Assembly: GCA_025927655.1 (NCBI GenBank)
Contig: JAICKY010000003.1
Span: forward strand, 1-52,131
DNA: 52,131 nt
Direction of reading: 5' to 3'
Origin: Candidatus Saccharimonadota bacterium
GTDB lineage: Bacteria; Patescibacteriota; Saccharimonadia; Saccharimonadales; UBA4665
Shown here: positions 1 to 52,131 of the stretch, piece after piece
Position numbering within the stretch: position 1 is the stretch's first letter
How the letters are laid out: each line of letters opens with the position of its first letter
Notes under the pieces: model-generated
What the model saw: only the letters and a program-made list of their open reading frames with translations
Told to the model about the DNA's origin: nothing
Databases searched by the model: none
Position numbers and translations under genes: made by a program

Positions 1-131
1 CTTTGTCAGTACCGTCGGCGTCAACGAAGAGATCATTCGTCGTTACATCCAGAATCAAGGAAAGGAAGATGCTGGACAAAACAACATCGAGTTGTTTTGA
101 ACCCGGTGATACCCCGAGCGTGAGCTCGGGG
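1..131 (+). mobile_element. 3' end of an IS200/IS605-type element: TnpA C-terminus plus right-end hairpin
   Basis: The window opens inside a reading frame that ends with TGA at 98-100. Its last residues contain EEIIRRYIQNQGKEDAGQ, which resembles the C-terminal helix of Y1 (HUH) transposases of the IS200/IS605 family. A perfect 8-bp hairpin with a GTGA loop follows at 112-131 (CCCCGAGC/GCTCGGGG); subterminal hairpins are what TnpA of this family recognises. The body of the element lies outside the window, so activity cannot be judged. A decayed relative of the same tail and hairpin occurs at about 20.19-20.28 kb, which supports the assignment. Confidence 0.75.
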
Positions 132-194
132 AGATTCATTTATAGTCTTGGTTGAGAGGCGTTATGATTCTGGGAACTACGTTATTTTGATGCC

Positions 195-638
195 TTAGAC
201 TGTCGGCTCTTGCCCGCCATACAGATCGAGCAGGCCGGATAGTTGCATGGCGGCAGGGCCAGTATGAACAATTACAGCCGCTTTTCGGAGTAGCAGATTG
301 GTAGAATTTTGCGCTGCCTCAACAGCCGAGTGGCCAGGCAAGCCGGTCATGCTCTGGAAGCAAGAAAGTACCCCTAGGGAATAGTGTGTATTTGCTTCGG
401 CAACCTTACAAGCATCCCGTAAAACGCCGATTTCGTTTGCATTAAGGTCAAGGGTGGCCGCTTCACCTTCTTCGCCTGCTCCAGCGACCTTATGTGACAA
501 ATCCTTAAAACCCGCGTGCCCCGCCGTGCTACTTACGCCAACACCTACGTCGAGCATTGCAGCGGACAGCGTATTAAGAGCAAGTGATAATTCCTGCCTA
601 TTTTCTAGTAAGACCCCCCCTTGTTCTGTTGGGCGCAT
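195..638 (-). CDS. Unknown protein, 147 aa
   Basis: I do not recognise this protein. The start at 638 is chosen because AAGGAG lies 9 nt upstream and a good promoter lies just before it; a longer reading frame beginning near 695 would overlap that promoter. The sequence is mildly hydrophobic and rich in Ala, Leu and Gly, with no clear signal peptide or transmembrane helix. It contains stretches such as LSLALNTLSAAMLDVGVGVS and NSTNLLLRKAAVIVHTGPAA that look like packed amphipathic helices. It sits between the IS tail and the alpha/beta hydrolase and has its own promoter, so it is probably expressed alone. Confidence 0.55.
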   Translation of the reverse strand: MRPTEQGGVLLENRQELSLALNTLSAAMLDVGVGVSSTAGHAGFKDLSHKVAGAGEEGEAATLDLNANEIGVLRDACKVAEANTHYSLGVLSCFQSMTGLPGHSAVEAAQNSTNLLLRKAAVIVHTGPAAMQLSGLLDLYGGQEPTV

Positions 639-666
639 GATGTGTAACTCCTTAAAATCAGAGTCA

Positions 667-695
667 ATTATAGCATCTAATGGCAGTATGTGCAA
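667..695 (-). promoter_or_regulatory. Promoter for the unknown gene at 195-638
   Basis: On the minus strand a TTGCAC box (690-695) and a TATAAT box (667-672) are separated by 17 nt, a near-consensus housekeeping promoter. Transcription would start near 660, followed by AAGGAG and the ATG at 638. Confidence 0.65.
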
Positions 696-747
696 TGTTA
701 TTGGTTTTGTGTCAAGTTGTCTGTCATCTGTTAAAAGTAATTTCGCC

Positions 748-1011
748 CTAGTTCTTCAACTCTATAGCTCTTGACATAGGAACTCTCACTTTATAATTCT
801 TGCATTTATATCTGTTGTTCCATTGCGCCGCCGTATTATGCAGGCCGTCGCCATCCGAAGATTTGGGGACAGACCTGCCCGTCAAGACATCTCGGTTCAT
901 TTTGGAGAACAGAAAACGCTTGGGAAAATCTTTGGGGACAGCGCTCCTAGCGCTGACGAGGTCACAGACGTGCCTACCAAAGATATCGAGAAGAATTTCT
1001 TCAAAAGGCAT
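748..1011 (-). CDS. Doubtful small basic ORF, 87 aa
   Basis: A reading frame that starts 5 nt after the stop of the upstream alpha/beta hydrolase and runs the same way, so it could be the last gene of that operon. There is no Shine-Dalgarno sequence, no recognisable domain and no compositional sign of a folded protein. It may be noise between the hydrolase and the next promoter. It is kept because the tight spacing fits the style of this genome. Confidence 0.2.
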   Translation of the reverse strand: MPFEEILLDIFGRHVCDLVSARSAVPKDFPKRFLFSKMNRDVLTGRSVPKSSDGDGLHNTAAQWNNRYKCKNYKVRVPMSRAIELKN

Positions 1012-1016
1012 AGTAG

Positions 1017-1622
1017 CTATTGTGCCAGAGTCATCTTAAGAGGCATTATGAGTGCCTCCGGAAACAACAACCGGAAATATATAGCTAGATGATGTGAGGG
1101 TATCGGGATCGGCCGCATCTCCGCCCCAGGCAGTACGCTTGCTGACCTTGGCACTACTTCATCAAAGACAGCACGAAAACAACTGATATCTTCGGGATTT
1201 TGACCACGCAGTCGTCGTATACTAGGCATAACCATCCGCACGGACTCCTCAAACGCAGGCATCCGTCGTACACCATACGACAAAGGATACCACCAATGAT
1301 GGTCGAGATTAAATCTTCCACAAATAGTGTATACGGGGACATGTATATGCTTCTTTTTAAGAACGGTCTGGGCGTTTACAGAAGCACTTGCTCCAGCGCT
1401 GATACCTATAAGAGTGACTCTGTTACCGTCCTTTGCTAGGGCTTCTACTTTGCTCACAAGCCTAGCGAGCTTAGGCTCAAATCTTTCCGCTTTCTTTTTC
1501 CATCCAACGACATGAATTACTGGGGTGACACCGTACTGTTTTTGCCAGTTCCTTACCAGAAATCTATAGAGGCTGGGTGTCTCGCCAAGGCCTAATACTA
1601 TGACTGCATAGTTTTTCTGCAT
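1017..1622 (-). CDS. Alpha/beta-hydrolase-like protein, 201 aa
   Basis: A small alpha/beta hydrolase. The nucleophile elbow is visible as GISAGAS (G-x-S-x-G type) after a strand rich in Val and Ile; an Asp in FDEVVP and a His in SHHLAI near the C-terminus are in the usual order for the rest of a Ser-Asp-His triad. Substrate cannot be told; the family includes esterases, lipases and thioesterases. The start at 1622 is preferred because it follows the stop of the upstream phospholipase D reading frame by about 6 nt, while the longer start at 1667 would overlap it by about 40 nt. No strong ribosome-binding site is seen, so expression probably depends on coupling to the upstream gene, which is itself broken. 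Confidence 0.65.
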   Translation of the reverse strand: MQKNYAVIVLGLGETPSLYRFLVRNWQKQYGVTPVIHVVGWKKKAERFEPKLARLVSKVEALAKDGNRVTLIGISAGASASVNAQTVLKKKHIHVPVYTICGRFNLDHHWWYPLSYGVRRMPAFEESVRMVMPSIRRLRGQNPEDISCFRAVFDEVVPRSASVLPGAEMRPIPIPSHHLAIYFRLLFPEALIMPLKMTLAQ

Positions 1623-1627
1623 AGGTG

Positions 1628-2772
1628 TCAGTCGTTTACTGTTTCGTTCAGGTCTTCTGCGTACCATCGTTCTAACTGTGCGACAACACCTGGGTTTCTT
1701 GTCGCCACTTCAATCTCGGCGTTATTGCCTGCAAGGGAGCTTATATTGAAGTTGGATGACCCGAACATGACCATGTCGTCTACGAATAATAACTTGGCGT
1801 GATTTAGGCGGCGATAAGTTTTGCCGTATTTATGAGCCTCAATGCCGGCCTCACCTAGCGTTCTCACTATCCTCGAAGTGCGTAGCCTGTCACTTGGGCT
1901 ATTATTGAATCTCGGAATAATAACCTGGACATCGAGTGATGGGTTCCGCTTTTTCGCCTCCATCAGCATAGTGCCGACATTCGGCATATCTATATAGGGA
2001 GTTTCAAGCCAAATTCTTCGTTCTGCTTGCGATATTTGTTTCTGGGCAAAGGCAACAATCGCCTCGTCGGACTGGGTGTCTGTTAAAAGACGAGTGTCCG
2101 TCTCGGATTCTTCGGGTAGATGCTTTGCTGTCCCGTTGGTACCCGACCAGCTGTCTTCAAAGTCTTGTTGTACTAGGCCGGCAATCGGGCCGTGCATTTC
2201 AACCATGAAGTCATTCCAGCGCAAATTTCGAGCCGCGAGATTAACGCCTCTGATAAGAGCATGGCCTCCCTCCCGCTGTGCATCAATGGCAACAATTTTT
2301 TTGTGGTCACGATGGGTAACACTACCGATTGTCCAGCCCCGCTGGCAAGTGCCGTAGTCATATGTCGTATAGATACATTAGGGAGGCTGTTCATAGTCCG
2401 GTTCTGCCGTAGGGTCGAAAAGAGACGTCTTGGGTCGCTTACCAAATGGTCAACTCGAACTCGGACCTGCACGCCTCTCTCCGCAGCCTCCGCGCTGGCT
2501 TGCATAACTTTCGCAACCTCATGGTCTGCTTCTAATGTGTAGAACTGGAGGTCCACGCTTTCTTCCGCCTGGCCGATACTTTCGACTACCCTCTCGAAAA
2601 AGAGATGGGCTGTTGGGATGACACGATACTGGTTTGGTGAGGGGTCGTGCGCGTCAGGTTCCACGGTCGGATCAAAGAAAGAGGGGTGAAGCGCGTCGTA
2701 CATATCATGAGATAGATGCCTCGATGGATATGTTATTTCTGGATTGTAACCTTGATTTATGAGATTGCTCAC
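1628..2772 (-). pseudogene. Phospholipase D/cardiolipin-synthase-like gene with one frameshift
   Basis: The N-terminal part (2772 to about 2370) and the C-terminal part (about 2370 to 1628) lie in different frames, yet together they make one two-HKD phospholipase D superfamily protein. The first HKD motif reads HKKIVAID in the second frame (around 2300); the second reads HAKLLFVD, followed by GSSNFN. The frame change falls between about 2360 and 2390. Intact members hydrolyse or transfer phosphatidyl groups, for example in cardiolipin synthesis, and some are nucleases. The GTG start at 2772 follows GGAGAAG. Either this is a recent pseudogene or the consensus has a single-base error; both HKD motifs are intact. 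Confidence 0.8.
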
Positions 2773-2942
2773 TACGCTTCTCCGCAATTAATTATTTAGT
2801 TGTCGCCGTGTCTGCACTTACCCTACTTTAACGTAGTATAGGGGTAAGCCAAAGATCTTAATGAAGGAACCCCTTTATGTAGCCTACTCAGGGAGTAGAT
2901 TTTACCGAGATGTTATATATGGTTTGGCCGGGGGTCAGACGA

Positions 2943-4733
2943 CTAGTTCGTGACTTTAGCGGTGCGGATTTCCCAGTTGGCCACCGAATTGTAACGGTCG
3001 GTATCGACATTCAGGGTGTGGTTGGTCAGGCCGTAAACGGTGCCCCGCGTAATATACAGGAACCGCGGCTGGTACAGGCCTAGTGCGGGTGCGTCGGTCT
3101 GCCAAGCTTGCAGGAACGGTTTGTATTTGATGACGCGGAGCGCTGGGTCTAATCGCGTTCGGCCTGCTTCCAGTGAAGTATCAGCGGTCGCAGATTTGTA
3201 TTCCGAGAAGTTTAGGCGCGAGGCGCTTCGAATGTCTGCCTGGCTGCTGTCCCAGTAGGCGAATACGTCCGGATCGACGCCGATGGATATGCCGTACAGA
3301 AGCGCATCGTAGTTATGGGTTTCGAGCGTTGTTTGGAAGTCAGTCAGTGATTCCAGCACTGGCGTTGTTTTTACGCCAAGCGCGGCCCAATCCTTTGCTA
3401 GTGCGTTTGCAGTGTGTTGGTTCTCTGCGGTGTCTTCTGCGTAGAGGCGTATTGTCAGCGGCTGGCCGTCTTTGCTGCGCATGCCGTCTGCGCCTCTTAC
3501 CCAGCCGTCTTTGTCCAGAATTGCATTAGCGGCCACGGGATTATAGGGAGCTTGTTGATATGCGGGGTCGTAACCCAATTGGCCCATCAGAAGCGGTTCC
3601 CGTACCGGCTTTGTTACATACCCTAGCCTATCTAGTATAGATAAGGTGTTACTGCCCTGGACTAGCGCTGCCCGGACTTGTGCGTCTGCGAGCACACCGC
3701 TGGAAGTTTTGAAGAATGACATGACAGCGGCGGTTGAGGGAAAACTGGTAGCAGTGACATCGCTGTTATTGGCAATCGAAGAAGGTACCGAGTTGAGGCC
3801 TGTCATAGCATTGATGCCGCGATGTTGAAATGCGGTGATCATCCCGTCCTGGCTGCCGAATGTGTGCACTACAAACCCGTCGAGTTTAGGTTTGCCGCCG
3901 GCATAATGGGCGAACGGTTTCAGGGCGATCAGGTCAGTCACTTTAGTGGGATCGGTATTGGCACTAGCCTGAATCGCCTGCCATGCAAAAGGCCCGGCGC
4001 CTACGGGGGCAGTAGTATTGAATGAGTTGGAGCGAAGCTGAGCAGCGGGTATGCCCATCAATATATGACGGGGAACAATGCCCGTTGTAAGACTGTATGG
4101 AAAAGCACTGAAGGCATTCGGCAGGTCAAAATCTATAGTGTGTTTATCTGGTGCGGTTACATTCGTATTCTGCCAGCTGGGCAGCAAGGGGGATTCTACG
4201 TCGGGATTCTGAATAAGATGATAGGTAAATACGACGTCCTCTGCGGTGAGAGGTTTACCATCCTGCCAGGTCAGATTCGGCTTTAGCTTCACGACATAGT
4301 GTTTGCCTGTTTGGTCTACGCTGTAACTACTGGCCAGATTGCCGACAAGTTGGTTCTGGTCGTCGTATTTGAAAAGCCCGGCGAAGATTAGCTTTGATAT
4401 TGCAACATCGACAGAACCGGTTGCAAAGAGGGGGCTGGCATTACTGTAGGTGCCTACGATACCCTCGTTATAAATGCCCCCTGTCGTGGGTCGGACGGTC
4501 TGATAATAAGTACTGAGCGCCAGTGTCTGAACGACGGTGCAAAAGGTGACGAGTACAACCAGTAAAAGCCAACCGGTTGCAAAGCGTTTTACTTTGAGAA
4601 ACCGGTCAAACCGCCCGATCAGATTGGTGTCGAGCGATTTCTCGGCTGCTTCTGCCGCCGCCTCTACCTGCCTCTGTCTGCGGCGAAGAACCCGCCGCAT
4701 CCGTAACTGAGTTGTACGGTTTACCAAACTCAT
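2943..4733 (-). CDS. ABC-type peptide/oligopeptide substrate-binding protein, membrane anchored
   Basis: A 596-aa solute-binding protein of the SBP_bac_5 (DppA/OppA) family. Family-typical text includes LASSYSVDQTGKHYVVKLKP, the TWQDGKPLTAEDVVFTY segment and DKHTIDFDL. Instead of a cleavable lipoprotein signal it has a basic, helix-forming N-terminal region (about residues 1-50) and one transmembrane helix (about 52-75), so the binding domain would be tethered outside the cell. Such a protein captures peptides for an ABC importer, but no permease or ATPase genes are next to it. AAGGTGG lies 9 nt before the ATG. For a cell expected to depend on imported amino acids, this is a plausible nutrient-capture protein. 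Confidence 0.88.
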   Translation of the reverse strand: MSLVNRTTQLRMRRVLRRRQRQVEAAAEAAEKSLDTNLIGRFDRFLKVKRFATGWLLLVVLVTFCTVVQTLALSTYYQTVRPTTGGIYNEGIVGTYSNASPLFATGSVDVAISKLIFAGLFKYDDQNQLVGNLASSYSVDQTGKHYVVKLKPNLTWQDGKPLTAEDVVFTYHLIQNPDVESPLLPSWQNTNVTAPDKHTIDFDLPNAFSAFPYSLTTGIVPRHILMGIPAAQLRSNSFNTTAPVGAGPFAWQAIQASANTDPTKVTDLIALKPFAHYAGGKPKLDGFVVHTFGSQDGMITAFQHRGINAMTGLNSVPSSIANNSDVTATSFPSTAAVMSFFKTSSGVLADAQVRAALVQGSNTLSILDRLGYVTKPVREPLLMGQLGYDPAYQQAPYNPVAANAILDKDGWVRGADGMRSKDGQPLTIRLYAEDTAENQHTANALAKDWAALGVKTTPVLESLTDFQTTLETHNYDALLYGISIGVDPDVFAYWDSSQADIRSASRLNFSEYKSATADTSLEAGRTRLDPALRVIKYKPFLQAWQTDAPALGLYQPRFLYITRGTVYGLTNHTLNVDTDRYNSVANWEIRTAKVTN

Positions 4734-4771
4734 CTACTTTTGTACCACCTTTTAAGCCTGGCAGGGTCCAC

Positions 4772-4993
4772 TTAGGTTATTATGATGCCGAGCAGCAGCG
4801 ACAGCACAAACACTATAGCTGTGACGATAGTTAGCTGATAAATAGTTTTGTCGGTACCGCGACGCTCGGTGTTCACTTCCCCGCTACTACCCAGCCCGGC
4901 ACCCAGCGAGGCACCGCGTGTCTGCACCAAAATAAGCAGCGCCATTAGCAGCATTGAAGCAATAGTTACATAGTTATATACGCTCATACTCAT
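4772..4993 (-). CDS. secG: Preprotein translocase subunit SecG
   Basis: A 73-aa protein with two transmembrane helices (about residues 7-23 and 52-72) joined by the SecG-typical loop VQTRGASLGAGLGSSGEV. SecG assists SecYEG during protein export across the cytoplasmic membrane. Length matches the family. GAGGG lies just upstream; the start could be Met1 or Met3. It lies upstream of the peptide-binding protein gene and on the same strand, 38 nt away, so the two may be cotranscribed. Confidence 0.9.
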   Translation of the reverse strand: MSMSVYNYVTIASMLLMALLILVQTRGASLGAGLGSSGEVNTERRGTDKTIYQLTIVTAIVFVLSLLLGIIIT

Positions 4994-5042
4994 TGTCCCT
5001 CTAGTATATCAGAGATATGTTTTTTGGTACTCATTTACCATA

Positions 5043-5432
5043 TTAATTCCGTTCCTCGAGGATGGCTGTTACCAGATAGTTTACTAAGCCGATAATAATG
5101 CCCGTAACAATAGCGGCACCGAAGTTAGTGATGTGAAGCGGATGGTAGAGCTTGCTGGCCAGGTAGACAGTTATGCCATTGATGACCAGCATAAAAAGTC
5201 CTAATGTTACCAAAACAGCCGGCAGGCTAATGAGCACCAGCATGGGCCGGATGATGGCATTTATTGCTGCGAGCACCAAACCGGCTGTAATAATGACGCC
5301 TACGCGGTTGTTATACGACACGCTGTTGCTAAGCAGACCAGCGGCAATCCAAAGGCCCAGCGAACAGACGAGCCACCGCAGTAAAAAGTGATACACAAAA
5401 CCTTTGTGAGCAGTTACCCGCATAGTATCCAT
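5043..5432 (-). CDS. Phage-holin-4/YvlD-like four-helix membrane protein
   Basis: A 129-aa integral membrane protein with four predicted helices. The segment INAIIRPMLVLISLPAVLVT is characteristic of the YvlD/mycobacterial-phage-holin-4 superfamily; function in cells is not established. The start is taken at 5432, where TAATG makes the stop of the upstream aminopeptidase share one base with this ATG, an arrangement used elsewhere in this window (rplQ-rplM). A longer start at 5462 would overlap that gene by 31 nt. Translational coupling to pepP is likely. Confidence 0.75.
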   Translation of the reverse strand: MDTMRVTAHKGFVYHFLLRWLVCSLGLWIAAGLLSNSVSYNNRVGVIITAGLVLAAINAIIRPMLVLISLPAVLVTLGLFMLVINGITVYLASKLYHPLHITNFGAAIVTGIIIGLVNYLVTAILEERN

Positions 5433-6673
5433 TATTGTACGGGACCAAGCATGCGTGGACAAGCGGCACTGAGCACTTGGTTTCCATCTTTTGTAATAAG
5501 AACATCGTCCTCTATGCGGACGCCGATGCCTTCTTCGGGGATGTAAATGCCCGGCTCACAGGTCAGTACCATGTTGGGGCTCAAAGGCTGACGGTAATCG
5601 CCAACATCATGAGTATCCAGCCCCAGGAAATGTGAAGCAGCATGGGGAAAATAGCGGCGAATCTGCTCTGGTGACGTCGTGGTTAGCAGCCCAAGCTTTT
5701 GTAATTGCGTTCCCATGAATGTGGCGACTGCGGTTTCGTAATCTTTTAGCATAGTGCCCGGTTTCAGCAGACTCAGCGCATAATCTTGCACCTGTATGAC
5801 CGCCTGCAGGACTTCAGTTTGGCGCAGAGACAACGGCTGTTTACATACCGTGCGGGTTATGTCGGCGGCATAGTGCTCTACGCTAGCGCCCACATCCAGT
5901 ACGATCATTTCCGCATCGTTCACTGCACCGTCATTATTGATGTGGTGCAGCGTAGTACCATTGGCACCGGCACCCACTATGGGTTCAAAGGCGTGTCCGC
6001 TGGCTCCACGGCTGCGAAAGCCGTAACTGATGGCCGCTTCCAGCTCGTATTCATGACGAACGGATTGCAGCGTGGCTGGTCTGACTACTTCTTGGAGGGT
6101 TTCTGTCGTGATGTCGATTGCCCGCTGGAGGGCTTGTAACTCCTCTGGCTGTTTTATACAACGCATGGCCGTCAATTCCGGGCGAATATCTTGCAGTTCC
6201 AGGCCAGGGGAAACTCGTTTGAGCTTGCTAATAAGACGGTGGCGATAGGGGGCACTGTGCATCCGGTACTGTACGGAGTAACTGGGGTGTGCGCCTAGCG
6301 TGGCCGCAGTATGAGTGTCTGCTAGGAGTTCTTTTATACGTTGCCAGCCAGTTTGCTCGTCTACTATTTCGGTGATGCCTGATCGAGCACGCAATTCGTC
6401 CAGATTGTATGCGCCGTCAAATACTTCTCGTTCCGTGCTCAGTATTGGTGCGATCAGATATGTGTCCTGCCCGGTCATTACCACCACTAGCTCAGCGGTA
6501 TTCAGGCCGGTCAAATACCAGAAATTGCTGTCCTGCACAAATTTGAATGGTTCATCGGCGGCTCGCTGCATGTTGCCATTGGCGGTGATGATGATTGGAG
6601 TGTTGCCGCCGACTGCTTTACGGAGTTTCGCCCGGTTGCGAACAAAAAAATCAGAACTAAAATAACGTGTCAT
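5432..6673 (-). CDS. pepP: Xaa-Pro aminopeptidase (M24 family)
   Basis: A 413-aa metallopeptidase that removes N-terminal residues preceding proline. The N-terminal creatinase-like domain (about 1-170, with FVQDSNFWYLTGL) is followed by the pita-bread catalytic domain. The five expected metal ligands are visible: Asp260 (VLDVGA), Asp271 (AADITRT), His348 (SHFLGLDTHD), Glu373 (CEPGIYIP) and Glu388 (RIEDDVLIT). The ATG has no Shine-Dalgarno sequence but a TATACT box lies 7 nt upstream, so the message may be leaderless. It would work with the peptide-binding protein in peptide scavenging. Confidence 0.92.
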   Translation of the reverse strand: MTRYFSSDFFVRNRAKLRKAVGGNTPIIITANGNMQRAADEPFKFVQDSNFWYLTGLNTAELVVVMTGQDTYLIAPILSTEREVFDGAYNLDELRARSGITEIVDEQTGWQRIKELLADTHTAATLGAHPSYSVQYRMHSAPYRHRLISKLKRVSPGLELQDIRPELTAMRCIKQPEELQALQRAIDITTETLQEVVRPATLQSVRHEYELEAAISYGFRSRGASGHAFEPIVGAGANGTTLHHINNDGAVNDAEMIVLDVGASVEHYAADITRTVCKQPLSLRQTEVLQAVIQVQDYALSLLKPGTMLKDYETAVATFMGTQLQKLGLLTTTSPEQIRRYFPHAASHFLGLDTHDVGDYRQPLSPNMVLTCEPGIYIPEEGIGVRIEDDVLITKDGNQVLSAACPRMLGPVQ

Positions 6674-6689
6674 TGGAAAGAGTATACCC

Positions 6690-7910
6690 TTAATGCCGGG
6701 TTAGACGCCACCAGAAGCTGGGTCCGGCCAATGAATGCGCCAGTTTGAGTGTTGATTCGGTTTGAGTTTTACCCGCGGCGATCTTTACACTGCCTATGGT
6801 GCCGCTGCGTACGTTTGCATGCAGCGTATGGGTTGCGGTTAGCGGTGTAGCCTTCCAGCGAACCAGCTGCAGCGGCTTCTCGGATACTATTGGAGCGCTT
6901 GCGCCCCAGATTGATTGCAGCTTGCCAACGGTTTGAGCGGGCTTGGCTATGGTCACCTGCTCGAACCCCTGCTGCATGGAAGCGACTAATTCGGTACTGT
7001 CCTGCAACGCTGTATTGAGGTCGGGGGCACCCATCACGCTGCCGGTGAGCGGGATGGTCACGCCGCCTACGAGCGCGTTGGCAGTGAACAGAAATGCGCC
7101 GGGATCGGCATCATTATTCCCTGTTTTAAGGCCCGTTATGCCGTGGACGTTCAGTATTGTGTCGTAATTGGTTACCCGGCCAACTACGGGTAGCGTTGCG
7201 CTGCTTTTGCCGGCTATCTGCATTAATACAGGGTTTTTTAGCGCCAGCAGACCGAGACTTGTCAGGTTGCTGGCAGTGCTGGTGGTGCTTGGGTCAAATC
7301 CGCTCGCATCGGTACCGATGTGAGTATCGTTGAGCTCATGTTGGTCCAAGAAGTTTGTCGCGTAGGCGGCGTAGGCTTGCTGACTGCCAAAAACCCATCG
7401 GACCAGTGAATCTGCAATATTATTGGCCGAAGGCAGCATGAGCGCCTCCAGTGCCTGGTATTCGGTAAGCTGCTCGCCGGCAACGACCGGAATGAGCGAA
7501 CCATCCTCGTTGGCGTAATTCTGATAAATTGCTACGTCGCCGGTGCTAATGGTGTAGACCGGCCCTGTTTGTCCTACGGCAAGAGGTTGCTTCTGCAACA
7601 CGCAGAGTGCGGTAATCACTTTGGCGATACTGGCGGTGGCCAGTGGTGTCAGCGTTCCATTCGTGCCAAGCAGCCCGTATCCATCTGCCGCGATGGCAGC
7701 CTGGCCCCCGCCCGGCCATGCGATGGCAGGGTCACCGGCGTCCACTGGAACCGGCACCGTAAGCGTTGCAACCGGCGTGGGCAATGGCCGCAGAAAGTTT
7801 ACTGCACCAATGGCAAAGACCACTAAAACCACCGTGATGACGATGGGGCGTTTTGAACGAGGTTTAGACTGCGGCTGGTAACGAGCCGGTGCGATAACAT
7901 GCATACGCAT
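6690..7910 (-). CDS. Serine-type D-Ala-D-Ala carboxypeptidase (S11 family), membrane anchored
   Basis: A penicillin-binding-protein-type peptidase that trims peptidoglycan side chains outside the cell. All three active-site motifs are present: SxxK in TASIAKVITAL, SxN in LPSANNIADSL and KTG in GLKTGNNDA. A transmembrane helix near the N-terminus (IVITVVLVVFAIGAVNF) acts as signal-anchor. The C-terminal part, past about residue 300, is a weakly conserved beta-rich region. The start is uncertain: ATGs at 7910 and 7904 lie just after a TATAGT box, whereas a frame from 7946 has no ribosome-binding site. It is transcribed divergently from lemA. Confidence 0.85.
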   Translation of the reverse strand: MRMHVIAPARYQPQSKPRSKRPIVITVVLVVFAIGAVNFLRPLPTPVATLTVPVPVDAGDPAIAWPGGGQAAIAADGYGLLGTNGTLTPLATASIAKVITALCVLQKQPLAVGQTGPVYTISTGDVAIYQNYANEDGSLIPVVAGEQLTEYQALEALMLPSANNIADSLVRWVFGSQQAYAAYATNFLDQHELNDTHIGTDASGFDPSTTSTASNLTSLGLLALKNPVLMQIAGKSSATLPVVGRVTNYDTILNVHGITGLKTGNNDADPGAFLFTANALVGGVTIPLTGSVMGAPDLNTALQDSTELVASMQQGFEQVTIAKPAQTVGKLQSIWGASAPIVSEKPLQLVRWKATPLTATHTLHANVRSGTIGSVKIAAGKTQTESTLKLAHSLAGPSFWWRLTRH

Positions 7911-8002
7911 ACCACTATACCATTTGCTGCTAGCCTCTATCATCATCCATGGTATGTGCGCTATACTTATACCATAAGGCTTATCTAAGGAGGTTTTACC
8001 GT

Positions 8003-8566
8003 ATGGTTGTGCTGATTGTCATTATAGTTATCGTAGTATTGGCGCTGATATTCGGGGCAATGTACAACGGCTTGGTCCGGTTGAATGTCCGTTCTAACGA
8101 GGCCTGGAGCGATATTACCGTACAGCTCAAGCGCCGTGCAGATCTTATCCCTAATCTTGTCAGCACGGTAAAAGGCTACGCCAAGCACGAAAGCGGCGTG
8201 TTCCAGCAGGTTACCGATGCCCGAGCCCAGACCCTGAGTGCTTCCACCCCCGCAGAGGCTGGCAAGGCCGAAAACCAGTTCCAGCAGACCATGAAGAGCC
8301 TGTTTGCCGTCGCGGAAGCGTATCCGGACCTAAAGGCTTCGCAGAACTTTCAGGAACTGCAAGCGGAACTTACCGACACCGAAGACAAAATTCAGGCTAG
8401 CCGCCGCTTTTACAACGGCGTGGTGCGCGATTTCAACACCAAACGCGCCGTCTTCCCTACCAACGTCTTTGCCAACATGCTCGGGTTCAAGGCTGACAAA
8501 GAGTTCTTTGAAGTCGACGAATCACAGCTGGCAGCTATCCAGAACCCCGTGAACGTACAGTTCTAG
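8003..8566 (+). CDS. lemA: LemA family protein
   Basis: A 187-aa LemA protein: one N-terminal transmembrane helix (about residues 2-22) followed by a long helical domain with the family signature NEAWSDITVQLKRRADLIPN and later RRFYNGVVRDFNTK. LemA proteins sit in the membrane and have no settled biochemical role; they often lie next to htpX or related peptidase genes, as here. The start at 8003 is fixed by AAGGAGG about 9 nt upstream; a start at 7949 would add 18 residues that do not match the family. A TATACT box at 7962-7967 may be its promoter. Confidence 0.92.
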   Translation: MVVLIVIIVIVVLALIFGAMYNGLVRLNVRSNEAWSDITVQLKRRADLIPNLVSTVKGYAKHESGVFQQVTDARAQTLSASTPAEAGKAENQFQQTMKSLFAVAEAYPDLKASQNFQELQAELTDTEDKIQASRRFYNGVVRDFNTKRAVFPTNVFANMLGFKADKEFFEVDESQLAAIQNPVNVQF

Positions 8567-8621
8567 CAGCAGTGTTCAGAGTGATCATTCGTTGGAATAA
8601 AACATAGGCTGATTAGATAAT

Positions 8622-9486
8622 ATGTATAGCGCAATTGCGAGCAATAAACGTAAAACGGTTTTTATACTGGCCGGGTTCTTGCTAGTAGTGGTTGGCTTAG
8701 CATGGCTACTAGGAAAACTGTATGGGCAGGACCTGGCGTATTTCGTGCTGGTGTTCGGCCTGTGCTATGCAGCTATCAGCTATTTTACGGGGAGCAGGCT
8801 GAGCCTGGCCGTGAATGGTGCCCAGGAAATTAAAAAATCGGACAATCCGCGGCTCTGGCGGACGGTGGAAAATCTGGCTATTACCGATGGTTTGCCGATG
8901 CCGCGGGTGTTTATCATCGATGATCCGGCACCTAACGCTTTCGCGACTGGCCGCGATCCTAATCACGCTGCGGTTTGTGTTACGAGTGGTTTGCTGCAAA
9001 TTATGGATGATAACGAGCTGGAGGGCGTGCTGGCGCATGAACTGGGACATGTCAAAAACTATGATATCCGTGTCAGTATGATTGCGTTTGCACTGTCGGC
9101 GGTTGTTGCGCTGCTGGCTGATTTTATTCTACGGCTGACATGGTTTCGCGACCGCGACGATAACAATAACAACCAGGCGCTTCTTTTGGCGGGCATCGTG
9201 GCGGCCATTATTGCGCCGCTTGTTGCAACGCTGATTCAGCTGGCGGTGTCGCGCAAACGCGAATATCTGGCGGACGCCACCGGAGCACTCACCACGCGCT
9301 ATCCCGAGGGCCTGGCGAGCGCGCTCGCCAAGATAGAACAGACCGGCAGCGTGCTGCGCAAACAAAACACAGCCACTGCCCACTTTTTCTTCGCCAATCC
9401 GCTTAAAGGCCACTCCATAAGCAACCTGTTTAGCACTCACCCGCCTATCCCCGATCGTATTGCCCGCCTGAAACAAATGGAAGACC

Positions 9487-9494
<8 letters not shown>
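8622..9494 (+). CDS. htpX: HtpX-like membrane zinc metallopeptidase (M48)
   Basis: A 290-aa M48 peptidase with two N-terminal helices, the zinc motif HELGH in LAHELGHVKNYD, two more helices, and the third ligand glutamate in KREYLADATGA. HtpX degrades damaged membrane proteins. Length and topology are standard. It follows lemA by 55 nt without a strong ribosome-binding site, and its last 8 nt overlap the next gene. The lemA-htpX pairing is common and suggests envelope quality control. Confidence 0.92.
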
Positions 9495-13018
<3,524 letters not shown>

Positions 13019-13037
13019 AATAGCTTATGCTTAAAGT

Positions 13038-13160
13038 AATTCGTGCGCCCAAAAAGCGGCGCTTGAAATAAACATTCAAAATAAAAGATTGCTCTCACCC
13101 GCCGCAGGGTGGGCGCGCACGAAACAAAAAAATCGATCACCACCTACGTGATCGTTTTTT
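13038..13160 (+). ncRNA. Candidate stand-alone pseudoknotted small RNA, about 120 nt
   Basis: The stretch between promoter and terminator has no plausible reading frame but a clear fold. Helix P1 pairs TTCGTGCGCCC (13040-13050) with GGGCGCGCACGAA (13111-13123), leaving a 2-nt bulge. Inside, TTGAA/TTCAA forms one short hairpin, and ACCC (13097-13100)/GGGT (13107-13110) forms another whose loop GCCGC can pair with GCGGC at 13056-13060, giving a pseudoknot. It does not contain the SRP RNA GGAA/AGCA core, and I cannot match it to a known family. It lies between convergent protein genes, so it is not an obvious leader of either. Confidence 0.6.
13134..13160 (+). terminator. Rho-independent terminator, probably bidirectional
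   Basis: Stem CGATCAC/GTGATCG with a 7-nt loop is followed by six T, and preceded by seven A, so it can end the small RNA on the plus strand and the surface-protein gene on the minus strand. Confidence 0.85.
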
Positions 13161-13164
13161 GTTT

Positions 13165-14049
13165 TTATGTACCGGAAGCAGTATCGCCGGGCGTTTGATC
13201 GTCTGAGCCGGATTTGCTGACGGCAGGAGACGGTGCATTTACCGGCCCTGTGTCTTGCGGGGTGGGCATAGTAACAGCAACGGTAGCTGACGGGCCGGAT
13301 TTGCTGGCGTTAGCGCCGATCGCGATGATTTGGTAATCATACGTCTGGCCGGGGTTAACCCCGGTGTCGGAGTACCCGGTACCCGTAGCGGTCGCTACCT
13401 GGCTGGAATCTCGCCAGACTTGGTACTGGGTTGCGCCGCTGACGGTGATCCATTCTAGTGTTGCGCTGGTGCCGTCGCTTGAAGCGGTAACGGCTAGGCC
13501 AGTGGGCGTACCGAGCGATGCGGGGCTGGCGGGTGTCGCTATGGGACTGGAGCCTGCGGCAGATTGGCTTGTGTTTACGGCCGGCGGTGGTACTACTATG
13601 GCCGGCTGCGATATGAAGGTTGCCGGTTGTGAATTGGCAGAACTGTCATTAGTATATATTTTGGCGGTAACGGTGTGCGTGCCGGCTGCAATGTTGTTTT
13701 CGCTGATTGCCACGCTGTATGGCTGGCTGTACGCGGTGCCTACAAACTGAGCTTCCACATAGAACTCTACTCGTTGTACGTTTTTATAAGGTATAGCTGC
13801 AACCGAAAATTGCAACTGAGATCCATGTTTTTGTACGGTTGGGCTTACCTGTGGCGCTGGCTGTGCACTTGCGTTTACAGTGCCGTGGGGTGCGTTAGTG
13901 GGGAAATTCGCGGTTATCTCGGGGGTGAATGCTGGCGTCTGCGGACGGCTGGCCAGCGAGTACCAAACGCCTCCGAATATGGCCGCCACCAAAAGCGGCG
14001 GTACGGTTCGGCTGGCCCAGCTATGCCTTATGTATAGTCTCATCTCCAT
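13165..14049 (-). CDS. Membrane-anchored protein with Ig-like and fibronectin type III domains
   Basis: A roughly 294-aa protein with a short cytoplasmic start, one signal-anchor helix (PPLLVAAIFGGVWYSLA), a Pro/Ala/Thr-rich spacer, an Ig-like domain (VEFYVEAQFVGTAYSQPYSV type), a second spacer and a fibronectin III domain (from PTGLAVTASSDGTSATLEW to KSGPSATVAVTMP). The C-terminal 30 residues are low complexity. Such proteins are exposed on the cell surface and mediate adhesion or polysaccharide binding; a host-contact role would fit an epibiont but is inference. The Met at 14049 is chosen because the longer frame begins with TTG without a ribosome-binding site. Confidence 0.75.
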   Translation of the reverse strand: MEMRLYIRHSWASRTVPPLLVAAIFGGVWYSLASRPQTPAFTPEITANFPTNAPHGTVNASAQPAPQVSPTVQKHGSQLQFSVAAIPYKNVQRVEFYVEAQFVGTAYSQPYSVAISENNIAAGTHTVTAKIYTNDSSANSQPATFISQPAIVVPPPAVNTSQSAAGSSPIATPASPASLGTPTGLAVTASSDGTSATLEWITVSGATQYQVWRDSSQVATATGTGYSDTGVNPGQTYDYQIIAIGANASKSGPSATVAVTMPTPQDTGPVNAPSPAVSKSGSDDQTPGDTASGT

Positions 14050-14103
14050 ACTAAGCGTAGCCGACTTGTTACTGGTGTACTGCAAGATATCTTACAGAAC
14101 TGA

Positions 14104-14133
14104 TTGAGATTCACCAGTAACATCAGGTATAAT
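14104..14133 (+). promoter_or_regulatory. Promoter for the structured element and tRNA-Trp
   Basis: TTGAGA (14104-14109) and a perfect TATAAT (14128-14133) with an 18-nt spacer. The transcript would start near 14140 and carry about 120 nt before the mature tRNA. Confidence 0.75.
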
Positions 14134-14175
14134 TACCCTATTCCTGAGGTTTATTGGACGATGTGCCCATGAAGC

Positions 14176-14258
14176 CCAGGGAAAAGACCAGCCGGACAAA
14201 ATGTATTTCATTTTAGCCGGCTTAGGTAGGAAAAACCGTAGGTTTGTCCTATGTGCCC
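14176..14258 (+). ncRNA. Structured RNA element, family I, copy 1 (upstream of tRNA-Trp)
   Basis: One of three related elements in this window. It starts with GGGAAAAGACCAGCC, continues with a hairpin (AGCCGG with CCGGCT enclosing AAAATG/CATTTT) and ends with a second hairpin, TAGGA-A-AAACC/GGTTT-G-TCCTA, then ATGTGCCC. The other copies are at 41011-41092 (minus, before tRNA-Tyr) and 47100-47176 (minus, before rpsI). The A and G mismatch inside the second hairpin is kept in all three while the flanking pairs change together. It ends 3 nt before the tRNA. Confidence 0.65.
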
Positions 14259-14261
14259 TTT

Positions 14262-14337
14262 AGGGGAGTAGCTCAGTTGGTAGAGCACCGGTCTCCAAAA
14301 CCGGGTGTCGCAGGTTCAAGTCCTGTCTCCCCTGCCA
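14262..14337 (+). tRNA. tRNA-Trp (CCA anticodon)
   Basis: A full cloverleaf: acceptor AGGGGAG/CTCCCCT, D-arm AGCTCAGTTGGTAGAGC, anticodon loop CTCCAAA giving CCA, T-loop TTCAAGT, discriminator G and an encoded CCA end. It is cotranscribed with the structured element just upstream. Confidence 0.97.
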
Positions 14338-14340
14338 AGA

Positions 14341-14372
14341 TAAATGACACATTAGCAACAATGTGTCATTTA
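14341..14372 (+). terminator. 13-bp perfect hairpin after tRNA-Trp
   Basis: TAAATGACACATT and AATGTGTCATTTA pair perfectly around a 6-nt loop, starting 3 nt after the tRNA CCA and followed by an AT-rich stretch. It likely ends the tRNA transcript or guides 3' processing. Confidence 0.7.
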
Positions 14373-14406
14373 TATTTATACACTCGTTAAAAACATTAGT
14401 TTAATG

Positions 14407-14435
14407 TTGACATTTGTATATTACAGAAATATACT
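14407..14435 (+). promoter_or_regulatory. Consensus promoter of the toxin-antitoxin operon, predicting a leaderless mRNA
   Basis: TTGACA (14407-14412), 17 nt, TATACT (14430-14435), then 6 nt and the ATG at 14442. Transcription would begin at the start codon itself, and no Shine-Dalgarno sequence exists. Confidence 0.8.
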
Positions 14436-14441
14436 TAAATC

Positions 14442-14750
14442 ATGGATATATTGCCTGAACCAATCGCTTTTGAATGGGATAAAGGCAATATTCCTAAAAA
14501 CCTGCATAAACATGACGTCACTCCTCAGGAGGCCGAAGAAATGTTTAGCAATTCTCCCCTCGTCCTCACTTACGATCCAGTTCATTCTGGGTCAGAGGAA
14601 GCAAGATTCTGGGCTTTCGGCGTTACGAAAGCCGAAAGAAAATTATTCGCTGCATTTACCCTAAGAGGCAATAAAGTAAGGGTCATCTCCATTAGGGATA
14701 TGACGAAATTAGAGGAGGAAGTATATGAAGATTTTGAAGAAGATTCCTGA
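14442..14750 (+). CDS. brnT: BrnT-family toxin
   Basis: A 102-aa type II toxin of the BrnT (RelE-fold ribonuclease) family. The family pattern is clear: FEWDKGNIPKNLHKHDVTP at the N-terminus, EAEEMF, then VISIRDM near the end. BrnT cleaves RNA and is neutralised by BrnA, which also represses the operon. The toxin comes first, as is usual for brnTA, and the antitoxin gene overlaps its last 26 nt. The promoter predicts a leaderless message while the antitoxin has a strong ribosome-binding site, which would favour antitoxin synthesis. Confidence 0.9.
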   Translation: MDILPEPIAFEWDKGNIPKNLHKHDVTPQEAEEMFSNSPLVLTYDPVHSGSEEARFWAFGVTKAERKLFAAFTLRGNKVRVISIRDMTKLEEEVYEDFEEDS

Positions 14751-15006
14751 GTTCAAAAATGAACAAGAAGAAGCAGAGTTCTGGAGAACTCATGATTCGA
14801 CTGAATACCTAGACTGGTCTAAGGCGAAGAAGACGATCTTCCCTAATCTTAAGACTACGACTGAGTCGATATCGCTTAGGCTCCCCTCTCCGCTACTCGC
14901 GCGCATTAAACAACTGGCTAATGAGAAAGATGTTCCATATCAATCTCTTATGAAAGTCTACTTAAGCGAGCGTGTTGAGCGTGACCTTAGTGCGCACCAC
15001 AGATAA
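14725..15006 (+). CDS. brnA: BrnA-family antitoxin
   Basis: A 93-aa antitoxin. The N-terminal half (KNEQEEAEFWRTHDSTEYLDW) matches the BrnA segment that wraps the toxin; the C-terminal half (SISLRLPSPLLARIKQLANE) is a ribbon-helix-helix DNA-binding domain. GAGGAGGAAG precedes the ATG, a far better initiation site than that of the toxin. The stop codon lies inside a 20-bp perfect palindrome. It should bind BrnT and autorepress the operon. Confidence 0.88.
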   Translation: MKILKKIPEFKNEQEEAEFWRTHDSTEYLDWSKAKKTIFPNLKTTTESISLRLPSPLLARIKQLANEKDVPYQSLMKVYLSERVERDLSAHHR

Positions 15007-15021
15007 GGCAGCTGCCTTATC
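15002..15021. repeat. 20-bp perfect palindrome over the antitoxin stop codon
   Basis: GATAAGGCAG/CTGCCTTATC with no spacer, containing the TAA of brnA. No T-tract follows, so it is not a classical terminator. It could be a protein-binding site or an RNA-processing hairpin. Confidence 0.6.
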
Positions 15022-15077
15022 CGCCCAATCCCCAGTTTGATCTCATCCAAATCAGTATTGCTTATTTGAGTGCTATT

Positions 15078-15244
15078 TCAGGCCTGCCAAATTTTCACAG
15101 CGAACTGCTTGATGGGAGCTTCATCTCCCAGCATATCGAGCTTCATAAATTCATCACGATCAACGAATTTCGATTTAAATTTCTTCTCGAGGGTAAAATT
15201 GTAATTTGATAGCTCACCTCGATAGTACAACAGCTTAGCGCTTT
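15078..15244 (-). pseudogene. Remnant of an unknown coding sequence
   Basis: An open minus-strand stretch without a proper start reads like the C-terminal 55 residues of a folded protein (contains FKSKFVDRDEFMKLDMLGDE and ends QFAVKIWQA). It is cut off upstream by a stop and has no ribosome-binding site. The rest of the 15007-15288 gap holds nothing else that I can see. Confidence 0.3.
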
Positions 15245-15288
15245 TTTACTTGATTGGAGAGGTTTTGAGAGTCGGGTTATGAAGACAT

Positions 15289-15750
15289 TCAAACTTCGTC
15301 CAGCTCGAACTTAGCCCGGATAACTCGTTTCTTATCTACTACTTCAATGAGATAGGCAGTGGATATAATAAGCTCCCGACCTGGCTCGAAGGAAGCGTTC
15401 GCTCTTTGCGTCACGTGTGCTTTGTGATTATCGCCAATGAATTCAGGATATTGGTACTCAGCGCCAATAGCACCGAGTGTCTCAAGCAGCCTTTTGTGTA
15501 GTCTCATCTCGTCTAGGCTGTTTACTGTGTGTACGCTAACATTCTTTGGTCCTAACTCGACCGTGCCACCAAATACTAGGTGAATAGGTGCGGTATCCGC
15601 AAAAGTCTTCCGGACAGCATCAGATAGCGCTTCGGGGCTGAGGTCAGACAGAAAACGGCTCATCAAAGTTAGATGCGATGGCAACTCGTCGTACACTTCA
15701 CCTACTGCAAGGGGCACGATTTCCAGCGTAAAAAGATAGAGGTGTTTCAT
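15289..15750 (-). CDS. 2'-5' RNA ligase/2H phosphoesterase family protein
   Basis: A 153-aa protein with the two His-x-Thr motifs of the 2H superfamily: SHLTLMSRF near residue 25 and KAHVTQR near residue 115. Members include LigT RNA ligases and cyclic phosphodiesterases; substrate cannot be deduced. The start at 15750 is preferred since the protein then begins MKHLYLFTLEI, as family members do; a TACAAT box lies 8 nt upstream. It is divergent from the Nudix gene, and the two promoters share about 40 nt. Confidence 0.8.
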   Translation of the reverse strand: MKHLYLFTLEIVPLAVGEVYDELPSHLTLMSRFLSDLSPEALSDAVRKTFADTAPIHLVFGGTVELGPKNVSVHTVNSLDEMRLHKRLLETLGAIGAEYQYPEFIGDNHKAHVTQRANASFEPGRELIISTAYLIEVVDKKRVIRAKFELDEV

Positions 15751-15790
15751 CTGTCTGCATTGTAGCATCATGTGGTATTATGAACCCATA

Positions 15791-16240
15791 ATGAGACGGG
15801 TCACTGTTCGAGGGATTCTGCTGTATGATGGCAAACTACTCTGCGTAAAACTGAAACCGTATAAAGACCACCTGAAACGAGACAATAGCTACTGGTGTTT
15901 ACCGGGCGGCGGTCTGGATGAAGGCGAGGCCTTGGTTGCTGGCGTTGAGCGCGAAATGGTCGAAGAAACTGGTGTCAAGCCAGTTGTTGGCAACTTATTG
16001 TATGTGCAGCAATTCTCGCATGGCGAGAAAGAATATTTGGAGTTTTTCTTTCATATTACGAACAGTGAAGACTACCTACATATTGATCTCACAAAGACGA
16101 CACACGGTATGGAAGAGATTGAAGAGATCAGCTTTATTGATCCGGCAACCACACACGTATTGCCGGAGTTTCTGAAGACTGAGCCATTAGACCTCGGCAC
16201 AATTGGCGGCGCGACAACTAAGATCATCTCGAGATTCTAG
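15791..16240 (+). CDS. Nudix hydrolase
   Basis: A 149-aa Nudix protein. The Nudix box is complete: GGGLDEGEALVAGVEREMV continuing into EETGV (GX5EX7REUXEEXGU). These enzymes cleave nucleoside diphosphates linked to another group; the particular substrate is unknown. The start at 15791 places the first strand MRRVTVRGILLY correctly; an earlier in-frame ATG at 15770 adds seven unlikely residues. A TATTAT box lies 9 nt before the start. Confidence 0.9.
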   Translation: MRRVTVRGILLYDGKLLCVKLKPYKDHLKRDNSYWCLPGGGLDEGEALVAGVEREMVEETGVKPVVGNLLYVQQFSHGEKEYLEFFFHITNSEDYLHIDLTKTTHGMEEIEEISFIDPATTHVLPEFLKTEPLDLGTIGGATTKIISRF

Positions 16241-16243
16241 ACA

Positions 16244-16327
16244 ATGACAGTTGGACACCCCTTGCTCGCCCGCCTTGATGGTAGTTGGCGAATTGTGCAT
16301 GAGCACTTGAGCAAGGAGAAAGAGTAG
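16244..16327 (+). pseudogene. C-terminal fragment of a SnoaL/DUF4440-like protein
   Basis: A 27-codon frame whose sequence LDGSWRIVHEHLS is the typical last strand of SnoaL-like (NTF2-fold) proteins, ending KEKE and a stop. The upstream two-thirds of such a gene are missing; the Nudix gene ends 3 nt before it. It is a remnant left by deletion rather than a functional gene. Confidence 0.55.
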
Positions 16328-16330
16328 ACT

Positions 16331-17015
16331 ATGAACACCAACCCGATCGCCAAAACTATCCTCTGCTACGGAGACTCTAACACCTGGGGCCAGAAGCCAG
16401 ATAAGTCAGTCGGTTCCCGGCTGACGTCCGTTGGCCAGGGCTGCTCCAAAAAGCATTAGGCGAAGATTATTACGTTATCGAAGAAGGACTTGTAGCCGCA
16501 CGACCGATTTAGAGTATGACCGTAAACCAGGCCGAAACGGCAAAACCTCTCTCGAACCTTGTCTCGATAGCCATATGCCGCTTGATCTTGTCATCCTCAT
16601 GCTTGGAACGAATGACCTGAAAATAGAATTCAATCGGAACCCACGCAACATTGCGGAAGCCGCCAAGGGATTAATAACCCTCATTCAGGGTAAAACGGCT
16701 AAAGACGGACATGACCCAGCTAGGATCGTACTTGTTAGCCCTATTCTCGTTGATGACCAGGCGCCAAGTTTTGCCAAGTTCTACGTACCCGATTACTACA
16801 ACCATGAGTCGGCAATAAAATCTCAACAGCTTAGCAATGAGCTAACAGAGACAGCAGTAGAAACTAATTGCACTTTTGTGGACGCAGCCAAGGTAGCGCA
16901 CGCAGGAGATGATGGGCTCCACTTTAGCCAAGAAGCGCATGCGAGTCTGGCGGATTTACTTATCCAAACGGTGCAAACGGTTTTTGACGATGCGAGTCAA
17001 GGAAAGGCGCTATGA
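16331..17015 (+). pseudogene. SGNH/GDSL-type esterase gene with two frameshifts
   Basis: The start reads MNTNPIAKTILCYGDSNTWG, the GDSL/SGNH block I with its nucleophile Ser. The frame is then lost twice: near 16420-16435 (frame continuing WPGLLQKALGEDYYVIEEG) and near 16495-16510 (frame continuing TTDLEYDRKPGRNG). The remainder is intact, with LVILMLGTNDLK (block III) and DGLHFSQEAH carrying the Asp-x-x-His pair. Two separate shifts make a sequencing error less likely than real decay. It is flanked by other broken genes. Confidence 0.85.
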
Positions 17016-17222
17016 ATCTCCTCCTTACCTCCGGCGGCCTTCGTAACGGCTCCATGCTCTCGGCACTCAAAGAAATGCTTGGCAAACCTTCAGCAAAGCC
17101 AATCGAAGATGTGGCAGATGAAATTGTATGGCGATGACATTGAAGACAGTGATGGGTTTGTGTTTAAGAATCCGGAGCGTAAAATAGACGCATTACTAGG
17201 AATAATTAAGGTGTTGTCATGA
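17012..17222 (+). pseudogene. Chimeric fragments: peptidase-E-like N-terminus and an unknown C-terminus
   Basis: The frame from 17012 (overlapping the esterase stop as ATGA) begins MNLLLTSGGLRNGSM, the start of peptidase E/S51-type proteins, but stops after about 40 codons. From about 17110 another frame reads YGDDIEDSDGFVFKNPERK and ends at the TGA at 17220-17222, like the C-terminus of a different protein. Neither part can be functional alone. It marks a deletion junction. Confidence 0.5.
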
Positions 17223-17248
17223 AGAGAATGGGAAGCACTTAGGTCATC

Positions 17249-17896
17249 ATGAGCAAGGATCAAGTCACACCACTCGATATTAGCCGGAACATCAAACCCA
17301 ACCTCTACGGTGTCGCCGTAAGTTTCCTTGCTATGGTTGCCATTTGCATAGCCTTGTACCCACAGATTTTTCATAATTATGAGTACGGCATTAGTGAGTT
17401 CGGCGCCGTGCATCGTACGCTCATCCCATTCTTTCTTGGCTTTGCCGCTACGGTTTTCTTTCTGGTTCGTGTCGCATTGTTGCTGCGAGCCACAGACCAG
17501 TTGCTAAGCCGATCATTCTGGTGGGTTGCTGTGTGTATGGGTGGTATAGCCGTTACTTCATACCCCGTAGATCGTATTTGGTATGATCTCCACTGGTTCT
17601 TTGTCGGCATGCTTACTCTCGGCATATCATTAACGATGGCAATGCTTATTAAACGACACAAGGTAACTCAACTCGATTACTTGTTCATAGCGCTATTCGC
17701 AGCTATTACGGTTATTAGTATTTTGCCAGTAGTGCACGATATCCCTGGTGTACGTGAGTTTATACCGAGGGAGCTTATTGGGTTTGTGTGTTCGTTTTGG
17801 ATGTTGGGAAGAGGGGTGGCACGTAGAGGCCATTCGCAACTATTGACTACTCATGTTACTGACATAACAGAGAGCAATCCACATGTACTTACATAG
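17249..17896 (+). CDS. DUF998-like six-helix membrane protein
   Basis: A 215-aa integral membrane protein with about six helices (for example LYGVAVSFLAMVAICIALYP, LIPFFLGFAATVFFLVRVAL, FFVGMLTLGISLTMAMLI). The pattern ISEFGAVH after the first helix, and the spacing of helices, recall DUF998 proteins of unknown function. No ribosome-binding site is evident; the start is the first ATG after a stretch of stops. It appears intact in a region of broken genes. Confidence 0.65.
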   Translation: MSKDQVTPLDISRNIKPNLYGVAVSFLAMVAICIALYPQIFHNYEYGISEFGAVHRTLIPFFLGFAATVFFLVRVALLLRATDQLLSRSFWWVAVCMGGIAVTSYPVDRIWYDLHWFFVGMLTLGISLTMAMLIKRHKVTQLDYLFIALFAAITVISILPVVHDIPGVREFIPRELIGFVCSFWMLGRGVARRGHSQLLTTHVTDITESNPHVLT

Positions 17897-17919
17897 GATT
17901 GCCCGTGGAACTAGCGGGG

Positions 17920-17943
17920 GCAGGCCGGCTGTCGCCGGCCTGC
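17920..17943. repeat. 10-bp perfect inverted repeat with TGTC loop
   Basis: GCAGGCCGGC and GCCGGCCTGC pair perfectly around TGTC, 23 nt after the membrane protein gene. Without a T-tract it is a weak terminator candidate on either strand. Confidence 0.65.
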
Positions 17944-17990
17944 TACACTGCGTGCATGAATTACCTGTTAAATCTACAATCACATTTGAA

Positions 17991-18024
17991 GACTTGATAT
18001 CGGCTAGGCGGACGATATCAAGTC
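17991..18024. repeat. 12-bp perfect inverted repeat with 10-nt loop
   Basis: GACTTGATATCG and CGATATCAAGTC are perfectly complementary. It lies between the convergent membrane-protein and SnoaL genes, 60 nt from another perfect inverted repeat. No coding sequence explains either. Confidence 0.65.
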
Positions 18025-18085
18025 TGTCCTGGCCGTACTCGGGAACAAGCACCGGACGGCGCTGTGACGGCTGGCCGATCCTCGT

Positions 18086-18550
18086 TTAACTCTTGTCTTC
18101 TATGCCCGCGTCCTTTTCCAAGTTCGTATTGCCCTCGATAAACTTCAGTCGGTACACGAAGCTGTCAATCTTCCATTCTCCTTTTTGCGTGAGGTGAAAT
18201 TCGTACGAGCCGACGAAAGTGCGCGTATTGCGGCCCGTGGAATTTGGCAGATAGTGGTAAGCAATGCCATAACATGTGACCACGGCTTCGTTGTCCTCCA
18301 GCGCGACATGCAGATTGCCGATTTGATGATGCACGGCACGCAACGGCTTGAGGCCTTTGTCCCAGCCGGCTGTAATTTCGGCCGGCGTCATCTCGGTAGC
18401 CTCGCCGCCCACGAGCGACGTTTGGTCAAAATGAACGTGCTCTGCAAAGCATGCTTCTACGAGTGGCCAGTCGCGCTGGTCGGTCGTAACGAAGAGTTGC
18501 GTCACGCGGTCAATAATTTTATCTTTTTCGATGAGATTGGTTGGTTGCAT
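18086..18550 (-). CDS. SnoaL-like (NTF2-fold) domain protein
   Basis: A 154-aa single-domain protein of the SnoaL_4 type: an N-terminal helix (LIEKDKIIDRVTQLFVTTDQ), the conserved FAEHVHFD strand, then VTCYGIAYHYLP and GSYEFHLTQKGEWKIDSFVY. The fold serves as enzyme or small-ligand binder; function is not deducible. AAGGAG lies 4 nt before the ATG. A different SnoaL-like gene lies at 28463. Confidence 0.8.
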   Translation of the reverse strand: MQPTNLIEKDKIIDRVTQLFVTTDQRDWPLVEACFAEHVHFDQTSLVGGEATEMTPAEITAGWDKGLKPLRAVHHQIGNLHVALEDNEAVVTCYGIAYHYLPNSTGRNTRTFVGSYEFHLTQKGEWKIDSFVYRLKFIEGNTNLEKDAGIEDKS

Positions 18551-18689
18551 ACTGCTCCTTTTGCAAATTGCTGCGTTTGATGATTAGATGGAAGTGCCAG
18601 ACCTCCACCCGTATCGTAAGCGAGACAGCAGCGCCGTTTCAATGCCGCGTGTCTCGTAAATCAACCTACATAGACCGGGAGGAGTGACT

Positions 18690-18989
18690 ATGACGACTCA
18701 GAGAGTTGAGAGTTTTTCTGATGGCGTATTCGCTATTGCGGCGACGCTGCTTGTTTTGAATTTTCGCATGCCTGAGCACCTTAAAGATCTAGGCAGTTTT
18801 TTACTCGGGCTGTGGCCGGTTTTCACAGCATATGGCACGAGCTTTTTACTTATCGGACTCATATGGGCCAATCATCATTCGATGTTTCTGCACGTTAGGC
18901 GGGTCAATCGGACGATGTTGTTCCTGAATGTCTTACTGCTGGCGAACGTGGCGTTTCTTCCATTCCCCACCGCTACCGCCAAAGGATGA
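18690..18989 (+). CDS. Truncated TMEM175-like (DUF1211) channel protein
   Basis: The N-terminus RVESFSDGVFAIAATLLVL carries the FSDGVFAIAATLL signature of bacterial TMEM175 potassium channels. Here the reading frame ends after 99 residues and about three helices (ending FLPFPTATAKG), whereas the family has about 200 residues and six helices. GGGAGGAG lies 6 nt before the ATG at 18690, so it can be translated. It is probably a non-functional half gene. The sequence after the stop does not resume the frame in any obvious way. Confidence 0.75.
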   Translation: MTTQRVESFSDGVFAIAATLLVLNFRMPEHLKDLGSFLLGLWPVFTAYGTSFLLIGLIWANHHSMFLHVRRVNRTMLFLNVLLLANVAFLPFPTATAKG

Positions 18990-19057
18990 AGAAAAGTTTT
19001 TAGTGACGGGCCGCAGCTAGCTTTTGGGCACTGTCCGCAAGGAAGCTGATGTATTCG

Positions 19058-19477
19058 TCATTCACTGGGCGGCTCTTGGTGCGCAATCCTGGGGAGTAGT
19101 TCCTCGTCGAATACCTTTACTTTGATGCTCTGCTTGCCTGCTATAACGGCTTTCAGCAAACGATGTATGCCGTCCATGATGATTATGCGGCCGCCAGCCT
19201 TACGCACGGTCAGCGGGTGCCGCAGATCGGCGCTCATGGTGCGGTGGTGCTGTTCCGGGTATTTCTTCGGTTCCTGCCGCACTTGCGCCGGCGTTATGCC
19301 GAACACCTGGCCGCCATGTTCCCACCAGGGCAGGTCGAGGTGCCATAGCAATTCACCGACCTGCACGGTTTCGGTTGGCAGGTCGAGCTCGTGCAGCTTG
19401 GCCGTGTCCCACCAATAATCAAACATGTAGGGCTTCAGACTAGCCGGTACTTGATCTTTGAGCGGAAAGGGCAGCAC
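19058..19477 (-). CDS. ParB-like/sulfiredoxin-fold domain protein
   Basis: A 139-aa protein whose C-terminal half resembles the ParB/Srx-like fold: RHPLTVRKAGGRIIIMDGIH followed by RLLKAVIAGKQSIKVKVFDE. The conserved G-x-HR block (DGIHRLL) is present. Without a DNA-binding domain this is not a partition protein; stand-alone members may be nucleotide-dependent enzymes. The GTG start at 19477 is 5 nt after the stop of the isochorismatase-like gene, and no ribosome-binding site is present, suggesting translational coupling. Confidence 0.6.
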   Translation of the reverse strand: MLPFPLKDQVPASLKPYMFDYWWDTAKLHELDLPTETVQVGELLWHLDLPWWEHGGQVFGITPAQVRQEPKKYPEQHHRTMSADLRHPLTVRKAGGRIIIMDGIHRLLKAVIAGKQSIKVKVFDEELLPRIAHQEPPSE

Positions 19478-19482
19478 CGCAG

Positions 19483-20157
19483 CTATTGCTCATTTCGGAT
19501 AAGCGCTAAAACTTCGCTGCTCGGCCGCACATCACCGTACGCCCGGAAGAACGCTGCCAGGTGCGCCTCGCCGAGGCCGTAAGACTGCCCCTGCATAGCA
19601 TCAGATACCATAGTGACTTTGTAGCCGAGCGCTGCGCCGTCAATGGCGGTCGCGTAACAGCAAACGTTCATGACTACCCCGGCAATCAAGAGCGTATCTA
19701 CGCTTTTTGCGCGTAACAGCTCGTCGAGGTTGGACTTGCCGGGGAACAGGGCGCTGCTGGCGCTTTTGGTGACGTGCAGGTCGCCTGGCCGGGCTTCGAG
19801 TTCATGCCACAGCGTTGTGCCTTCGCCGCCTTCTTTGCCTTCGTCTTCGTACATGTCGGCGGTTTTTTCGCCAAAAATTGCCCGGAAATTATCGCCAGCC
19901 TTCTGTATTGGGGTGGTGACCCATGCGATAACGCCCCCGGCATCACGCAAAGCGGCCGCCAGGTCGTTAATGGACTTGATGATCTGCATAACGTTGGTAT
20001 CTGCCATGCGTCGTACTGTGGCGCTGTCCATATCCACGACAACTACAGCCGTTTTTGCCGGCTCTAACTTCTCAAAGGCATGGAGCCGGCCGCGCCGGGC
20101 TACTACCTTGTCTACGATTCTTTGGTCAATGCCGCTGGGGTGTTTAATCTGAGCCAT
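19483..20157 (-). CDS. Isochorismatase-like cysteine hydrolase
   Basis: A 224-aa member of the isochorismatase/nicotinamidase superfamily. The catalytic Asp (VVVVDMDSATV), Lys (HVTKSASSALFPG) and Cys (GVVMNVCCYATAIDGA) are all present in order. Substrate could be an amide or a vinyl ether. GGAGGG lies a few bases before the ATG at 20157; a frame from 20232 would read antisense through the IS200/IS605 remnant and is rejected as the start. It is cotranscribed with the ParB-like gene. Confidence 0.85.
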   Translation of the reverse strand: MAQIKHPSGIDQRIVDKVVARRGRLHAFEKLEPAKTAVVVVDMDSATVRRMADTNVMQIIKSINDLAAALRDAGGVIAWVTTPIQKAGDNFRAIFGEKTADMYEDEGKEGGEGTTLWHELEARPGDLHVTKSASSALFPGKSNLDELLRAKSVDTLLIAGVVMNVCCYATAIDGAALGYKVTMVSDAMQGQSYGLGEAHLAAFFRAYGDVRPSSEVLALIRNEQ

Positions 20158-20188
20158 ATGAAGCCCTCCGTTTAATAACTTACACTGT

Positions 20189-20280
20189 CGGTACATACAA
20201 AACCAGGGCTTAGAGGATGCGGGGCAAAACAACGTTGCATTGTTTTGAAACGGGTAAATCCCCGACCGTAAGGTCGTGGG
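20189..20280 (+). mobile_element. Decayed IS200/IS605 right end: last 19 codons of TnpA plus hairpin
   Basis: Codons 20189-20248 read RYIQNQGLEDAGQNNVALF and a stop, nearly the same as the transposase tail at 38-100 (RYIQNQGKEDAGQNNIELF). An imperfect hairpin follows at 20260-20280 (CCCCGACC, loop GTAA, GGTCGTGGG), again as in the first copy. Nothing of the transposase remains upstream, where the isochorismatase-like gene starts. It is a scar of an old insertion. Confidence 0.8.
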
Positions 20281-20308
20281 AAGTTTTAGTGCATATATCG
20301 GCGGTGCA

Positions 20309-22675
20309 ATGAAGAGACGCGAGTTTTTGATAGGGCAAGGAAGATTTTTGCAAAAGGACTTGCCAGGAGGGTCTTCTTTTCTTAAACTTAAGCAGTTAGC
20401 TCTGCAGCGGCTGCAGGATTTTTATTTTCGACTTTGGGCACTTGCCAGGATGCAGGGTGCTTTTTATATGGCAAAAAGAGGGCAGATGAAGCAAGCAGTA
20501 CAGACAAATGCCGGACATGTTTCTCTGAGTGAAGCATTCCATGCCCTGCAGGTGCTGACAATGTGCCGACCGTTCACGGGTTTGGATGAGTGGCGGCAAC
20601 AGGCAGGCGGCGCAGGGCATGGTGTGTTTGACCCGGCATTGGCCGCGATGCTTGCGAAGCAACCGCCGAGCAAAGCTGGCACGCTGGCACAGCCAAGCTT
20701 ATGGACGGCACTGCATTTTTCGATTGCTTTGCCGGTGCTCTTTTGGACAATTCGTAAATATAGCGAAGATCCGCTTACGGCGGGATTGCAGCTGAGCGAA
20801 GAGCGCGCCGCGCGCAGCTTCCCTGCCTTCATGCCCATCGCAGCGCATTACGTCGAGCATCGGCGACTGGCAGGGACGGTTGGCACGGCGCCGGATGCTG
20901 CCGCCTGGCGGGCTTTGCTCGATCGGCATATACAATTTCCTATAACCTCGGTGGGCGAGGCGCTGCAGGCGTTGCCGTCACCCTTGCAGAAAGCGGCAAA
21001 AGACGCGGTGCAGGGCGATGTCAGCTTGGCCGGCCGCATAGTTCTTGCCTACTTGGTCGAGCATGGCGTAGCTGCCGCGGCGCTTGGTATCGACAACCGT
21101 GTAAAGCCCTATATCGAGCCGATTGGCGACGGTCCACGGCAATCATTTTTTGAGCGTTTGTGCGCTGCATATGCCGAACTGCCACAGCTCGCGCCATTTC
21201 TCGATGACTACGATGGATGTAGCGTTCGGCTCGATGCCTTTTTAGGCTTGGTGTCTTGGTATGGCCGTCCGCACGTGGTGGAGATGGTTGTGCCGAATAT
21301 GTCTGGCGCGGCAGCTCACGCGGCACGGGCGCTCATCGCCCTTTTCAAAGAATTGGTCGCCGAAGGCTCCCCCGACTACACCCGTCCGCCTACGGCGGAA
21401 CTCGCAAGTGTTGAGAAGTTTCGTGAGACGCAGTCGCTCGAAGCGATCGGCAGATTGTCCTTTGTTGAAGATTTGCTCTACGATGCAGCGCACGACAAGC
21501 ACGCCGGCGGCATGGTGTTGCGGCGGCTCGTAACAAATATGTACCCGGAGGAAGAACGTCAGGCAGCATGGGGTAACGCTGAGCGTTACGTACCGGATGT
21601 ACGGCGCACTGGCTTTGCAACGTTCCGCCAGGACGTTGGCAACATTTTGTATGCCATGGGTTTGTTGGAGCAAAGTGACGAGGGACGCAGCCGGCGACTG
21701 GCTGACGCTGCCTGGCGAGTGCAATCAGCCGCGACAGTTTTCGAGATACGCACTCTTGTGCAGATGGCTCGTGTCACTGTCAGCGAAACTTTCGAGAACT
21801 GGCGCAAGCGCTACGCCAGCCATGAGCGGCTGCGTATCTTACGGTGGTTGCAGCATGCTTTTGGACTCGAGCGGCTGCCGCTTGCGCCGGTACCGTTTGA
21901 GGAGTTGGCGCTCAGTTTTGCAGGCTCAACGCGCGGTGATAGCTTCTACACTGTTCGTTTGCGCGAGGCTGAGGACGAAGGCTCGTGGCGCGTGCCCCTG
22001 CCTGCGCTTGCGCATCCGCTTGCTCGCGTACGCTACCACACGCTTGCAATGGGTGAGGTGCGCACAAGTGCCGAGGGGCTACCCTTTGCCGCCTGGCTGA
22101 GCATAACCAGCCCAAAAGGTACGGTGGAAGTGCCAGTTCCGGCACGCGGCAGTTTTGAGCTGTTTGGCCGGCCAGGCAGCGCGCACGCCGGCGAAGTTGT
22201 GGGGTTTGGCTGTTCGGTGCACCACGCGGCGCTCGCTGTACTGCTCGCCGAGCTGACTGCGCTTGGCGCCGCGCAGGGTGAGCTCCGTCAGCTTCTCCGC
22301 TCTGTTATGAGCCTCAACGATGGCGTGCACGAACGTTTGGACTTAGCTGACTTCCAGCTTGAGGAAATTGTTACTGCCGTGCACCAAGGGCGGCTACTAT
22401 CGTATGCCGACTATTTGCGCGAGCGTCCGCAGTTGTGTGAGGATGCTAGTCGTCCGCACTTGCAAACCTATACTGCCGGCGGCCCTGTTTCTACGGCGTG
22501 GGCTGAGCCAGCCGCCGCCCGCTTGCTATTCATTTGCCCTGCGCTTTACGATGCCGCGGACGCCCCGCCCCGCCCGCGCGCTAGCTGGTACGATGGCCGC
22601 GACGCCCGCCTTGCGCCGGCCACGCCATTTACGTGGCAATGCGTATATAAAGACGCGGAAGGTGTGCTTGCATGA
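20309..22675 (+). CDS. Large unknown mostly helical protein, about 788 aa
   Basis: I do not recognise this protein. It is soluble, rich in Ala, Leu and Arg, and seems mostly alpha-helical, with a more beta-like stretch (about residues 540-640: LSFAGSTRGDSFYTVRLRE, WLSITSPKGTVEVPVPARG) and a Pro-rich C-terminus. No nucleotide-binding, zinc or catalytic motif is evident. The start at 20309 (MKRREFLIG) is uncertain: an earlier start at 20276 lies inside the IS hairpin, and a later ATG at 20468 is possible. G+C is higher than in neighbours, hinting at transfer. The stop overlaps the next gene as ATGA, so the two form a unit. Confidence 0.7.
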   Translation: MKRREFLIGQGRFLQKDLPGGSSFLKLKQLALQRLQDFYFRLWALARMQGAFYMAKRGQMKQAVQTNAGHVSLSEAFHALQVLTMCRPFTGLDEWRQQAGGAGHGVFDPALAAMLAKQPPSKAGTLAQPSLWTALHFSIALPVLFWTIRKYSEDPLTAGLQLSEERAARSFPAFMPIAAHYVEHRRLAGTVGTAPDAAAWRALLDRHIQFPITSVGEALQALPSPLQKAAKDAVQGDVSLAGRIVLAYLVEHGVAAAALGIDNRVKPYIEPIGDGPRQSFFERLCAAYAELPQLAPFLDDYDGCSVRLDAFLGLVSWYGRPHVVEMVVPNMSGAAAHAARALIALFKELVAEGSPDYTRPPTAELASVEKFRETQSLEAIGRLSFVEDLLYDAAHDKHAGGMVLRRLVTNMYPEEERQAAWGNAERYVPDVRRTGFATFRQDVGNILYAMGLLEQSDEGRSRRLADAAWRVQSAATVFEIRTLVQMARVTVSETFENWRKRYASHERLRILRWLQHAFGLERLPLAPVPFEELALSFAGSTRGDSFYTVRLREAEDEGSWRVPLPALAHPLARVRYHTLAMGEVRTSAEGLPFAAWLSITSPKGTVEVPVPARGSFELFGRPGSAHAGEVVGFGCSVHHAALAVLLAELTALGAAQGELRQLLRSVMSLNDGVHERLDLADFQLEEIVTAVHQGRLLSYADYLRERPQLCEDASRPHLQTYTAGGPVSTAWAEPAAARLLFICPALYDAADAPPRPRASWYDGRDARLAPATPFTWQCVYKDAEGVLA

Positions 22676-23295
22676 ATGAAACCCTGCTTATCCTCAGCAC
22701 GGCTCTGGCGATCATCTCGCCGCTCAGTTACGTGGTGAGCATTCTTCGCGGCACGTCGCGGCCGCACCGCATAACTCGGTTTGCGCTGTGCTTCGTACTC
22801 TGTCTTAATTTTGCGAGCATTCTGGCGGCACATGGCAATACCGGCGCTAAGATGCTTGCTGGTATTTTCGCGGCACAGGCGTTGGTGGTGTTTGCTTTGA
22901 GTATCCCATTCGGCATGGGTGGCCGCGGCAAGTTCGACTGGATGTGTTTGGGTGTTGCGACATTGGGTATCGTTGGTTGGCGGACTACCGGCAACCCCAC
23001 GGTCGGCGTTATTTTTTCGGTGCTGGCGGACTTTTCCGCGTATGCGCCAGCAATTCGCAAGACCTGGCGTGAGCCAGATAGCGAATCGCACTGGACGTAC
23101 ACCACTAGTGCCCTCGCCGCCCTGCTTGGCCTTATGGCCTACCCGCTATCTGTAGCTTCACTTTTCCAACTATACATTGTCGTCATGGACACAGCCGTGG
23201 TGTTTTGCATTTATCACAAGCAAGTTCTACGAAGATTACTGGCCGAAGCTGCAACCGAAGGCGAAGATTTTTCGAATGAAGCCGTAGAACTTTAG
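22672..23295 (+). CDS. Membrane protein with two PQ-loop-like repeats, 207 aa
   Basis: About seven hydrophobic helices. Two segments have a similar make-up: YVVSILRGTSRPHRITRF near residue 20 and AYAPAIRKTWREPDSESHW near residue 125, each a helix-turn with Pro, Lys/Arg and a following aromatic helix. This resembles PQ-loop/SemiSWEET-type transporters, though the exact Pro-Gln is absent, so the family link is tentative. The C-terminal tail is acidic. ATGA overlap with the large unknown gene indicates coupled translation, suggesting that the two proteins act together at the membrane. Confidence 0.65.
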   Translation: MNETLLILSTALAIISPLSYVVSILRGTSRPHRITRFALCFVLCLNFASILAAHGNTGAKMLAGIFAAQALVVFALSIPFGMGGRGKFDWMCLGVATLGIVGWRTTGNPTVGVIFSVLADFSAYAPAIRKTWREPDSESHWTYTTSALAALLGLMAYPLSVASLFQLYIVVMDTAVVFCIYHKQVLRRLLAEAATEGEDFSNEAVEL

Positions 23296-23405
23296 GCGGT
23301 TTGTGAAATCGTAGTAAAGCCGATGCCTACGGTCCCGAAAGTTTGATTCCAGGCTGACACTTCTGCCGAGTATTATGCAAAATGTTAATTTGCTATGCTA
23401 GGTAC

Positions 23406-24728
23406 ATGCCTAGAAAGATTGTGATTATTGGTGGCGGCCTTGCTGGGGCCGCTGCGGCACATACTCTCACGCGGCGTGGATACAAAGTAACGATTATCGA
23501 ACGTCGAAACTATGTCGGTGGCCGAATTCACAGTGAGCTTGTTGATGGAGCGGCGGTCGAAATGGGTGCCGGGTTTCTTACAAAAGGCTATACGAACCTG
23601 CTCGGCTTTATGACCGAGTACAGACTAGACCAGCGGCTTTATAGGCAACATGGCAGTTCGGCAATCTCTCGTGATGGCAATGTCCGCGCAGTCACGCCAA
23701 GAGCCTTGCTAGGCAACCGGGTATTATCTTGGGGAGCAAAAGCACATGTCTTGCCGCTACTCTTGAAAACATTTGCTAGTTGGACCGACCTCGACATCCA
23801 TGCTTTCTGGAGAGCCGACAAGTATGACGAGCGATCCGTTACAGATATGTTTACGTCCCAAAGTGGCAAAGAATTTTTAGAATACGCGTTGCAGCCAATG
23901 CTTAACGGTTATTTCTATTGGACACCCGAACATACTAGCGAGGCTATGCTGCGTATCCTTTGCAAGACAGCATTTTCTCATGGTACATACAAAATGGAGG
24001 GTGGTTTGCAGCAAATACCGGAGAAAGCAGCAGAAAAGAGCGAACTGCTACTCGGTCATACTGTTATGCGCGTAGAGCAAACGCCTACCGGCTACAGTGT
24101 CATAGCGGAGTATGGCGGCAAAGAGCAAATTGTCCAAGCGGATGGCGTCATCTGCGCTACCACCGCCACGGTTGTACCAGAAATTTTCTCCGATCTGACC
24201 GATCTGCAAAAGAACTTTTTCAAGTCAGTCCAGTATTCGTCTGGAGCGCTTACTGCCCGGACGTATCGGCAAGATCAAACTCGTGGCGACAGGGCTATCG
24301 CTTTTCCGCGCGTTGAAGGAACCGAGCTTTCAGCAGTAACCCTCTCTCCAGAACCTGGCTCAGGAAACGCGACATACGCAACCGTTAAAACATATGCATC
24401 GGGTGCTATTGCGGCAAAGCTTGGTGGTTTATCAGACCGGGAGTTGCAGGACAGTCTCGCTGCGGCCATGAGCCCCGTGCATGATCTCGTTTTGGTCGGC
24501 AAGCCACGCCCTGTGGCGACGCACGTTCAGCGATGGCAAGAAGCGTTGCCTTTCTTTGATGTAGGACATTTCAAACGGCTCCGCCAATTTGCGAATGGCG
24601 GCATAGAAGATCAAAATCAGCCAGTTACCTTTGCGGGAGACTATATTGGCGGCCCATTCATGGAAGGCGCATTCACAAGTGGCATCCAGGCTGCGGAGCG
24701 GCTCGACGCGCGGCTTCGCAACGAGTAG
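23406..24728 (+). CDS. FAD-dependent amine-oxidase/protoporphyrinogen-oxidase-like enzyme
   Basis: A 440-aa flavoprotein. The Rossmann motif IIGGGLAGAAAAHTL, the ribose-binding Glu in IIERRNYVGGRI and the C-terminal FAD motif FAGDYIGGPFMEGAF are complete. The family covers amine oxidases, HemY-like oxidases and carotenoid desaturases; the substrate is unknown, and no heme genes are nearby. The start at 23406 is fixed by the motif; a TATGCT box 6 nt upstream predicts a leaderless message. It precedes the candidate graspetide genes by 222 nt with a separate promoter, so membership in that locus is uncertain. Confidence 0.85.
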   Translation: MPRKIVIIGGGLAGAAAAHTLTRRGYKVTIIERRNYVGGRIHSELVDGAAVEMGAGFLTKGYTNLLGFMTEYRLDQRLYRQHGSSAISRDGNVRAVTPRALLGNRVLSWGAKAHVLPLLLKTFASWTDLDIHAFWRADKYDERSVTDMFTSQSGKEFLEYALQPMLNGYFYWTPEHTSEAMLRILCKTAFSHGTYKMEGGLQQIPEKAAEKSELLLGHTVMRVEQTPTGYSVIAEYGGKEQIVQADGVICATTATVVPEIFSDLTDLQKNFFKSVQYSSGALTARTYRQDQTRGDRAIAFPRVEGTELSAVTLSPEPGSGNATYATVKTYASGAIAAKLGGLSDRELQDSLAAAMSPVHDLVLVGKPRPVATHVQRWQEALPFFDVGHFKRLRQFANGGIEDQNQPVTFAGDYIGGPFMEGAFTSGIQAAERLDARLRNE

Positions 24729-24729
24729 G

Positions 24730-24852
24730 TCATTGCAACTCCTCTGGGTGGAACACTATGACGCCACCTTCGCTATAAACAAAGCCAAGTTTCTCTAATT
24801 TACATTCAAACTTATTTTGCCGAACTGTTCTGCTGCGGAGGGCACGTCTCAT
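24730..24852 (-). CDS. Possible 40-aa small protein
   Basis: A minus-strand frame in the gap between the flavin oxidase and the graspetide promoter. It has a basic start (MRRALRSRTVRQNK) and a hydrophobic, ordered-looking end (KLGFVYSEGGVIVFHPEEL). No ribosome-binding site is present, and the ATG lies in the palindrome GTCTCATGAGAC. It may be a remnant of a larger gene. Confidence 0.3.
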   Translation of the reverse strand: MRRALRSRTVRQNKFECKLEKLGFVYSEGGVIVFHPEELQ

Positions 24853-24893
24853 GAGACAGTGCGCTATTAGTTGTGCCGCTGCTCGATACTAAG

Positions 24894-24922
24894 TTGCGTT
24901 ATCGTGTGCACGGTTGTAAAAT
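24894..24922 (+). promoter_or_regulatory. Promoter of the candidate graspetide locus
   Basis: TTGCGT (24894-24899), 17 nt, TAAAAT (24917-24922). Start near 24929, then GAGGA at 24939-24943 and the ATG at 24951. Confidence 0.6.
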
Positions 24923-24950
24923 GTAGTAGCATCTTAATGAGGAATGTATA

Positions 24951-25217
24951 ATGGCATCTTCGCACGAAGGACATCCACAAATAGATACGACAGCGCCATT
25001 CGGTGTCGAATATTTTACGAACCTTGATACGATTGAAATTAAGGCAGATAAGCTATCTCTAGGAGGACTCTCTTGTATCCGTGGTGACGGATCCGGTCCT
25101 GCGGATGCAATCTCGCCACATCCTTCAGCAGACACAGGAGAGACCAAGCCCGGAAATCCTGGAGATCCTTTGCCAGACCCACGTCCACCTAGGGCGGATG
25201 TGACTAGTCTTTTTTAA
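24951..25217 (+). CDS. Candidate graspetide precursor peptide, 88 aa
   Basis: A small protein directly before an ATP-grasp peptide ligase. Residues 15-25 read APFGVEYFTNL, similar in style to the PFG/PWG-x-R/E-Y leader motif of ATP-grasp-target RiPPs. The C-terminal half (about 44-88) is disordered and rich in Pro and Gly, with seven acidic residues (Asp46, 52, 61, Glu64, Asp72, 76, 83) interleaved with Ser, Thr and one Lys (Lys66), which are the donors and acceptors for omega-ester or omega-amide macrocycles. It has a promoter and a GAGGA site 7 nt before ATG. No paralogous tandem core repeat is obvious. Precursor identity is inferred from position and composition. Confidence 0.65.
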   Translation: MASSHEGHPQIDTTAPFGVEYFTNLDTIEIKADKLSLGGLSCIRGDGSGPADAISPHPSADTGETKPGNPGDPLPDPRPPRADVTSLF

Positions 25218-25220
25218 GAC

Positions 25221-26201
25221 ATGGCAAAGACTAGCCGACAAATTCTCGTTATCACTGACGTTGAGGACGTGCATGTTCCCTATGTCCAAAAGCACCTGAA
25301 GACGCCGATGATCCTACTTGATCCGCGTGCGCTCCTGCGCGGTACGACGCTGACGTATGAGACTAAAAGCGGCCACACGATCCCAACGTATGATGGTATT
25401 GTCCTCGATTCCGTGTCTGGGGTGTGGTTTCGTAAACCACAAAATGTGACGTTGGACGTCGTACCGGTTGCGGAACCATATAAAAAGTACGCTGCTCGTG
25501 CACTAGAAACACACTTCTCGTCATTGTATGCTGCATTTCAGGACGCGTGTTGGATTTCTGATTACTATTCTTTGTGGCGTGCCAGTGACAAGACATTACA
25601 ACTCACGCTTGCCAAGCAAATCGGATTCAAGGTGCCTGATACGGTTGCTACCTCTGACGCTAACGTCGCGCGAGAGTTTATTGCTACGCACGACGCAAGT
25701 ATTGTGAAAACACTTGCGTCAGCGTGGACAAAAGTCGAAGGTGTAAGAAAGGGCTTCTACACAACACTAGTCGACAAAAAGAAGATGCCTAGTTTCGATA
25801 ATCTATATCTATCTCCTGCTATATTCCAAGCGGCTATTGATCCGGATTTTGAGCTGAGGGTGACTGTTGTGGGCGATAAGGTCTTCCCTGCTACTGTACG
25901 ATATGACTCGCCGGATCCTAAGAAGTACGCTCAGACACGCGATTGGCGACTGGGCCATGCTTATGGCAAATTAGCCTTTGGTAAGTATGATGCATTTCCG
26001 TCAGATATCGCCGATATGTGCCGGTGCCACGTAAAGGACCTTGGTCTTATGTTCGGAGCTATTGATTTGATAGTAGACAAAGAGGGTGACTATTGGTTTC
26101 TCGAAAATAATCCGAATGGACAATGGGCTTTTATTGAAATCTCGACAGGACAACAGATTGGCAAAGCGATTGCTGACCTGCTTGAGGCCGGGTCAGTTTG
26201 A
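25221..26201 (+). CDS. MvdD/SAV_5884-like ATP-grasp ligase (graspetide maturase)
   Basis: A 326-aa ATP-grasp enzyme of the RiPP-maturase type. The pre-ATP-grasp domain contains SGVWFRKPQ; then CWISDYYSLWRASDKTLQL and AKQIGFKVPDTVATSD, a typical lid and nucleotide region; finally FLENNPNGQWAFIE near residue 295, the metal-binding ExNPxGQW signature shared with MvdC/MvdD. These enzymes activate Asp/Glu side chains by phosphorylation and couple them to Ser, Thr or Lys of the same peptide. It begins 3 nt after the small precursor gene, with no own ribosome-binding site, so the two are coupled. Confidence 0.85.
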   Translation: MAKTSRQILVITDVEDVHVPYVQKHLKTPMILLDPRALLRGTTLTYETKSGHTIPTYDGIVLDSVSGVWFRKPQNVTLDVVPVAEPYKKYAARALETHFSSLYAAFQDACWISDYYSLWRASDKTLQLTLAKQIGFKVPDTVATSDANVAREFIATHDASIVKTLASAWTKVEGVRKGFYTTLVDKKKMPSFDNLYLSPAIFQAAIDPDFELRVTVVGDKVFPATVRYDSPDPKKYAQTRDWRLGHAYGKLAFGKYDAFPSDIADMCRCHVKDLGLMFGAIDLIVDKEGDYWFLENNPNGQWAFIEISTGQQIGKAIADLLEAGSV

Positions 26202-26215
26202 GGTATGCTGGAGGC

Positions 26216-26689
26216 ATGATTAAAAGTAGTGCTCCCGAAAACTACGTGTGTCCAATTTGTTTGGGTGTTCAAGAAGTCGTCAGTGATGATACGCTGATGC
26301 GTCCGGCTGATATTATCTATAAAGATAGGCTTGTCACAGCCTTCATCAATTCATTTTTCGTTGGCCAAAATGCCGGGCATGCAATAGTTGTTCCGAACGA
26401 CCATTACGAGAATATCTATGATCTCCCGGCTGAATACGGTCATCGCATTTTTGATGTAGCGCAGCGCATTGCGCTCGCCATGAAGGAAGCCTATGGTTGC
26501 GACGGGATAACGACCCGACAAAACAATGAGCCGGCCGGTGACCAGCATGCATTTCATTTCCACTTCCATGTTTTTCCACGCTACACGGATGACGGTTACA
26601 ATACTGTCCAGCCTTCTGAAAAGCGTCTGGCAGAACCCGGACAGCGGGCTGAGTACGCTGCCAAGCTAAAGGCTCAGCTAACGAAGTAG
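26216..26689 (+). CDS. HIT-family hydrolase
   Basis: A 157-aa histidine-triad protein. The triad HAFHFHFHVFPRY (H-x-H-x-H) and the upstream NNEPAGDQH block are complete. An N-terminal CPIC pair could bind a metal. HIT enzymes hydrolyse nucleotidyl bonds such as AMP-lysine or dinucleoside polyphosphates. The start at 26216 follows a TATGCT box by 6 nt with TTGAGG 16 nt further upstream, so it may have its own leaderless message, though it lies only 14 nt after the ATP-grasp gene. A role in the peptide pathway is possible but unproven. Confidence 0.88.
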   Translation: MIKSSAPENYVCPICLGVQEVVSDDTLMRPADIIYKDRLVTAFINSFFVGQNAGHAIVVPNDHYENIYDLPAEYGHRIFDVAQRIALAMKEAYGCDGITTRQNNEPAGDQHAFHFHFHVFPRYTDDGYNTVQPSEKRLAEPGQRAEYAAKLKAQLTK

Positions 26690-26887
26690 CGCGCCTGACA
26701 AGCTGAACGGATGGGCGAGGTGGTATAAGCCCTGCTCAATCTTGGGCCGAATAGCGAATGTTCGAAATGGGTTTTGTAGCCTGCTGAGTGGCAGTATTGA
26801 AAGCATCTCTTAAAACGGTACTTTTTAGGTTGGTTCTGAGTAGCGGAAACAGGCGGGTCAAGTTTCTGGGGTTCTTTGCCCGATTGG

Positions 26888-27352
26888 CTACACGCTCAGG
26901 CCAAGCTGGCTGACCACGCTATTTGGGCCATAGGAAAATGAGTCGCCAGATTCCAGGGCCCTGCGCCATGCCGCTACGACTGCACCCCGGTCCATCTTCA
27001 TAGACTCAAACCAAGCGGGCTGCGCAACAGGATTAGAATACGCGTTGCTTCCCCAGGTAGCTATTTCATACAGAATAGGTATAGCGTTGATGCCCTCGGG
27101 AGTGAGCTTGTAGATTGTTTTTCGTTTGTCGGCAGGGTCCGGCAATCTGACAATAATGCCTTTTTCCTCTAGGTGATTGAGCCGGTCAGTTAGTACGCTT
27201 GAACCAATCCGCTCTTCGGACTCCAAAAATTCGCCAAATGTCTTTTTGCCGAGCGTCGTCATATCCCGATAAATAACCATAGACCACGTATCGCCGAATA
27301 TCTCGACGGCGTAATTTATGGGACAATCTGATTTATGATCTGCTCGTTTCAT
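26888..27352 (-). CDS. HxlR-family transcriptional regulator
   Basis: A 154-aa winged-helix regulator. The HxlR pattern is clear: DCPINYAVEIFGDTWSMVIY with the early Cys, then SSVLTDRLNHLEEKGIIVR as the recognition helix and wing, then KRKTIYKLTPEG. Many HxlR proteins sense electrophiles or oxidants through the N-terminal Cys. The start at 27352 is set by a TTGATT-17-TACAAT promoter 6 nt upstream; an upstream start at 27421 would include the operator. It is divergent from the reductase-like gene and probably controls both. Confidence 0.9.
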   Translation of the reverse strand: MKRADHKSDCPINYAVEIFGDTWSMVIYRDMTTLGKKTFGEFLESEERIGSSVLTDRLNHLEEKGIIVRLPDPADKRKTIYKLTPEGINAIPILYEIATWGSNAYSNPVAQPAWFESMKMDRGAVVAAWRRALESGDSFSYGPNSVVSQLGLSV

Positions 27353-27358
27353 GGTAGT

Positions 27359-27400
27359 ATTGTAGCATACTTGACTTTGATAATCAAAGTGAGTTATTCT
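27359..27400. promoter_or_regulatory. Overlapping divergent promoters with a palindromic operator
   Basis: Minus strand: TTGATT (27382-27387), 17 nt, TACAAT (27359-27364). Plus strand: TTGACT (27371-27376), 18 nt, TATTCT (27395-27400). The 17-nt palindrome ACTTTGATAATCAAAGT (27374-27390) covers both -35 boxes, and a second ACTTTGATCA half lies at 27411-27420. This is the natural HxlR binding site. Confidence 0.75.
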
Positions 27401-27448
27401 ACCCAGTGTTACTTTGATCATAAAACTAAATGAAAGAGTTATAGAAGT

Positions 27449-28042
27449 ATGCGAAAAATAATTGTATTATCAATGATTACCCTGGACGGCGTCATGCAAG
27501 GCATGGGCGGCCCAACGGAAGACCCATCAAACAACTTTGCTTACGGCGGCTGGAGCGCGCCATACGACGACGAAGTACTGCGCGAGACTATGCCAAAGTG
27601 GATGAAGTCTTCCGACCTCCTGCTAGGCCGGAAAACGTTTGAAATCTTTTCGTCTGTCTGGCCGCAGCGCGAGGCTGTATGGCCGGGCATTAACGACGTT
27701 ACAAAATATGTCGTAAGCAGCACCATGAAGGAAGGCGACTGGAAAAACTCTGTGTTCCTCGAAGACGTCGAGGCTATCAAGAAGCTGAAAAACTCAGAGG
27801 GCTCAGACTTGCAAGTATGGGGCAGCAGCAACCTCGTCCAGACACTGTTCAAGCATGATTTAGTTGATGAACTCTGGTTGCAAATTCACCCGCTCACCCT
27901 CGGTACCGGCAAAAAGTTATTCGGTGAAGGCACGAGCCCTGCCGCCTACACTGTTATCGAGAGTACGACAACGCCGAGCGGAGTCATTGTGGTCACTTAC
28001 AAGCGTGCTGGAGACGTTAAAACCGGAACTGTCGGCGTATAA
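27449..28042 (+). CDS. Dihydrofolate-reductase/RibD-C-like protein
   Basis: A 197-aa protein of the RibD C-terminal/DHFR-fold family (YwjB-like): N-terminal MRKIIVLSMITLDGVMQGMG, middle LLLGRKTFEIFSSVWP, then DLQVWGSSNLVQTLFKHDLV and a final strand GVIVVTYKR. These proteins bind NADPH and reduce uncertain substrates; true DHFR is unlikely because the catalytic acidic residue position is not conserved. It is preceded by the HxlR-controlled promoter, a common partnership. Confidence 0.85.
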   Translation: MRKIIVLSMITLDGVMQGMGGPTEDPSNNFAYGGWSAPYDDEVLRETMPKWMKSSDLLLGRKTFEIFSSVWPQREAVWPGINDVTKYVVSSTMKEGDWKNSVFLEDVEAIKKLKNSEGSDLQVWGSSNLVQTLFKHDLVDELWLQIHPLTLGTGKKLFGEGTSPAAYTVIESTTTPSGVIVVTYKRAGDVKTGTVGV

Positions 28043-28052
28043 TACAGGCAGT

Positions 28053-28445
28053 ATGATCCAATTAAAAACAATCCGAACAATTGTCTACCCCGCGAGTGAT
28101 CTCGAGGCGAGCATTGCGGCTTGGTCCAAAATCATGGGCAAGCCCGTGTACAAAAATAAAGATTTCGCCACCTTCGTAGGCGAAGACGGCATAGATATTC
28201 GGCTCAATCGGATAGCGTGGGCAGATCAGCCGATCACGTTTTGGGAGGTTGAAGACATAGAGGCCGCTTGCAGCGAGATGGTTGCGTCAGGTGCGGCCGC
28301 AATGCACGAATCGGAACATGGCGGCCTCGATGAAATTGCCACAGCCGCCAGCCCCGCGGCCGGGGTCGTTAACAAACCCGGCCGAAAACTAGCAATATTC
28401 AGGCTTGCCGATAGCAATTTTATCGGCTTGCTGCAAGATCTATAA
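28053..28445 (+). CDS. VOC (glyoxalase-like) domain protein
   Basis: A 130-aa single VOC protein: MIQLKTIRTIVYPASDLEAS begins the first beta-alpha-beta unit, TFVGEDGIDIRLNRI continues it, and KLAIFRLADSNFIGLLQDL closes the second. The usual His/Glu metal ligands are poorly kept, so catalysis is doubtful. The start at 28053 follows a TATAAT box by 8 nt and lies 10 nt after the reductase-like gene. A longer in-frame start inside the upstream gene is rejected. It may be read from both promoters. Confidence 0.75.
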   Translation: MIQLKTIRTIVYPASDLEASIAAWSKIMGKPVYKNKDFATFVGEDGIDIRLNRIAWADQPITFWEVEDIEAACSEMVASGAAAMHESEHGGLDEIATAASPAAGVVNKPGRKLAIFRLADSNFIGLLQDL

Positions 28446-28462
28446 CCAAGCAAGGAGAATAC

Positions 28463-28813
28463 ATGCCGGGTACAAAAGAAGTCATTGACCGTTTTGAGCA
28501 TGCGTTCCAAACCCATGACCCAAGTGATTTTGTAAACATCATTTCCGAAGATTGTGTGCTCGAAAATACCGGACCGGCTCCAGACGGGGCGCGATATGAA
28601 GGCCGCGACGCATGCGTGAAATTCTGGACGAGCGTGGCCGCTAATAAGGACATGCATTTCGACGAAGAAAATATCGATATCCTTGGCGACAGGGCTATCA
28701 TCCGTTGGCGGCTGGTTTGGGGCGATTCCAAAGCAGATTCAGTCCGCGGCGTAAATATTATGCGCGTGCACGATGGCAAAATAGTCGAAGCGCTCGGCTA
28801 CGTAAAAGCGTAG
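28463..28813 (+). CDS. SnoaL-like (NTF2-fold) protein
   Basis: A 116-aa NTF2-fold protein: an N-terminal helix VIDRFEHAFQTHDPSDFVNI, the DCVLENTGPAPDGARYEGRD block, and the closing strands VRGVNIMRVHDGKIVEALGY, typical of SnoaL-like family members. AAGGAG lies 6 nt before the ATG. It ends the HxlR-divergent operon. The 28814-29046 gap behind it holds only a possible TATACT box (29008-29013). Confidence 0.85.
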   Translation: MPGTKEVIDRFEHAFQTHDPSDFVNIISEDCVLENTGPAPDGARYEGRDACVKFWTSVAANKDMHFDEENIDILGDRAIIRWRLVWGDSKADSVRGVNIMRVHDGKIVEALGYVKA

Positions 28814-29046
28814 CAGCCTATTGTAGTTGCGGCCGCTGTATTTCGTTTACTCTGCGTAGATAAAATCAGCTCAGCAATTCAAACTTAATCCGTCCGCAAG
28901 GCTCTCTTCCAATCCTCGGGGTCCCGTCACGATATGTGGTCTTATGTTTCGGCCAAGACGTGTGATCATATAAAAGATAAGCACTAGAGCTATATTGCTT
29001 TGCAGGTTATACTGGTAGAGATTAGCTATTAGCAGGAGGTTTGCAT

Positions 29047-30300
29047 ATGGAACCAGGACAGGCGCCCAATAGTCCGTTTAACCAACAGAGTGGCGACCCT
29101 ACGCCGTTGCCTACCCCTGGGCAGTCTATAACTCCTACCCCAACCCCGTACCAAGCGGTACCTGAACAGCCCTCTACTGCTGCACCGCAACCAGCATCGC
29201 CAATGGCTCAGCAAGCTGCTCCTCAATTGTTCCCCTCTAATCCTGTTGTGGGGCAACAGCCAAACTCTGCTGTTCCTATGGTGCCCGCATCTTCTCCAAA
29301 GAAAGGGAAAAATCTAGTCATAGCGGTCGTTGTAGTTGTACTGGTGGCTGCTGGTGCGGTCGGCGTACTGTTGCTCCTGAACAAGAAGAAGCCGCAGTCA
29401 TCAACAGGAAGCACTGGCACTACGCAGAGCTATGCTAGCGGCGAAAATACTGCCCTAACCGCCTTGCAGCATGACGGCGGTTCATTGAGCGCCTCCTCGC
29501 TGGCATCTATTAACGCTACCGATCTTTTTTACTCAGTCTTCCGTAATGCTTCGGAGCAGCCTACGGTGACCACGACGACAAATTTCTATTGGACTCCCCA
29601 GGTTAATGGTACGCCGATAAAATCTTCGTCGAGTGATGCTACGCTCGTCACTCAGGCGGGCTACAATTACAAGAATGCCCAGTTTACGTTTCAGGCCAAC
29701 CTGGATGGCGACCTGGAGCGATGTGTAAATGGCGTAGAGTACGACGCATCAACGGATGGATCATTGCCGTGGACCAAAGATGAACTAAGCATAGATTGCC
29801 AAATCGCAAACACGACGGCGACCATTAATGATGGTCTTAATACGGGTGGCCTTAGTGCTGCGCAAGGCCAGAAATTTGTCGATGCAATCCGTAACATCAA
29901 GGGATTGCTAACGGTCACAAAATCCGGCCTGGTGACTGAACAAGGTGCGCCATATATCCGTCTTGATGTCTCCGTTGATGCCAAAACGGATTGCTACCCC
30001 AATAGCGTGCCCAGTGGAATCGGTTGTTTCGGGACAGCCTTTAGAGGTCTGAACCTTCCTGAGAGCTGGCCGTACGTGACACAGGCCAGTATTGCGTCCG
30101 GTGCTAAGCTCGCTTACTTTGTGAGCCCTAAGACTCAACTTCCAGCATACATGCAAGTCGCATTTACGCCCGTTACTGCTTCGGAAGGAAACTGGTCCAA
30201 CCAGCAGATTGAATATAATTTCGGGCAACTTCCCGCTATACAGGTTGCGGACGGGGATCTGAACGCGCTTGCACTCTCCTGGCCGGTCATCCAGCTGTAG
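29047..30300 (+). CDS. Membrane-anchored surface protein with Pro-rich N-terminus, 417 aa
   Basis: The first 90 residues are a Pro/Gln/Ala-rich disordered tail, then KKGKN and a transmembrane helix (about 92-112, AVVVVVLVAAGAVGVLLLL), then KKK and a Ser/Thr/Gly linker and an extracellular domain of about 280 residues. That domain has four cysteines (around ERCVNG, SIDCQI, TDCYPN, IGCFG), which could form two disulfides. I do not know the domain. AGGAGG lies 8 nt before the ATG at 29047. This layout is common for surface proteins of small Patescibacteria. Confidence 0.75.
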   Translation: MEPGQAPNSPFNQQSGDPTPLPTPGQSITPTPTPYQAVPEQPSTAAPQPASPMAQQAAPQLFPSNPVVGQQPNSAVPMVPASSPKKGKNLVIAVVVVVLVAAGAVGVLLLLNKKKPQSSTGSTGTTQSYASGENTALTALQHDGGSLSASSLASINATDLFYSVFRNASEQPTVTTTTNFYWTPQVNGTPIKSSSSDATLVTQAGYNYKNAQFTFQANLDGDLERCVNGVEYDASTDGSLPWTKDELSIDCQIANTTATINDGLNTGGLSAAQGQKFVDAIRNIKGLLTVTKSGLVTEQGAPYIRLDVSVDAKTDCYPNSVPSGIGCFGTAFRGLNLPESWPYVTQASIASGAKLAYFVSPKTQLPAYMQVAFTPVTASEGNWSNQQIEYNFGQLPAIQVADGDLNALALSWPVIQL

Positions 30301-30406
30301 CTATCTGCAATTTCCAACGAATCGATGATGCCCCCGGTTCTCACCGAAGACCTCTGCGCCAATCGGCGGAGAAAGTTTTACCCCGCGCTGGCCCGCTCCT
30401 TCTCTG

Positions 30407-31150
30407 TTATGCCGAACGGGGTTTCCGCACCCCACGATGCGCCTTCTGACCGCTGAGGACACGAGGGATAATCCCGAAAACAAGTATCAGCGCATACAGC
30501 ACGGCGAACCCGCACATGATGCTCGGAATGCCTGAAATAGTTTTAGGGCTCAGGTCGTTTACGATGCCTGTAGGCAGCACGAAGACGAGTAGTCCCAGGG
30601 CCTGCAAAATAAGCGCTTCACGAATGAGGGGCCTAGCTTCGATTGAAAAATACAGGCTCAACCCGATTCCTACAAACAACCAGAGGTAGTAGTATCCGAA
30701 ATAAAAGCCCCCCAGGCGCGGAGCGAGCTGAAAGATGGCATAGTTACCAGCGCAGACGTGGCTTTGGAAGGCAGTCTTGCTCGCGCCAAAGATGGCGGCG
30801 AAGGCAGCACCTGAAGCGTACGCAGTCCAGACGAGTGGTTTCCACCCGCGGCCTGACATGACCCGGATAAGGTGTATGCAGATCGGAGGCAGCATGGTTA
30901 TTGCCATAAAACCAATGCGAGACCATGTGCCTGCGATCCACCCAGACCTGCACACGTGGAATTCACATAGCTGAAACAGAGCCAGCAACGCCAGAGTGGC
31001 CACGGTAAGACGGGCTAGCGGTGTCATTTTGTAGCGGACTAGCGTGTAAAGCAGGAGGCTGCATTCAATAATACAAGTCGCCACCATAACGGGCGGCGAA
31101 AAACAGTAGAACGTCGTGCTTCCCTTTTTCACTGCCTTAATTTTTAGCAT
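30407..31150 (-). CDS. Seven-helix membrane protein of unknown function
   Basis: A 247-aa protein with about seven helices, starting from VMVATCIIECSLLLYTLVRY and TVATLALLALFQLCEFHVC. The arrangement resembles N-terminal membrane sensor modules found on signalling proteins, but no cytoplasmic output domain follows, just a short basic tail. The start at 31150 is chosen because a TATACT box lies just upstream; a frame from 31198 adds a basic stretch of doubtful value. It stands alone between the surface protein and the pgl operon. Confidence 0.6.
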   Translation of the reverse strand: MLKIKAVKKGSTTFYCFSPPVMVATCIIECSLLLYTLVRYKMTPLARLTVATLALLALFQLCEFHVCRSGWIAGTWSRIGFMAITMLPPICIHLIRVMSGRGWKPLVWTAYASGAAFAAIFGASKTAFQSHVCAGNYAIFQLAPRLGGFYFGYYYLWLFVGIGLSLYFSIEARPLIREALILQALGLLVFVLPTGIVNDLSPKTISGIPSIMCGFAVLYALILVFGIIPRVLSGQKAHRGVRKPRSA

Positions 31151-31362
31151 AACTAGTATAGTTTTACCAGGGCGACGCCGCTGGAAGCTAACGCACATTT
31201 TCTAACCCCGGCAATGGTGTAAAAATGATATATTATCGTTTCCGGGGACGGGTCATTTTGGGGTGCCTGCTCAAAATAGAACCTGGACCACCGCACGACA
31301 GCCAACGTATAAAGCTGCCGTTGCGTGCTGGATTCAGTTCCCTAGGCTGCTATACTGACTTT

Positions 31363-32034
31363 ATGAAGTTCTTGAGGGAGGATTCGGGGAAAGCAGTACG
31401 CGCCATTGCGGCGCGGATTTGTGATGGCTTGCACGCTGGCAAACGCGTGTTGTGGCTGACTAGCGGTGGTAGCAACGTTGCGCTGGAGGTAGAAGTCATG
31501 GGACTGGTGCGTCAGCACGCCGAGGATAAACTGGCGGGCCTGGCTATACTGCCTATGGACGAGCGCTATGGCAAACAGGGGCACGAAGACAGCAATACAC
31601 AGCAACTGCGCGAAGCTGGTTTTGACCCAGGCAGCGCGACCTGGGTGGATGTACTGGCACACAGTCTGCCGTTCGGCCAGACGGTTGGCTTTTATAACGA
31701 TGTCGCTTCCACTGCCCTCGCCAGCGCGGGTGTTATTGTGGGCCAGTTTGGACTCGGTCCGGACGCGCATGTGGCAGGAATTCTGCCCGGTTCACCTGCC
31801 GCCGATGCCGACGAGGCAACCGTAGCTGGTTACGAATGGACCGACTATACTCGATTGACATTGACGCCTCTGGCGCTCAAACGGGTCAATTACGCGTACG
31901 TACCTGCATACGGGGATGCTAAAAAAGAGGCGTTGGAGCGTTTACGCAAGAACGCCGAGCCGCTTGCCAAATTGCCCGCCAAATTGCTGTACGAAATTCC
32001 GGAAGTTTATGTATATAATGATGATATAAGGTAA
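31363..32034 (+). CDS. pgl: 6-phosphogluconolactonase
   Basis: A 223-aa protein of the 6-phosphogluconolactonase/NagB fold. LWLTSGGSNVAL matches the phosphate loop, ILPMDERY the conserved D-E-R, and QFGLGPDAHVAGILPGS the G-x-G-x-D-x-H signature holding the catalytic His. It hydrolyses 6-phosphogluconolactone in the oxidative pentose-phosphate pathway. A TATACT box 6 nt before the ATG predicts a leaderless message. It heads the pgl-gnd-zwf operon, whose genes encode consecutive steps. Confidence 0.9.
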   Translation: MKFLREDSGKAVRAIAARICDGLHAGKRVLWLTSGGSNVALEVEVMGLVRQHAEDKLAGLAILPMDERYGKQGHEDSNTQQLREAGFDPGSATWVDVLAHSLPFGQTVGFYNDVASTALASAGVIVGQFGLGPDAHVAGILPGSPAADADEATVAGYEWTDYTRLTLTPLALKRVNYAYVPAYGDAKKEALERLRKNAEPLAKLPAKLLYEIPEVYVYNDDIR

Positions 32035-32044
32035 GGGGTAACAG

Positions 32045-33016
32045 ATGAAAATAGCTATTCAGGGCTTAGGCCGTATGGGCATGCAAATTGCACGGAAACT
32101 GGCCGAAAGCGGCGAGCACACTGTCATTGCACACAACCGTAGTCACGAACCAATCGACGAAGCTGCTACGTATGGCGCCGTTAAGGCATACGAAAAGGCA
32201 GACGTTATCCGTGAGTTTGGCGGCGACCAGGTGATTATATGGATCATGCTGCCCGACACCATAGTAGATGAGCAGGTCGATGAGTGGCTGACGCTGATCC
32301 CACAGGGGTCTATTCTGATTGACGGCGGTAATTCTAACTTTACCATGACCCAAAAACTGAGCGAAAAGGTCACCGCGGCCGGCATGCATTTGATCGATGT
32401 AGGCGTATCCGGTGGTGTTTGGGGCTACCAAAACGGCTTTTGTATGATGGCCGGCGGTGGGGCTGAGGGTACGTTCGGCATCGTTGAACCGGCTATGAAG
32501 ACGCTGGCTCTGCCAGAGGGCGCGTATCATCACTTCGGGGAGAGCGGCAGCGGTCACTGTGTAAAAATGACCCACAATGCTATCGAATATGGCATGATGC
32601 AGGCTTTGGCCGAGGGCTATCATTTCCTGAAGGAAGGTCCCTACAAAAACCTTGATCTAGCCGCGGCCGGTGAAGTCTGGCAGCACCACAGTGTCATCAC
32701 TAGCTGGCTAAATGAACTGTGCCGTGATTCGCTCCGCGAAAGTCCCGAGCTCGAAGGCATCGATGGGTATGTTGCCGAGAACGGCGAAGCCCGTTACACG
32801 CTTGAAGCTGCCAAAGAGCTTGGCATCGCCATGCCGGTGGTCCAGGCGTCATTAGACGTGCGAATTGCCTCCCAACAGGGAGAAGTTAGTTTTGCTACGA
32901 AACTGCTCGCGGCCATGCGTAACAAGTTTGGCGGCCATGCCCTGAATGGCGAAGGCGCTGAACCGGGTGTACGAGAACAAATAGCTCACGAAAAATCGGG
33001 AAACGAACAGGAGTGA
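32045..33016 (+). CDS. gnd: 6-phosphogluconate dehydrogenase, decarboxylating (short GndA/YqeC type)
   Basis: A 323-aa dehydrogenase that makes ribulose 5-phosphate. The Rossmann start is IQGLGRMGMQIARKLAESG; the family signature appears as LIDVGVSGGVWGYQNGFCMM, and the substrate-binding KMTHNAIEYGMMQALAEG holds the catalytic Lys. It is the short form without the extended C-terminal tail. AAGGGG lies 7 nt before the ATG. It overlaps zwf by 4 nt. Confidence 0.95.
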   Translation: MKIAIQGLGRMGMQIARKLAESGEHTVIAHNRSHEPIDEAATYGAVKAYEKADVIREFGGDQVIIWIMLPDTIVDEQVDEWLTLIPQGSILIDGGNSNFTMTQKLSEKVTAAGMHLIDVGVSGGVWGYQNGFCMMAGGGAEGTFGIVEPAMKTLALPEGAYHHFGESGSGHCVKMTHNAIEYGMMQALAEGYHFLKEGPYKNLDLAAAGEVWQHHSVITSWLNELCRDSLRESPELEGIDGYVAENGEARYTLEAAKELGIAMPVVQASLDVRIASQQGEVSFATKLLAAMRNKFGGHALNGEGAEPGVREQIAHEKSGNEQE

Positions 33017-34425
33017 ATTACGAACGTTTAAAACAGCCGTTAGTGCTGGTGATTTTTGGTATTACCGGCGATTTGGCACAGCGGAAGCTGTTACCGGCGC
33101 TCTATCAGCTGGCCAAGGCAGATGAACTGCCGGAACAACTGCGCATTGTCGGTGTGAGCCGCCGCGACGTTACTAAAGCGGCTGTGTTTTCGCAGCTGCA
33201 AGCGTTTGTAAACGAACCGGACTATGACGTGGCAGTGGAACAGCGGCTCAAAGACCACACCGAAATGCGCCAGATGGACCTGCTGGACAAAGGCGCGTAC
33301 GACGCGTTGCTACAGCATTTACAGGAAATCGAAGCCGGCATCGGTGAGGATGGCTGCCGATTGTATTACCTTTCTATTCCCTCTCAGGCATTTACGCCTA
33401 TCATCCGGTTGCTGGGCGAAACCGGCCACAATGCACCACTTGCCGGTGGCAAAGACGCACCGCGGTTACTCATAGAAAAACCGTTCGGTTACGATTTGGC
33501 TTCAGCCAGGGAGCTCATTGCGGTGCTGGGTGAGCATTTTGGTGAAGGCCAAGTGTACCGTATAGATCACTATGTAGCCAAAGAAACGGTCCAGAACATA
33601 TTGACCTTCCGCTTCCACAATCCGTTGTTCGAGAGCATTTGGAATAACCGGCATATCGACCACATTTCCATCATGGCCCACGAAAAGATCGACATCGAGG
33701 GCCGGGCAAACTTTTACGAGCAGACCGGCGCTTTGCGCGATTTCATCCAGAGCCACATGTTGCAATTGCTTGCCATAACGACCATGTCACGGCCCCCGCA
33801 GCTGGAAAGCGATGAAATCCATACCGAGAAAATCAAGCTGCTCGAGGCAGTGCAGCCAATTGCCCCAAACCAGGTCAGCCAACAGACCATTCGCGGCCAG
33901 TACGAGGGCTACCGCGACGAAGTCAGCAATCCGGATTCGCTCACGGAGACCTTTGCACGCATGCAACTATGGATCGACAACGAAGACTGGACCGGCGTGC
34001 CGATTGTGCTTGAGACCGGAAAGGCGCTTAACGAAAAGTTGACCGAGATTAGCGTTTGTTTCCGTCAGCCCGACGATTCTGTTACTGAACAAAACAAACT
34101 GGTGTTCCGCATACAACCCCAGGAAGGTATTACGCTGCGTTTGCAAACTAAGCGGCCGGGTATCCAGAATGTTACAGGCAGTGCCGACATGGATTTTGAT
34201 TATGCTAAATCGTTCAACCAACGGCCGGCAGAAGCATACGAACGTGTTATCGTGGATGCAATTCGCGGCGACCAAACGCTGTTTGCAACCTCTGCCGAGG
34301 TGATCCGGTCATGGGAGATTGTCGAGAATGTACTGGAGCAATGGTCTCATAGCCAAGCGGGATTGCAGGTATACGCCAAGGGGTCTGAGGGTCCTGTGGA
34401 AACCGAACAATACAAAGCGCAGTAA
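33013..34425 (+). CDS. zwf: Glucose-6-phosphate dehydrogenase
   Basis: A 470-aa enzyme that oxidises glucose 6-phosphate and feeds lactone to pgl. The N-terminal LVIFGITGDLAQRKLLPALY binds the cofactor, and RIDHYVAKETVQNIL is the active-site signature with the catalytic His. The GTG start sits in the gnd stop region (GTGA), giving a 4-nt overlap. Gene order pgl-gnd-zwf puts all oxidative steps in one transcript and would supply NADPH and pentose. Confidence 0.96.
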   Translation: MNYERLKQPLVLVIFGITGDLAQRKLLPALYQLAKADELPEQLRIVGVSRRDVTKAAVFSQLQAFVNEPDYDVAVEQRLKDHTEMRQMDLLDKGAYDALLQHLQEIEAGIGEDGCRLYYLSIPSQAFTPIIRLLGETGHNAPLAGGKDAPRLLIEKPFGYDLASARELIAVLGEHFGEGQVYRIDHYVAKETVQNILTFRFHNPLFESIWNNRHIDHISIMAHEKIDIEGRANFYEQTGALRDFIQSHMLQLLAITTMSRPPQLESDEIHTEKIKLLEAVQPIAPNQVSQQTIRGQYEGYRDEVSNPDSLTETFARMQLWIDNEDWTGVPIVLETGKALNEKLTEISVCFRQPDDSVTEQNKLVFRIQPQEGITLRLQTKRPGIQNVTGSADMDFDYAKSFNQRPAEAYERVIVDAIRGDQTLFATSAEVIRSWEIVENVLEQWSHSQAGLQVYAKGSEGPVETEQYKAQ

Positions 34426-34507
34426 TACGGTTGTGCTTAGTACGGTTTTTACTTATACTTAATTATGGAAGATCGACAGCCTACAACTTAAAAAACAACA
34501 GAGGGTG

Positions 34508-35713
34508 ATGAAGATACTGATGCTTGGGTGGGAACTCCCACCTCATAATAGCGGGGGTCTGGGGACGGCGTGTCTCCAGCTCTGTAAGGCCCTCTCAAAA
34601 CGAAATGTCGATATCGAATTTATTCTGCCGTACGAGGCAGATCACGGCATCGATTTTATGGCCATAACCGCAGCGACACCCCAAGGGGTCGCTAGCGTTA
34701 TCCGCTCTGGTATTGCCTACGACAGTTACAAATACATCAAAGAAGACGGCAGTGTTGAGTGGCTTGGCATTTATGATCAACAGGAGCTGTATGAAAAATC
34801 TGTCGAACAGCTTATAGATGGCAGAGAATTTGACATTGTCCATGCACATGATTGGCTAACGGCTCGCGCGGCCATGCGCGTAAAAGAAAAGCGCGGTTGT
34901 CCGCTTATACTGCACCTGCATTCTATAGAATCAGACCGGGCCGGCGGCCAGGGTGGAAACCCGCTGGTGCGCGAGATCGAAGAGCTGGCTGTATACATGG
35001 CAGACCGCGTGATAGCTGTCAGCCAACACACCAAAAACTGCATTGTTCGCGATTACGGCATCCCTGCGGACAAGGTCGATGTTGTCCATAACAGCATCGA
35101 AGTCAGCGACATCGTACCGCTTGATACCGACAATACCTATCGGTACTTGAGCGCCATGCGCGCGCATGGGCATCGCGTGGTGGTAAGTGTCGGCCGTTTA
35201 ACCGTGCAGAAGGGCTTGCCGCAACTCCTCAAGGCGGCTAAAGAAGTTATATACCGCGCGCCCAAGACGCTGTTTCTTATCGTTGGCAGCGGCGAACAGT
35301 ATTATGAACTGATTACACTGGCTGCCGATCTAGGCATTGGCGCCAACATCCTCTTTACTGATTTCCAACGTGGCAAGCGTTTGCGCGATGCATTCGCTGC
35401 CGGTGATTTGTTTGTGTTGCCATCCGTGTCTGAGCCGTTCGGGTTAACGCCTCTGGAGGCTATATCGTATGGCACTCCGTCCCTCGTTACTAAGCAGTCC
35501 GGAGTGAGCGAAGTGTTCCGTAACTGCCTGAAGGTTGATTATTGGGATGTCAATGAAATGGCCAATCAGATAACGGCAGCGGTACAAAACACTCCCCTAC
35601 GCGATACATTGCGTGAAAACGCCCAGGTCGAGTATCAACAAATGTCTTGGGACAATGCCAGCGATAAAATAGTAGGCTTTTATAACCAGCACATGGCCGG
35701 AGCAACCGCATGA
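34508..35713 (+). CDS. Glycosyltransferase family 4/5-like enzyme, glycogen-synthase type
   Basis: A 401-aa GT-B glycosyltransferase. It begins MKILMLGWELPPHNSGGLGT, the K/R-x-GG-L-like loop typical of glycogen/starch synthases; the C-terminal domain has SVGRLTVQKGLPQLLKAA and the acidic motif SVSEPFGLTPLEAISYG with the E-x7-E pair. It likely transfers glucose from a nucleotide sugar to an alpha-glucan. AGAGGG precedes the start; a GTG one codon earlier is an alternative. It overlaps the GH57 gene by 4 nt, so glucan synthesis and remodelling appear coupled. Confidence 0.85.
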   Translation: MKILMLGWELPPHNSGGLGTACLQLCKALSKRNVDIEFILPYEADHGIDFMAITAATPQGVASVIRSGIAYDSYKYIKEDGSVEWLGIYDQQELYEKSVEQLIDGREFDIVHAHDWLTARAAMRVKEKRGCPLILHLHSIESDRAGGQGGNPLVREIEELAVYMADRVIAVSQHTKNCIVRDYGIPADKVDVVHNSIEVSDIVPLDTDNTYRYLSAMRAHGHRVVVSVGRLTVQKGLPQLLKAAKEVIYRAPKTLFLIVGSGEQYYELITLAADLGIGANILFTDFQRGKRLRDAFAAGDLFVLPSVSEPFGLTPLEAISYGTPSLVTKQSGVSEVFRNCLKVDYWDVNEMANQITAAVQNTPLRDTLRENAQVEYQQMSWDNASDKIVGFYNQHMAGATA

Positions 35714-36921
35714 ACAAAAAAGCCATAGTACTCTATTTGCATGTACACCAGCCCTTCCGCGTGCGGCACTACACGGTGTTTGATAGCGGTGTAAACCACG
35801 ATTATTTTGATGCGCCGTACGAAGACGACACCAGCAACGAGCGCATTGCGCACAAAGTGGCAGAGAAATCATATCTGCCGACGAATGGCCGCTTGCTGCA
35901 GTTGTTGCGCGATAATCCGCAGTTTAAACTCAGTTTGTCTATCACCGGCACTGTTATCGAACAGCTCCAAAAGTGGGCGCCCGCTGCCCTGCAATCATTC
36001 CAGGAACTGACCGCTACGGGACGGGTAGAGATTGTAGCCGAAACCTATCACCACAGTCTTGCCTTTTTCTATTCCCGCGCCGAGTTTGAGCGCCAGGTAC
36101 AAATGCACGCCGACAAAGTCAAGGAAGTGTTCGGACAGGAACCGAAAGTCTTCCGCAATACCGAACTTTGCTACAACAATGATGTCGCCTATTGGGCTGA
36201 TAAAGCCGGCTACAAAGCAATACTAGCCGAAGGCTGGGACCCGGTATTGGGTTGGCGCAGTCCTAACTTCGTGTATCGGCCCGCTTACACCGAAAACATC
36301 CGGTTGCTCATGAAAAACTACAAACTCAGCGACGACATCGCCTTCCGTTTTGGCGACCGTGCATGGAGCGAATGGCCATTGACCGCCGATAAGTTTGCCC
36401 ACTGGCTGGGTGCGAATCAAAATGCCACCAACTTTGATTTGTTTATGGACTACGAAACATTCGGAGAGCACCAGTGGGAATCGACCGGTATCTTTGATTT
36501 CCTGAGCCACTTGCCAAAAGAATGGCTCAAAAACGAGCACCACACGTTCATGACGGTTAGCGAGGCAGCTGATGCGTTCGAACCGGTAGATTTTGTAGAC
36601 GCACCGAACACCATAACCTGGGCTGATACCGAACGCGACCTTTCGGCTTGGCTCGGCAACAGCATGCAGACTGGCTCCATCCAGGCTCTGTATAGCCTCG
36701 AAGACCGCGTAATAAATACAGGAGACCTCAGTCTAATCGAAGATTGGCGCCGGCTTACTACTAGCGACCATTTCTATTACATGTGCACCAAATACTTCAA
36801 TGATGGCGACATTCACGCGTACTTCAGCCCCTACAAAACACCGTACGAGGCGTACATGAACTTCATGAATGCTTATCACGACCTAAAATTCCGTCTCGCC
36901 GAGAAAGGCGTAGAGGTTTAG
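35710..36921 (+). CDS. GH57 family alpha-amylase/glucanotransferase
   Basis: A 403-aa GH57 protein with conserved YLHVHQPFRVRHY at the N-terminus, the nucleophile Glu in VFRNTELCYNNDVAYW and the acid/base Asp in FMDYETFGEHQWES. GH57 enzymes hydrolyse or transfer alpha-1,4-glucan chains, or form branches. It lacks a signal peptide, so it acts on an internal glucan. Position directly behind the synthase-like gene points to storage-polysaccharide metabolism. Confidence 0.93.
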   Translation: MNKKAIVLYLHVHQPFRVRHYTVFDSGVNHDYFDAPYEDDTSNERIAHKVAEKSYLPTNGRLLQLLRDNPQFKLSLSITGTVIEQLQKWAPAALQSFQELTATGRVEIVAETYHHSLAFFYSRAEFERQVQMHADKVKEVFGQEPKVFRNTELCYNNDVAYWADKAGYKAILAEGWDPVLGWRSPNFVYRPAYTENIRLLMKNYKLSDDIAFRFGDRAWSEWPLTADKFAHWLGANQNATNFDLFMDYETFGEHQWESTGIFDFLSHLPKEWLKNEHHTFMTVSEAADAFEPVDFVDAPNTITWADTERDLSAWLGNSMQTGSIQALYSLEDRVINTGDLSLIEDWRRLTTSDHFYYMCTKYFNDGDIHAYFSPYKTPYEAYMNFMNAYHDLKFRLAEKGVEV

Positions 36922-36964
36922 TTATGGTGCAACGGGTGGGAACGAAACAGAGGGGTTTTTAGCT

Positions 36965-38896
36965 ATGGGGCGGCCAGTTATACTTGGCAATGGCAGCTTG
37001 ACCGTAGGCCTAGACGAAAAGGGTCTGGTCCATGACTTTTATTACCCGTATGTTGGTCTGGACAACCTGACGAATGCGCGGAGCATCGCGCACAAAATTG
37101 GCGTGTGGGTGGATGGCATATTTTCCTGGATAGACAACGACGATTGGGCTATAACGGTAGATTTTGAAACAGATGCGCTCATAAGCGTCGTGCATATGCA
37201 GAACGATAGGCTGCGGCTCAAACTGGAATTCCGCGACTTTGTCGATCAGGAATTCAACGCCTTTTGCAGGCAGCTTACGGTAAGCAGCCAGAGCGAAAAT
37301 AGTCGCGAAGTCCGCATTTTCTTTCACCAGGTGTTTCAGATATCCCGGGCCGGACGGGGAGATACCGCGCTGTATGTACCCGAGGGCAACTACCTGCTGG
37401 ACTACAAAGGGCGCTGTTCCCTGCTCATTTTTGCCCGCAGTGCAGACGGCACCGGCCTGGATCAGTTTTCTGTCGGCAACTATGGCATCGAGGGCAAAGA
37501 AGGTACCTGGCGTGATGCCGAAGACGGCGAGCTTTCCGGAAACGCTGTTGAGCATGGCGGCGTCGATTCGTCACTGCGCTGTTCGCTGAGTGTTAGCGGA
37601 CAATCCAGCGAGGTCGTAGAATATTGGGTTGTGGCCGCAGACGACCAGTTTAGCGCCGAAAAAATTCACGATAAACTTCTAAGCTCCGGACTTTCTAGCC
37701 GAATCGAAAAGGCTCGGAATTCCTGGCATGATTGGCTACGTCCTGCAACCACGTATATTAAAGATATGGAGCCTGGACACCAGAATGCTATCCGCAAGTC
37801 GCTAATGGTCATAAAGGCGCACACGGACAAACGAGGCGGAGTTATCGCCAGTTGCGATTCATCTATCTATAATTATGGGCGCGATTACTACAGTTACGTT
37901 TGGCCGCGTGATGGCGCCTACGCCATGTGGCCACTTATTCGCCTGGGCTATACCGACGAACCGCGCCGATTCTTTAGTTTTTGCCGTGACATTGTGCATC
38001 CCGATGGCTATCTGATGCACAAATACCAGCCAGACCGGGCTATTGGCAGCACGTGGCACCCACTGCTGCACGGCAAGCACAGCGAATTAGCCATTCAGGA
38101 GGATGAAACAGCCATAGTCGTCTACATGCTGGGCGAGTATTACGAAACCAGCAAAGACGAAGAATTCGTAGAAAGCATGTACGCTACGTTCATCCAGCCG
38201 GCCGCTAATTTTATGACCGAGTTTCGCGACGAGGCGACCAAGCTTCCTCACGCTAGCTACGACCTATGGGAAGAAAAGTTCAGTACCAGCACCTATACAA
38301 CCGCTATTACCTATCGGGCGCTACTGACTGCCGCTGATCTGGCCGAAGCATTTGAATTTCCAGACGATGCGGTACGTTGGCGAGATACGGCCGCCGAAAT
38401 TGCAGCCAACTGCCACGTACTGTTCGACGAGCAACGCGGCGTGCTGCGTAAAGGCTACTTGCTGCAAGATGACGGCTCGTTGCAGTTTGATAACACACTC
38501 GATGTTTCGAGCGCATATGGCGCATTAATGTTCGCGGCCGAAGCCATTGGCAGCAAAGCGATCCGCAGTACATTTAGAGTAATCGAGACTGATCTGGCCG
38601 ACAAGTCTCCATCCGGCGGCACTCCGCGCTACGAACACGATGGTTACTTCGCGAGTGATCCTCAATATCTGGGTAACCCATGGTTCGTCACGACACTATG
38701 GGTAGCCCAGTACTACTTGCAGCTGGCTCGCAATCCTGATGCCGAAAGACTAGTTGGGTGGACGCTGGACCACAGTCTGACAAGCGGGGTGTTGAGCGAA
38801 CAAGTGAACCCTTCGGACGGATCGCCACTTTCGGTTACTCCGCTGGTGTGGAGCCATGCCGAACTTATCAATACTTTGCTAGACCTAAAGCTCTGA
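36965..38896 (+). CDS. GH15 glucoamylase/glucan glucohydrolase
   Basis: A 643-aa GH15 enzyme: an N-terminal beta-sandwich (about 1-270, beginning with ILGNGSLTVGLDEKG) and the alpha/alpha barrel with YYSYVWPRDGAYAMWPLIR, the catalytic Glu in IQEDETAIVVY and the second Glu in LSEQVNPSDG. It releases glucose from alpha-glucans or short maltooligosaccharides. No signal peptide, so cytoplasmic. GAGGGG precedes the ATG. With glycosyltransferase and GH57 it would turn over a glucan whose glucose enters zwf. Confidence 0.93.
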   Translation: MGRPVILGNGSLTVGLDEKGLVHDFYYPYVGLDNLTNARSIAHKIGVWVDGIFSWIDNDDWAITVDFETDALISVVHMQNDRLRLKLEFRDFVDQEFNAFCRQLTVSSQSENSREVRIFFHQVFQISRAGRGDTALYVPEGNYLLDYKGRCSLLIFARSADGTGLDQFSVGNYGIEGKEGTWRDAEDGELSGNAVEHGGVDSSLRCSLSVSGQSSEVVEYWVVAADDQFSAEKIHDKLLSSGLSSRIEKARNSWHDWLRPATTYIKDMEPGHQNAIRKSLMVIKAHTDKRGGVIASCDSSIYNYGRDYYSYVWPRDGAYAMWPLIRLGYTDEPRRFFSFCRDIVHPDGYLMHKYQPDRAIGSTWHPLLHGKHSELAIQEDETAIVVYMLGEYYETSKDEEFVESMYATFIQPAANFMTEFRDEATKLPHASYDLWEEKFSTSTYTTAITYRALLTAADLAEAFEFPDDAVRWRDTAAEIAANCHVLFDEQRGVLRKGYLLQDDGSLQFDNTLDVSSAYGALMFAAEAIGSKAIRSTFRVIETDLADKSPSGGTPRYEHDGYFASDPQYLGNPWFVTTLWVAQYYLQLARNPDAERLVGWTLDHSLTSGVLSEQVNPSDGSPLSVTPLVWSHAELINTLLDLKL

Positions 38897-38952
38897 AGTT
38901 TACTCTGCTCAATTCTAAAACCTAGCCAGCGTAAACTTGCGCAAGTTATAAC

Positions 38953-38978
38953 AAAACACCGGCTCTCGCCGGTGTTTT
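38953..38978. terminator. Bidirectional terminator between GH15 gene and rpmG
   Basis: AAAACACCGG and CCGGTGTTTT form a 10-bp stem with a CTCTCG loop, with T-runs on both strands. It ends the convergent GH15 and rpmG transcripts. Confidence 0.8.
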
Positions 38979-38995
38979 ATGGTGCATAACAGTTT

Positions 38996-39202
38996 CTAGT
39001 GCTTGCGCGGCTTTACTTCGTTGCGGCCAAGATTTTTCTTGGTTTCAACAAAAAGTACATGCTTGCGCAGCTTGCGGCTGTATTTGCGTAAAGATAACTT
39101 CTCAGGGGTATTCTGAGTGTTCTTACTTGTGTAGTAAATGCGCTCACCAGACTCTTCGCTCACGAGTCCAACTAATTTGCGCTTGTCGCCTTTTTTTGCC
39201 AT
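38996..39202 (-). CDS. rpmG: Ribosomal protein bL33, Cys-free form
   Basis: A 68-aa large-subunit protein: [20 protein letters not shown] is the L33 core, followed by [17 protein letters not shown]. The four zinc-binding Cys of C+ L33 are absent (Ser, Tyr, Ser and Leu at those places). It carries about 15 extra basic residues at the C-terminus. A TTTACA-17-TAAACT promoter (39212-39240) ends 9 nt before the ATG, so the mRNA would have a leader of about 2-3 nt. Confidence 0.93.
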
Positions 39203-39211
39203 AACCCTGCT

Positions 39212-39240
39212 AGTTTAACAGATACGAACCAGATTGTAAA
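39212..39240 (-). promoter_or_regulatory. rpmG promoter
   Basis: TTTACA (39235-39240) and TAAACT (39212-39217) on the minus strand, spacer 17 nt, 9 nt before the rpmG start codon and after the terminator of the small RNA. Confidence 0.65.
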
Positions 39241-39248
39241 ACATAAAA

Positions 39249-39347
39249 CAAAAATACCGGCTGATCAGGCCGGTGCTTTTGTTTTTCTTCTTGCAAGATA
39301 GAAAATAGAACTTTTTTAAGTGTATTTCTTTTGGATTTACGCTTAAC
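39249..39347 (-). ncRNA. Candidate small RNA, about 95-100 nt
   Basis: A consensus promoter and a terminator hairpin (ACCGGC 39256-39261 with GCCGGT 39269-39274, then TATTTTTG on the minus strand) enclose a short AT-rich transcript without an ATG frame. AGTGT and ACACT near its 5' end can close a loop of about 22 nt, and CTTGCAAG is a small palindrome. rpmG, downstream, has its own promoter after the terminator, so this transcript looks independent. I do not recognise the RNA. Confidence 0.5.
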
Positions 39348-39353
39348 ACTCAA

Positions 39354-39382
39354 ATAATATCGCGCTTATGTTTGACTGTCAA
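39354..39382 (-). promoter_or_regulatory. Consensus promoter for the small RNA
   Basis: Perfect TTGACA (39377-39382) and TATTAT (39354-39359) with a 17-nt spacer on the minus strand; predicted start near 39347. Confidence 0.75.
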
Positions 39383-39454
39383 GCACTTTTTACAACTATT
39401 TTAGTTCAGTCTATGGCACATCTGGACAGGTACGGCTACCGATAGCCAAACAAA

Positions 39455-39478
39455 AACTCCAGCTTTAACGCTGGAGGC
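39455..39478 (-). terminator. Terminator after the membrane protein gene at 39488
   Basis: On the minus strand CTCCAGC, a 6-nt loop and GCTGGAG are followed by TTTTTG, directly after the stop of the two-helix membrane protein. Confidence 0.8.
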
Positions 39479-39487
39479 GGCTCTTAG

Positions 39488-39922
39488 TTAACCTTGCGAG
39501 TCGGATGCATCCGTTTCCTGGCCCGCATTCGAAGCGTTGTTATATGTATAGCTGATTTCCTTAAAGAGCCAGGTCACGATTGTCCTGATCACAAAGGCGC
39601 TTTCGGCTAGCGTAGCGCTTATTAGGGTAATCATTAATTGGTAATAACCGGCAGGTAACGTTCTGTTTTTCTGTAGCGGGTACCATATTAGATACATCAC
39701 TAACGCGTTTTGCACGAAGAGCAGAAGGTAGGCGAGCCAGGTGACTGGGCCTCGTCGCTTCACCCGCCAGCGAATATCCTTGTAGCGTAACTCGGCTATC
39801 TTGTAGCTGAGGTCGGCGAGTCCGTTTTTCCGGGCAGCCTCGGCTTTCTTCGAACCGACAGGCTGTTTAAAGCCCTTTGTTGCCTCTCTGATGGCCTTGG
39901 GTAGTCTATTGAACTTGGTCAC
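39488..39922 (-). CDS. Small membrane protein next to an ImmA/IrrE peptidase, 144 aa
   Basis: A protein with a basic cytoplasmic N-terminus, two or three hydrophobic helices (WLAYLLLFVQNALVMYLIWY; LMITLISATLAESAFVIRTI) and a polar tail with Asn, Asp and Ser. No family is recognised. It starts 5 nt after the peptidase stop and ends at its own terminator, so the two genes form an operon. A natural guess is that the peptidase acts on, or is localised by, this protein. Confidence 0.65.
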   Translation of the reverse strand: MTKFNRLPKAIREATKGFKQPVGSKKAEAARKNGLADLSYKIAELRYKDIRWRVKRRGPVTWLAYLLLFVQNALVMYLIWYPLQKNRTLPAGYYQLMITLISATLAESAFVIRTIVTWLFKEISYTYNNASNAGQETDASDSQG

Positions 39923-39927
39923 TATGC

Positions 39928-40431
39928 CTACTCAGTCAGACCAAGATTTTTCAGGCGCCACCTCATCGCCGTTATTGATACTTGAAACTTATCGGCCATC
40001 GCCGCCACATCTCTCAGGAGGAACCAGTACTGTCGGACCTGTTCAGCCGGCATAAGCAGACTCGATGCGAACCAGTTGGCCTCACGCTCTAGATTATTAT
40101 CCGCACTCAGATGCATCGAATCCATTCGGTAGAACACCTCCGTATTCACATCATCGTGAAGGTAATAGTGTCCAAACTCGTGGGCAGCCGTGAAGCGTTT
40201 CCGTTGAGAAATGCTGCCGGCTTTGACGTATACGGTTTCCTCCTGCCTATTGAGGACCCCCTCAATACTGTCATCCGGAAAATTCCCCTCAAGCACCTGT
40301 ATGCCGGTAGCGTCAACAATCCGCTCCAATTCCACAGGGATGGTGACGTTATTAGTCGAGCCGTAAGCTGATTGCAGCAGCTCAGCAGCCTTAAGGTCTA
40401 TATCGTGTATCTGCGAAGAAGTTAGTGCCAT
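39928..40431 (-). CDS. ImmA/IrrE family metallopeptidase
   Basis: A 167-aa zinc peptidase (COG2856). The zinc motif is AAHEFGHYYLHDD, and the third ligand lies in the NLEREANWFASSLLMP segment, which is family-typical. Such enzymes cleave repressors of mobile elements or stress regulons. Here the usual partner, an Xre-type repressor, is missing and a membrane protein follows. GGAGG lies about 9 nt before the ATG. Confidence 0.9.
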   Translation of the reverse strand: MALTSSQIHDIDLKAAELLQSAYGSTNNVTIPVELERIVDATGIQVLEGNFPDDSIEGVLNRQEETVYVKAGSISQRKRFTAAHEFGHYYLHDDVNTEVFYRMDSMHLSADNNLEREANWFASSLLMPAEQVRQYWFLLRDVAAMADKFQVSITAMRWRLKNLGLTE

Positions 40432-40570
40432 ATCTGTCCGCCCTCCCCGTTGATTATCTCCGATTTCAGCGTCTTGTTTCTATACCCATTCTAACAATAC
40501 TTTCGGATTTATGCCATGAGGTGCAAGTGTGATAATTGTTACGTCTTGCGGGGTAAAGCCGTCGTTCCAC

Positions 40571-40597
40571 TAAAAAAGCCCTAACTCCTCTGTTAGG
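40571..40597 (-). terminator. Terminator after tRNA-Thr(GGT)
   Basis: On the minus strand CCTAAC, a 6-nt loop and GTTAGG are followed by GCTTTTTT. It is the likely end of the tRNA transcript. Confidence 0.75.
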
Positions 40598-40675
40598 ACT
40601 CTCTATGTCGCGCAATGGTTCTTGTGCGCACGGGGGTGTATTAGGGGTGAGCTAATACGCTAAGTTGAAACAATG

Positions 40676-40750
<75 letters not shown>

Positions 40751-40886
40751 AAAATACCGGTAAATTGTAGCAGATTTATGCGGTTTTATCCAGTGTCAAA
40801 TAGGTGCGGGAGCTGCTTTGTTTCACCCGCGTAGTGTTTAGTCCAGGTACTCACGCACATTGTCTTTCCCTCATCCTTTTCGTATG

Positions 40887-40926
40887 CCAAATTAAATACC
40901 CATCTTTCGATGGGTATTTAATTTGG
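40887..40926. repeat. 18-bp perfect hairpin fused to the 3' end of tRNA-Tyr
   Basis: The sequences 40887-40904 and 40909-40926 are perfectly complementary around a 4-nt loop. On the minus strand the first three bases of the hairpin are the CCA end of tRNA-Tyr. It may be a processing site or terminator; the hairpin behind tRNA-Trp is analogous. Confidence 0.75.
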
Positions 40927-41008
40927 TGCGGGGTGAGGGATTCGAACCCCCGAACTCGGAGAGAGCTGATTTACAGTCAGCCGTGTTTGACCGCTTCACT
41001 AACCCCGC
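40924..41008 (-). tRNA. tRNA-Tyr (GTA anticodon)
   Basis: A class II tRNA with long variable arm: acceptor GCGGGGT/ACCCCGC, anticodon loop CTGTAAA giving GTA, T-loop TTCGAAT, discriminator A and encoded CCA. Copy 2 of structured element I ends 2 nt upstream of its 5' end. Confidence 0.96.
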
Positions 41009-41010
41009 AA

Positions 41011-41092
41011 GGCACATGAGACAAACCATTCCGGTTTTTCTCATCGCGCAGGCAAAATGCTTCACATTTTGTCTGGCTGCTCTTTTCCCTGG
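41011..41092 (-). ncRNA. Structured RNA element, family I, copy 2 (upstream of tRNA-Tyr)
   Basis: Minus-strand sequence CCAGGGAAAAGAGCAGCC leads into a hairpin (CAAAATG/CATTTTG, closed by GCAG/CTGC), then CGCG and ATGAGA-A-AAACC/GGTTT-G-TCTCAT, ending ATGTGCC next to tRNA-Tyr. It matches copy 1 at the same distance from a tRNA and copy 3 before rpsI. The first hairpin differs in sequence between copies but keeps pairing. Confidence 0.7.
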
Positions 41093-41114
41093 CTACAGGG
41101 ATCAGAAGTGTAAA

Positions 41115-41191
41115 TGGAGCCGCCAGAGGGACTCGAACCCACGACCTGCTGTTTACAAAACAGCTGCTCTAACCAACTGAGCTAGGGCGGC
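41115..41191 (-). tRNA. tRNA-Thr (TGT anticodon)
   Basis: Acceptor GCCGCCC with GGGCGGC-type partner (one wobble or mismatch), D-arm AGCTCAGTTGGTTAGAGC, anticodon loop TTTGTAA giving TGT, T-loop TTCGAGT, and encoded CCA. First gene of the Thr-Tyr-Thr tRNA group. Confidence 0.95.
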
Positions 41192-41210
41192 ATCTGTTAG
41201 CTACCAGAAG

Positions 41211-41239
41211 AGTGTACCAAAACAGGGGTTAAATAACAA
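41211..41239 (-). promoter_or_regulatory. Promoter of the tRNA group
   Basis: TTGTTA (41234-41239), 17 nt, TACACT (41211-41216) on the minus strand; it overlaps the 3' end of the TPR gene. The start would be near 41204, 12 nt before the tRNA. Confidence 0.65.
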
Positions 41240-41882
41240 CCCGGCGCGGACGCAAAATACGGCGCGGGTGGCCGGCAGGAACTATTAGACGTTTTAGTTT
41301 CTCTGCGATCATATCGGCATCGGACTGCATGCCGCGTTCTTCGTACGCCTGCATAAGCAGGGTGTAGGTTTCTTTGTTCGGCTCTAACTCTACGGCGCGT
41401 ACTAGGGCTTGGAACATCAGCTTCTCGTTTCCCAGCTTTTCGTTTACCTTGGCGTAGGCTACGTGGCGCGCAGCCAGGGTTTCTTCGAGGTTTAGGGCTG
41501 CTTCGAACGCAATGCCGGCCTTTTCATAATTTTCAGTTTCGTAATAAATAAGCCCTAGGTTATGCAAACTCGAGGGCGTAGCTTCTATACTGCTGGCAAT
41601 TTCGAAACAGTCAATTGCGTCACGATATTCTTTTTGCTTGGCATACAGAATGCCCAAGCGGTTGTAGGCGGCGGCGTTTTTTTCGTCGATTTTCAGGATG
41701 GTAAGCAATGCCTTTTCGGCGCGCAAAAAACGGTTTTCACGCATACCCTGATGGGCGATGTCCCATAGCTTACCCATGCGGTCGCCAACTTTGCGGGAGA
41801 CTTCGTTAAACTCGTCGGCATGCAGCTTTGTGCTTGCAATACCTGCTATGCCAAAAATAGCGACAATGAGTAACTCATACAT
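41229..41882 (-). CDS. Membrane-anchored TPR protein
   Basis: A 217-aa protein with an N-terminal membrane helix (ELLIVAIFGIAGIA) and about four tetratricopeptide repeats from residue 50, for example AAAYNRLGILYAKQKEYRDA and SSLHNLGLIYYETENYEKAG. The C-terminus is basic (RRILRPRRVVI). TPRs mediate protein contacts; the partner is unknown. It is last in the run of leftward genes starting near 46.3 kb, with 24 nt from the holB-like gene and a TATACT box in that gap. Confidence 0.85.
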   Translation of the reverse strand: MYELLIVAIFGIAGIASTKLHADEFNEVSRKVGDRMGKLWDIAHQGMRENRFLRAEKALLTILKIDEKNAAAYNRLGILYAKQKEYRDAIDCFEIASSIEATPSSLHNLGLIYYETENYEKAGIAFEAALNLEETLAARHVAYAKVNEKLGNEKLMFQALVRAVELEPNKETYTLLMQAYEERGMQSDADMIAEKLKRLIVPAGHPRRILRPRRVVI

Positions 41883-41906
41883 AATGCTCGTTGTAGTATA
41901 GCATAA

Positions 41907-42776
41907 TCAAAGTGCTAGCATAAGCTGGGTCAGCACCAATTTGGCATTGCCGCTGTGGCTGAGTGCGTCCTGCGCGGCATGGGCTGCTTGCAGTACCTCC
42001 TGCCATCGTTTTACAGAGGTAGCACCTTTGCTTGCAGCAGCCTCCAGACTGGCCATGGCAACCGTTGCAAGCGTGTCTACAAAAGCCTGTAGCGCTTCCT
42101 TCTGCTTGGCCAAGCTATCCACCAGCAGCATGCGATCATAGGGGGTGCCTCCTAGCGCCTGCTTTACTAGTGCCACCGATACGTCAGGTGTGTCAGTCCC
42201 GGCTTCGAGCAAATGGGTGGCTTCGGCTATGTTACTGCCACTGCGTAACAGCGCCGCCTTTACAGACATTTCGGCATGCCCGGCATTTACGAAATGCTTC
42301 TGTAGCCCGGCATGTTCTGGAGCTGGCACATGGAGTAGCTGGGTGCGGGAGCGAATAGTCGACAGCAGCCGTTCGGGCTGTGAACTGGTCAGGATTAGCA
42401 CTGAATCGGCCGGCGGTTCTTCCAGGAGCTTTAGGAGCGCGTTTTGCGCTTCGGTGCCCATAGTGTCGGCATCTTGCACAACCACTACTCGCTTTATGGC
42501 TGTGTTTCCGGGTACCTTCAATCGAAAAAATCCTATAAGCTCACGGATCTGCTCGATAGAGATGCTGGCATTTTTAGGCTCGACTATCTTATAGTATCCA
42601 TGATTCTCCAGTGCTGCCTCTGGAGTGTGTAATAGCTGAGCGGCAACACTTGCGGCAATGTGCGTTTTGCCGCTGCCTGTCGGGCCGCTGAGCAAGACGG
42701 TGTGTGCGGGCGCGGCCAGGAATTTCTCGAGAGAACTAGCTGCCGCCGGATGGAGCACTATGCCCGGTACGTTCAT
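41907..42776 (-). CDS. holB: DNA polymerase III delta'-like AAA+ protein
   Basis: A 289-aa clamp-loader-type AAA+ protein. Walker A reads SGPTGSGKTHIA; the Walker B region VVVVQDADTMGTEAQNALLK and LKLLEEPPADSVLILTS are typical of delta prime/gamma; the sensor segment ends IRSRTQ where SRC is usual. The zinc-binding Cys of E. coli delta prime are missing. It overlaps the pseudouridine synthase by 4 nt. It would load the sliding clamp with DnaX and HolA encoded elsewhere. Confidence 0.85.
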   Translation of the reverse strand: MNVPGIVLHPAAASSLEKFLAAPAHTVLLSGPTGSGKTHIAASVAAQLLHTPEAALENHGYYKIVEPKNASISIEQIRELIGFFRLKVPGNTAIKRVVVVQDADTMGTEAQNALLKLLEEPPADSVLILTSSQPERLLSTIRSRTQLLHVPAPEHAGLQKHFVNAGHAEMSVKAALLRSGSNIAEATHLLEAGTDTPDVSVALVKQALGGTPYDRMLLVDSLAKQKEALQAFVDTLATVAMASLEAAASKGATSVKRWQEVLQAAHAAQDALSHSGNAKLVLTQLMLAL

Positions 42777-43633
42777 GCTACACGGTCGTTAAACTGTGCG
42801 GGAATTGGTGTCGTGAACACTTTGCGCTCGTGTCCTTTTACGATGGTGATTTCCAGTGATTCGGCGTGCAGATACAGCCGTTCGGCCGGTTCGCCGCCAT
42901 ACAATACATCACCTACGATTGGATGGTGTTGCTGTGTTAGGTGTACGCGCAATTGGTGCGTACGGCCGGTAACGGGTTTGAGCTCCAACAGGCTGTATCC
43001 GGCGTTAGATTTTACCGTTTTGTAGGCGGTAGTTGCATGCTTGCCCTGTATATCTACCCTGAAAGTTGCAGGAGCTTTGGGGTTGCGGCCAATGGGCATG
43101 TCAATTACAGCTGCCTCGGGGTCCATCTTTCCAGAGATTACCGCCGCGTACGTCTTTTTGACGTTCCGGGTGGCAAACTGCTTTTGGAGCCAGCTCAGTG
43201 CCTCAGGAGTTTTAGCGCATATCATAACGCCGCTGGTGGCGCGGTCCAACCGGTGGACTATACCGCCGCGTTCGCCGCCTAAGCCTCCGCTCAAACGGGT
43301 ACGGAGCCAGGTTGCGACGGTGCCTTCGGGATTGAACGCGCCTTTGCTATGGCTTAGTACACCGACGGGCTTATAAATGACCACGCAGTCATCATCTTCG
43401 TACAGCACGTCCAGCTCTATATCCGGAACCTGCCCTAGCTGTGATACATCGTAATCCACTGCTACTTCGTCACCTTCGCGCAGTTTGTAGCCAGCTTTGG
43501 CCTGCACCGTGCCGTTTACGGTCACTTTGCCATCTGCTACCAGGCGCGCGGCAAAGCCCCGGCTGAGTTCCGGGATGATTTCTATTACCTTTTGGTCGAG
43601 CCGCTGCGCCCTGCTGATTTCCAAATTTGACAT
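42773..43633 (-). CDS. RluA/RluD-family rRNA pseudouridine synthase
   Basis: A 286-aa enzyme with an N-terminal S4 RNA-binding domain (SRGFAARLVADGKVTVNGTV) and the pseudouridine synthase catalytic motif GGIVHRLDRATSGVMI with the invariant Asp. VTGRTHQLRVHL is also conserved. It isomerises uridines of rRNA; target positions are not inferable. The gene follows trpS by 43 nt and overlaps holB by 4 nt. Confidence 0.92.
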   Translation of the reverse strand: MSNLEISRAQRLDQKVIEIIPELSRGFAARLVADGKVTVNGTVQAKAGYKLREGDEVAVDYDVSQLGQVPDIELDVLYEDDDCVVIYKPVGVLSHSKGAFNPEGTVATWLRTRLSGGLGGERGGIVHRLDRATSGVMICAKTPEALSWLQKQFATRNVKKTYAAVISGKMDPEAAVIDMPIGRNPKAPATFRVDIQGKHATTAYKTVKSNAGYSLLELKPVTGRTHQLRVHLTQQHHPIVGDVLYGGEPAERLYLHAESLEITIVKGHERKVFTTPIPAQFNDRVA

Positions 43634-43676
43634 TTCACCCCTTATTTTAACAGAGGTACCTAAATGTGCCTAAAGC

Positions 43677-44708
43677 TTAGGATCGAAGACCGACAGCCTT
43701 CTGGACCTTGAGTAGCGTAGCGTTGGCGACTTCGTTCATCTGGCGTTCATCGACTTCCAGTTTTGCCATTAGTTGAGTGTCGTCCACCTTGGCAAGTCGC
43801 TCTTGGAACTCGGCTAGGAATTCGGCTACGCCAATTGCAGTGTCATTCTTCAGCGGGCCGTATTGTGTCTGTCCTTCGTAGTGCTTGCTGACTTCATCCA
43901 GGAGATTACCGGTGGTAAGCGCAAGTATCTGCAGCAAATTTTTAATACCCAGCTGCTCAGAGTTAGCGGCCTCGATCTTGCCAAAGCTGTCTGTAGTAGC
44001 AGAACGGATTTTCTTGGCGGCGTCTTCGGGCTTATCGCCCAGGAAAATGATCCCCTTGCCGCTTTCATCACTCTTGCTCATTTTTTTAGACGGGTCCTGC
44101 AAGTCTTTGATCCGCAGGCCCTGGTCCTTGCCGAAGAACTCATGCAGTTCCTTGACTGGCTTAGGCAAGGTAAATAGCTCGCCAAATCGAGTGTTCATAC
44201 GTGCGCCAATATCGCGTGTAAATTCTATGTGTTGAGACTGGTCATCCCCAACAGGCACATATTGAGCACCGTAAAGCAGCATGTCGGCCGCCATCAGCAC
44301 AGGATAGTTGAACAGGCCTACACTAATGTGATCCTCTGCCAGCTTCGCTGATTTGTCCTTAAACTGCGTCATGCGTGACATCTGACCGAACCCTGTGAAG
44401 CAATCAAGAATCCAAGTTAGCTCGCTGTGCGCAGGGACGTAGCTCTGTCGGTAAATGTGGATGTTTGGGTGGTCCAATGGCAGTCCAGCGGCCACATACA
44501 GCCGTAGGTTATGCATAATCTGGCTGTACAGCTGGCTGTGGTCTATGGGCGTCGTGAAGCTATGGAGGTCTGGCACAAACAGGTTGATTTCGTAGTCGTC
44601 GGCATGGTTTTTGGCCATGTCGATCAGTGGCAGCAATGCGCCAAAGTAGTTACCAATGTGCAGGTCGTTGTTAGCCCGGAGGCCAGTTAAAATTACAGGT
44701 TTTGTCAT
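43677..44708 (-). CDS. trpS: Tryptophanyl-tRNA synthetase
   Basis: A 343-aa class I synthetase. The HIGH region reads RANNDLHIGNYFGALLPL, and KMSKS is complete in DPSKKMSKSDESGKG. Tryptophan-binding segments such as DCFTGFGQMSRMTQFKDKS are present. It charges the tRNA-Trp encoded at 14.26 kb. The upstream genes are only 2-11 nt apart, and two Trp-codon leader frames precede the run, suggesting control by Trp-tRNA supply. Confidence 0.95.
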   Translation of the reverse strand: MTKPVILTGLRANNDLHIGNYFGALLPLIDMAKNHADDYEINLFVPDLHSFTTPIDHSQLYSQIMHNLRLYVAAGLPLDHPNIHIYRQSYVPAHSELTWILDCFTGFGQMSRMTQFKDKSAKLAEDHISVGLFNYPVLMAADMLLYGAQYVPVGDDQSQHIEFTRDIGARMNTRFGELFTLPKPVKELHEFFGKDQGLRIKDLQDPSKKMSKSDESGKGIIFLGDKPEDAAKKIRSATTDSFGKIEAANSEQLGIKNLLQILALTTGNLLDEVSKHYEGQTQYGPLKNDTAIGVAEFLAEFQERLAKVDDTQLMAKLEVDERQMNEVANATLLKVQKAVGLRS

Positions 44709-44719
44709 ATTACTCCTTA

Positions 44720-45409
44720 TTATACCTTGACTGGGTTTGTTTTGCGTAACATCGCTGCTGCGAGTGACGAGAGCGAATCGATTACCGGCAACGAACTGTC
44801 TACGCCGATAAGCGGAAGTTCGGTGCAGCCGAGCAAGATAGCGTCTGCGCCGCGTTTTTGAAGTCGCAGTGCAATAGCGGTAAGCTGTGAACGTAAGCGC
44901 TCATGGTTCTCTCCGGCGATGACTCCGTGAATGATGTCGTTAAGCGTAGTAGTGTCCGATTTTGAAGGTAGTACTACGGCGATAGCTTGTTCAGCCAAGG
45001 CATTTTCGTATAGTTTTGTTTGTATGGTGTACGGTGATGCAAGCAGTCCCACCCGCTGAGATCGCTGCCGCACAATATCCGCCACGACTGCATCAATCAT
45101 TGATACGAAATTCTCGTCCTGAAGCGGCAGATCATCCAGCAAAAGGTGTGCCGTGTTGCATGCGAGACCAATTGCAGCAGCATCGCTAAGCGGTAATTGG
45201 GCGCAGGTTGCCCGAATAATCTGTACTGCATCTTGTATTCTTTCTTTGGACGCGATGAAGTCCGGTATCTGCATTGAAGCATGCAAAATAGCGGGGTATG
45301 CATCGGGGGTACCATCGTGAAATTGTCTCGACTGTTCGAGCAGGATTTCGTGGAGCCGCACAGAGGCCTGAGGCCCCATGCCACCAAGAATTATGAGCTG
45401 GTCATGCAT
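44720..45409 (-). CDS. Aspartate/glutamate racemase family protein
   Basis: A 229-aa racemase-fold protein. It begins IILGGMGPQASVRLHEILL; the two catalytic Cys lie in GLACNTAHLLL and LLGCTELPLIG. Members racemise Asp or Glu, or act on hydantoins; the GGMGP start favours the aspartate racemase type. It is 2 nt after the unknown gene and 11 nt before trpS. D-Asp could be used in peptidoglycan, but that is inference. Confidence 0.88.
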   Translation of the reverse strand: MHDQLIILGGMGPQASVRLHEILLEQSRQFHDGTPDAYPAILHASMQIPDFIASKERIQDAVQIIRATCAQLPLSDAAAIGLACNTAHLLLDDLPLQDENFVSMIDAVVADIVRQRSQRVGLLASPYTIQTKLYENALAEQAIAVVLPSKSDTTTLNDIIHGVIAGENHERLRSQLTAIALRLQKRGADAILLGCTELPLIGVDSSLPVIDSLSSLAAAMLRKTNPVKV

Positions 45410-45411
45410 GG

Positions 45412-46293
45412 CTATAGCCCTCTTTCATTACTAGTCTGCACAAAGTGAACTAAATCTCTGCGTGCGCCGGGATCGCCTACTGCATCCAGCTGGAGCGAAC
45501 TAAAATCGGCTTCGCCGAGCAGTGGTTCACCGCCTCGGGCTACAAAATATGGCGGTGTGAGGTGTTTAGTAAAGACCTGTGCTGTACTTATTAATGGCAT
45601 TTCATAGTCAAAAGCGGCACTACGCATAGCCATGCGGGCTAAGTAAAAAGTACGTTCCTGCTGGCACCCAATGCTTACAATGCGTTCTGCACAAGCTTGA
45701 GCAGGTCCCTGATTGTGAAGTGGCTCAAGCACTAGGGTGTCAGTATCTTGAAACGCGAAATGTGCGGATGCGTAGCGGGCAGGATTGCCACCATGCTTTG
45801 CGCCTTTGGCCAGTAATTTTTGCGTTATGTGCGGGTTCTGCCGTAAAGCCTGATCGGCAATCTCCGCAAAATGTTCAAGCTCCATGGGCGTGTCTTCGGC
45901 ATGTAGCACCCGATGTTCAAGTTCTGGATGGTGCCTGCCAATATGTGCACGTACCATGCCGCCAAGAGCCACTGTTTGCTTCTGGCATTGCGCTAGGTTT
46001 ACGTTGTTTATGGTGGCCCCTAGCCGATTAGCATGAACGATTTGGATTTGTTCATGAGGAATATGGCCGGCTATACGCAGGGCGCTATCGACGTATGTCA
46101 GCGCGCGTAGGGGTATACATTCGCTAGCGCCTAAAATTAAGCGCAGCACAGTACCCGTTCCGCGGGGACTATTTGCGGCTTCTCCCAGTGCTAGGATGTC
46201 ATCCTTACCCACTGATTCCACATATGCAGCAGGGTCAGCTAGCAGTTCGCGCCGTGTTTCATGTGCCAATCGATTGGCAAAATGTGTGTTCAT
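45412..46293 (-). CDS. Unknown protein, 293 aa, first full gene of the trpS operon
   Basis: I do not recognise this protein. It is soluble, rich in His (IGRHHPELEHRVLHAEDTP) and Gln, with no obvious catalytic motif. Segments such as ALTYVDSALRIAGHIPHEQI and QTVALGGMVRAHI look like a Rossmann-like alpha/beta core with possible nucleotide binding, which is a guess. AGGAAAA lies about 7 nt before the ATG. Gene spacing ties it to the racemase and trpS. A role in amino-acid metabolism is suggested only by these neighbours. Confidence 0.65.
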   Translation of the reverse strand: MNTHFANRLAHETRRELLADPAAYVESVGKDDILALGEAANSPRGTGTVLRLILGASECIPLRALTYVDSALRIAGHIPHEQIQIVHANRLGATINNVNLAQCQKQTVALGGMVRAHIGRHHPELEHRVLHAEDTPMELEHFAEIADQALRQNPHITQKLLAKGAKHGGNPARYASAHFAFQDTDTLVLEPLHNQGPAQACAERIVSIGCQQERTFYLARMAMRSAAFDYEMPLISTAQVFTKHLTPPYFVARGGEPLLGEADFSSLQLDAVGDPGARRDLVHFVQTSNERGL

Positions 46294-46318
46294 AAGTATT
46301 TTCCTGGTTACTTTTAAA

Positions 46319-46345
46319 ATCAGCTCTAGTTGGTGACGAGCTGAT
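46319..46345 (-). terminator. Second terminator-like hairpin (attenuator 2)
   Basis: On the minus strand ATCAGCTC and GAGCTGAT form an 8-bp stem with an 11-nt loop, followed by TTTT. The 5' strand begins at the stop codon of the second leader frame. It lies 26 nt before the unknown 293-aa gene. Confidence 0.65.
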
Positions 46346-46440
46346 CAGTATTTCCAGGGATTTCTAAGACACACAGAACAAGCCGCCACAGATACATGCC
46401 AGCTATACCAATTTTGTGCCAGTTGTGAAGATGTTTTCAT
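46345..46440 (-). CDS. Candidate leader peptide 2 with three Trp codons, 31 aa
   Basis: A short frame starting MKTSSQLAQNWYSWHVSV and ending RNPWKY. Trp at positions 11, 14 and 29 is a very high density for 31 residues. The TGA is the first base group of the terminator-like hairpin 2. There is no visible ribosome-binding site. Sequence similarity with leader 1 (AQN, a Trp codon, then GGCGGCT) suggests that the two leaders arose by tandem duplication. Confidence 0.5.
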   Translation of the reverse strand: MKTSSQLAQNWYSWHVSVAACSVCLRNPWKY

Positions 46441-46470
46441 GTTCAGAGTCAGTTGCTAAGTGGAGGTACT

Positions 46471-46496
46471 AAAAAACCGCCTGAGTGAAGGCGGCT
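46471..46496 (-). terminator. Terminator hairpin of attenuator 1
   Basis: On the minus strand CCGCCT, a 6-nt loop and AGGCGG are followed by TTTTTTAG. The 5' arm AGCCGCC (plus 46490-46496) can instead pair with GGCGGCT inside leader 1 (plus 46534-46540), a perfect 7-bp antiterminator. Confidence 0.75.
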
Positions 46497-46518
46497 ATGA
46501 AATCGAGATTGCTAAATG

Positions 46519-46587
46519 CTAGCGTGAATAATAAGCCGCCGGAGTGGAAGCCTGCCAATATGCGTTATTCTGCGCTTTGCTTGTCAT
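46519..46587 (-). CDS. Candidate leader peptide 1, 22 aa, leaderless
   Basis: A frame of 22 codons beginning MTSKAQNNAYWQAST, ending in two Tyr codons, Ser and Arg. The ATG lies 8 nt after a TATAAT box, so translation would start almost at the 5' end. The single Trp codon is 14 nt before the antiterminator strand GGCGGCT: a ribosome paused there would leave that strand free, while one at the stop codon would cover it. This geometry is as in classical trp attenuation. Confidence 0.55.
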   Translation of the reverse strand: MTSKAQNNAYWQASTPAAYYSR

Positions 46588-46595
46588 AAGACAGG

Positions 46596-46623
46596 ATTAT
46601 ATCACTAGCACCACAAAAAGCAA
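46596..46623 (-). promoter_or_regulatory. Promoter of the leader/trpS operon
   Basis: TTGCTT (46618-46623), 16 nt, TATAAT (46596-46601) on the minus strand. The -35 box overlaps the T-tract of the rpsI terminator. Confidence 0.7.
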
Positions 46624-46652
46624 AAAAGACTCCGGAAACCGGAGTCTTTTTT
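46622..46652. terminator. Terminator after rpsI
   Basis: GACTCCGG and CCGGAGTC pair around AAA, with T-runs on both strands. It ends the ribosomal protein transcript. Confidence 0.9.
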
Positions 46653-46674
46653 GCGCGTGTAATCGCAGGAGCGA

Positions 46675-47085
46675 CTAACGCTTCGTGAACTGGCGCTGCT
46701 TGCGTGCGCCCTTGAGTCCGAACTTCTTGCGTTCGCGCTCACGTGGGTCGCGTGAAAGCAGGTCTGCACGCTTCAGAGTTGCCTTGTAATCAGCGTTGAA
46801 CTCGATCAGCGCTTTGGCAATACCGAGGCTGATTGCATCTACTTGACCGGCGTGGCCGCCGCCACTGACAACAACAGATACGTCGTAATCAGTAACGGGT
46901 AGTTCCAGCGTAGTAAATGGCTTGTGCAGGTCGTTCAGCAGAGCCTTGCTGTCGGCGAGGTATTCGCTAACAGGCTTGCCGTTTACGACGATGTTGCCCT
47001 TCCCCTTTTGTACGCGGACACGAGCAGTAGCGCTCTTGCGGCGACCGAGAGCATAGTAGTAATGCGGTGCTTTGGTTTCAGCCAT
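46675..47085 (-). CDS. rpsI: Ribosomal protein uS9
   Basis: A 136-aa small-subunit protein: YYYALGRRKSATARVRVQKG, the conserved VSGGGHAGQVDAISLGIAKA and the basic end RKKFGLKGARKQRQFTKR. The start at 47085 is chosen since GGAGG lies 10 nt upstream; a start at 47112 would lie within the structured element. It follows rplM with copy 3 of element I in between. Confidence 0.97.
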   Translation of the reverse strand: MAETKAPHYYYALGRRKSATARVRVQKGKGNIVVNGKPVSEYLADSKALLNDLHKPFTTLELPVTDYDVSVVVSGGGHAGQVDAISLGIAKALIEFNADYKATLKRADLLSRDPRERERKKFGLKGARKQRQFTKR

Positions 47086-47099
47086 TATTTGCGCCTCCG

Positions 47100-47176
47100 G
47101 CTTATGAGACAAACCTGACGGTTTTTCTCATCGCGCAGGGCGTCGAATGAATCGCCGCTCTGGCTGCTCTTTTCCT
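47100..47176 (-). ncRNA. Structured RNA element, family I, copy 3 (between rplM and rpsI)
   Basis: Minus-strand AAGGAAAAGAGCAGCCAGA, a first hairpin with GGCG/CGCC closed by GCAG/CTGC, then CGCGATGAGA-A-AAACC/GGTTT-G-TCTCAT. It lies in the only long gap of the rplM-rpsI pair and ends just before the rpsI ribosome-binding site, so it could affect rpsI translation or mRNA processing. Over most of its length it is identical to copy 2. Confidence 0.7.
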
Positions 47177-47188
47177 TAAAAACAATCA

Positions 47189-47632
47189 TTATTTGCTTCC
47201 TTTCGTGACGGAAATTGCTTCCGGCTTCTGTGCTGCGTGGTTGTGCTCGGCACCTGCGTAGATCTTTAGGCGCGCTAAGCGGGGGTCACGCAGTTTGTTT
47301 ACCGGCAGCATACCGCGGACGGCGTCATAGATAGCGCGCTCAGGAGTGTTGGTAAGCACGTCCTTCAGGGCAGCTTCTTTTAGGCCACCTGGGTACCCGC
47401 TGTGGCGGTAGTACATTTTGTCTTCCATCTTGCTACCGGTCACTTTTGGTGTAGCAGCGTTGATGACGACAACAAAGTCGCCGCAGTCGATGTGCTGGGT
47501 AAACTGTGGTTTGCCCTTGCCGGTGAGCAAAGTAGCGATTTTGGTAGCTGTGCGGCCTAGTGGGGCTTCAGCAGCATAAATTACATACCACTTACTGGTA
47601 ACATCAGAGGGTTTTGCGCTGTAAGTAGTCAT
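47189..47632 (-). CDS. rplM: Ribosomal protein uL13
   Basis: A 147-aa large-subunit protein: KWYVIYAAEAPLGRTATKIA, QHIDCGDFVVVINAATPKVT, YRHSGYPGGLKEAALKDVL and RAIYDAVRGMLPVNKLRDPR are the conserved blocks. Start and rplQ stop share a base (TAATG), indicating coupled translation. rplM-rpsI order is the usual pair. Confidence 0.97.
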   Translation of the reverse strand: MTTYSAKPSDVTSKWYVIYAAEAPLGRTATKIATLLTGKGKPQFTQHIDCGDFVVVINAATPKVTGSKMEDKMYYRHSGYPGGLKEAALKDVLTNTPERAIYDAVRGMLPVNKLRDPRLARLKIYAGAEHNHAAQKPEAISVTKGSK

Positions 47633-48072
47633 TATTTGGTCTCCTTCGCAGGCTTCTCGGCCTTTGGAGCTTTTTCAGTCTTAGCAGCAGCCTTTGCAAC
47701 TGGTGCTTCCTTCAGGTCGTCAACAAAGCTGACCTGGGCCATTTCGGCGTTATCACCACGGCGAAACGTAGTACGCTTGATGCGGAAGTAACCACTGTTG
47801 CGGCCACCAAGCTTTGGTGCGAGCTCGTCGACCAGCTTGTGTGCGGTACTGACGGTCTGCAAACCGGAAAGCACCTGGCGACGGTTGTGCAGATCGCCCT
47901 TCTTGGCCTTAGTGATTAGCTTTTCGACATATGGTACGACAGCTTTTGCCTTTGGTAATGTAGTCTCAATTGATTCGTGAATGATGAGCGATTCAGCCAG
48001 GCCCTTTACTAGAGCCTCCCGCTGATCGCGTTCACGATGGAACTTAGTTCCTTTGTATCCGTGCCTGTGCAT
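47632..48072 (-). CDS. rplQ: Ribosomal protein bL17
   Basis: A 146-aa protein. HRHGYKGTKFHRERDQREAL and the LITKAKKGDLHNRRQVLS block are L17; the last 30 residues are an Ala/Lys/Glu/Pro-rich tail (AAAKTEKAPKAEKPAKETK). It follows rpoA by 2 nt, the conserved rpoA-rplQ pair. Confidence 0.97.
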   Translation of the reverse strand: MHRHGYKGTKFHRERDQREALVKGLAESLIIHESIETTLPKAKAVVPYVEKLITKAKKGDLHNRRQVLSGLQTVSTAHKLVDELAPKLGGRNSGYFRIKRTTFRRGDNAEMAQVSFVDDLKEAPVAKAAAKTEKAPKAEKPAKETK

Positions 48073-48074
48073 CT

Positions 48075-49019
48075 CTAGAGCTCCAATTCCGCCAATTTGT
48101 CTTTGACTTCGTCGAGTGCCTTGCTGCCAAAGCCCTTTAGGTCGCGCAGCTCACCGTCACTCAGAGAAAACAGGTCCTGAATGGTGTGGATATCGTTGTT
48201 GACCAGCGCGTTCGTGGTGCGGGCAGTCAAGTTCAGATCTTCGATAGAAGTGTTGAGCAGTGAGCTGTCATCGCTGGCAACACCGAGCATACCGCCTGGC
48301 GTGCTGGTTTCAGCAGCTTCCTGAGCTACCACACGAGTCTTACCGGCTAGTGCGGTGTACTGATTGACCAAGATAGCCGATGCTTCTTCGAAGGCGTCGC
48401 GCGGGGTGATAGTACCGTCGGTGTCGACAGTGATGCTCAGGCGGTCAAGGTCAGTAATCTGGCCGACGCGAGTCTTATCAACCTTGTACCGTACGCGAAG
48501 TACGGGGCTGAAGATAGTATCAAGCGCGATGAAATCGCTGCCCTTTTTGTTGGTGCTTTCTTCGATAGTGCGGTAGCCACGGCCGGTTTCGACAACGAGG
48601 TCGATAGTAAGTGTGGTTTTGTCGTCATCGATAGTTGCAATAGCCTGGTCGGTGTTAACAACTTCGACATCGGCGTTGCCCTGGATATCTTTACCGGTTA
48701 CAGCGCCCTTGCCTTTTTTAACGATACGCAGTGTTTGCGGTTCGTCACCATATACGCGGAAGCGTAGCTGTTTCAGGTTGAGCATGATGCCAACGATGTC
48801 CTCTTTGACACCTTTGACGGTGGTAAATTCGTGGGTTGCGCCATCAATCTTGAAGCTAGTTACGCCAGCACCGGCGATACTGCTGAGCAGCACGCGGCGG
48901 AGGCTGTTGCCGAGTGTCATACCGTAGCCGCTTTGCAGGGGTTCAATCACGAAGCTGCTGCTAGTGGCGCTGTGGTCATCTACGGCTACCAGTCCTGGGG
49001 TGTGAATCATTTTTGACAT
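48075..49019 (-). CDS. rpoA: RNA polymerase alpha subunit
   Basis: A 314-aa subunit with N-terminal dimerisation domain (FVIEPLQSGYGMTLGNSLRR, GAGVTSFKIDGATHEFTTVK) and the C-terminal DNA-binding domain (DLNLTARTTNALVNNDIHTI, LKGFGSKALDEVKDKL). Full length and typical. AAGGAC lies about 12 nt before the ATG. It follows rpsD by 25 nt in the alpha-operon order. Confidence 0.98.
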   Translation of the reverse strand: MSKMIHTPGLVAVDDHSATSSSFVIEPLQSGYGMTLGNSLRRVLLSSIAGAGVTSFKIDGATHEFTTVKGVKEDIVGIMLNLKQLRFRVYGDEPQTLRIVKKGKGAVTGKDIQGNADVEVVNTDQAIATIDDDKTTLTIDLVVETGRGYRTIEESTNKKGSDFIALDTIFSPVLRVRYKVDKTRVGQITDLDRLSITVDTDGTITPRDAFEEASAILVNQYTALAGKTRVVAQEAAETSTPGGMLGVASDDSSLLNTSIEDLNLTARTTNALVNNDIHTIQDLFSLSDGELRDLKGFGSKALDEVKDKLAELEL

Positions 49020-49044
49020 AGTGTTCTCGCTTTGTCCTTCCCTG

Positions 49045-49662
49045 TTAGCGTGAGTAATATTCGACGATTAACTGTTCATTGATTTCCGGCTCAGCGTCGT
49101 CGCGCAGAGGCAGATTGGTAACTTTCACGGCTACTTTCTTGCGGTCAACAGTAATCCAGCCAGGAACGGTCGATGGAGCAGGGCTCGTATCGTCTAGTTT
49201 CTTGAAGTATTCACTGTTTTTGCTGTGTTCGCGCAAGGTGATCTCATCGCCAATGCGGAGACGGATAGACGGGATGTCGACACGGCGGCCGTTCAGCATG
49301 AAGTGACCGTGGGTCACCAACTGGCGGGCAGCGCGGCGGCTTGGCGCGAAACCAGCGCGGTAGACTGCGTTGTCCAGGCGGGCTTCCAGGTACTGCAACA
49401 GTGCAGCGCCTGACTGACCCTTAGTACGGGAAGCTTCAGCCATCAGGTTGCTGAACTGCTTTTCAAGCAGGCCGTAGAGGCGCTTAACCTTCTGCTTTTC
49501 GCGAAGCTGGAGTGAGTACTGGCTGGCTTTGCTGCGAGCGCGGTAGTTTGGAGCCTGACCAGGCATGCTGGTGCGCTTCGCCAAGGCTTTATGAGCCTTG
49601 GGATGCAAGGCGTAACCTTCGCGGCGGGAAAGTTTAACAATAGATCGAGTATCTCGTGCCAT
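49045..49662 (-). CDS. rpsD: Ribosomal protein uS4, Cys-free form
   Basis: A 205-aa small-subunit protein with the S4 domain (YLEARLDNAVYRAGFAPSRR, QLVTHGHFMLNGRRVDIPS). The N-terminal zinc site of C+ S4 is absent; the whole protein has no Cys. S4 nucleates 30S assembly and in many bacteria represses its own operon. The SD sequence AAGGAGG is inside a hairpin that matches one upstream of rpsM. Confidence 0.97.
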   Translation of the reverse strand: MARDTRSIVKLSRREGYALHPKAHKALAKRTSMPGQAPNYRARSKASQYSLQLREKQKVKRLYGLLEKQFSNLMAEASRTKGQSGAALLQYLEARLDNAVYRAGFAPSRRAARQLVTHGHFMLNGRRVDIPSIRLRIGDEITLREHSKNSEYFKKLDDTSPAPSTVPGWITVDRKKVAVKVTNLPLRDDAEPEINEQLIVEYYSR

Positions 49663-49724
49663 GTTAGAAACCTCCTTCGGAGCTTACTAACACAGGGATC
49701 GTTTTCTGAAATGTCTTCGACATT
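49663..49724 (-). promoter_or_regulatory. SD-masking structured leader, family II, copy b (before rpsD)
   Basis: On the minus strand AATGTC-GAA-GACATT (49710-49724) is followed by TTCAGAAAACG, then GTTAG/CTAAC enclosing CTCC-GAA-GGAG (49663-49691). The GGAG is the rpsD ribosome-binding site. The same order occurs before rpsM with different but complementary outer pairs. It may respond to S4 or another ribosomal protein. Confidence 0.55.
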
Positions 49725-50121
49725 ATACCCTCCGTGCTTTCTTTGGGCGAACGCCACCATGTGGTACGCCAGTTACATCGGTAATGCTTTCAACCGTAAT
49801 GCCAGCGGTCTGCATGGCGCGGACAGCGGCATCGCGGCCGAGGCCAACACCTTTAATAAAGGCGTTAACTTTGCTCAGGCCGTACGTTTGCTTCGCAGCG
49901 TTAGCGGCCTTTTCGGCAGCGACTTGGGCGGCGTATGCAGTGCCTTTTTTGGAACCGCGGAAGCCGCAAGCGCCAGCGCTGGATGCTGCCAGTGCGCCAC
50001 CCTGGGCGTCGGTTAGCGTAACGATGGTGTTATTGAAAGTAGCCTGCACATGCAACTGACCAGCTGCAACGCTTCGCTTAGCTTTCTTTTTCTTGGTTGT
50101 GGTTGTAGGTGTATCTGCCAT
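49723..50121 (-). CDS. rpsK: Ribosomal protein uS11
   Basis: A 132-aa protein: GQLHVQATFNNTIVTLTDAQ, SSAGACGFRGSKKGTAYAAQ and GITVESITDVTGVPHGGVRP are the conserved blocks; the N-terminal 17 residues are a Thr/Lys-rich extension. It begins 8 nt after rpsM. Confidence 0.97.
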   Translation of the reverse strand: MADTPTTTTKKKKAKRSVAAGQLHVQATFNNTIVTLTDAQGGALAASSAGACGFRGSKKGTAYAAQVAAEKAANAAKQTYGLSKVNAFIKGVGLGRDAAVRAMQTAGITVESITDVTGVPHGGVRPKKARRV

Positions 50122-50129
50122 AGTCTTTC

Positions 50130-50516
50130 CTAAGTCTTGCTTGCTACTTTCTTAGCGGTACCACCCACAGTTGTCTTTTTGCCGCGACGTGTTCGGGCAT
50201 TGGTCTTGGTGCGTTGGCCATGGGCAGGAAGGTTCTGAGCGTGACGCAGGCCACGGTAAGCTTTGATGTCTTTCAAACGCTTAATGTTGCCGTTTACGAT
50301 ACGTTGCAATTCACCCTCTACGGTGTAGGTTTCGTTAATGAAATCCTGAATACGCGCGATTTCGGCATCTGTCAGGTCCTTAGTACGAACGGTCCGTTCG
50401 ACTTTGGCTGCTTCCAGAATGTCGTCAGCAGTCTTTGGGCCGATACCGTAGACGTAGGTTAATGCAACCCAGATCTGCTTCTCGGCGGGAATAGTTACTC
50501 CAGATATGCGGGCCAC
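50130..50516 (-). CDS. rpsM: Ribosomal protein uS13
   Basis: A 128-aa protein: ARISGVTIPAEKQIWVALTY, GIGPKTADDILEAAKV, YRGLRHAQNLPAHGQRTKTN are conserved. The GTG at 50516 is chosen because GGAGG lies 9 nt before it and the protein then starts M-ARISGV as in other S13; an ATG at 50525 directly abuts the GGAGG and is unlikely to be used. The SD lies in a hairpin. Confidence 0.96.
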   Translation of the reverse strand: MARISGVTIPAEKQIWVALTYVYGIGPKTADDILEAAKVERTVRTKDLTDAEIARIQDFINETYTVEGELQRIVNGNIKRLKDIKAYRGLRHAQNLPAHGQRTKTNARTRRGKKTTVGGTAKKVASKT

Positions 50517-50519
50517 GGC

Positions 50520-50587
50520 TAGCATCCTCCTTCGGAGGCTACTGCGCCCCCATGGTTTTCTTTGGCTGAAAATGTCTTCATCATTTT
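50520..50587 (-). promoter_or_regulatory. SD-masking structured leader, family II, copy a (before rpsM)
   Basis: On the minus strand AAAATG/CATTTT forms a hairpin (50569-50587), followed by TTCAGCCAAAGAAAACC, then TAGC/GCTA enclosing CCTCC-GAA-GGAGG (50520-50541). GGAGG is the rpsM ribosome-binding site. Compared with the rpsD copy, loop GAA and the inner stem are the same and the outer stem differs by compensating changes. Confidence 0.55.
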
Positions 50588-50703
50588 TAGCCCTGCCTCT
50601 GCTTGTGCTTCGGCTTAAATTTGTTAATAACGTAAAGACGGCCCTTGCGACGCACTATCTTGTCGTCGGGGCTGATCTTTTTGACGCTCGCACGCACTTT
50701 CAT
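50587..50703 (-). CDS. rpmJ: Ribosomal protein bL36, Cys-free form
   Basis: A 38-aa protein, [20 protein letters not shown] to [10 protein letters not shown], with the standard length. The three Cys and one His of zinc-binding L36 are replaced in part by Ser, Asp and Asn (KKIS, INKF). AAGGAG lies 11 nt before the ATG; an in-frame ATG at 50712 is a less likely start. infA-rpmJ-rpsM is the classical order. Confidence 0.96.
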
Positions 50704-50816
50704 GCGGATCATTGCTCCTTTCGCAATAACACACTGCTGTTATTTTTTAATAAAAATTTTGTAGGTATTCTCTCGGAACGCTACAGTTTGCACTGTAAAC
50801 AATCTATCGAAAACGC

Positions 50817-51038
50817 CTATCCCTTGCGGTACGTAATTCTGCCCTTACTTAGATCGTAAGGAGTCAATTCTACAGTAACGCTATCGCCAGGTACGATTCG
50901 GATAAAATGCTTCCGCATCTTCCCGGCGACATGAGCTATAATCTGATGTCCGTTTTCAAGCTCTACTCGAAACTGAGTCCCTGGGAGGGTCTCGACGATA
51001 ACGCCTGTGAGTTCGATTACTTCTTTACTTCCAGCCAT
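50817..51038 (-). CDS. infA: Translation initiation factor IF-1
   Basis: A 73-aa OB-fold protein: [40 protein letters not shown] and [18 protein letters not shown]. It binds the 30S A site during initiation. A good promoter lies 87 nt upstream. The leader has two small hairpins (TCGAGC/GCTCGA and GTACC-GAA-GGATAC). The 50704-50816 gap to rpmJ holds an ACAGT/ACTGT hairpin. Confidence 0.98.
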
Positions 51039-51124
51039 AGGTATATCTCTGATGTATCCTTCGGTACTCGGCAGATTCGAGCAAGCTCGATTATGCCTCC
51101 GTGCCTTAGATATAACAGAGGGTA

Positions 51125-51154
51125 ATTATAGCAGTATTTACAGCACCTTGTAAA
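51125..51154 (-). promoter_or_regulatory. Promoter of infA and the ribosomal protein cluster
   Basis: TTTACA (51149-51154), 18 nt, TATAAT (51125-51130) on the minus strand; predicted start near 51118. Confidence 0.75.
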
Positions 51155-51232
51155 GAGTAGTTACGTGCCGGATGTGTGTATCGCTAAAACTTTGTGTCAT
51201 TACGTGCAGTTTAGCAAACCTTGACGCCCGCC

Positions 51233-51263
51233 GCCAGCCTGGCAGTGGTACTGCCAGGCTGGC
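51233..51263. repeat. 13-bp perfect inverted repeat after the last gene
   Basis: GCCAGCCTGGCAG and CTGCCAGGCTGGC pair around TGGTA, 19 nt after the stop of the gene at 51282. It lacks a T-tract but is the only candidate transcription end for that gene. Confidence 0.65.
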
Positions 51264-51281
51264 TAACTCACTGAGCCCGGA

Positions 51282-52131
51282 TCAGCCAAAAGGACCGCCC
51301 GGGAACATACCTCCGCCGGGTGCTGGAGGCGCTCCACCCTCTGGTGGAAGCCCGCCTTCGGCCGCAATAGCCTCCGGGGTTGCTTCCAGGCTCTTGAGTC
51401 TCTCGTACTCTGCCGGAGTGAATGCTTTCTTCAGGATAGCGTCAGAGCCACTCTGCACTTCTATGGAACCGCTTGCAAACGCACCCGAGTTGCGCAGGAG
51501 CACCTTGAGCACTGCGTCGTACTGATTCCCTGCCTGCTCATTCTTTAGATCGTCCAAACCGGTGGGGTTACGGGCGATGATCTGTTCCTTGGTGAGCCCT
51601 GCATTCCTCCACGCTCTTAGCCGGTCCTTAGATGCCTGTACGGCAGTTCCGTCTTTACCACGTGCCAGGATGCCCTCCATGACCTCAGCGCTACCGCCCT
51701 TTTCTCTAGGGTCGAAAAACTCGCGTTTTGCGCCAGCGATATCACCCGGCCCCAGCGTGGCAAACATTTCAAACGCGCGCAATCCACCGTTGACCTCGAG
51801 GCCATCGCTGAACCCATCTTTCTCGTTGTAGTCTATGCTGTAGCCAGCCTTCAGGTCCGGACGGGCTTTCGCCACTGCCAATTGAGCCTGCGTGCCGATG
51901 GTCTGCGCATAGGCAGCCCCGCCTTCACTCCTAAGCCCATTAAGCGCTGGACCCAAGTCATTTCGGTTAAGCTTACCTGCTGTGGCAAGTCCCATCATAC
52001 CGGCAGCGGCGACGCTGGCCTTGCCCATTTCCGGATCCTGGTACAGCGTGGAAAGCCGGCCGGACATGCCGTGTATAGCGTTTCCGGCCAGGCGCTCGGT
52101 CTGCTCGTCGCTTTCGCCCATAATATGAGCA
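51282..52131 (-). CDS. Unknown protein, C-terminal part; runs off the window
   Basis: At least 282 residues on the minus strand, open at the window edge, so the start is unknown; an internal Met at 52121 is probably not the true start. The visible part is Ala/Gly-rich and helical (KASVAAAGMMGLATAGKLNR, GGLRAFEMFATLGPGDIAGA), with a C-terminal Pro/Gly-rich tail ending GGGMFPGGPFG. No family is recognised. Long proteins with such tails occur near membrane-complex genes in Patescibacteria, but nothing here proves that. Confidence 0.6.
   Translation of the reverse strand, partial: AHIMGESDEQTERLAGNAIHGMSGRLSTLYQDPEMGKASVAAAGMMGLATAGKLNRNDLGPALNGLRSEGGAAYAQTIGTQAQLAVAKARPDLKAGYSIDYNEKDGFSDGLEVNGGLRAFEMFATLGPGDIAGAKREFFDPREKGGSAEVMEGILARGKDGTAVQASKDRLRAWRNAGLTKEQIIARNPTGLDDLKNEQAGNQYDAVLKVLLRNSGAFASGSIEVQSGSDAILKKAFTPAEYERLKSLEATPEAIAAEGGLPPEGGAPPAPGGGMFPGGPFG

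Follow-up and report, generated by a model that had tools for sequence, protein, structure and literature searches.

The window, a stretch of 52,131 nucleotides from a Candidatus Saccharimonadota bacterium, carries a gene for an 88-aa protein and, directly behind it, a gene for an ATP-grasp ligase (Table 1). Both genes are in the same reading frame, the TAA of the first being followed by GAC and by the ATG of the second at position 25221. An earlier sequence-only reading had described this arrangement, with an APFGVEYF leader (aa 15-22 of the translation) and a distance of 3 nt to the ligase, and the ORF coordinates and the junction TAA-GAC-ATG agree with it; the ExNPxGQW signature that it attributed to the ligase is present as ENNPNGQW, and, as it had stated, no transporter or protease gene adjoins the pair. 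A HIT-domain gene (ATG at 26216, to 26689) also lies inside the interval 24894-26689 and was rejected as a third member of the locus, being found beside no ligase of the relatives examined. An upstream amine oxidase was likewise rejected as a partner; its homologue in one same-genus genome has other surroundings and no ligase. The window further holds, at 20276-22675 (+), an ORF of 799 aa with no Pfam match.

Table 1. Features of the precursor-ligase pair, with positions in the window.
Feature	Position	Strand	Basis
Probable ribosome-binding site GAGGA	24939..24943	+	7 nt 5' of precursor ATG; sequence
Predicted graspetide precursor, 88 aa	24951..25217	+	Leader homology to L002 precursor, core homology to L016 precursor, co-conserved small ORFs
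Leader motif PFGVEYF, aa 16-22, predicted ligase recognition element	24996..25016	+	P[FV]G co-occurrence with clade I/sister
Predicted core SADTGETKPGNPGDPLPDPRP, aa 59-79, candidate linkage residues T62, T65, D72, D76	25125..25187	+	
3-nt intergenic gap GAC between precursor TAA and ligase ATG	25218..25220	+	Sequence
ATP-grasp graspetide ligase, 326 aa	25221..26201	+	TIGR04187 profile; PDB sequence matches; predicted fold
ENNPNGQW signature of ligase, aa 295-302	26103..26126	+	Translation

The codon usage score of the 88-aa ORF is equalled by 28% of non-coding shadow ORFs; since codon usage alone does not call the ORF coding, its reality rests on homology. The search against precursor models that the sequence-only reading had proposed came out empty, as no NCBIfam or Pfam model was matched by any precursor submitted, the window's 88-aa protein included. 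A sigma-70 scan, near chance overall, placed no site 5' of the pair.

Profiles, sequence and predicted fold identify the ligase as a graspetide macrocyclase, closest to the SAV_5884/TgmB type, and not as RimK or another non-peptide ATP-grasp enzyme. Its top NCBIfam profile is TIGR04187 GRASP_SAV_5884 (2.8e-59, 201 bits), with MvdC (8.6e-46), MvdD (2.9e-38) and RimK TIGR00768 (2.8e-7) ranking lower. All these scores fall under the curated cut-offs (201 vs 350 bits for TIGR04187, 30 vs 143 bits for TIGR00768), so the enzyme is a divergent member of the MvdC/MvdD/SAV_5884 ATP-grasp family; by its score, and by its position outside the TgmB clade, it falls outside the TIGR04187 (TgmA/TgmB) subfamily. 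Sequence matches in the PDB were MdnB (5ig8), AMdnB (7m4s), CdnC (7mgv), PruB (9bou), MdnC (5ig9) and, weakly, PsnB, and the predicted fold superposes on graspetide ligases with Z 25-28 over 274-303 residues. Residues K124, K163, R213, D282, E295 and N297, which we take to be those expected for ATP-grasp catalysis, vary little or not at all across the ligase alignment. Profiles, PDB matches, tree and fold thus all place the enzyme with peptide macrocyclases, as the sequence-only reading had expected, and no second such ligase was found in the assembly, which is 87% complete. It is scarcely credible that the enzyme is instead RimK-like, adding amino acids to some protein, ribosomal or not, beside an incidental upstream ORF: RimK has the same fold (Z 22-23) and TIGR00768 matches weakly, but this profile is neither over its cut-off nor top-ranked, the graspetide profiles are 50 orders of magnitude better, graspetide ligases come first in the fold ranking (Z 26-28), and relatives of the ligase are accompanied by a leader-bearing small ORF.

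A first scan of the genome collection with the window ligase alone as query gave no match. The closest relative of the ligase, 52% identical, is encoded in a genome of the same family, G075 (CP025011.1), the complete genome of Candidatus Saccharibacteria bacterium YM_S32_TM7_50_20, and this kinship supports the assignment of the window to the Saccharibacteria. In a tree of 43 ligases, from which that of genome G772 was left out, the window ligase lies inside a Saccharibacteria clade (clade I, support 99/94), whose other members are 39-45% identical to it, and this clade groups with ligases from other Patescibacteria (100/99), the TgmB of Streptomyces and Kitasatospora lying elsewhere. A further, separate group of Saccharibacteria ligases (clade II, 100/100) has a signature ending in GQ[YF], not GQW. 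Ligases of either clade are present in 12 of the 93 genomes of the family, and neither of the two same-genus genomes (97-98% complete) has one; this patchy distribution suggests gain and loss. The flanks of the window locus are not syntenic with the same-genus genome that was compared for an empty site. In locus L010 (G035), a clade II ligase is interrupted by an internal TAA beside an intact-looking precursor, possibly a decaying locus.

The tree also bears on the origin of the pair. Many Saccharibacteria have Actinobacteria as hosts, the SAV_5884 type is the top family profile, and the actinobacterial leader APWGTTRM resembles APFGVEYF, all of which would fit a TgmA/TgmB cassette recently captured from a host bacterium. 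Such a transfer is disfavoured by the ligase tree and appears very improbable, because the window ligase sits within the patescibacterial group at two strongly supported nodes, away from the Streptomyces and Kitasatospora TgmB and a Nonomuraea ligase, and is at most 33.5% identical to plasmid-borne actinobacterial ligases.

Support for the small protein as a substrate, which the sequence-only reading had put forward, comes from its relatives. Six Saccharibacteria, the window included, have next to the ligase a small ORF with a P-[F/V]-G leader and a differing C-terminus, and the 88-aa protein is for this reason very probably, on sequence comparison, the substrate of the adjoining ligase. A PFG-type leader stands next to the ligase in clade I genomes G075, G366, G095, G242 and G772. 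At L002, the locus of the 52%-identical ligase, the neighbouring ORF ends in PVGFEFMSSVDPTKREGYNDVQLGNLACLSAAGTNKVDDNTNRFLLP; it aligns with PFGVEYFTNLDTIEIKADKLSLGGLSCIRGDGSGPAD of the window precursor at a score reached by 3 of 5000 shuffles, and the sequences diverge after that. Upstream ORFs in G366, G095 and G242 carry TPFGVKLA, KPFGAEHM and EPFGHQFM, respectively. In G772, EPFGTKEIM is found in an ORF downstream of the ligase, and NPYGLDTF in an ORF upstream of it marks a possible second precursor. The related patescibacterial sister clade (L041/L042) has VPFGAKYL beside the ligase.

These leaders follow the ligase clades. P[FV]G was present in all seven precursors of clade I and its sister and in none of the seven of clade II, and T[VAL][FL]E.[LV] in 7/7 clade II precursors vs 0/7 of clade I; the shuffle products for the two patterns, 10^-9.7 and 10^-18.6, overstate the certainty, because both patterns were picked after inspection. 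Pairwise alignment scores, for which no pattern was chosen, chain most of these precursors together, the window precursor being directly linked to that of L002 only. The pairing is not universal, since no obvious precursor was found near the L021, L044 and L045 ligases. Most ligases of the clade nevertheless have a nearby small gene with a common leader motif and unlike cores, the co-conservation for which the sequence-only reading had proposed to look, and the window locus shows what marks a graspetide locus, a nearby cognate precursor with a conserved leader and a variable core with many Ser/Thr and Asp/Glu residues. We hold with good confidence that the two genes form a minimal graspetide locus in a Saccharibacterium.

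In graspetide biosynthesis (PMC12291112, PMC8939145), binding of the leader activates the ligase, an Asp or Glu side chain is phosphorylated with ATP, and this is then attacked by the hydroxyl of Thr/Ser or the amine of Lys. Precursor and ligase of the window would most likely be translated from a single transcript, and the ligase would bind the N-terminal PFGVEYF leader and phosphorylate Asp/Glu side chains of the C-terminal core at the expense of ATP; coupling of these to Thr/Ser (or Lys) side chains would then release water and leave ester or amide cross-links. These would most likely fall within T62-GE-T65-KPGNPG-D72-PLP-D76 and may be nested, with T65-D72 inside T62-D76. Fuscimiditide has two nested Thr-Asp esters that form a stem-loop (PMC12291112), and the window core T62xxT65x6D72x3D76 could give a similar but smaller one. 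Because both genes share a frame, precursor and ligase could be modelled by AlphaFold as a fusion with the TAA read as Gly; the ligase part was usable, the precursor was disordered (pLDDT about 30), and no docking of the leader was seen in this model, in which the precursor had no alignment depth.

In the Saccharibacteria clade I loci compared, only precursor and ligase are conserved, except for a RibD_C-type reductase near two loci. An HxlR-type regulator and a RibD_C-type reductase are encoded at window positions 26888-27421 (-) and 27449-28042 (+), at most 2 kb downstream of the ligase; the G366 ligase also has a reductase nearby, 60% identical to the window's, and the G772 ligase an adjoining HxlR gene (L053:5522-6154; L088:2753-3205). 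No TgmC-like PIMT-type methyltransferase (TIGR04188) was found over the cut-off in the genome (assembly 87% complete), and some tgmAB loci are likewise without tgmC. A DUF6624 (PF20329) gene adjoins L041- and L004-type ligases and was not found at the window locus. Searches for a C39 peptidase gave none in the window genome or six related genomes, the control genomes giving matches.

Leader cleavage and export, if they occur, would depend on genes elsewhere in the genome, and the product might then act toward the host or competitors. Alternatively, the precursor could be modified and yet not yield a secreted RiPP, the product keeping its leader or having an intracellular role, for instance as a small cross-linked protein. 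The pair indeed has no linked peptidase or exporter, no C39 peptidase was found in the seven genomes searched, and 88 aa is long relative to the core; against this, other graspetide systems also use unlinked proteases for leader removal, and for graspimiditides the native proteases are not known (PMC12291112). We regard this alternative as improbable and retain the two-gene graspetide locus as the preferred reading.

The core of the window precursor has one homologue, found behind another leader. SADTGETKP-GNPGDPLPDPRP aligns with SNDTKMTFPTGDPGDPLPIPRP, the C-terminus of the precursor at L016, a clade II ligase locus of Candidatus Saccharibacteria YM_S32_TM7_50_20, and none of 5000 composition-keeping shuffles reaches the score. 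Across 393 genomes of the order, a degenerate DNA pattern for PGDPLPxPRP matched just the genes of the window and L016 precursors, both immediately 5' of a graspetide ligase. The leader of the L016 precursor is of the clade II type, PTVFEKV. T62, T65 and D72 are kept in both cores, while D76 is replaced by Ile and N68 by Asp in L016. The sequence-only reading had counted seven acidic residues between aa 46 and 83 as donors; the count is correct (D46, D52, D61, E64, D72, D76, D83), but taking all seven as donors is too generous, since the sole homologous core singles out T62, T65 and D72, with D76 possible.

One core thus follows two different leaders, and each leader goes with a separate ligase lineage. 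This is most simply read as recombination of precursor halves, and from the sequences the core seems to have moved between the two. Similarity by convergence on a proline-rich tail is unlikely in our view, if less so than the alternatives considered above: the common segment comprises just 22 aa and is rich in P, G and D, but the shuffles do not reproduce its score, the motif is confined to two genes that each directly precede a graspetide ligase, and the common order DTxxTxP..GxPGDPLPxPRP goes beyond prolines. The wider proposal, for which we see about as much reason for belief as for doubt, is that Saccharibacteria harbour two graspetide lineages (PFG and TVFEKL) with their own ligase clades and with cores moving between them. 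The window precursor would then be a natural chimera, joining the leader of one lineage to the core of the other, as though selection acted on the core product irrespective of the enzyme producing it.

Among known systems, the locus is close to TgmA/TgmB (TIGR04187; Streptomyces, including fuscimiditide ThfA/ThfB/ThfM), with which it shares the best ligase profile, a precursor directly upstream, a P-aromatic-G leader (APWGTTRM in Streptomyces/Kitasatospora TgmA) and the order of Thr before Asp in the core. It differs in the ligase, whose score does not reach the curated cut-off and which the tree puts outside the TgmB clade, in the genome lacking a TgmC/ThfM methyltransferase over the cut-off, in the precursor matching no TgmA model, and in the core. 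Microviridin MdnB/MdnC, AMdnB, plesiocin PsnB, chryseoviridin CdnC and PruB share the ligase fold and the logic of leader-directed macrocyclisation, but their core patterns differ, and microviridins use two ligases, where there is one here, and a PFFARFL leader.

For two branches of candidate-phyla-radiation (CPR) ligases, graspetide loci with their precursors have already been published, so the general claim of such a locus is not new; the leader motif there is Phhx(1,2)h, a cluster 23 partner is frequent, and most members of branch 1 have the core signature TxxxTx(6-10)Dx(1-4)D (PMC8939145). The window resembles both branches in its patescibacterial host, the combination of ATP-grasp ligase and small precursor, and the P-hydrophobic leader motif, and differs from the loci described there in having neither a peptidase nor a cluster 23 partner, which is probably DUF6624 (PF20329). 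Its TxxTx6Dx3D is one residue short of the branch 1 signature, whereas L041 fits it exactly, and in our tree the window clade is sister to the clade holding this branch-1-like precursor. The main text of PMC8939145 does not mention Saccharibacteria by name, and none of the papers searched had both 'graspetide' and 'Patescibacteria'.

The class of system is thus known and its PFG Saccharibacteria branch is poorly charted; added here are this two-gene branch, the rule that leader motifs are specific to ligase clades, and the shared core with its apparent exchange. Saccharibacteria are reduced epibionts, and to our knowledge few molecules are known that they use on hosts or rivals. The structure of the peptide made from a core common to two ligase lineages may be under selection, which makes the shared core a tangible starting point for asking to what end Patescibacteria make RiPPs. 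Being so small, the two-gene cassette lends itself to direct expression in E. coli, and the two leader motifs can serve as search patterns for precursors missed by curated models.

Several further precursors were seen among the loci collected. In the Saccharibacteria genus g23, a conserved precursor of 66-68 aa (L005:1056-1262, L007:362-568, and similarly L006, L008, L009, L012, L014 and L017), with a TVFEKL leader and a core ending in NSxTRxxDGQTVPDER, lies 5' of clade II ligases in several species. The C-terminus of another clade II precursor, L015:1078-1305, repeats T-x-P-x-D-like units (TPPVD, TPPD, TGYPD, TPPD), which suggests a multi-ring core. In a Kiritimatiellae MAG (L028:5167-5955), several successive small ORFs with similar endings, TxTxTxxxxENxDxD, precede the ligase, apparently forming a multi-precursor graspetide locus.
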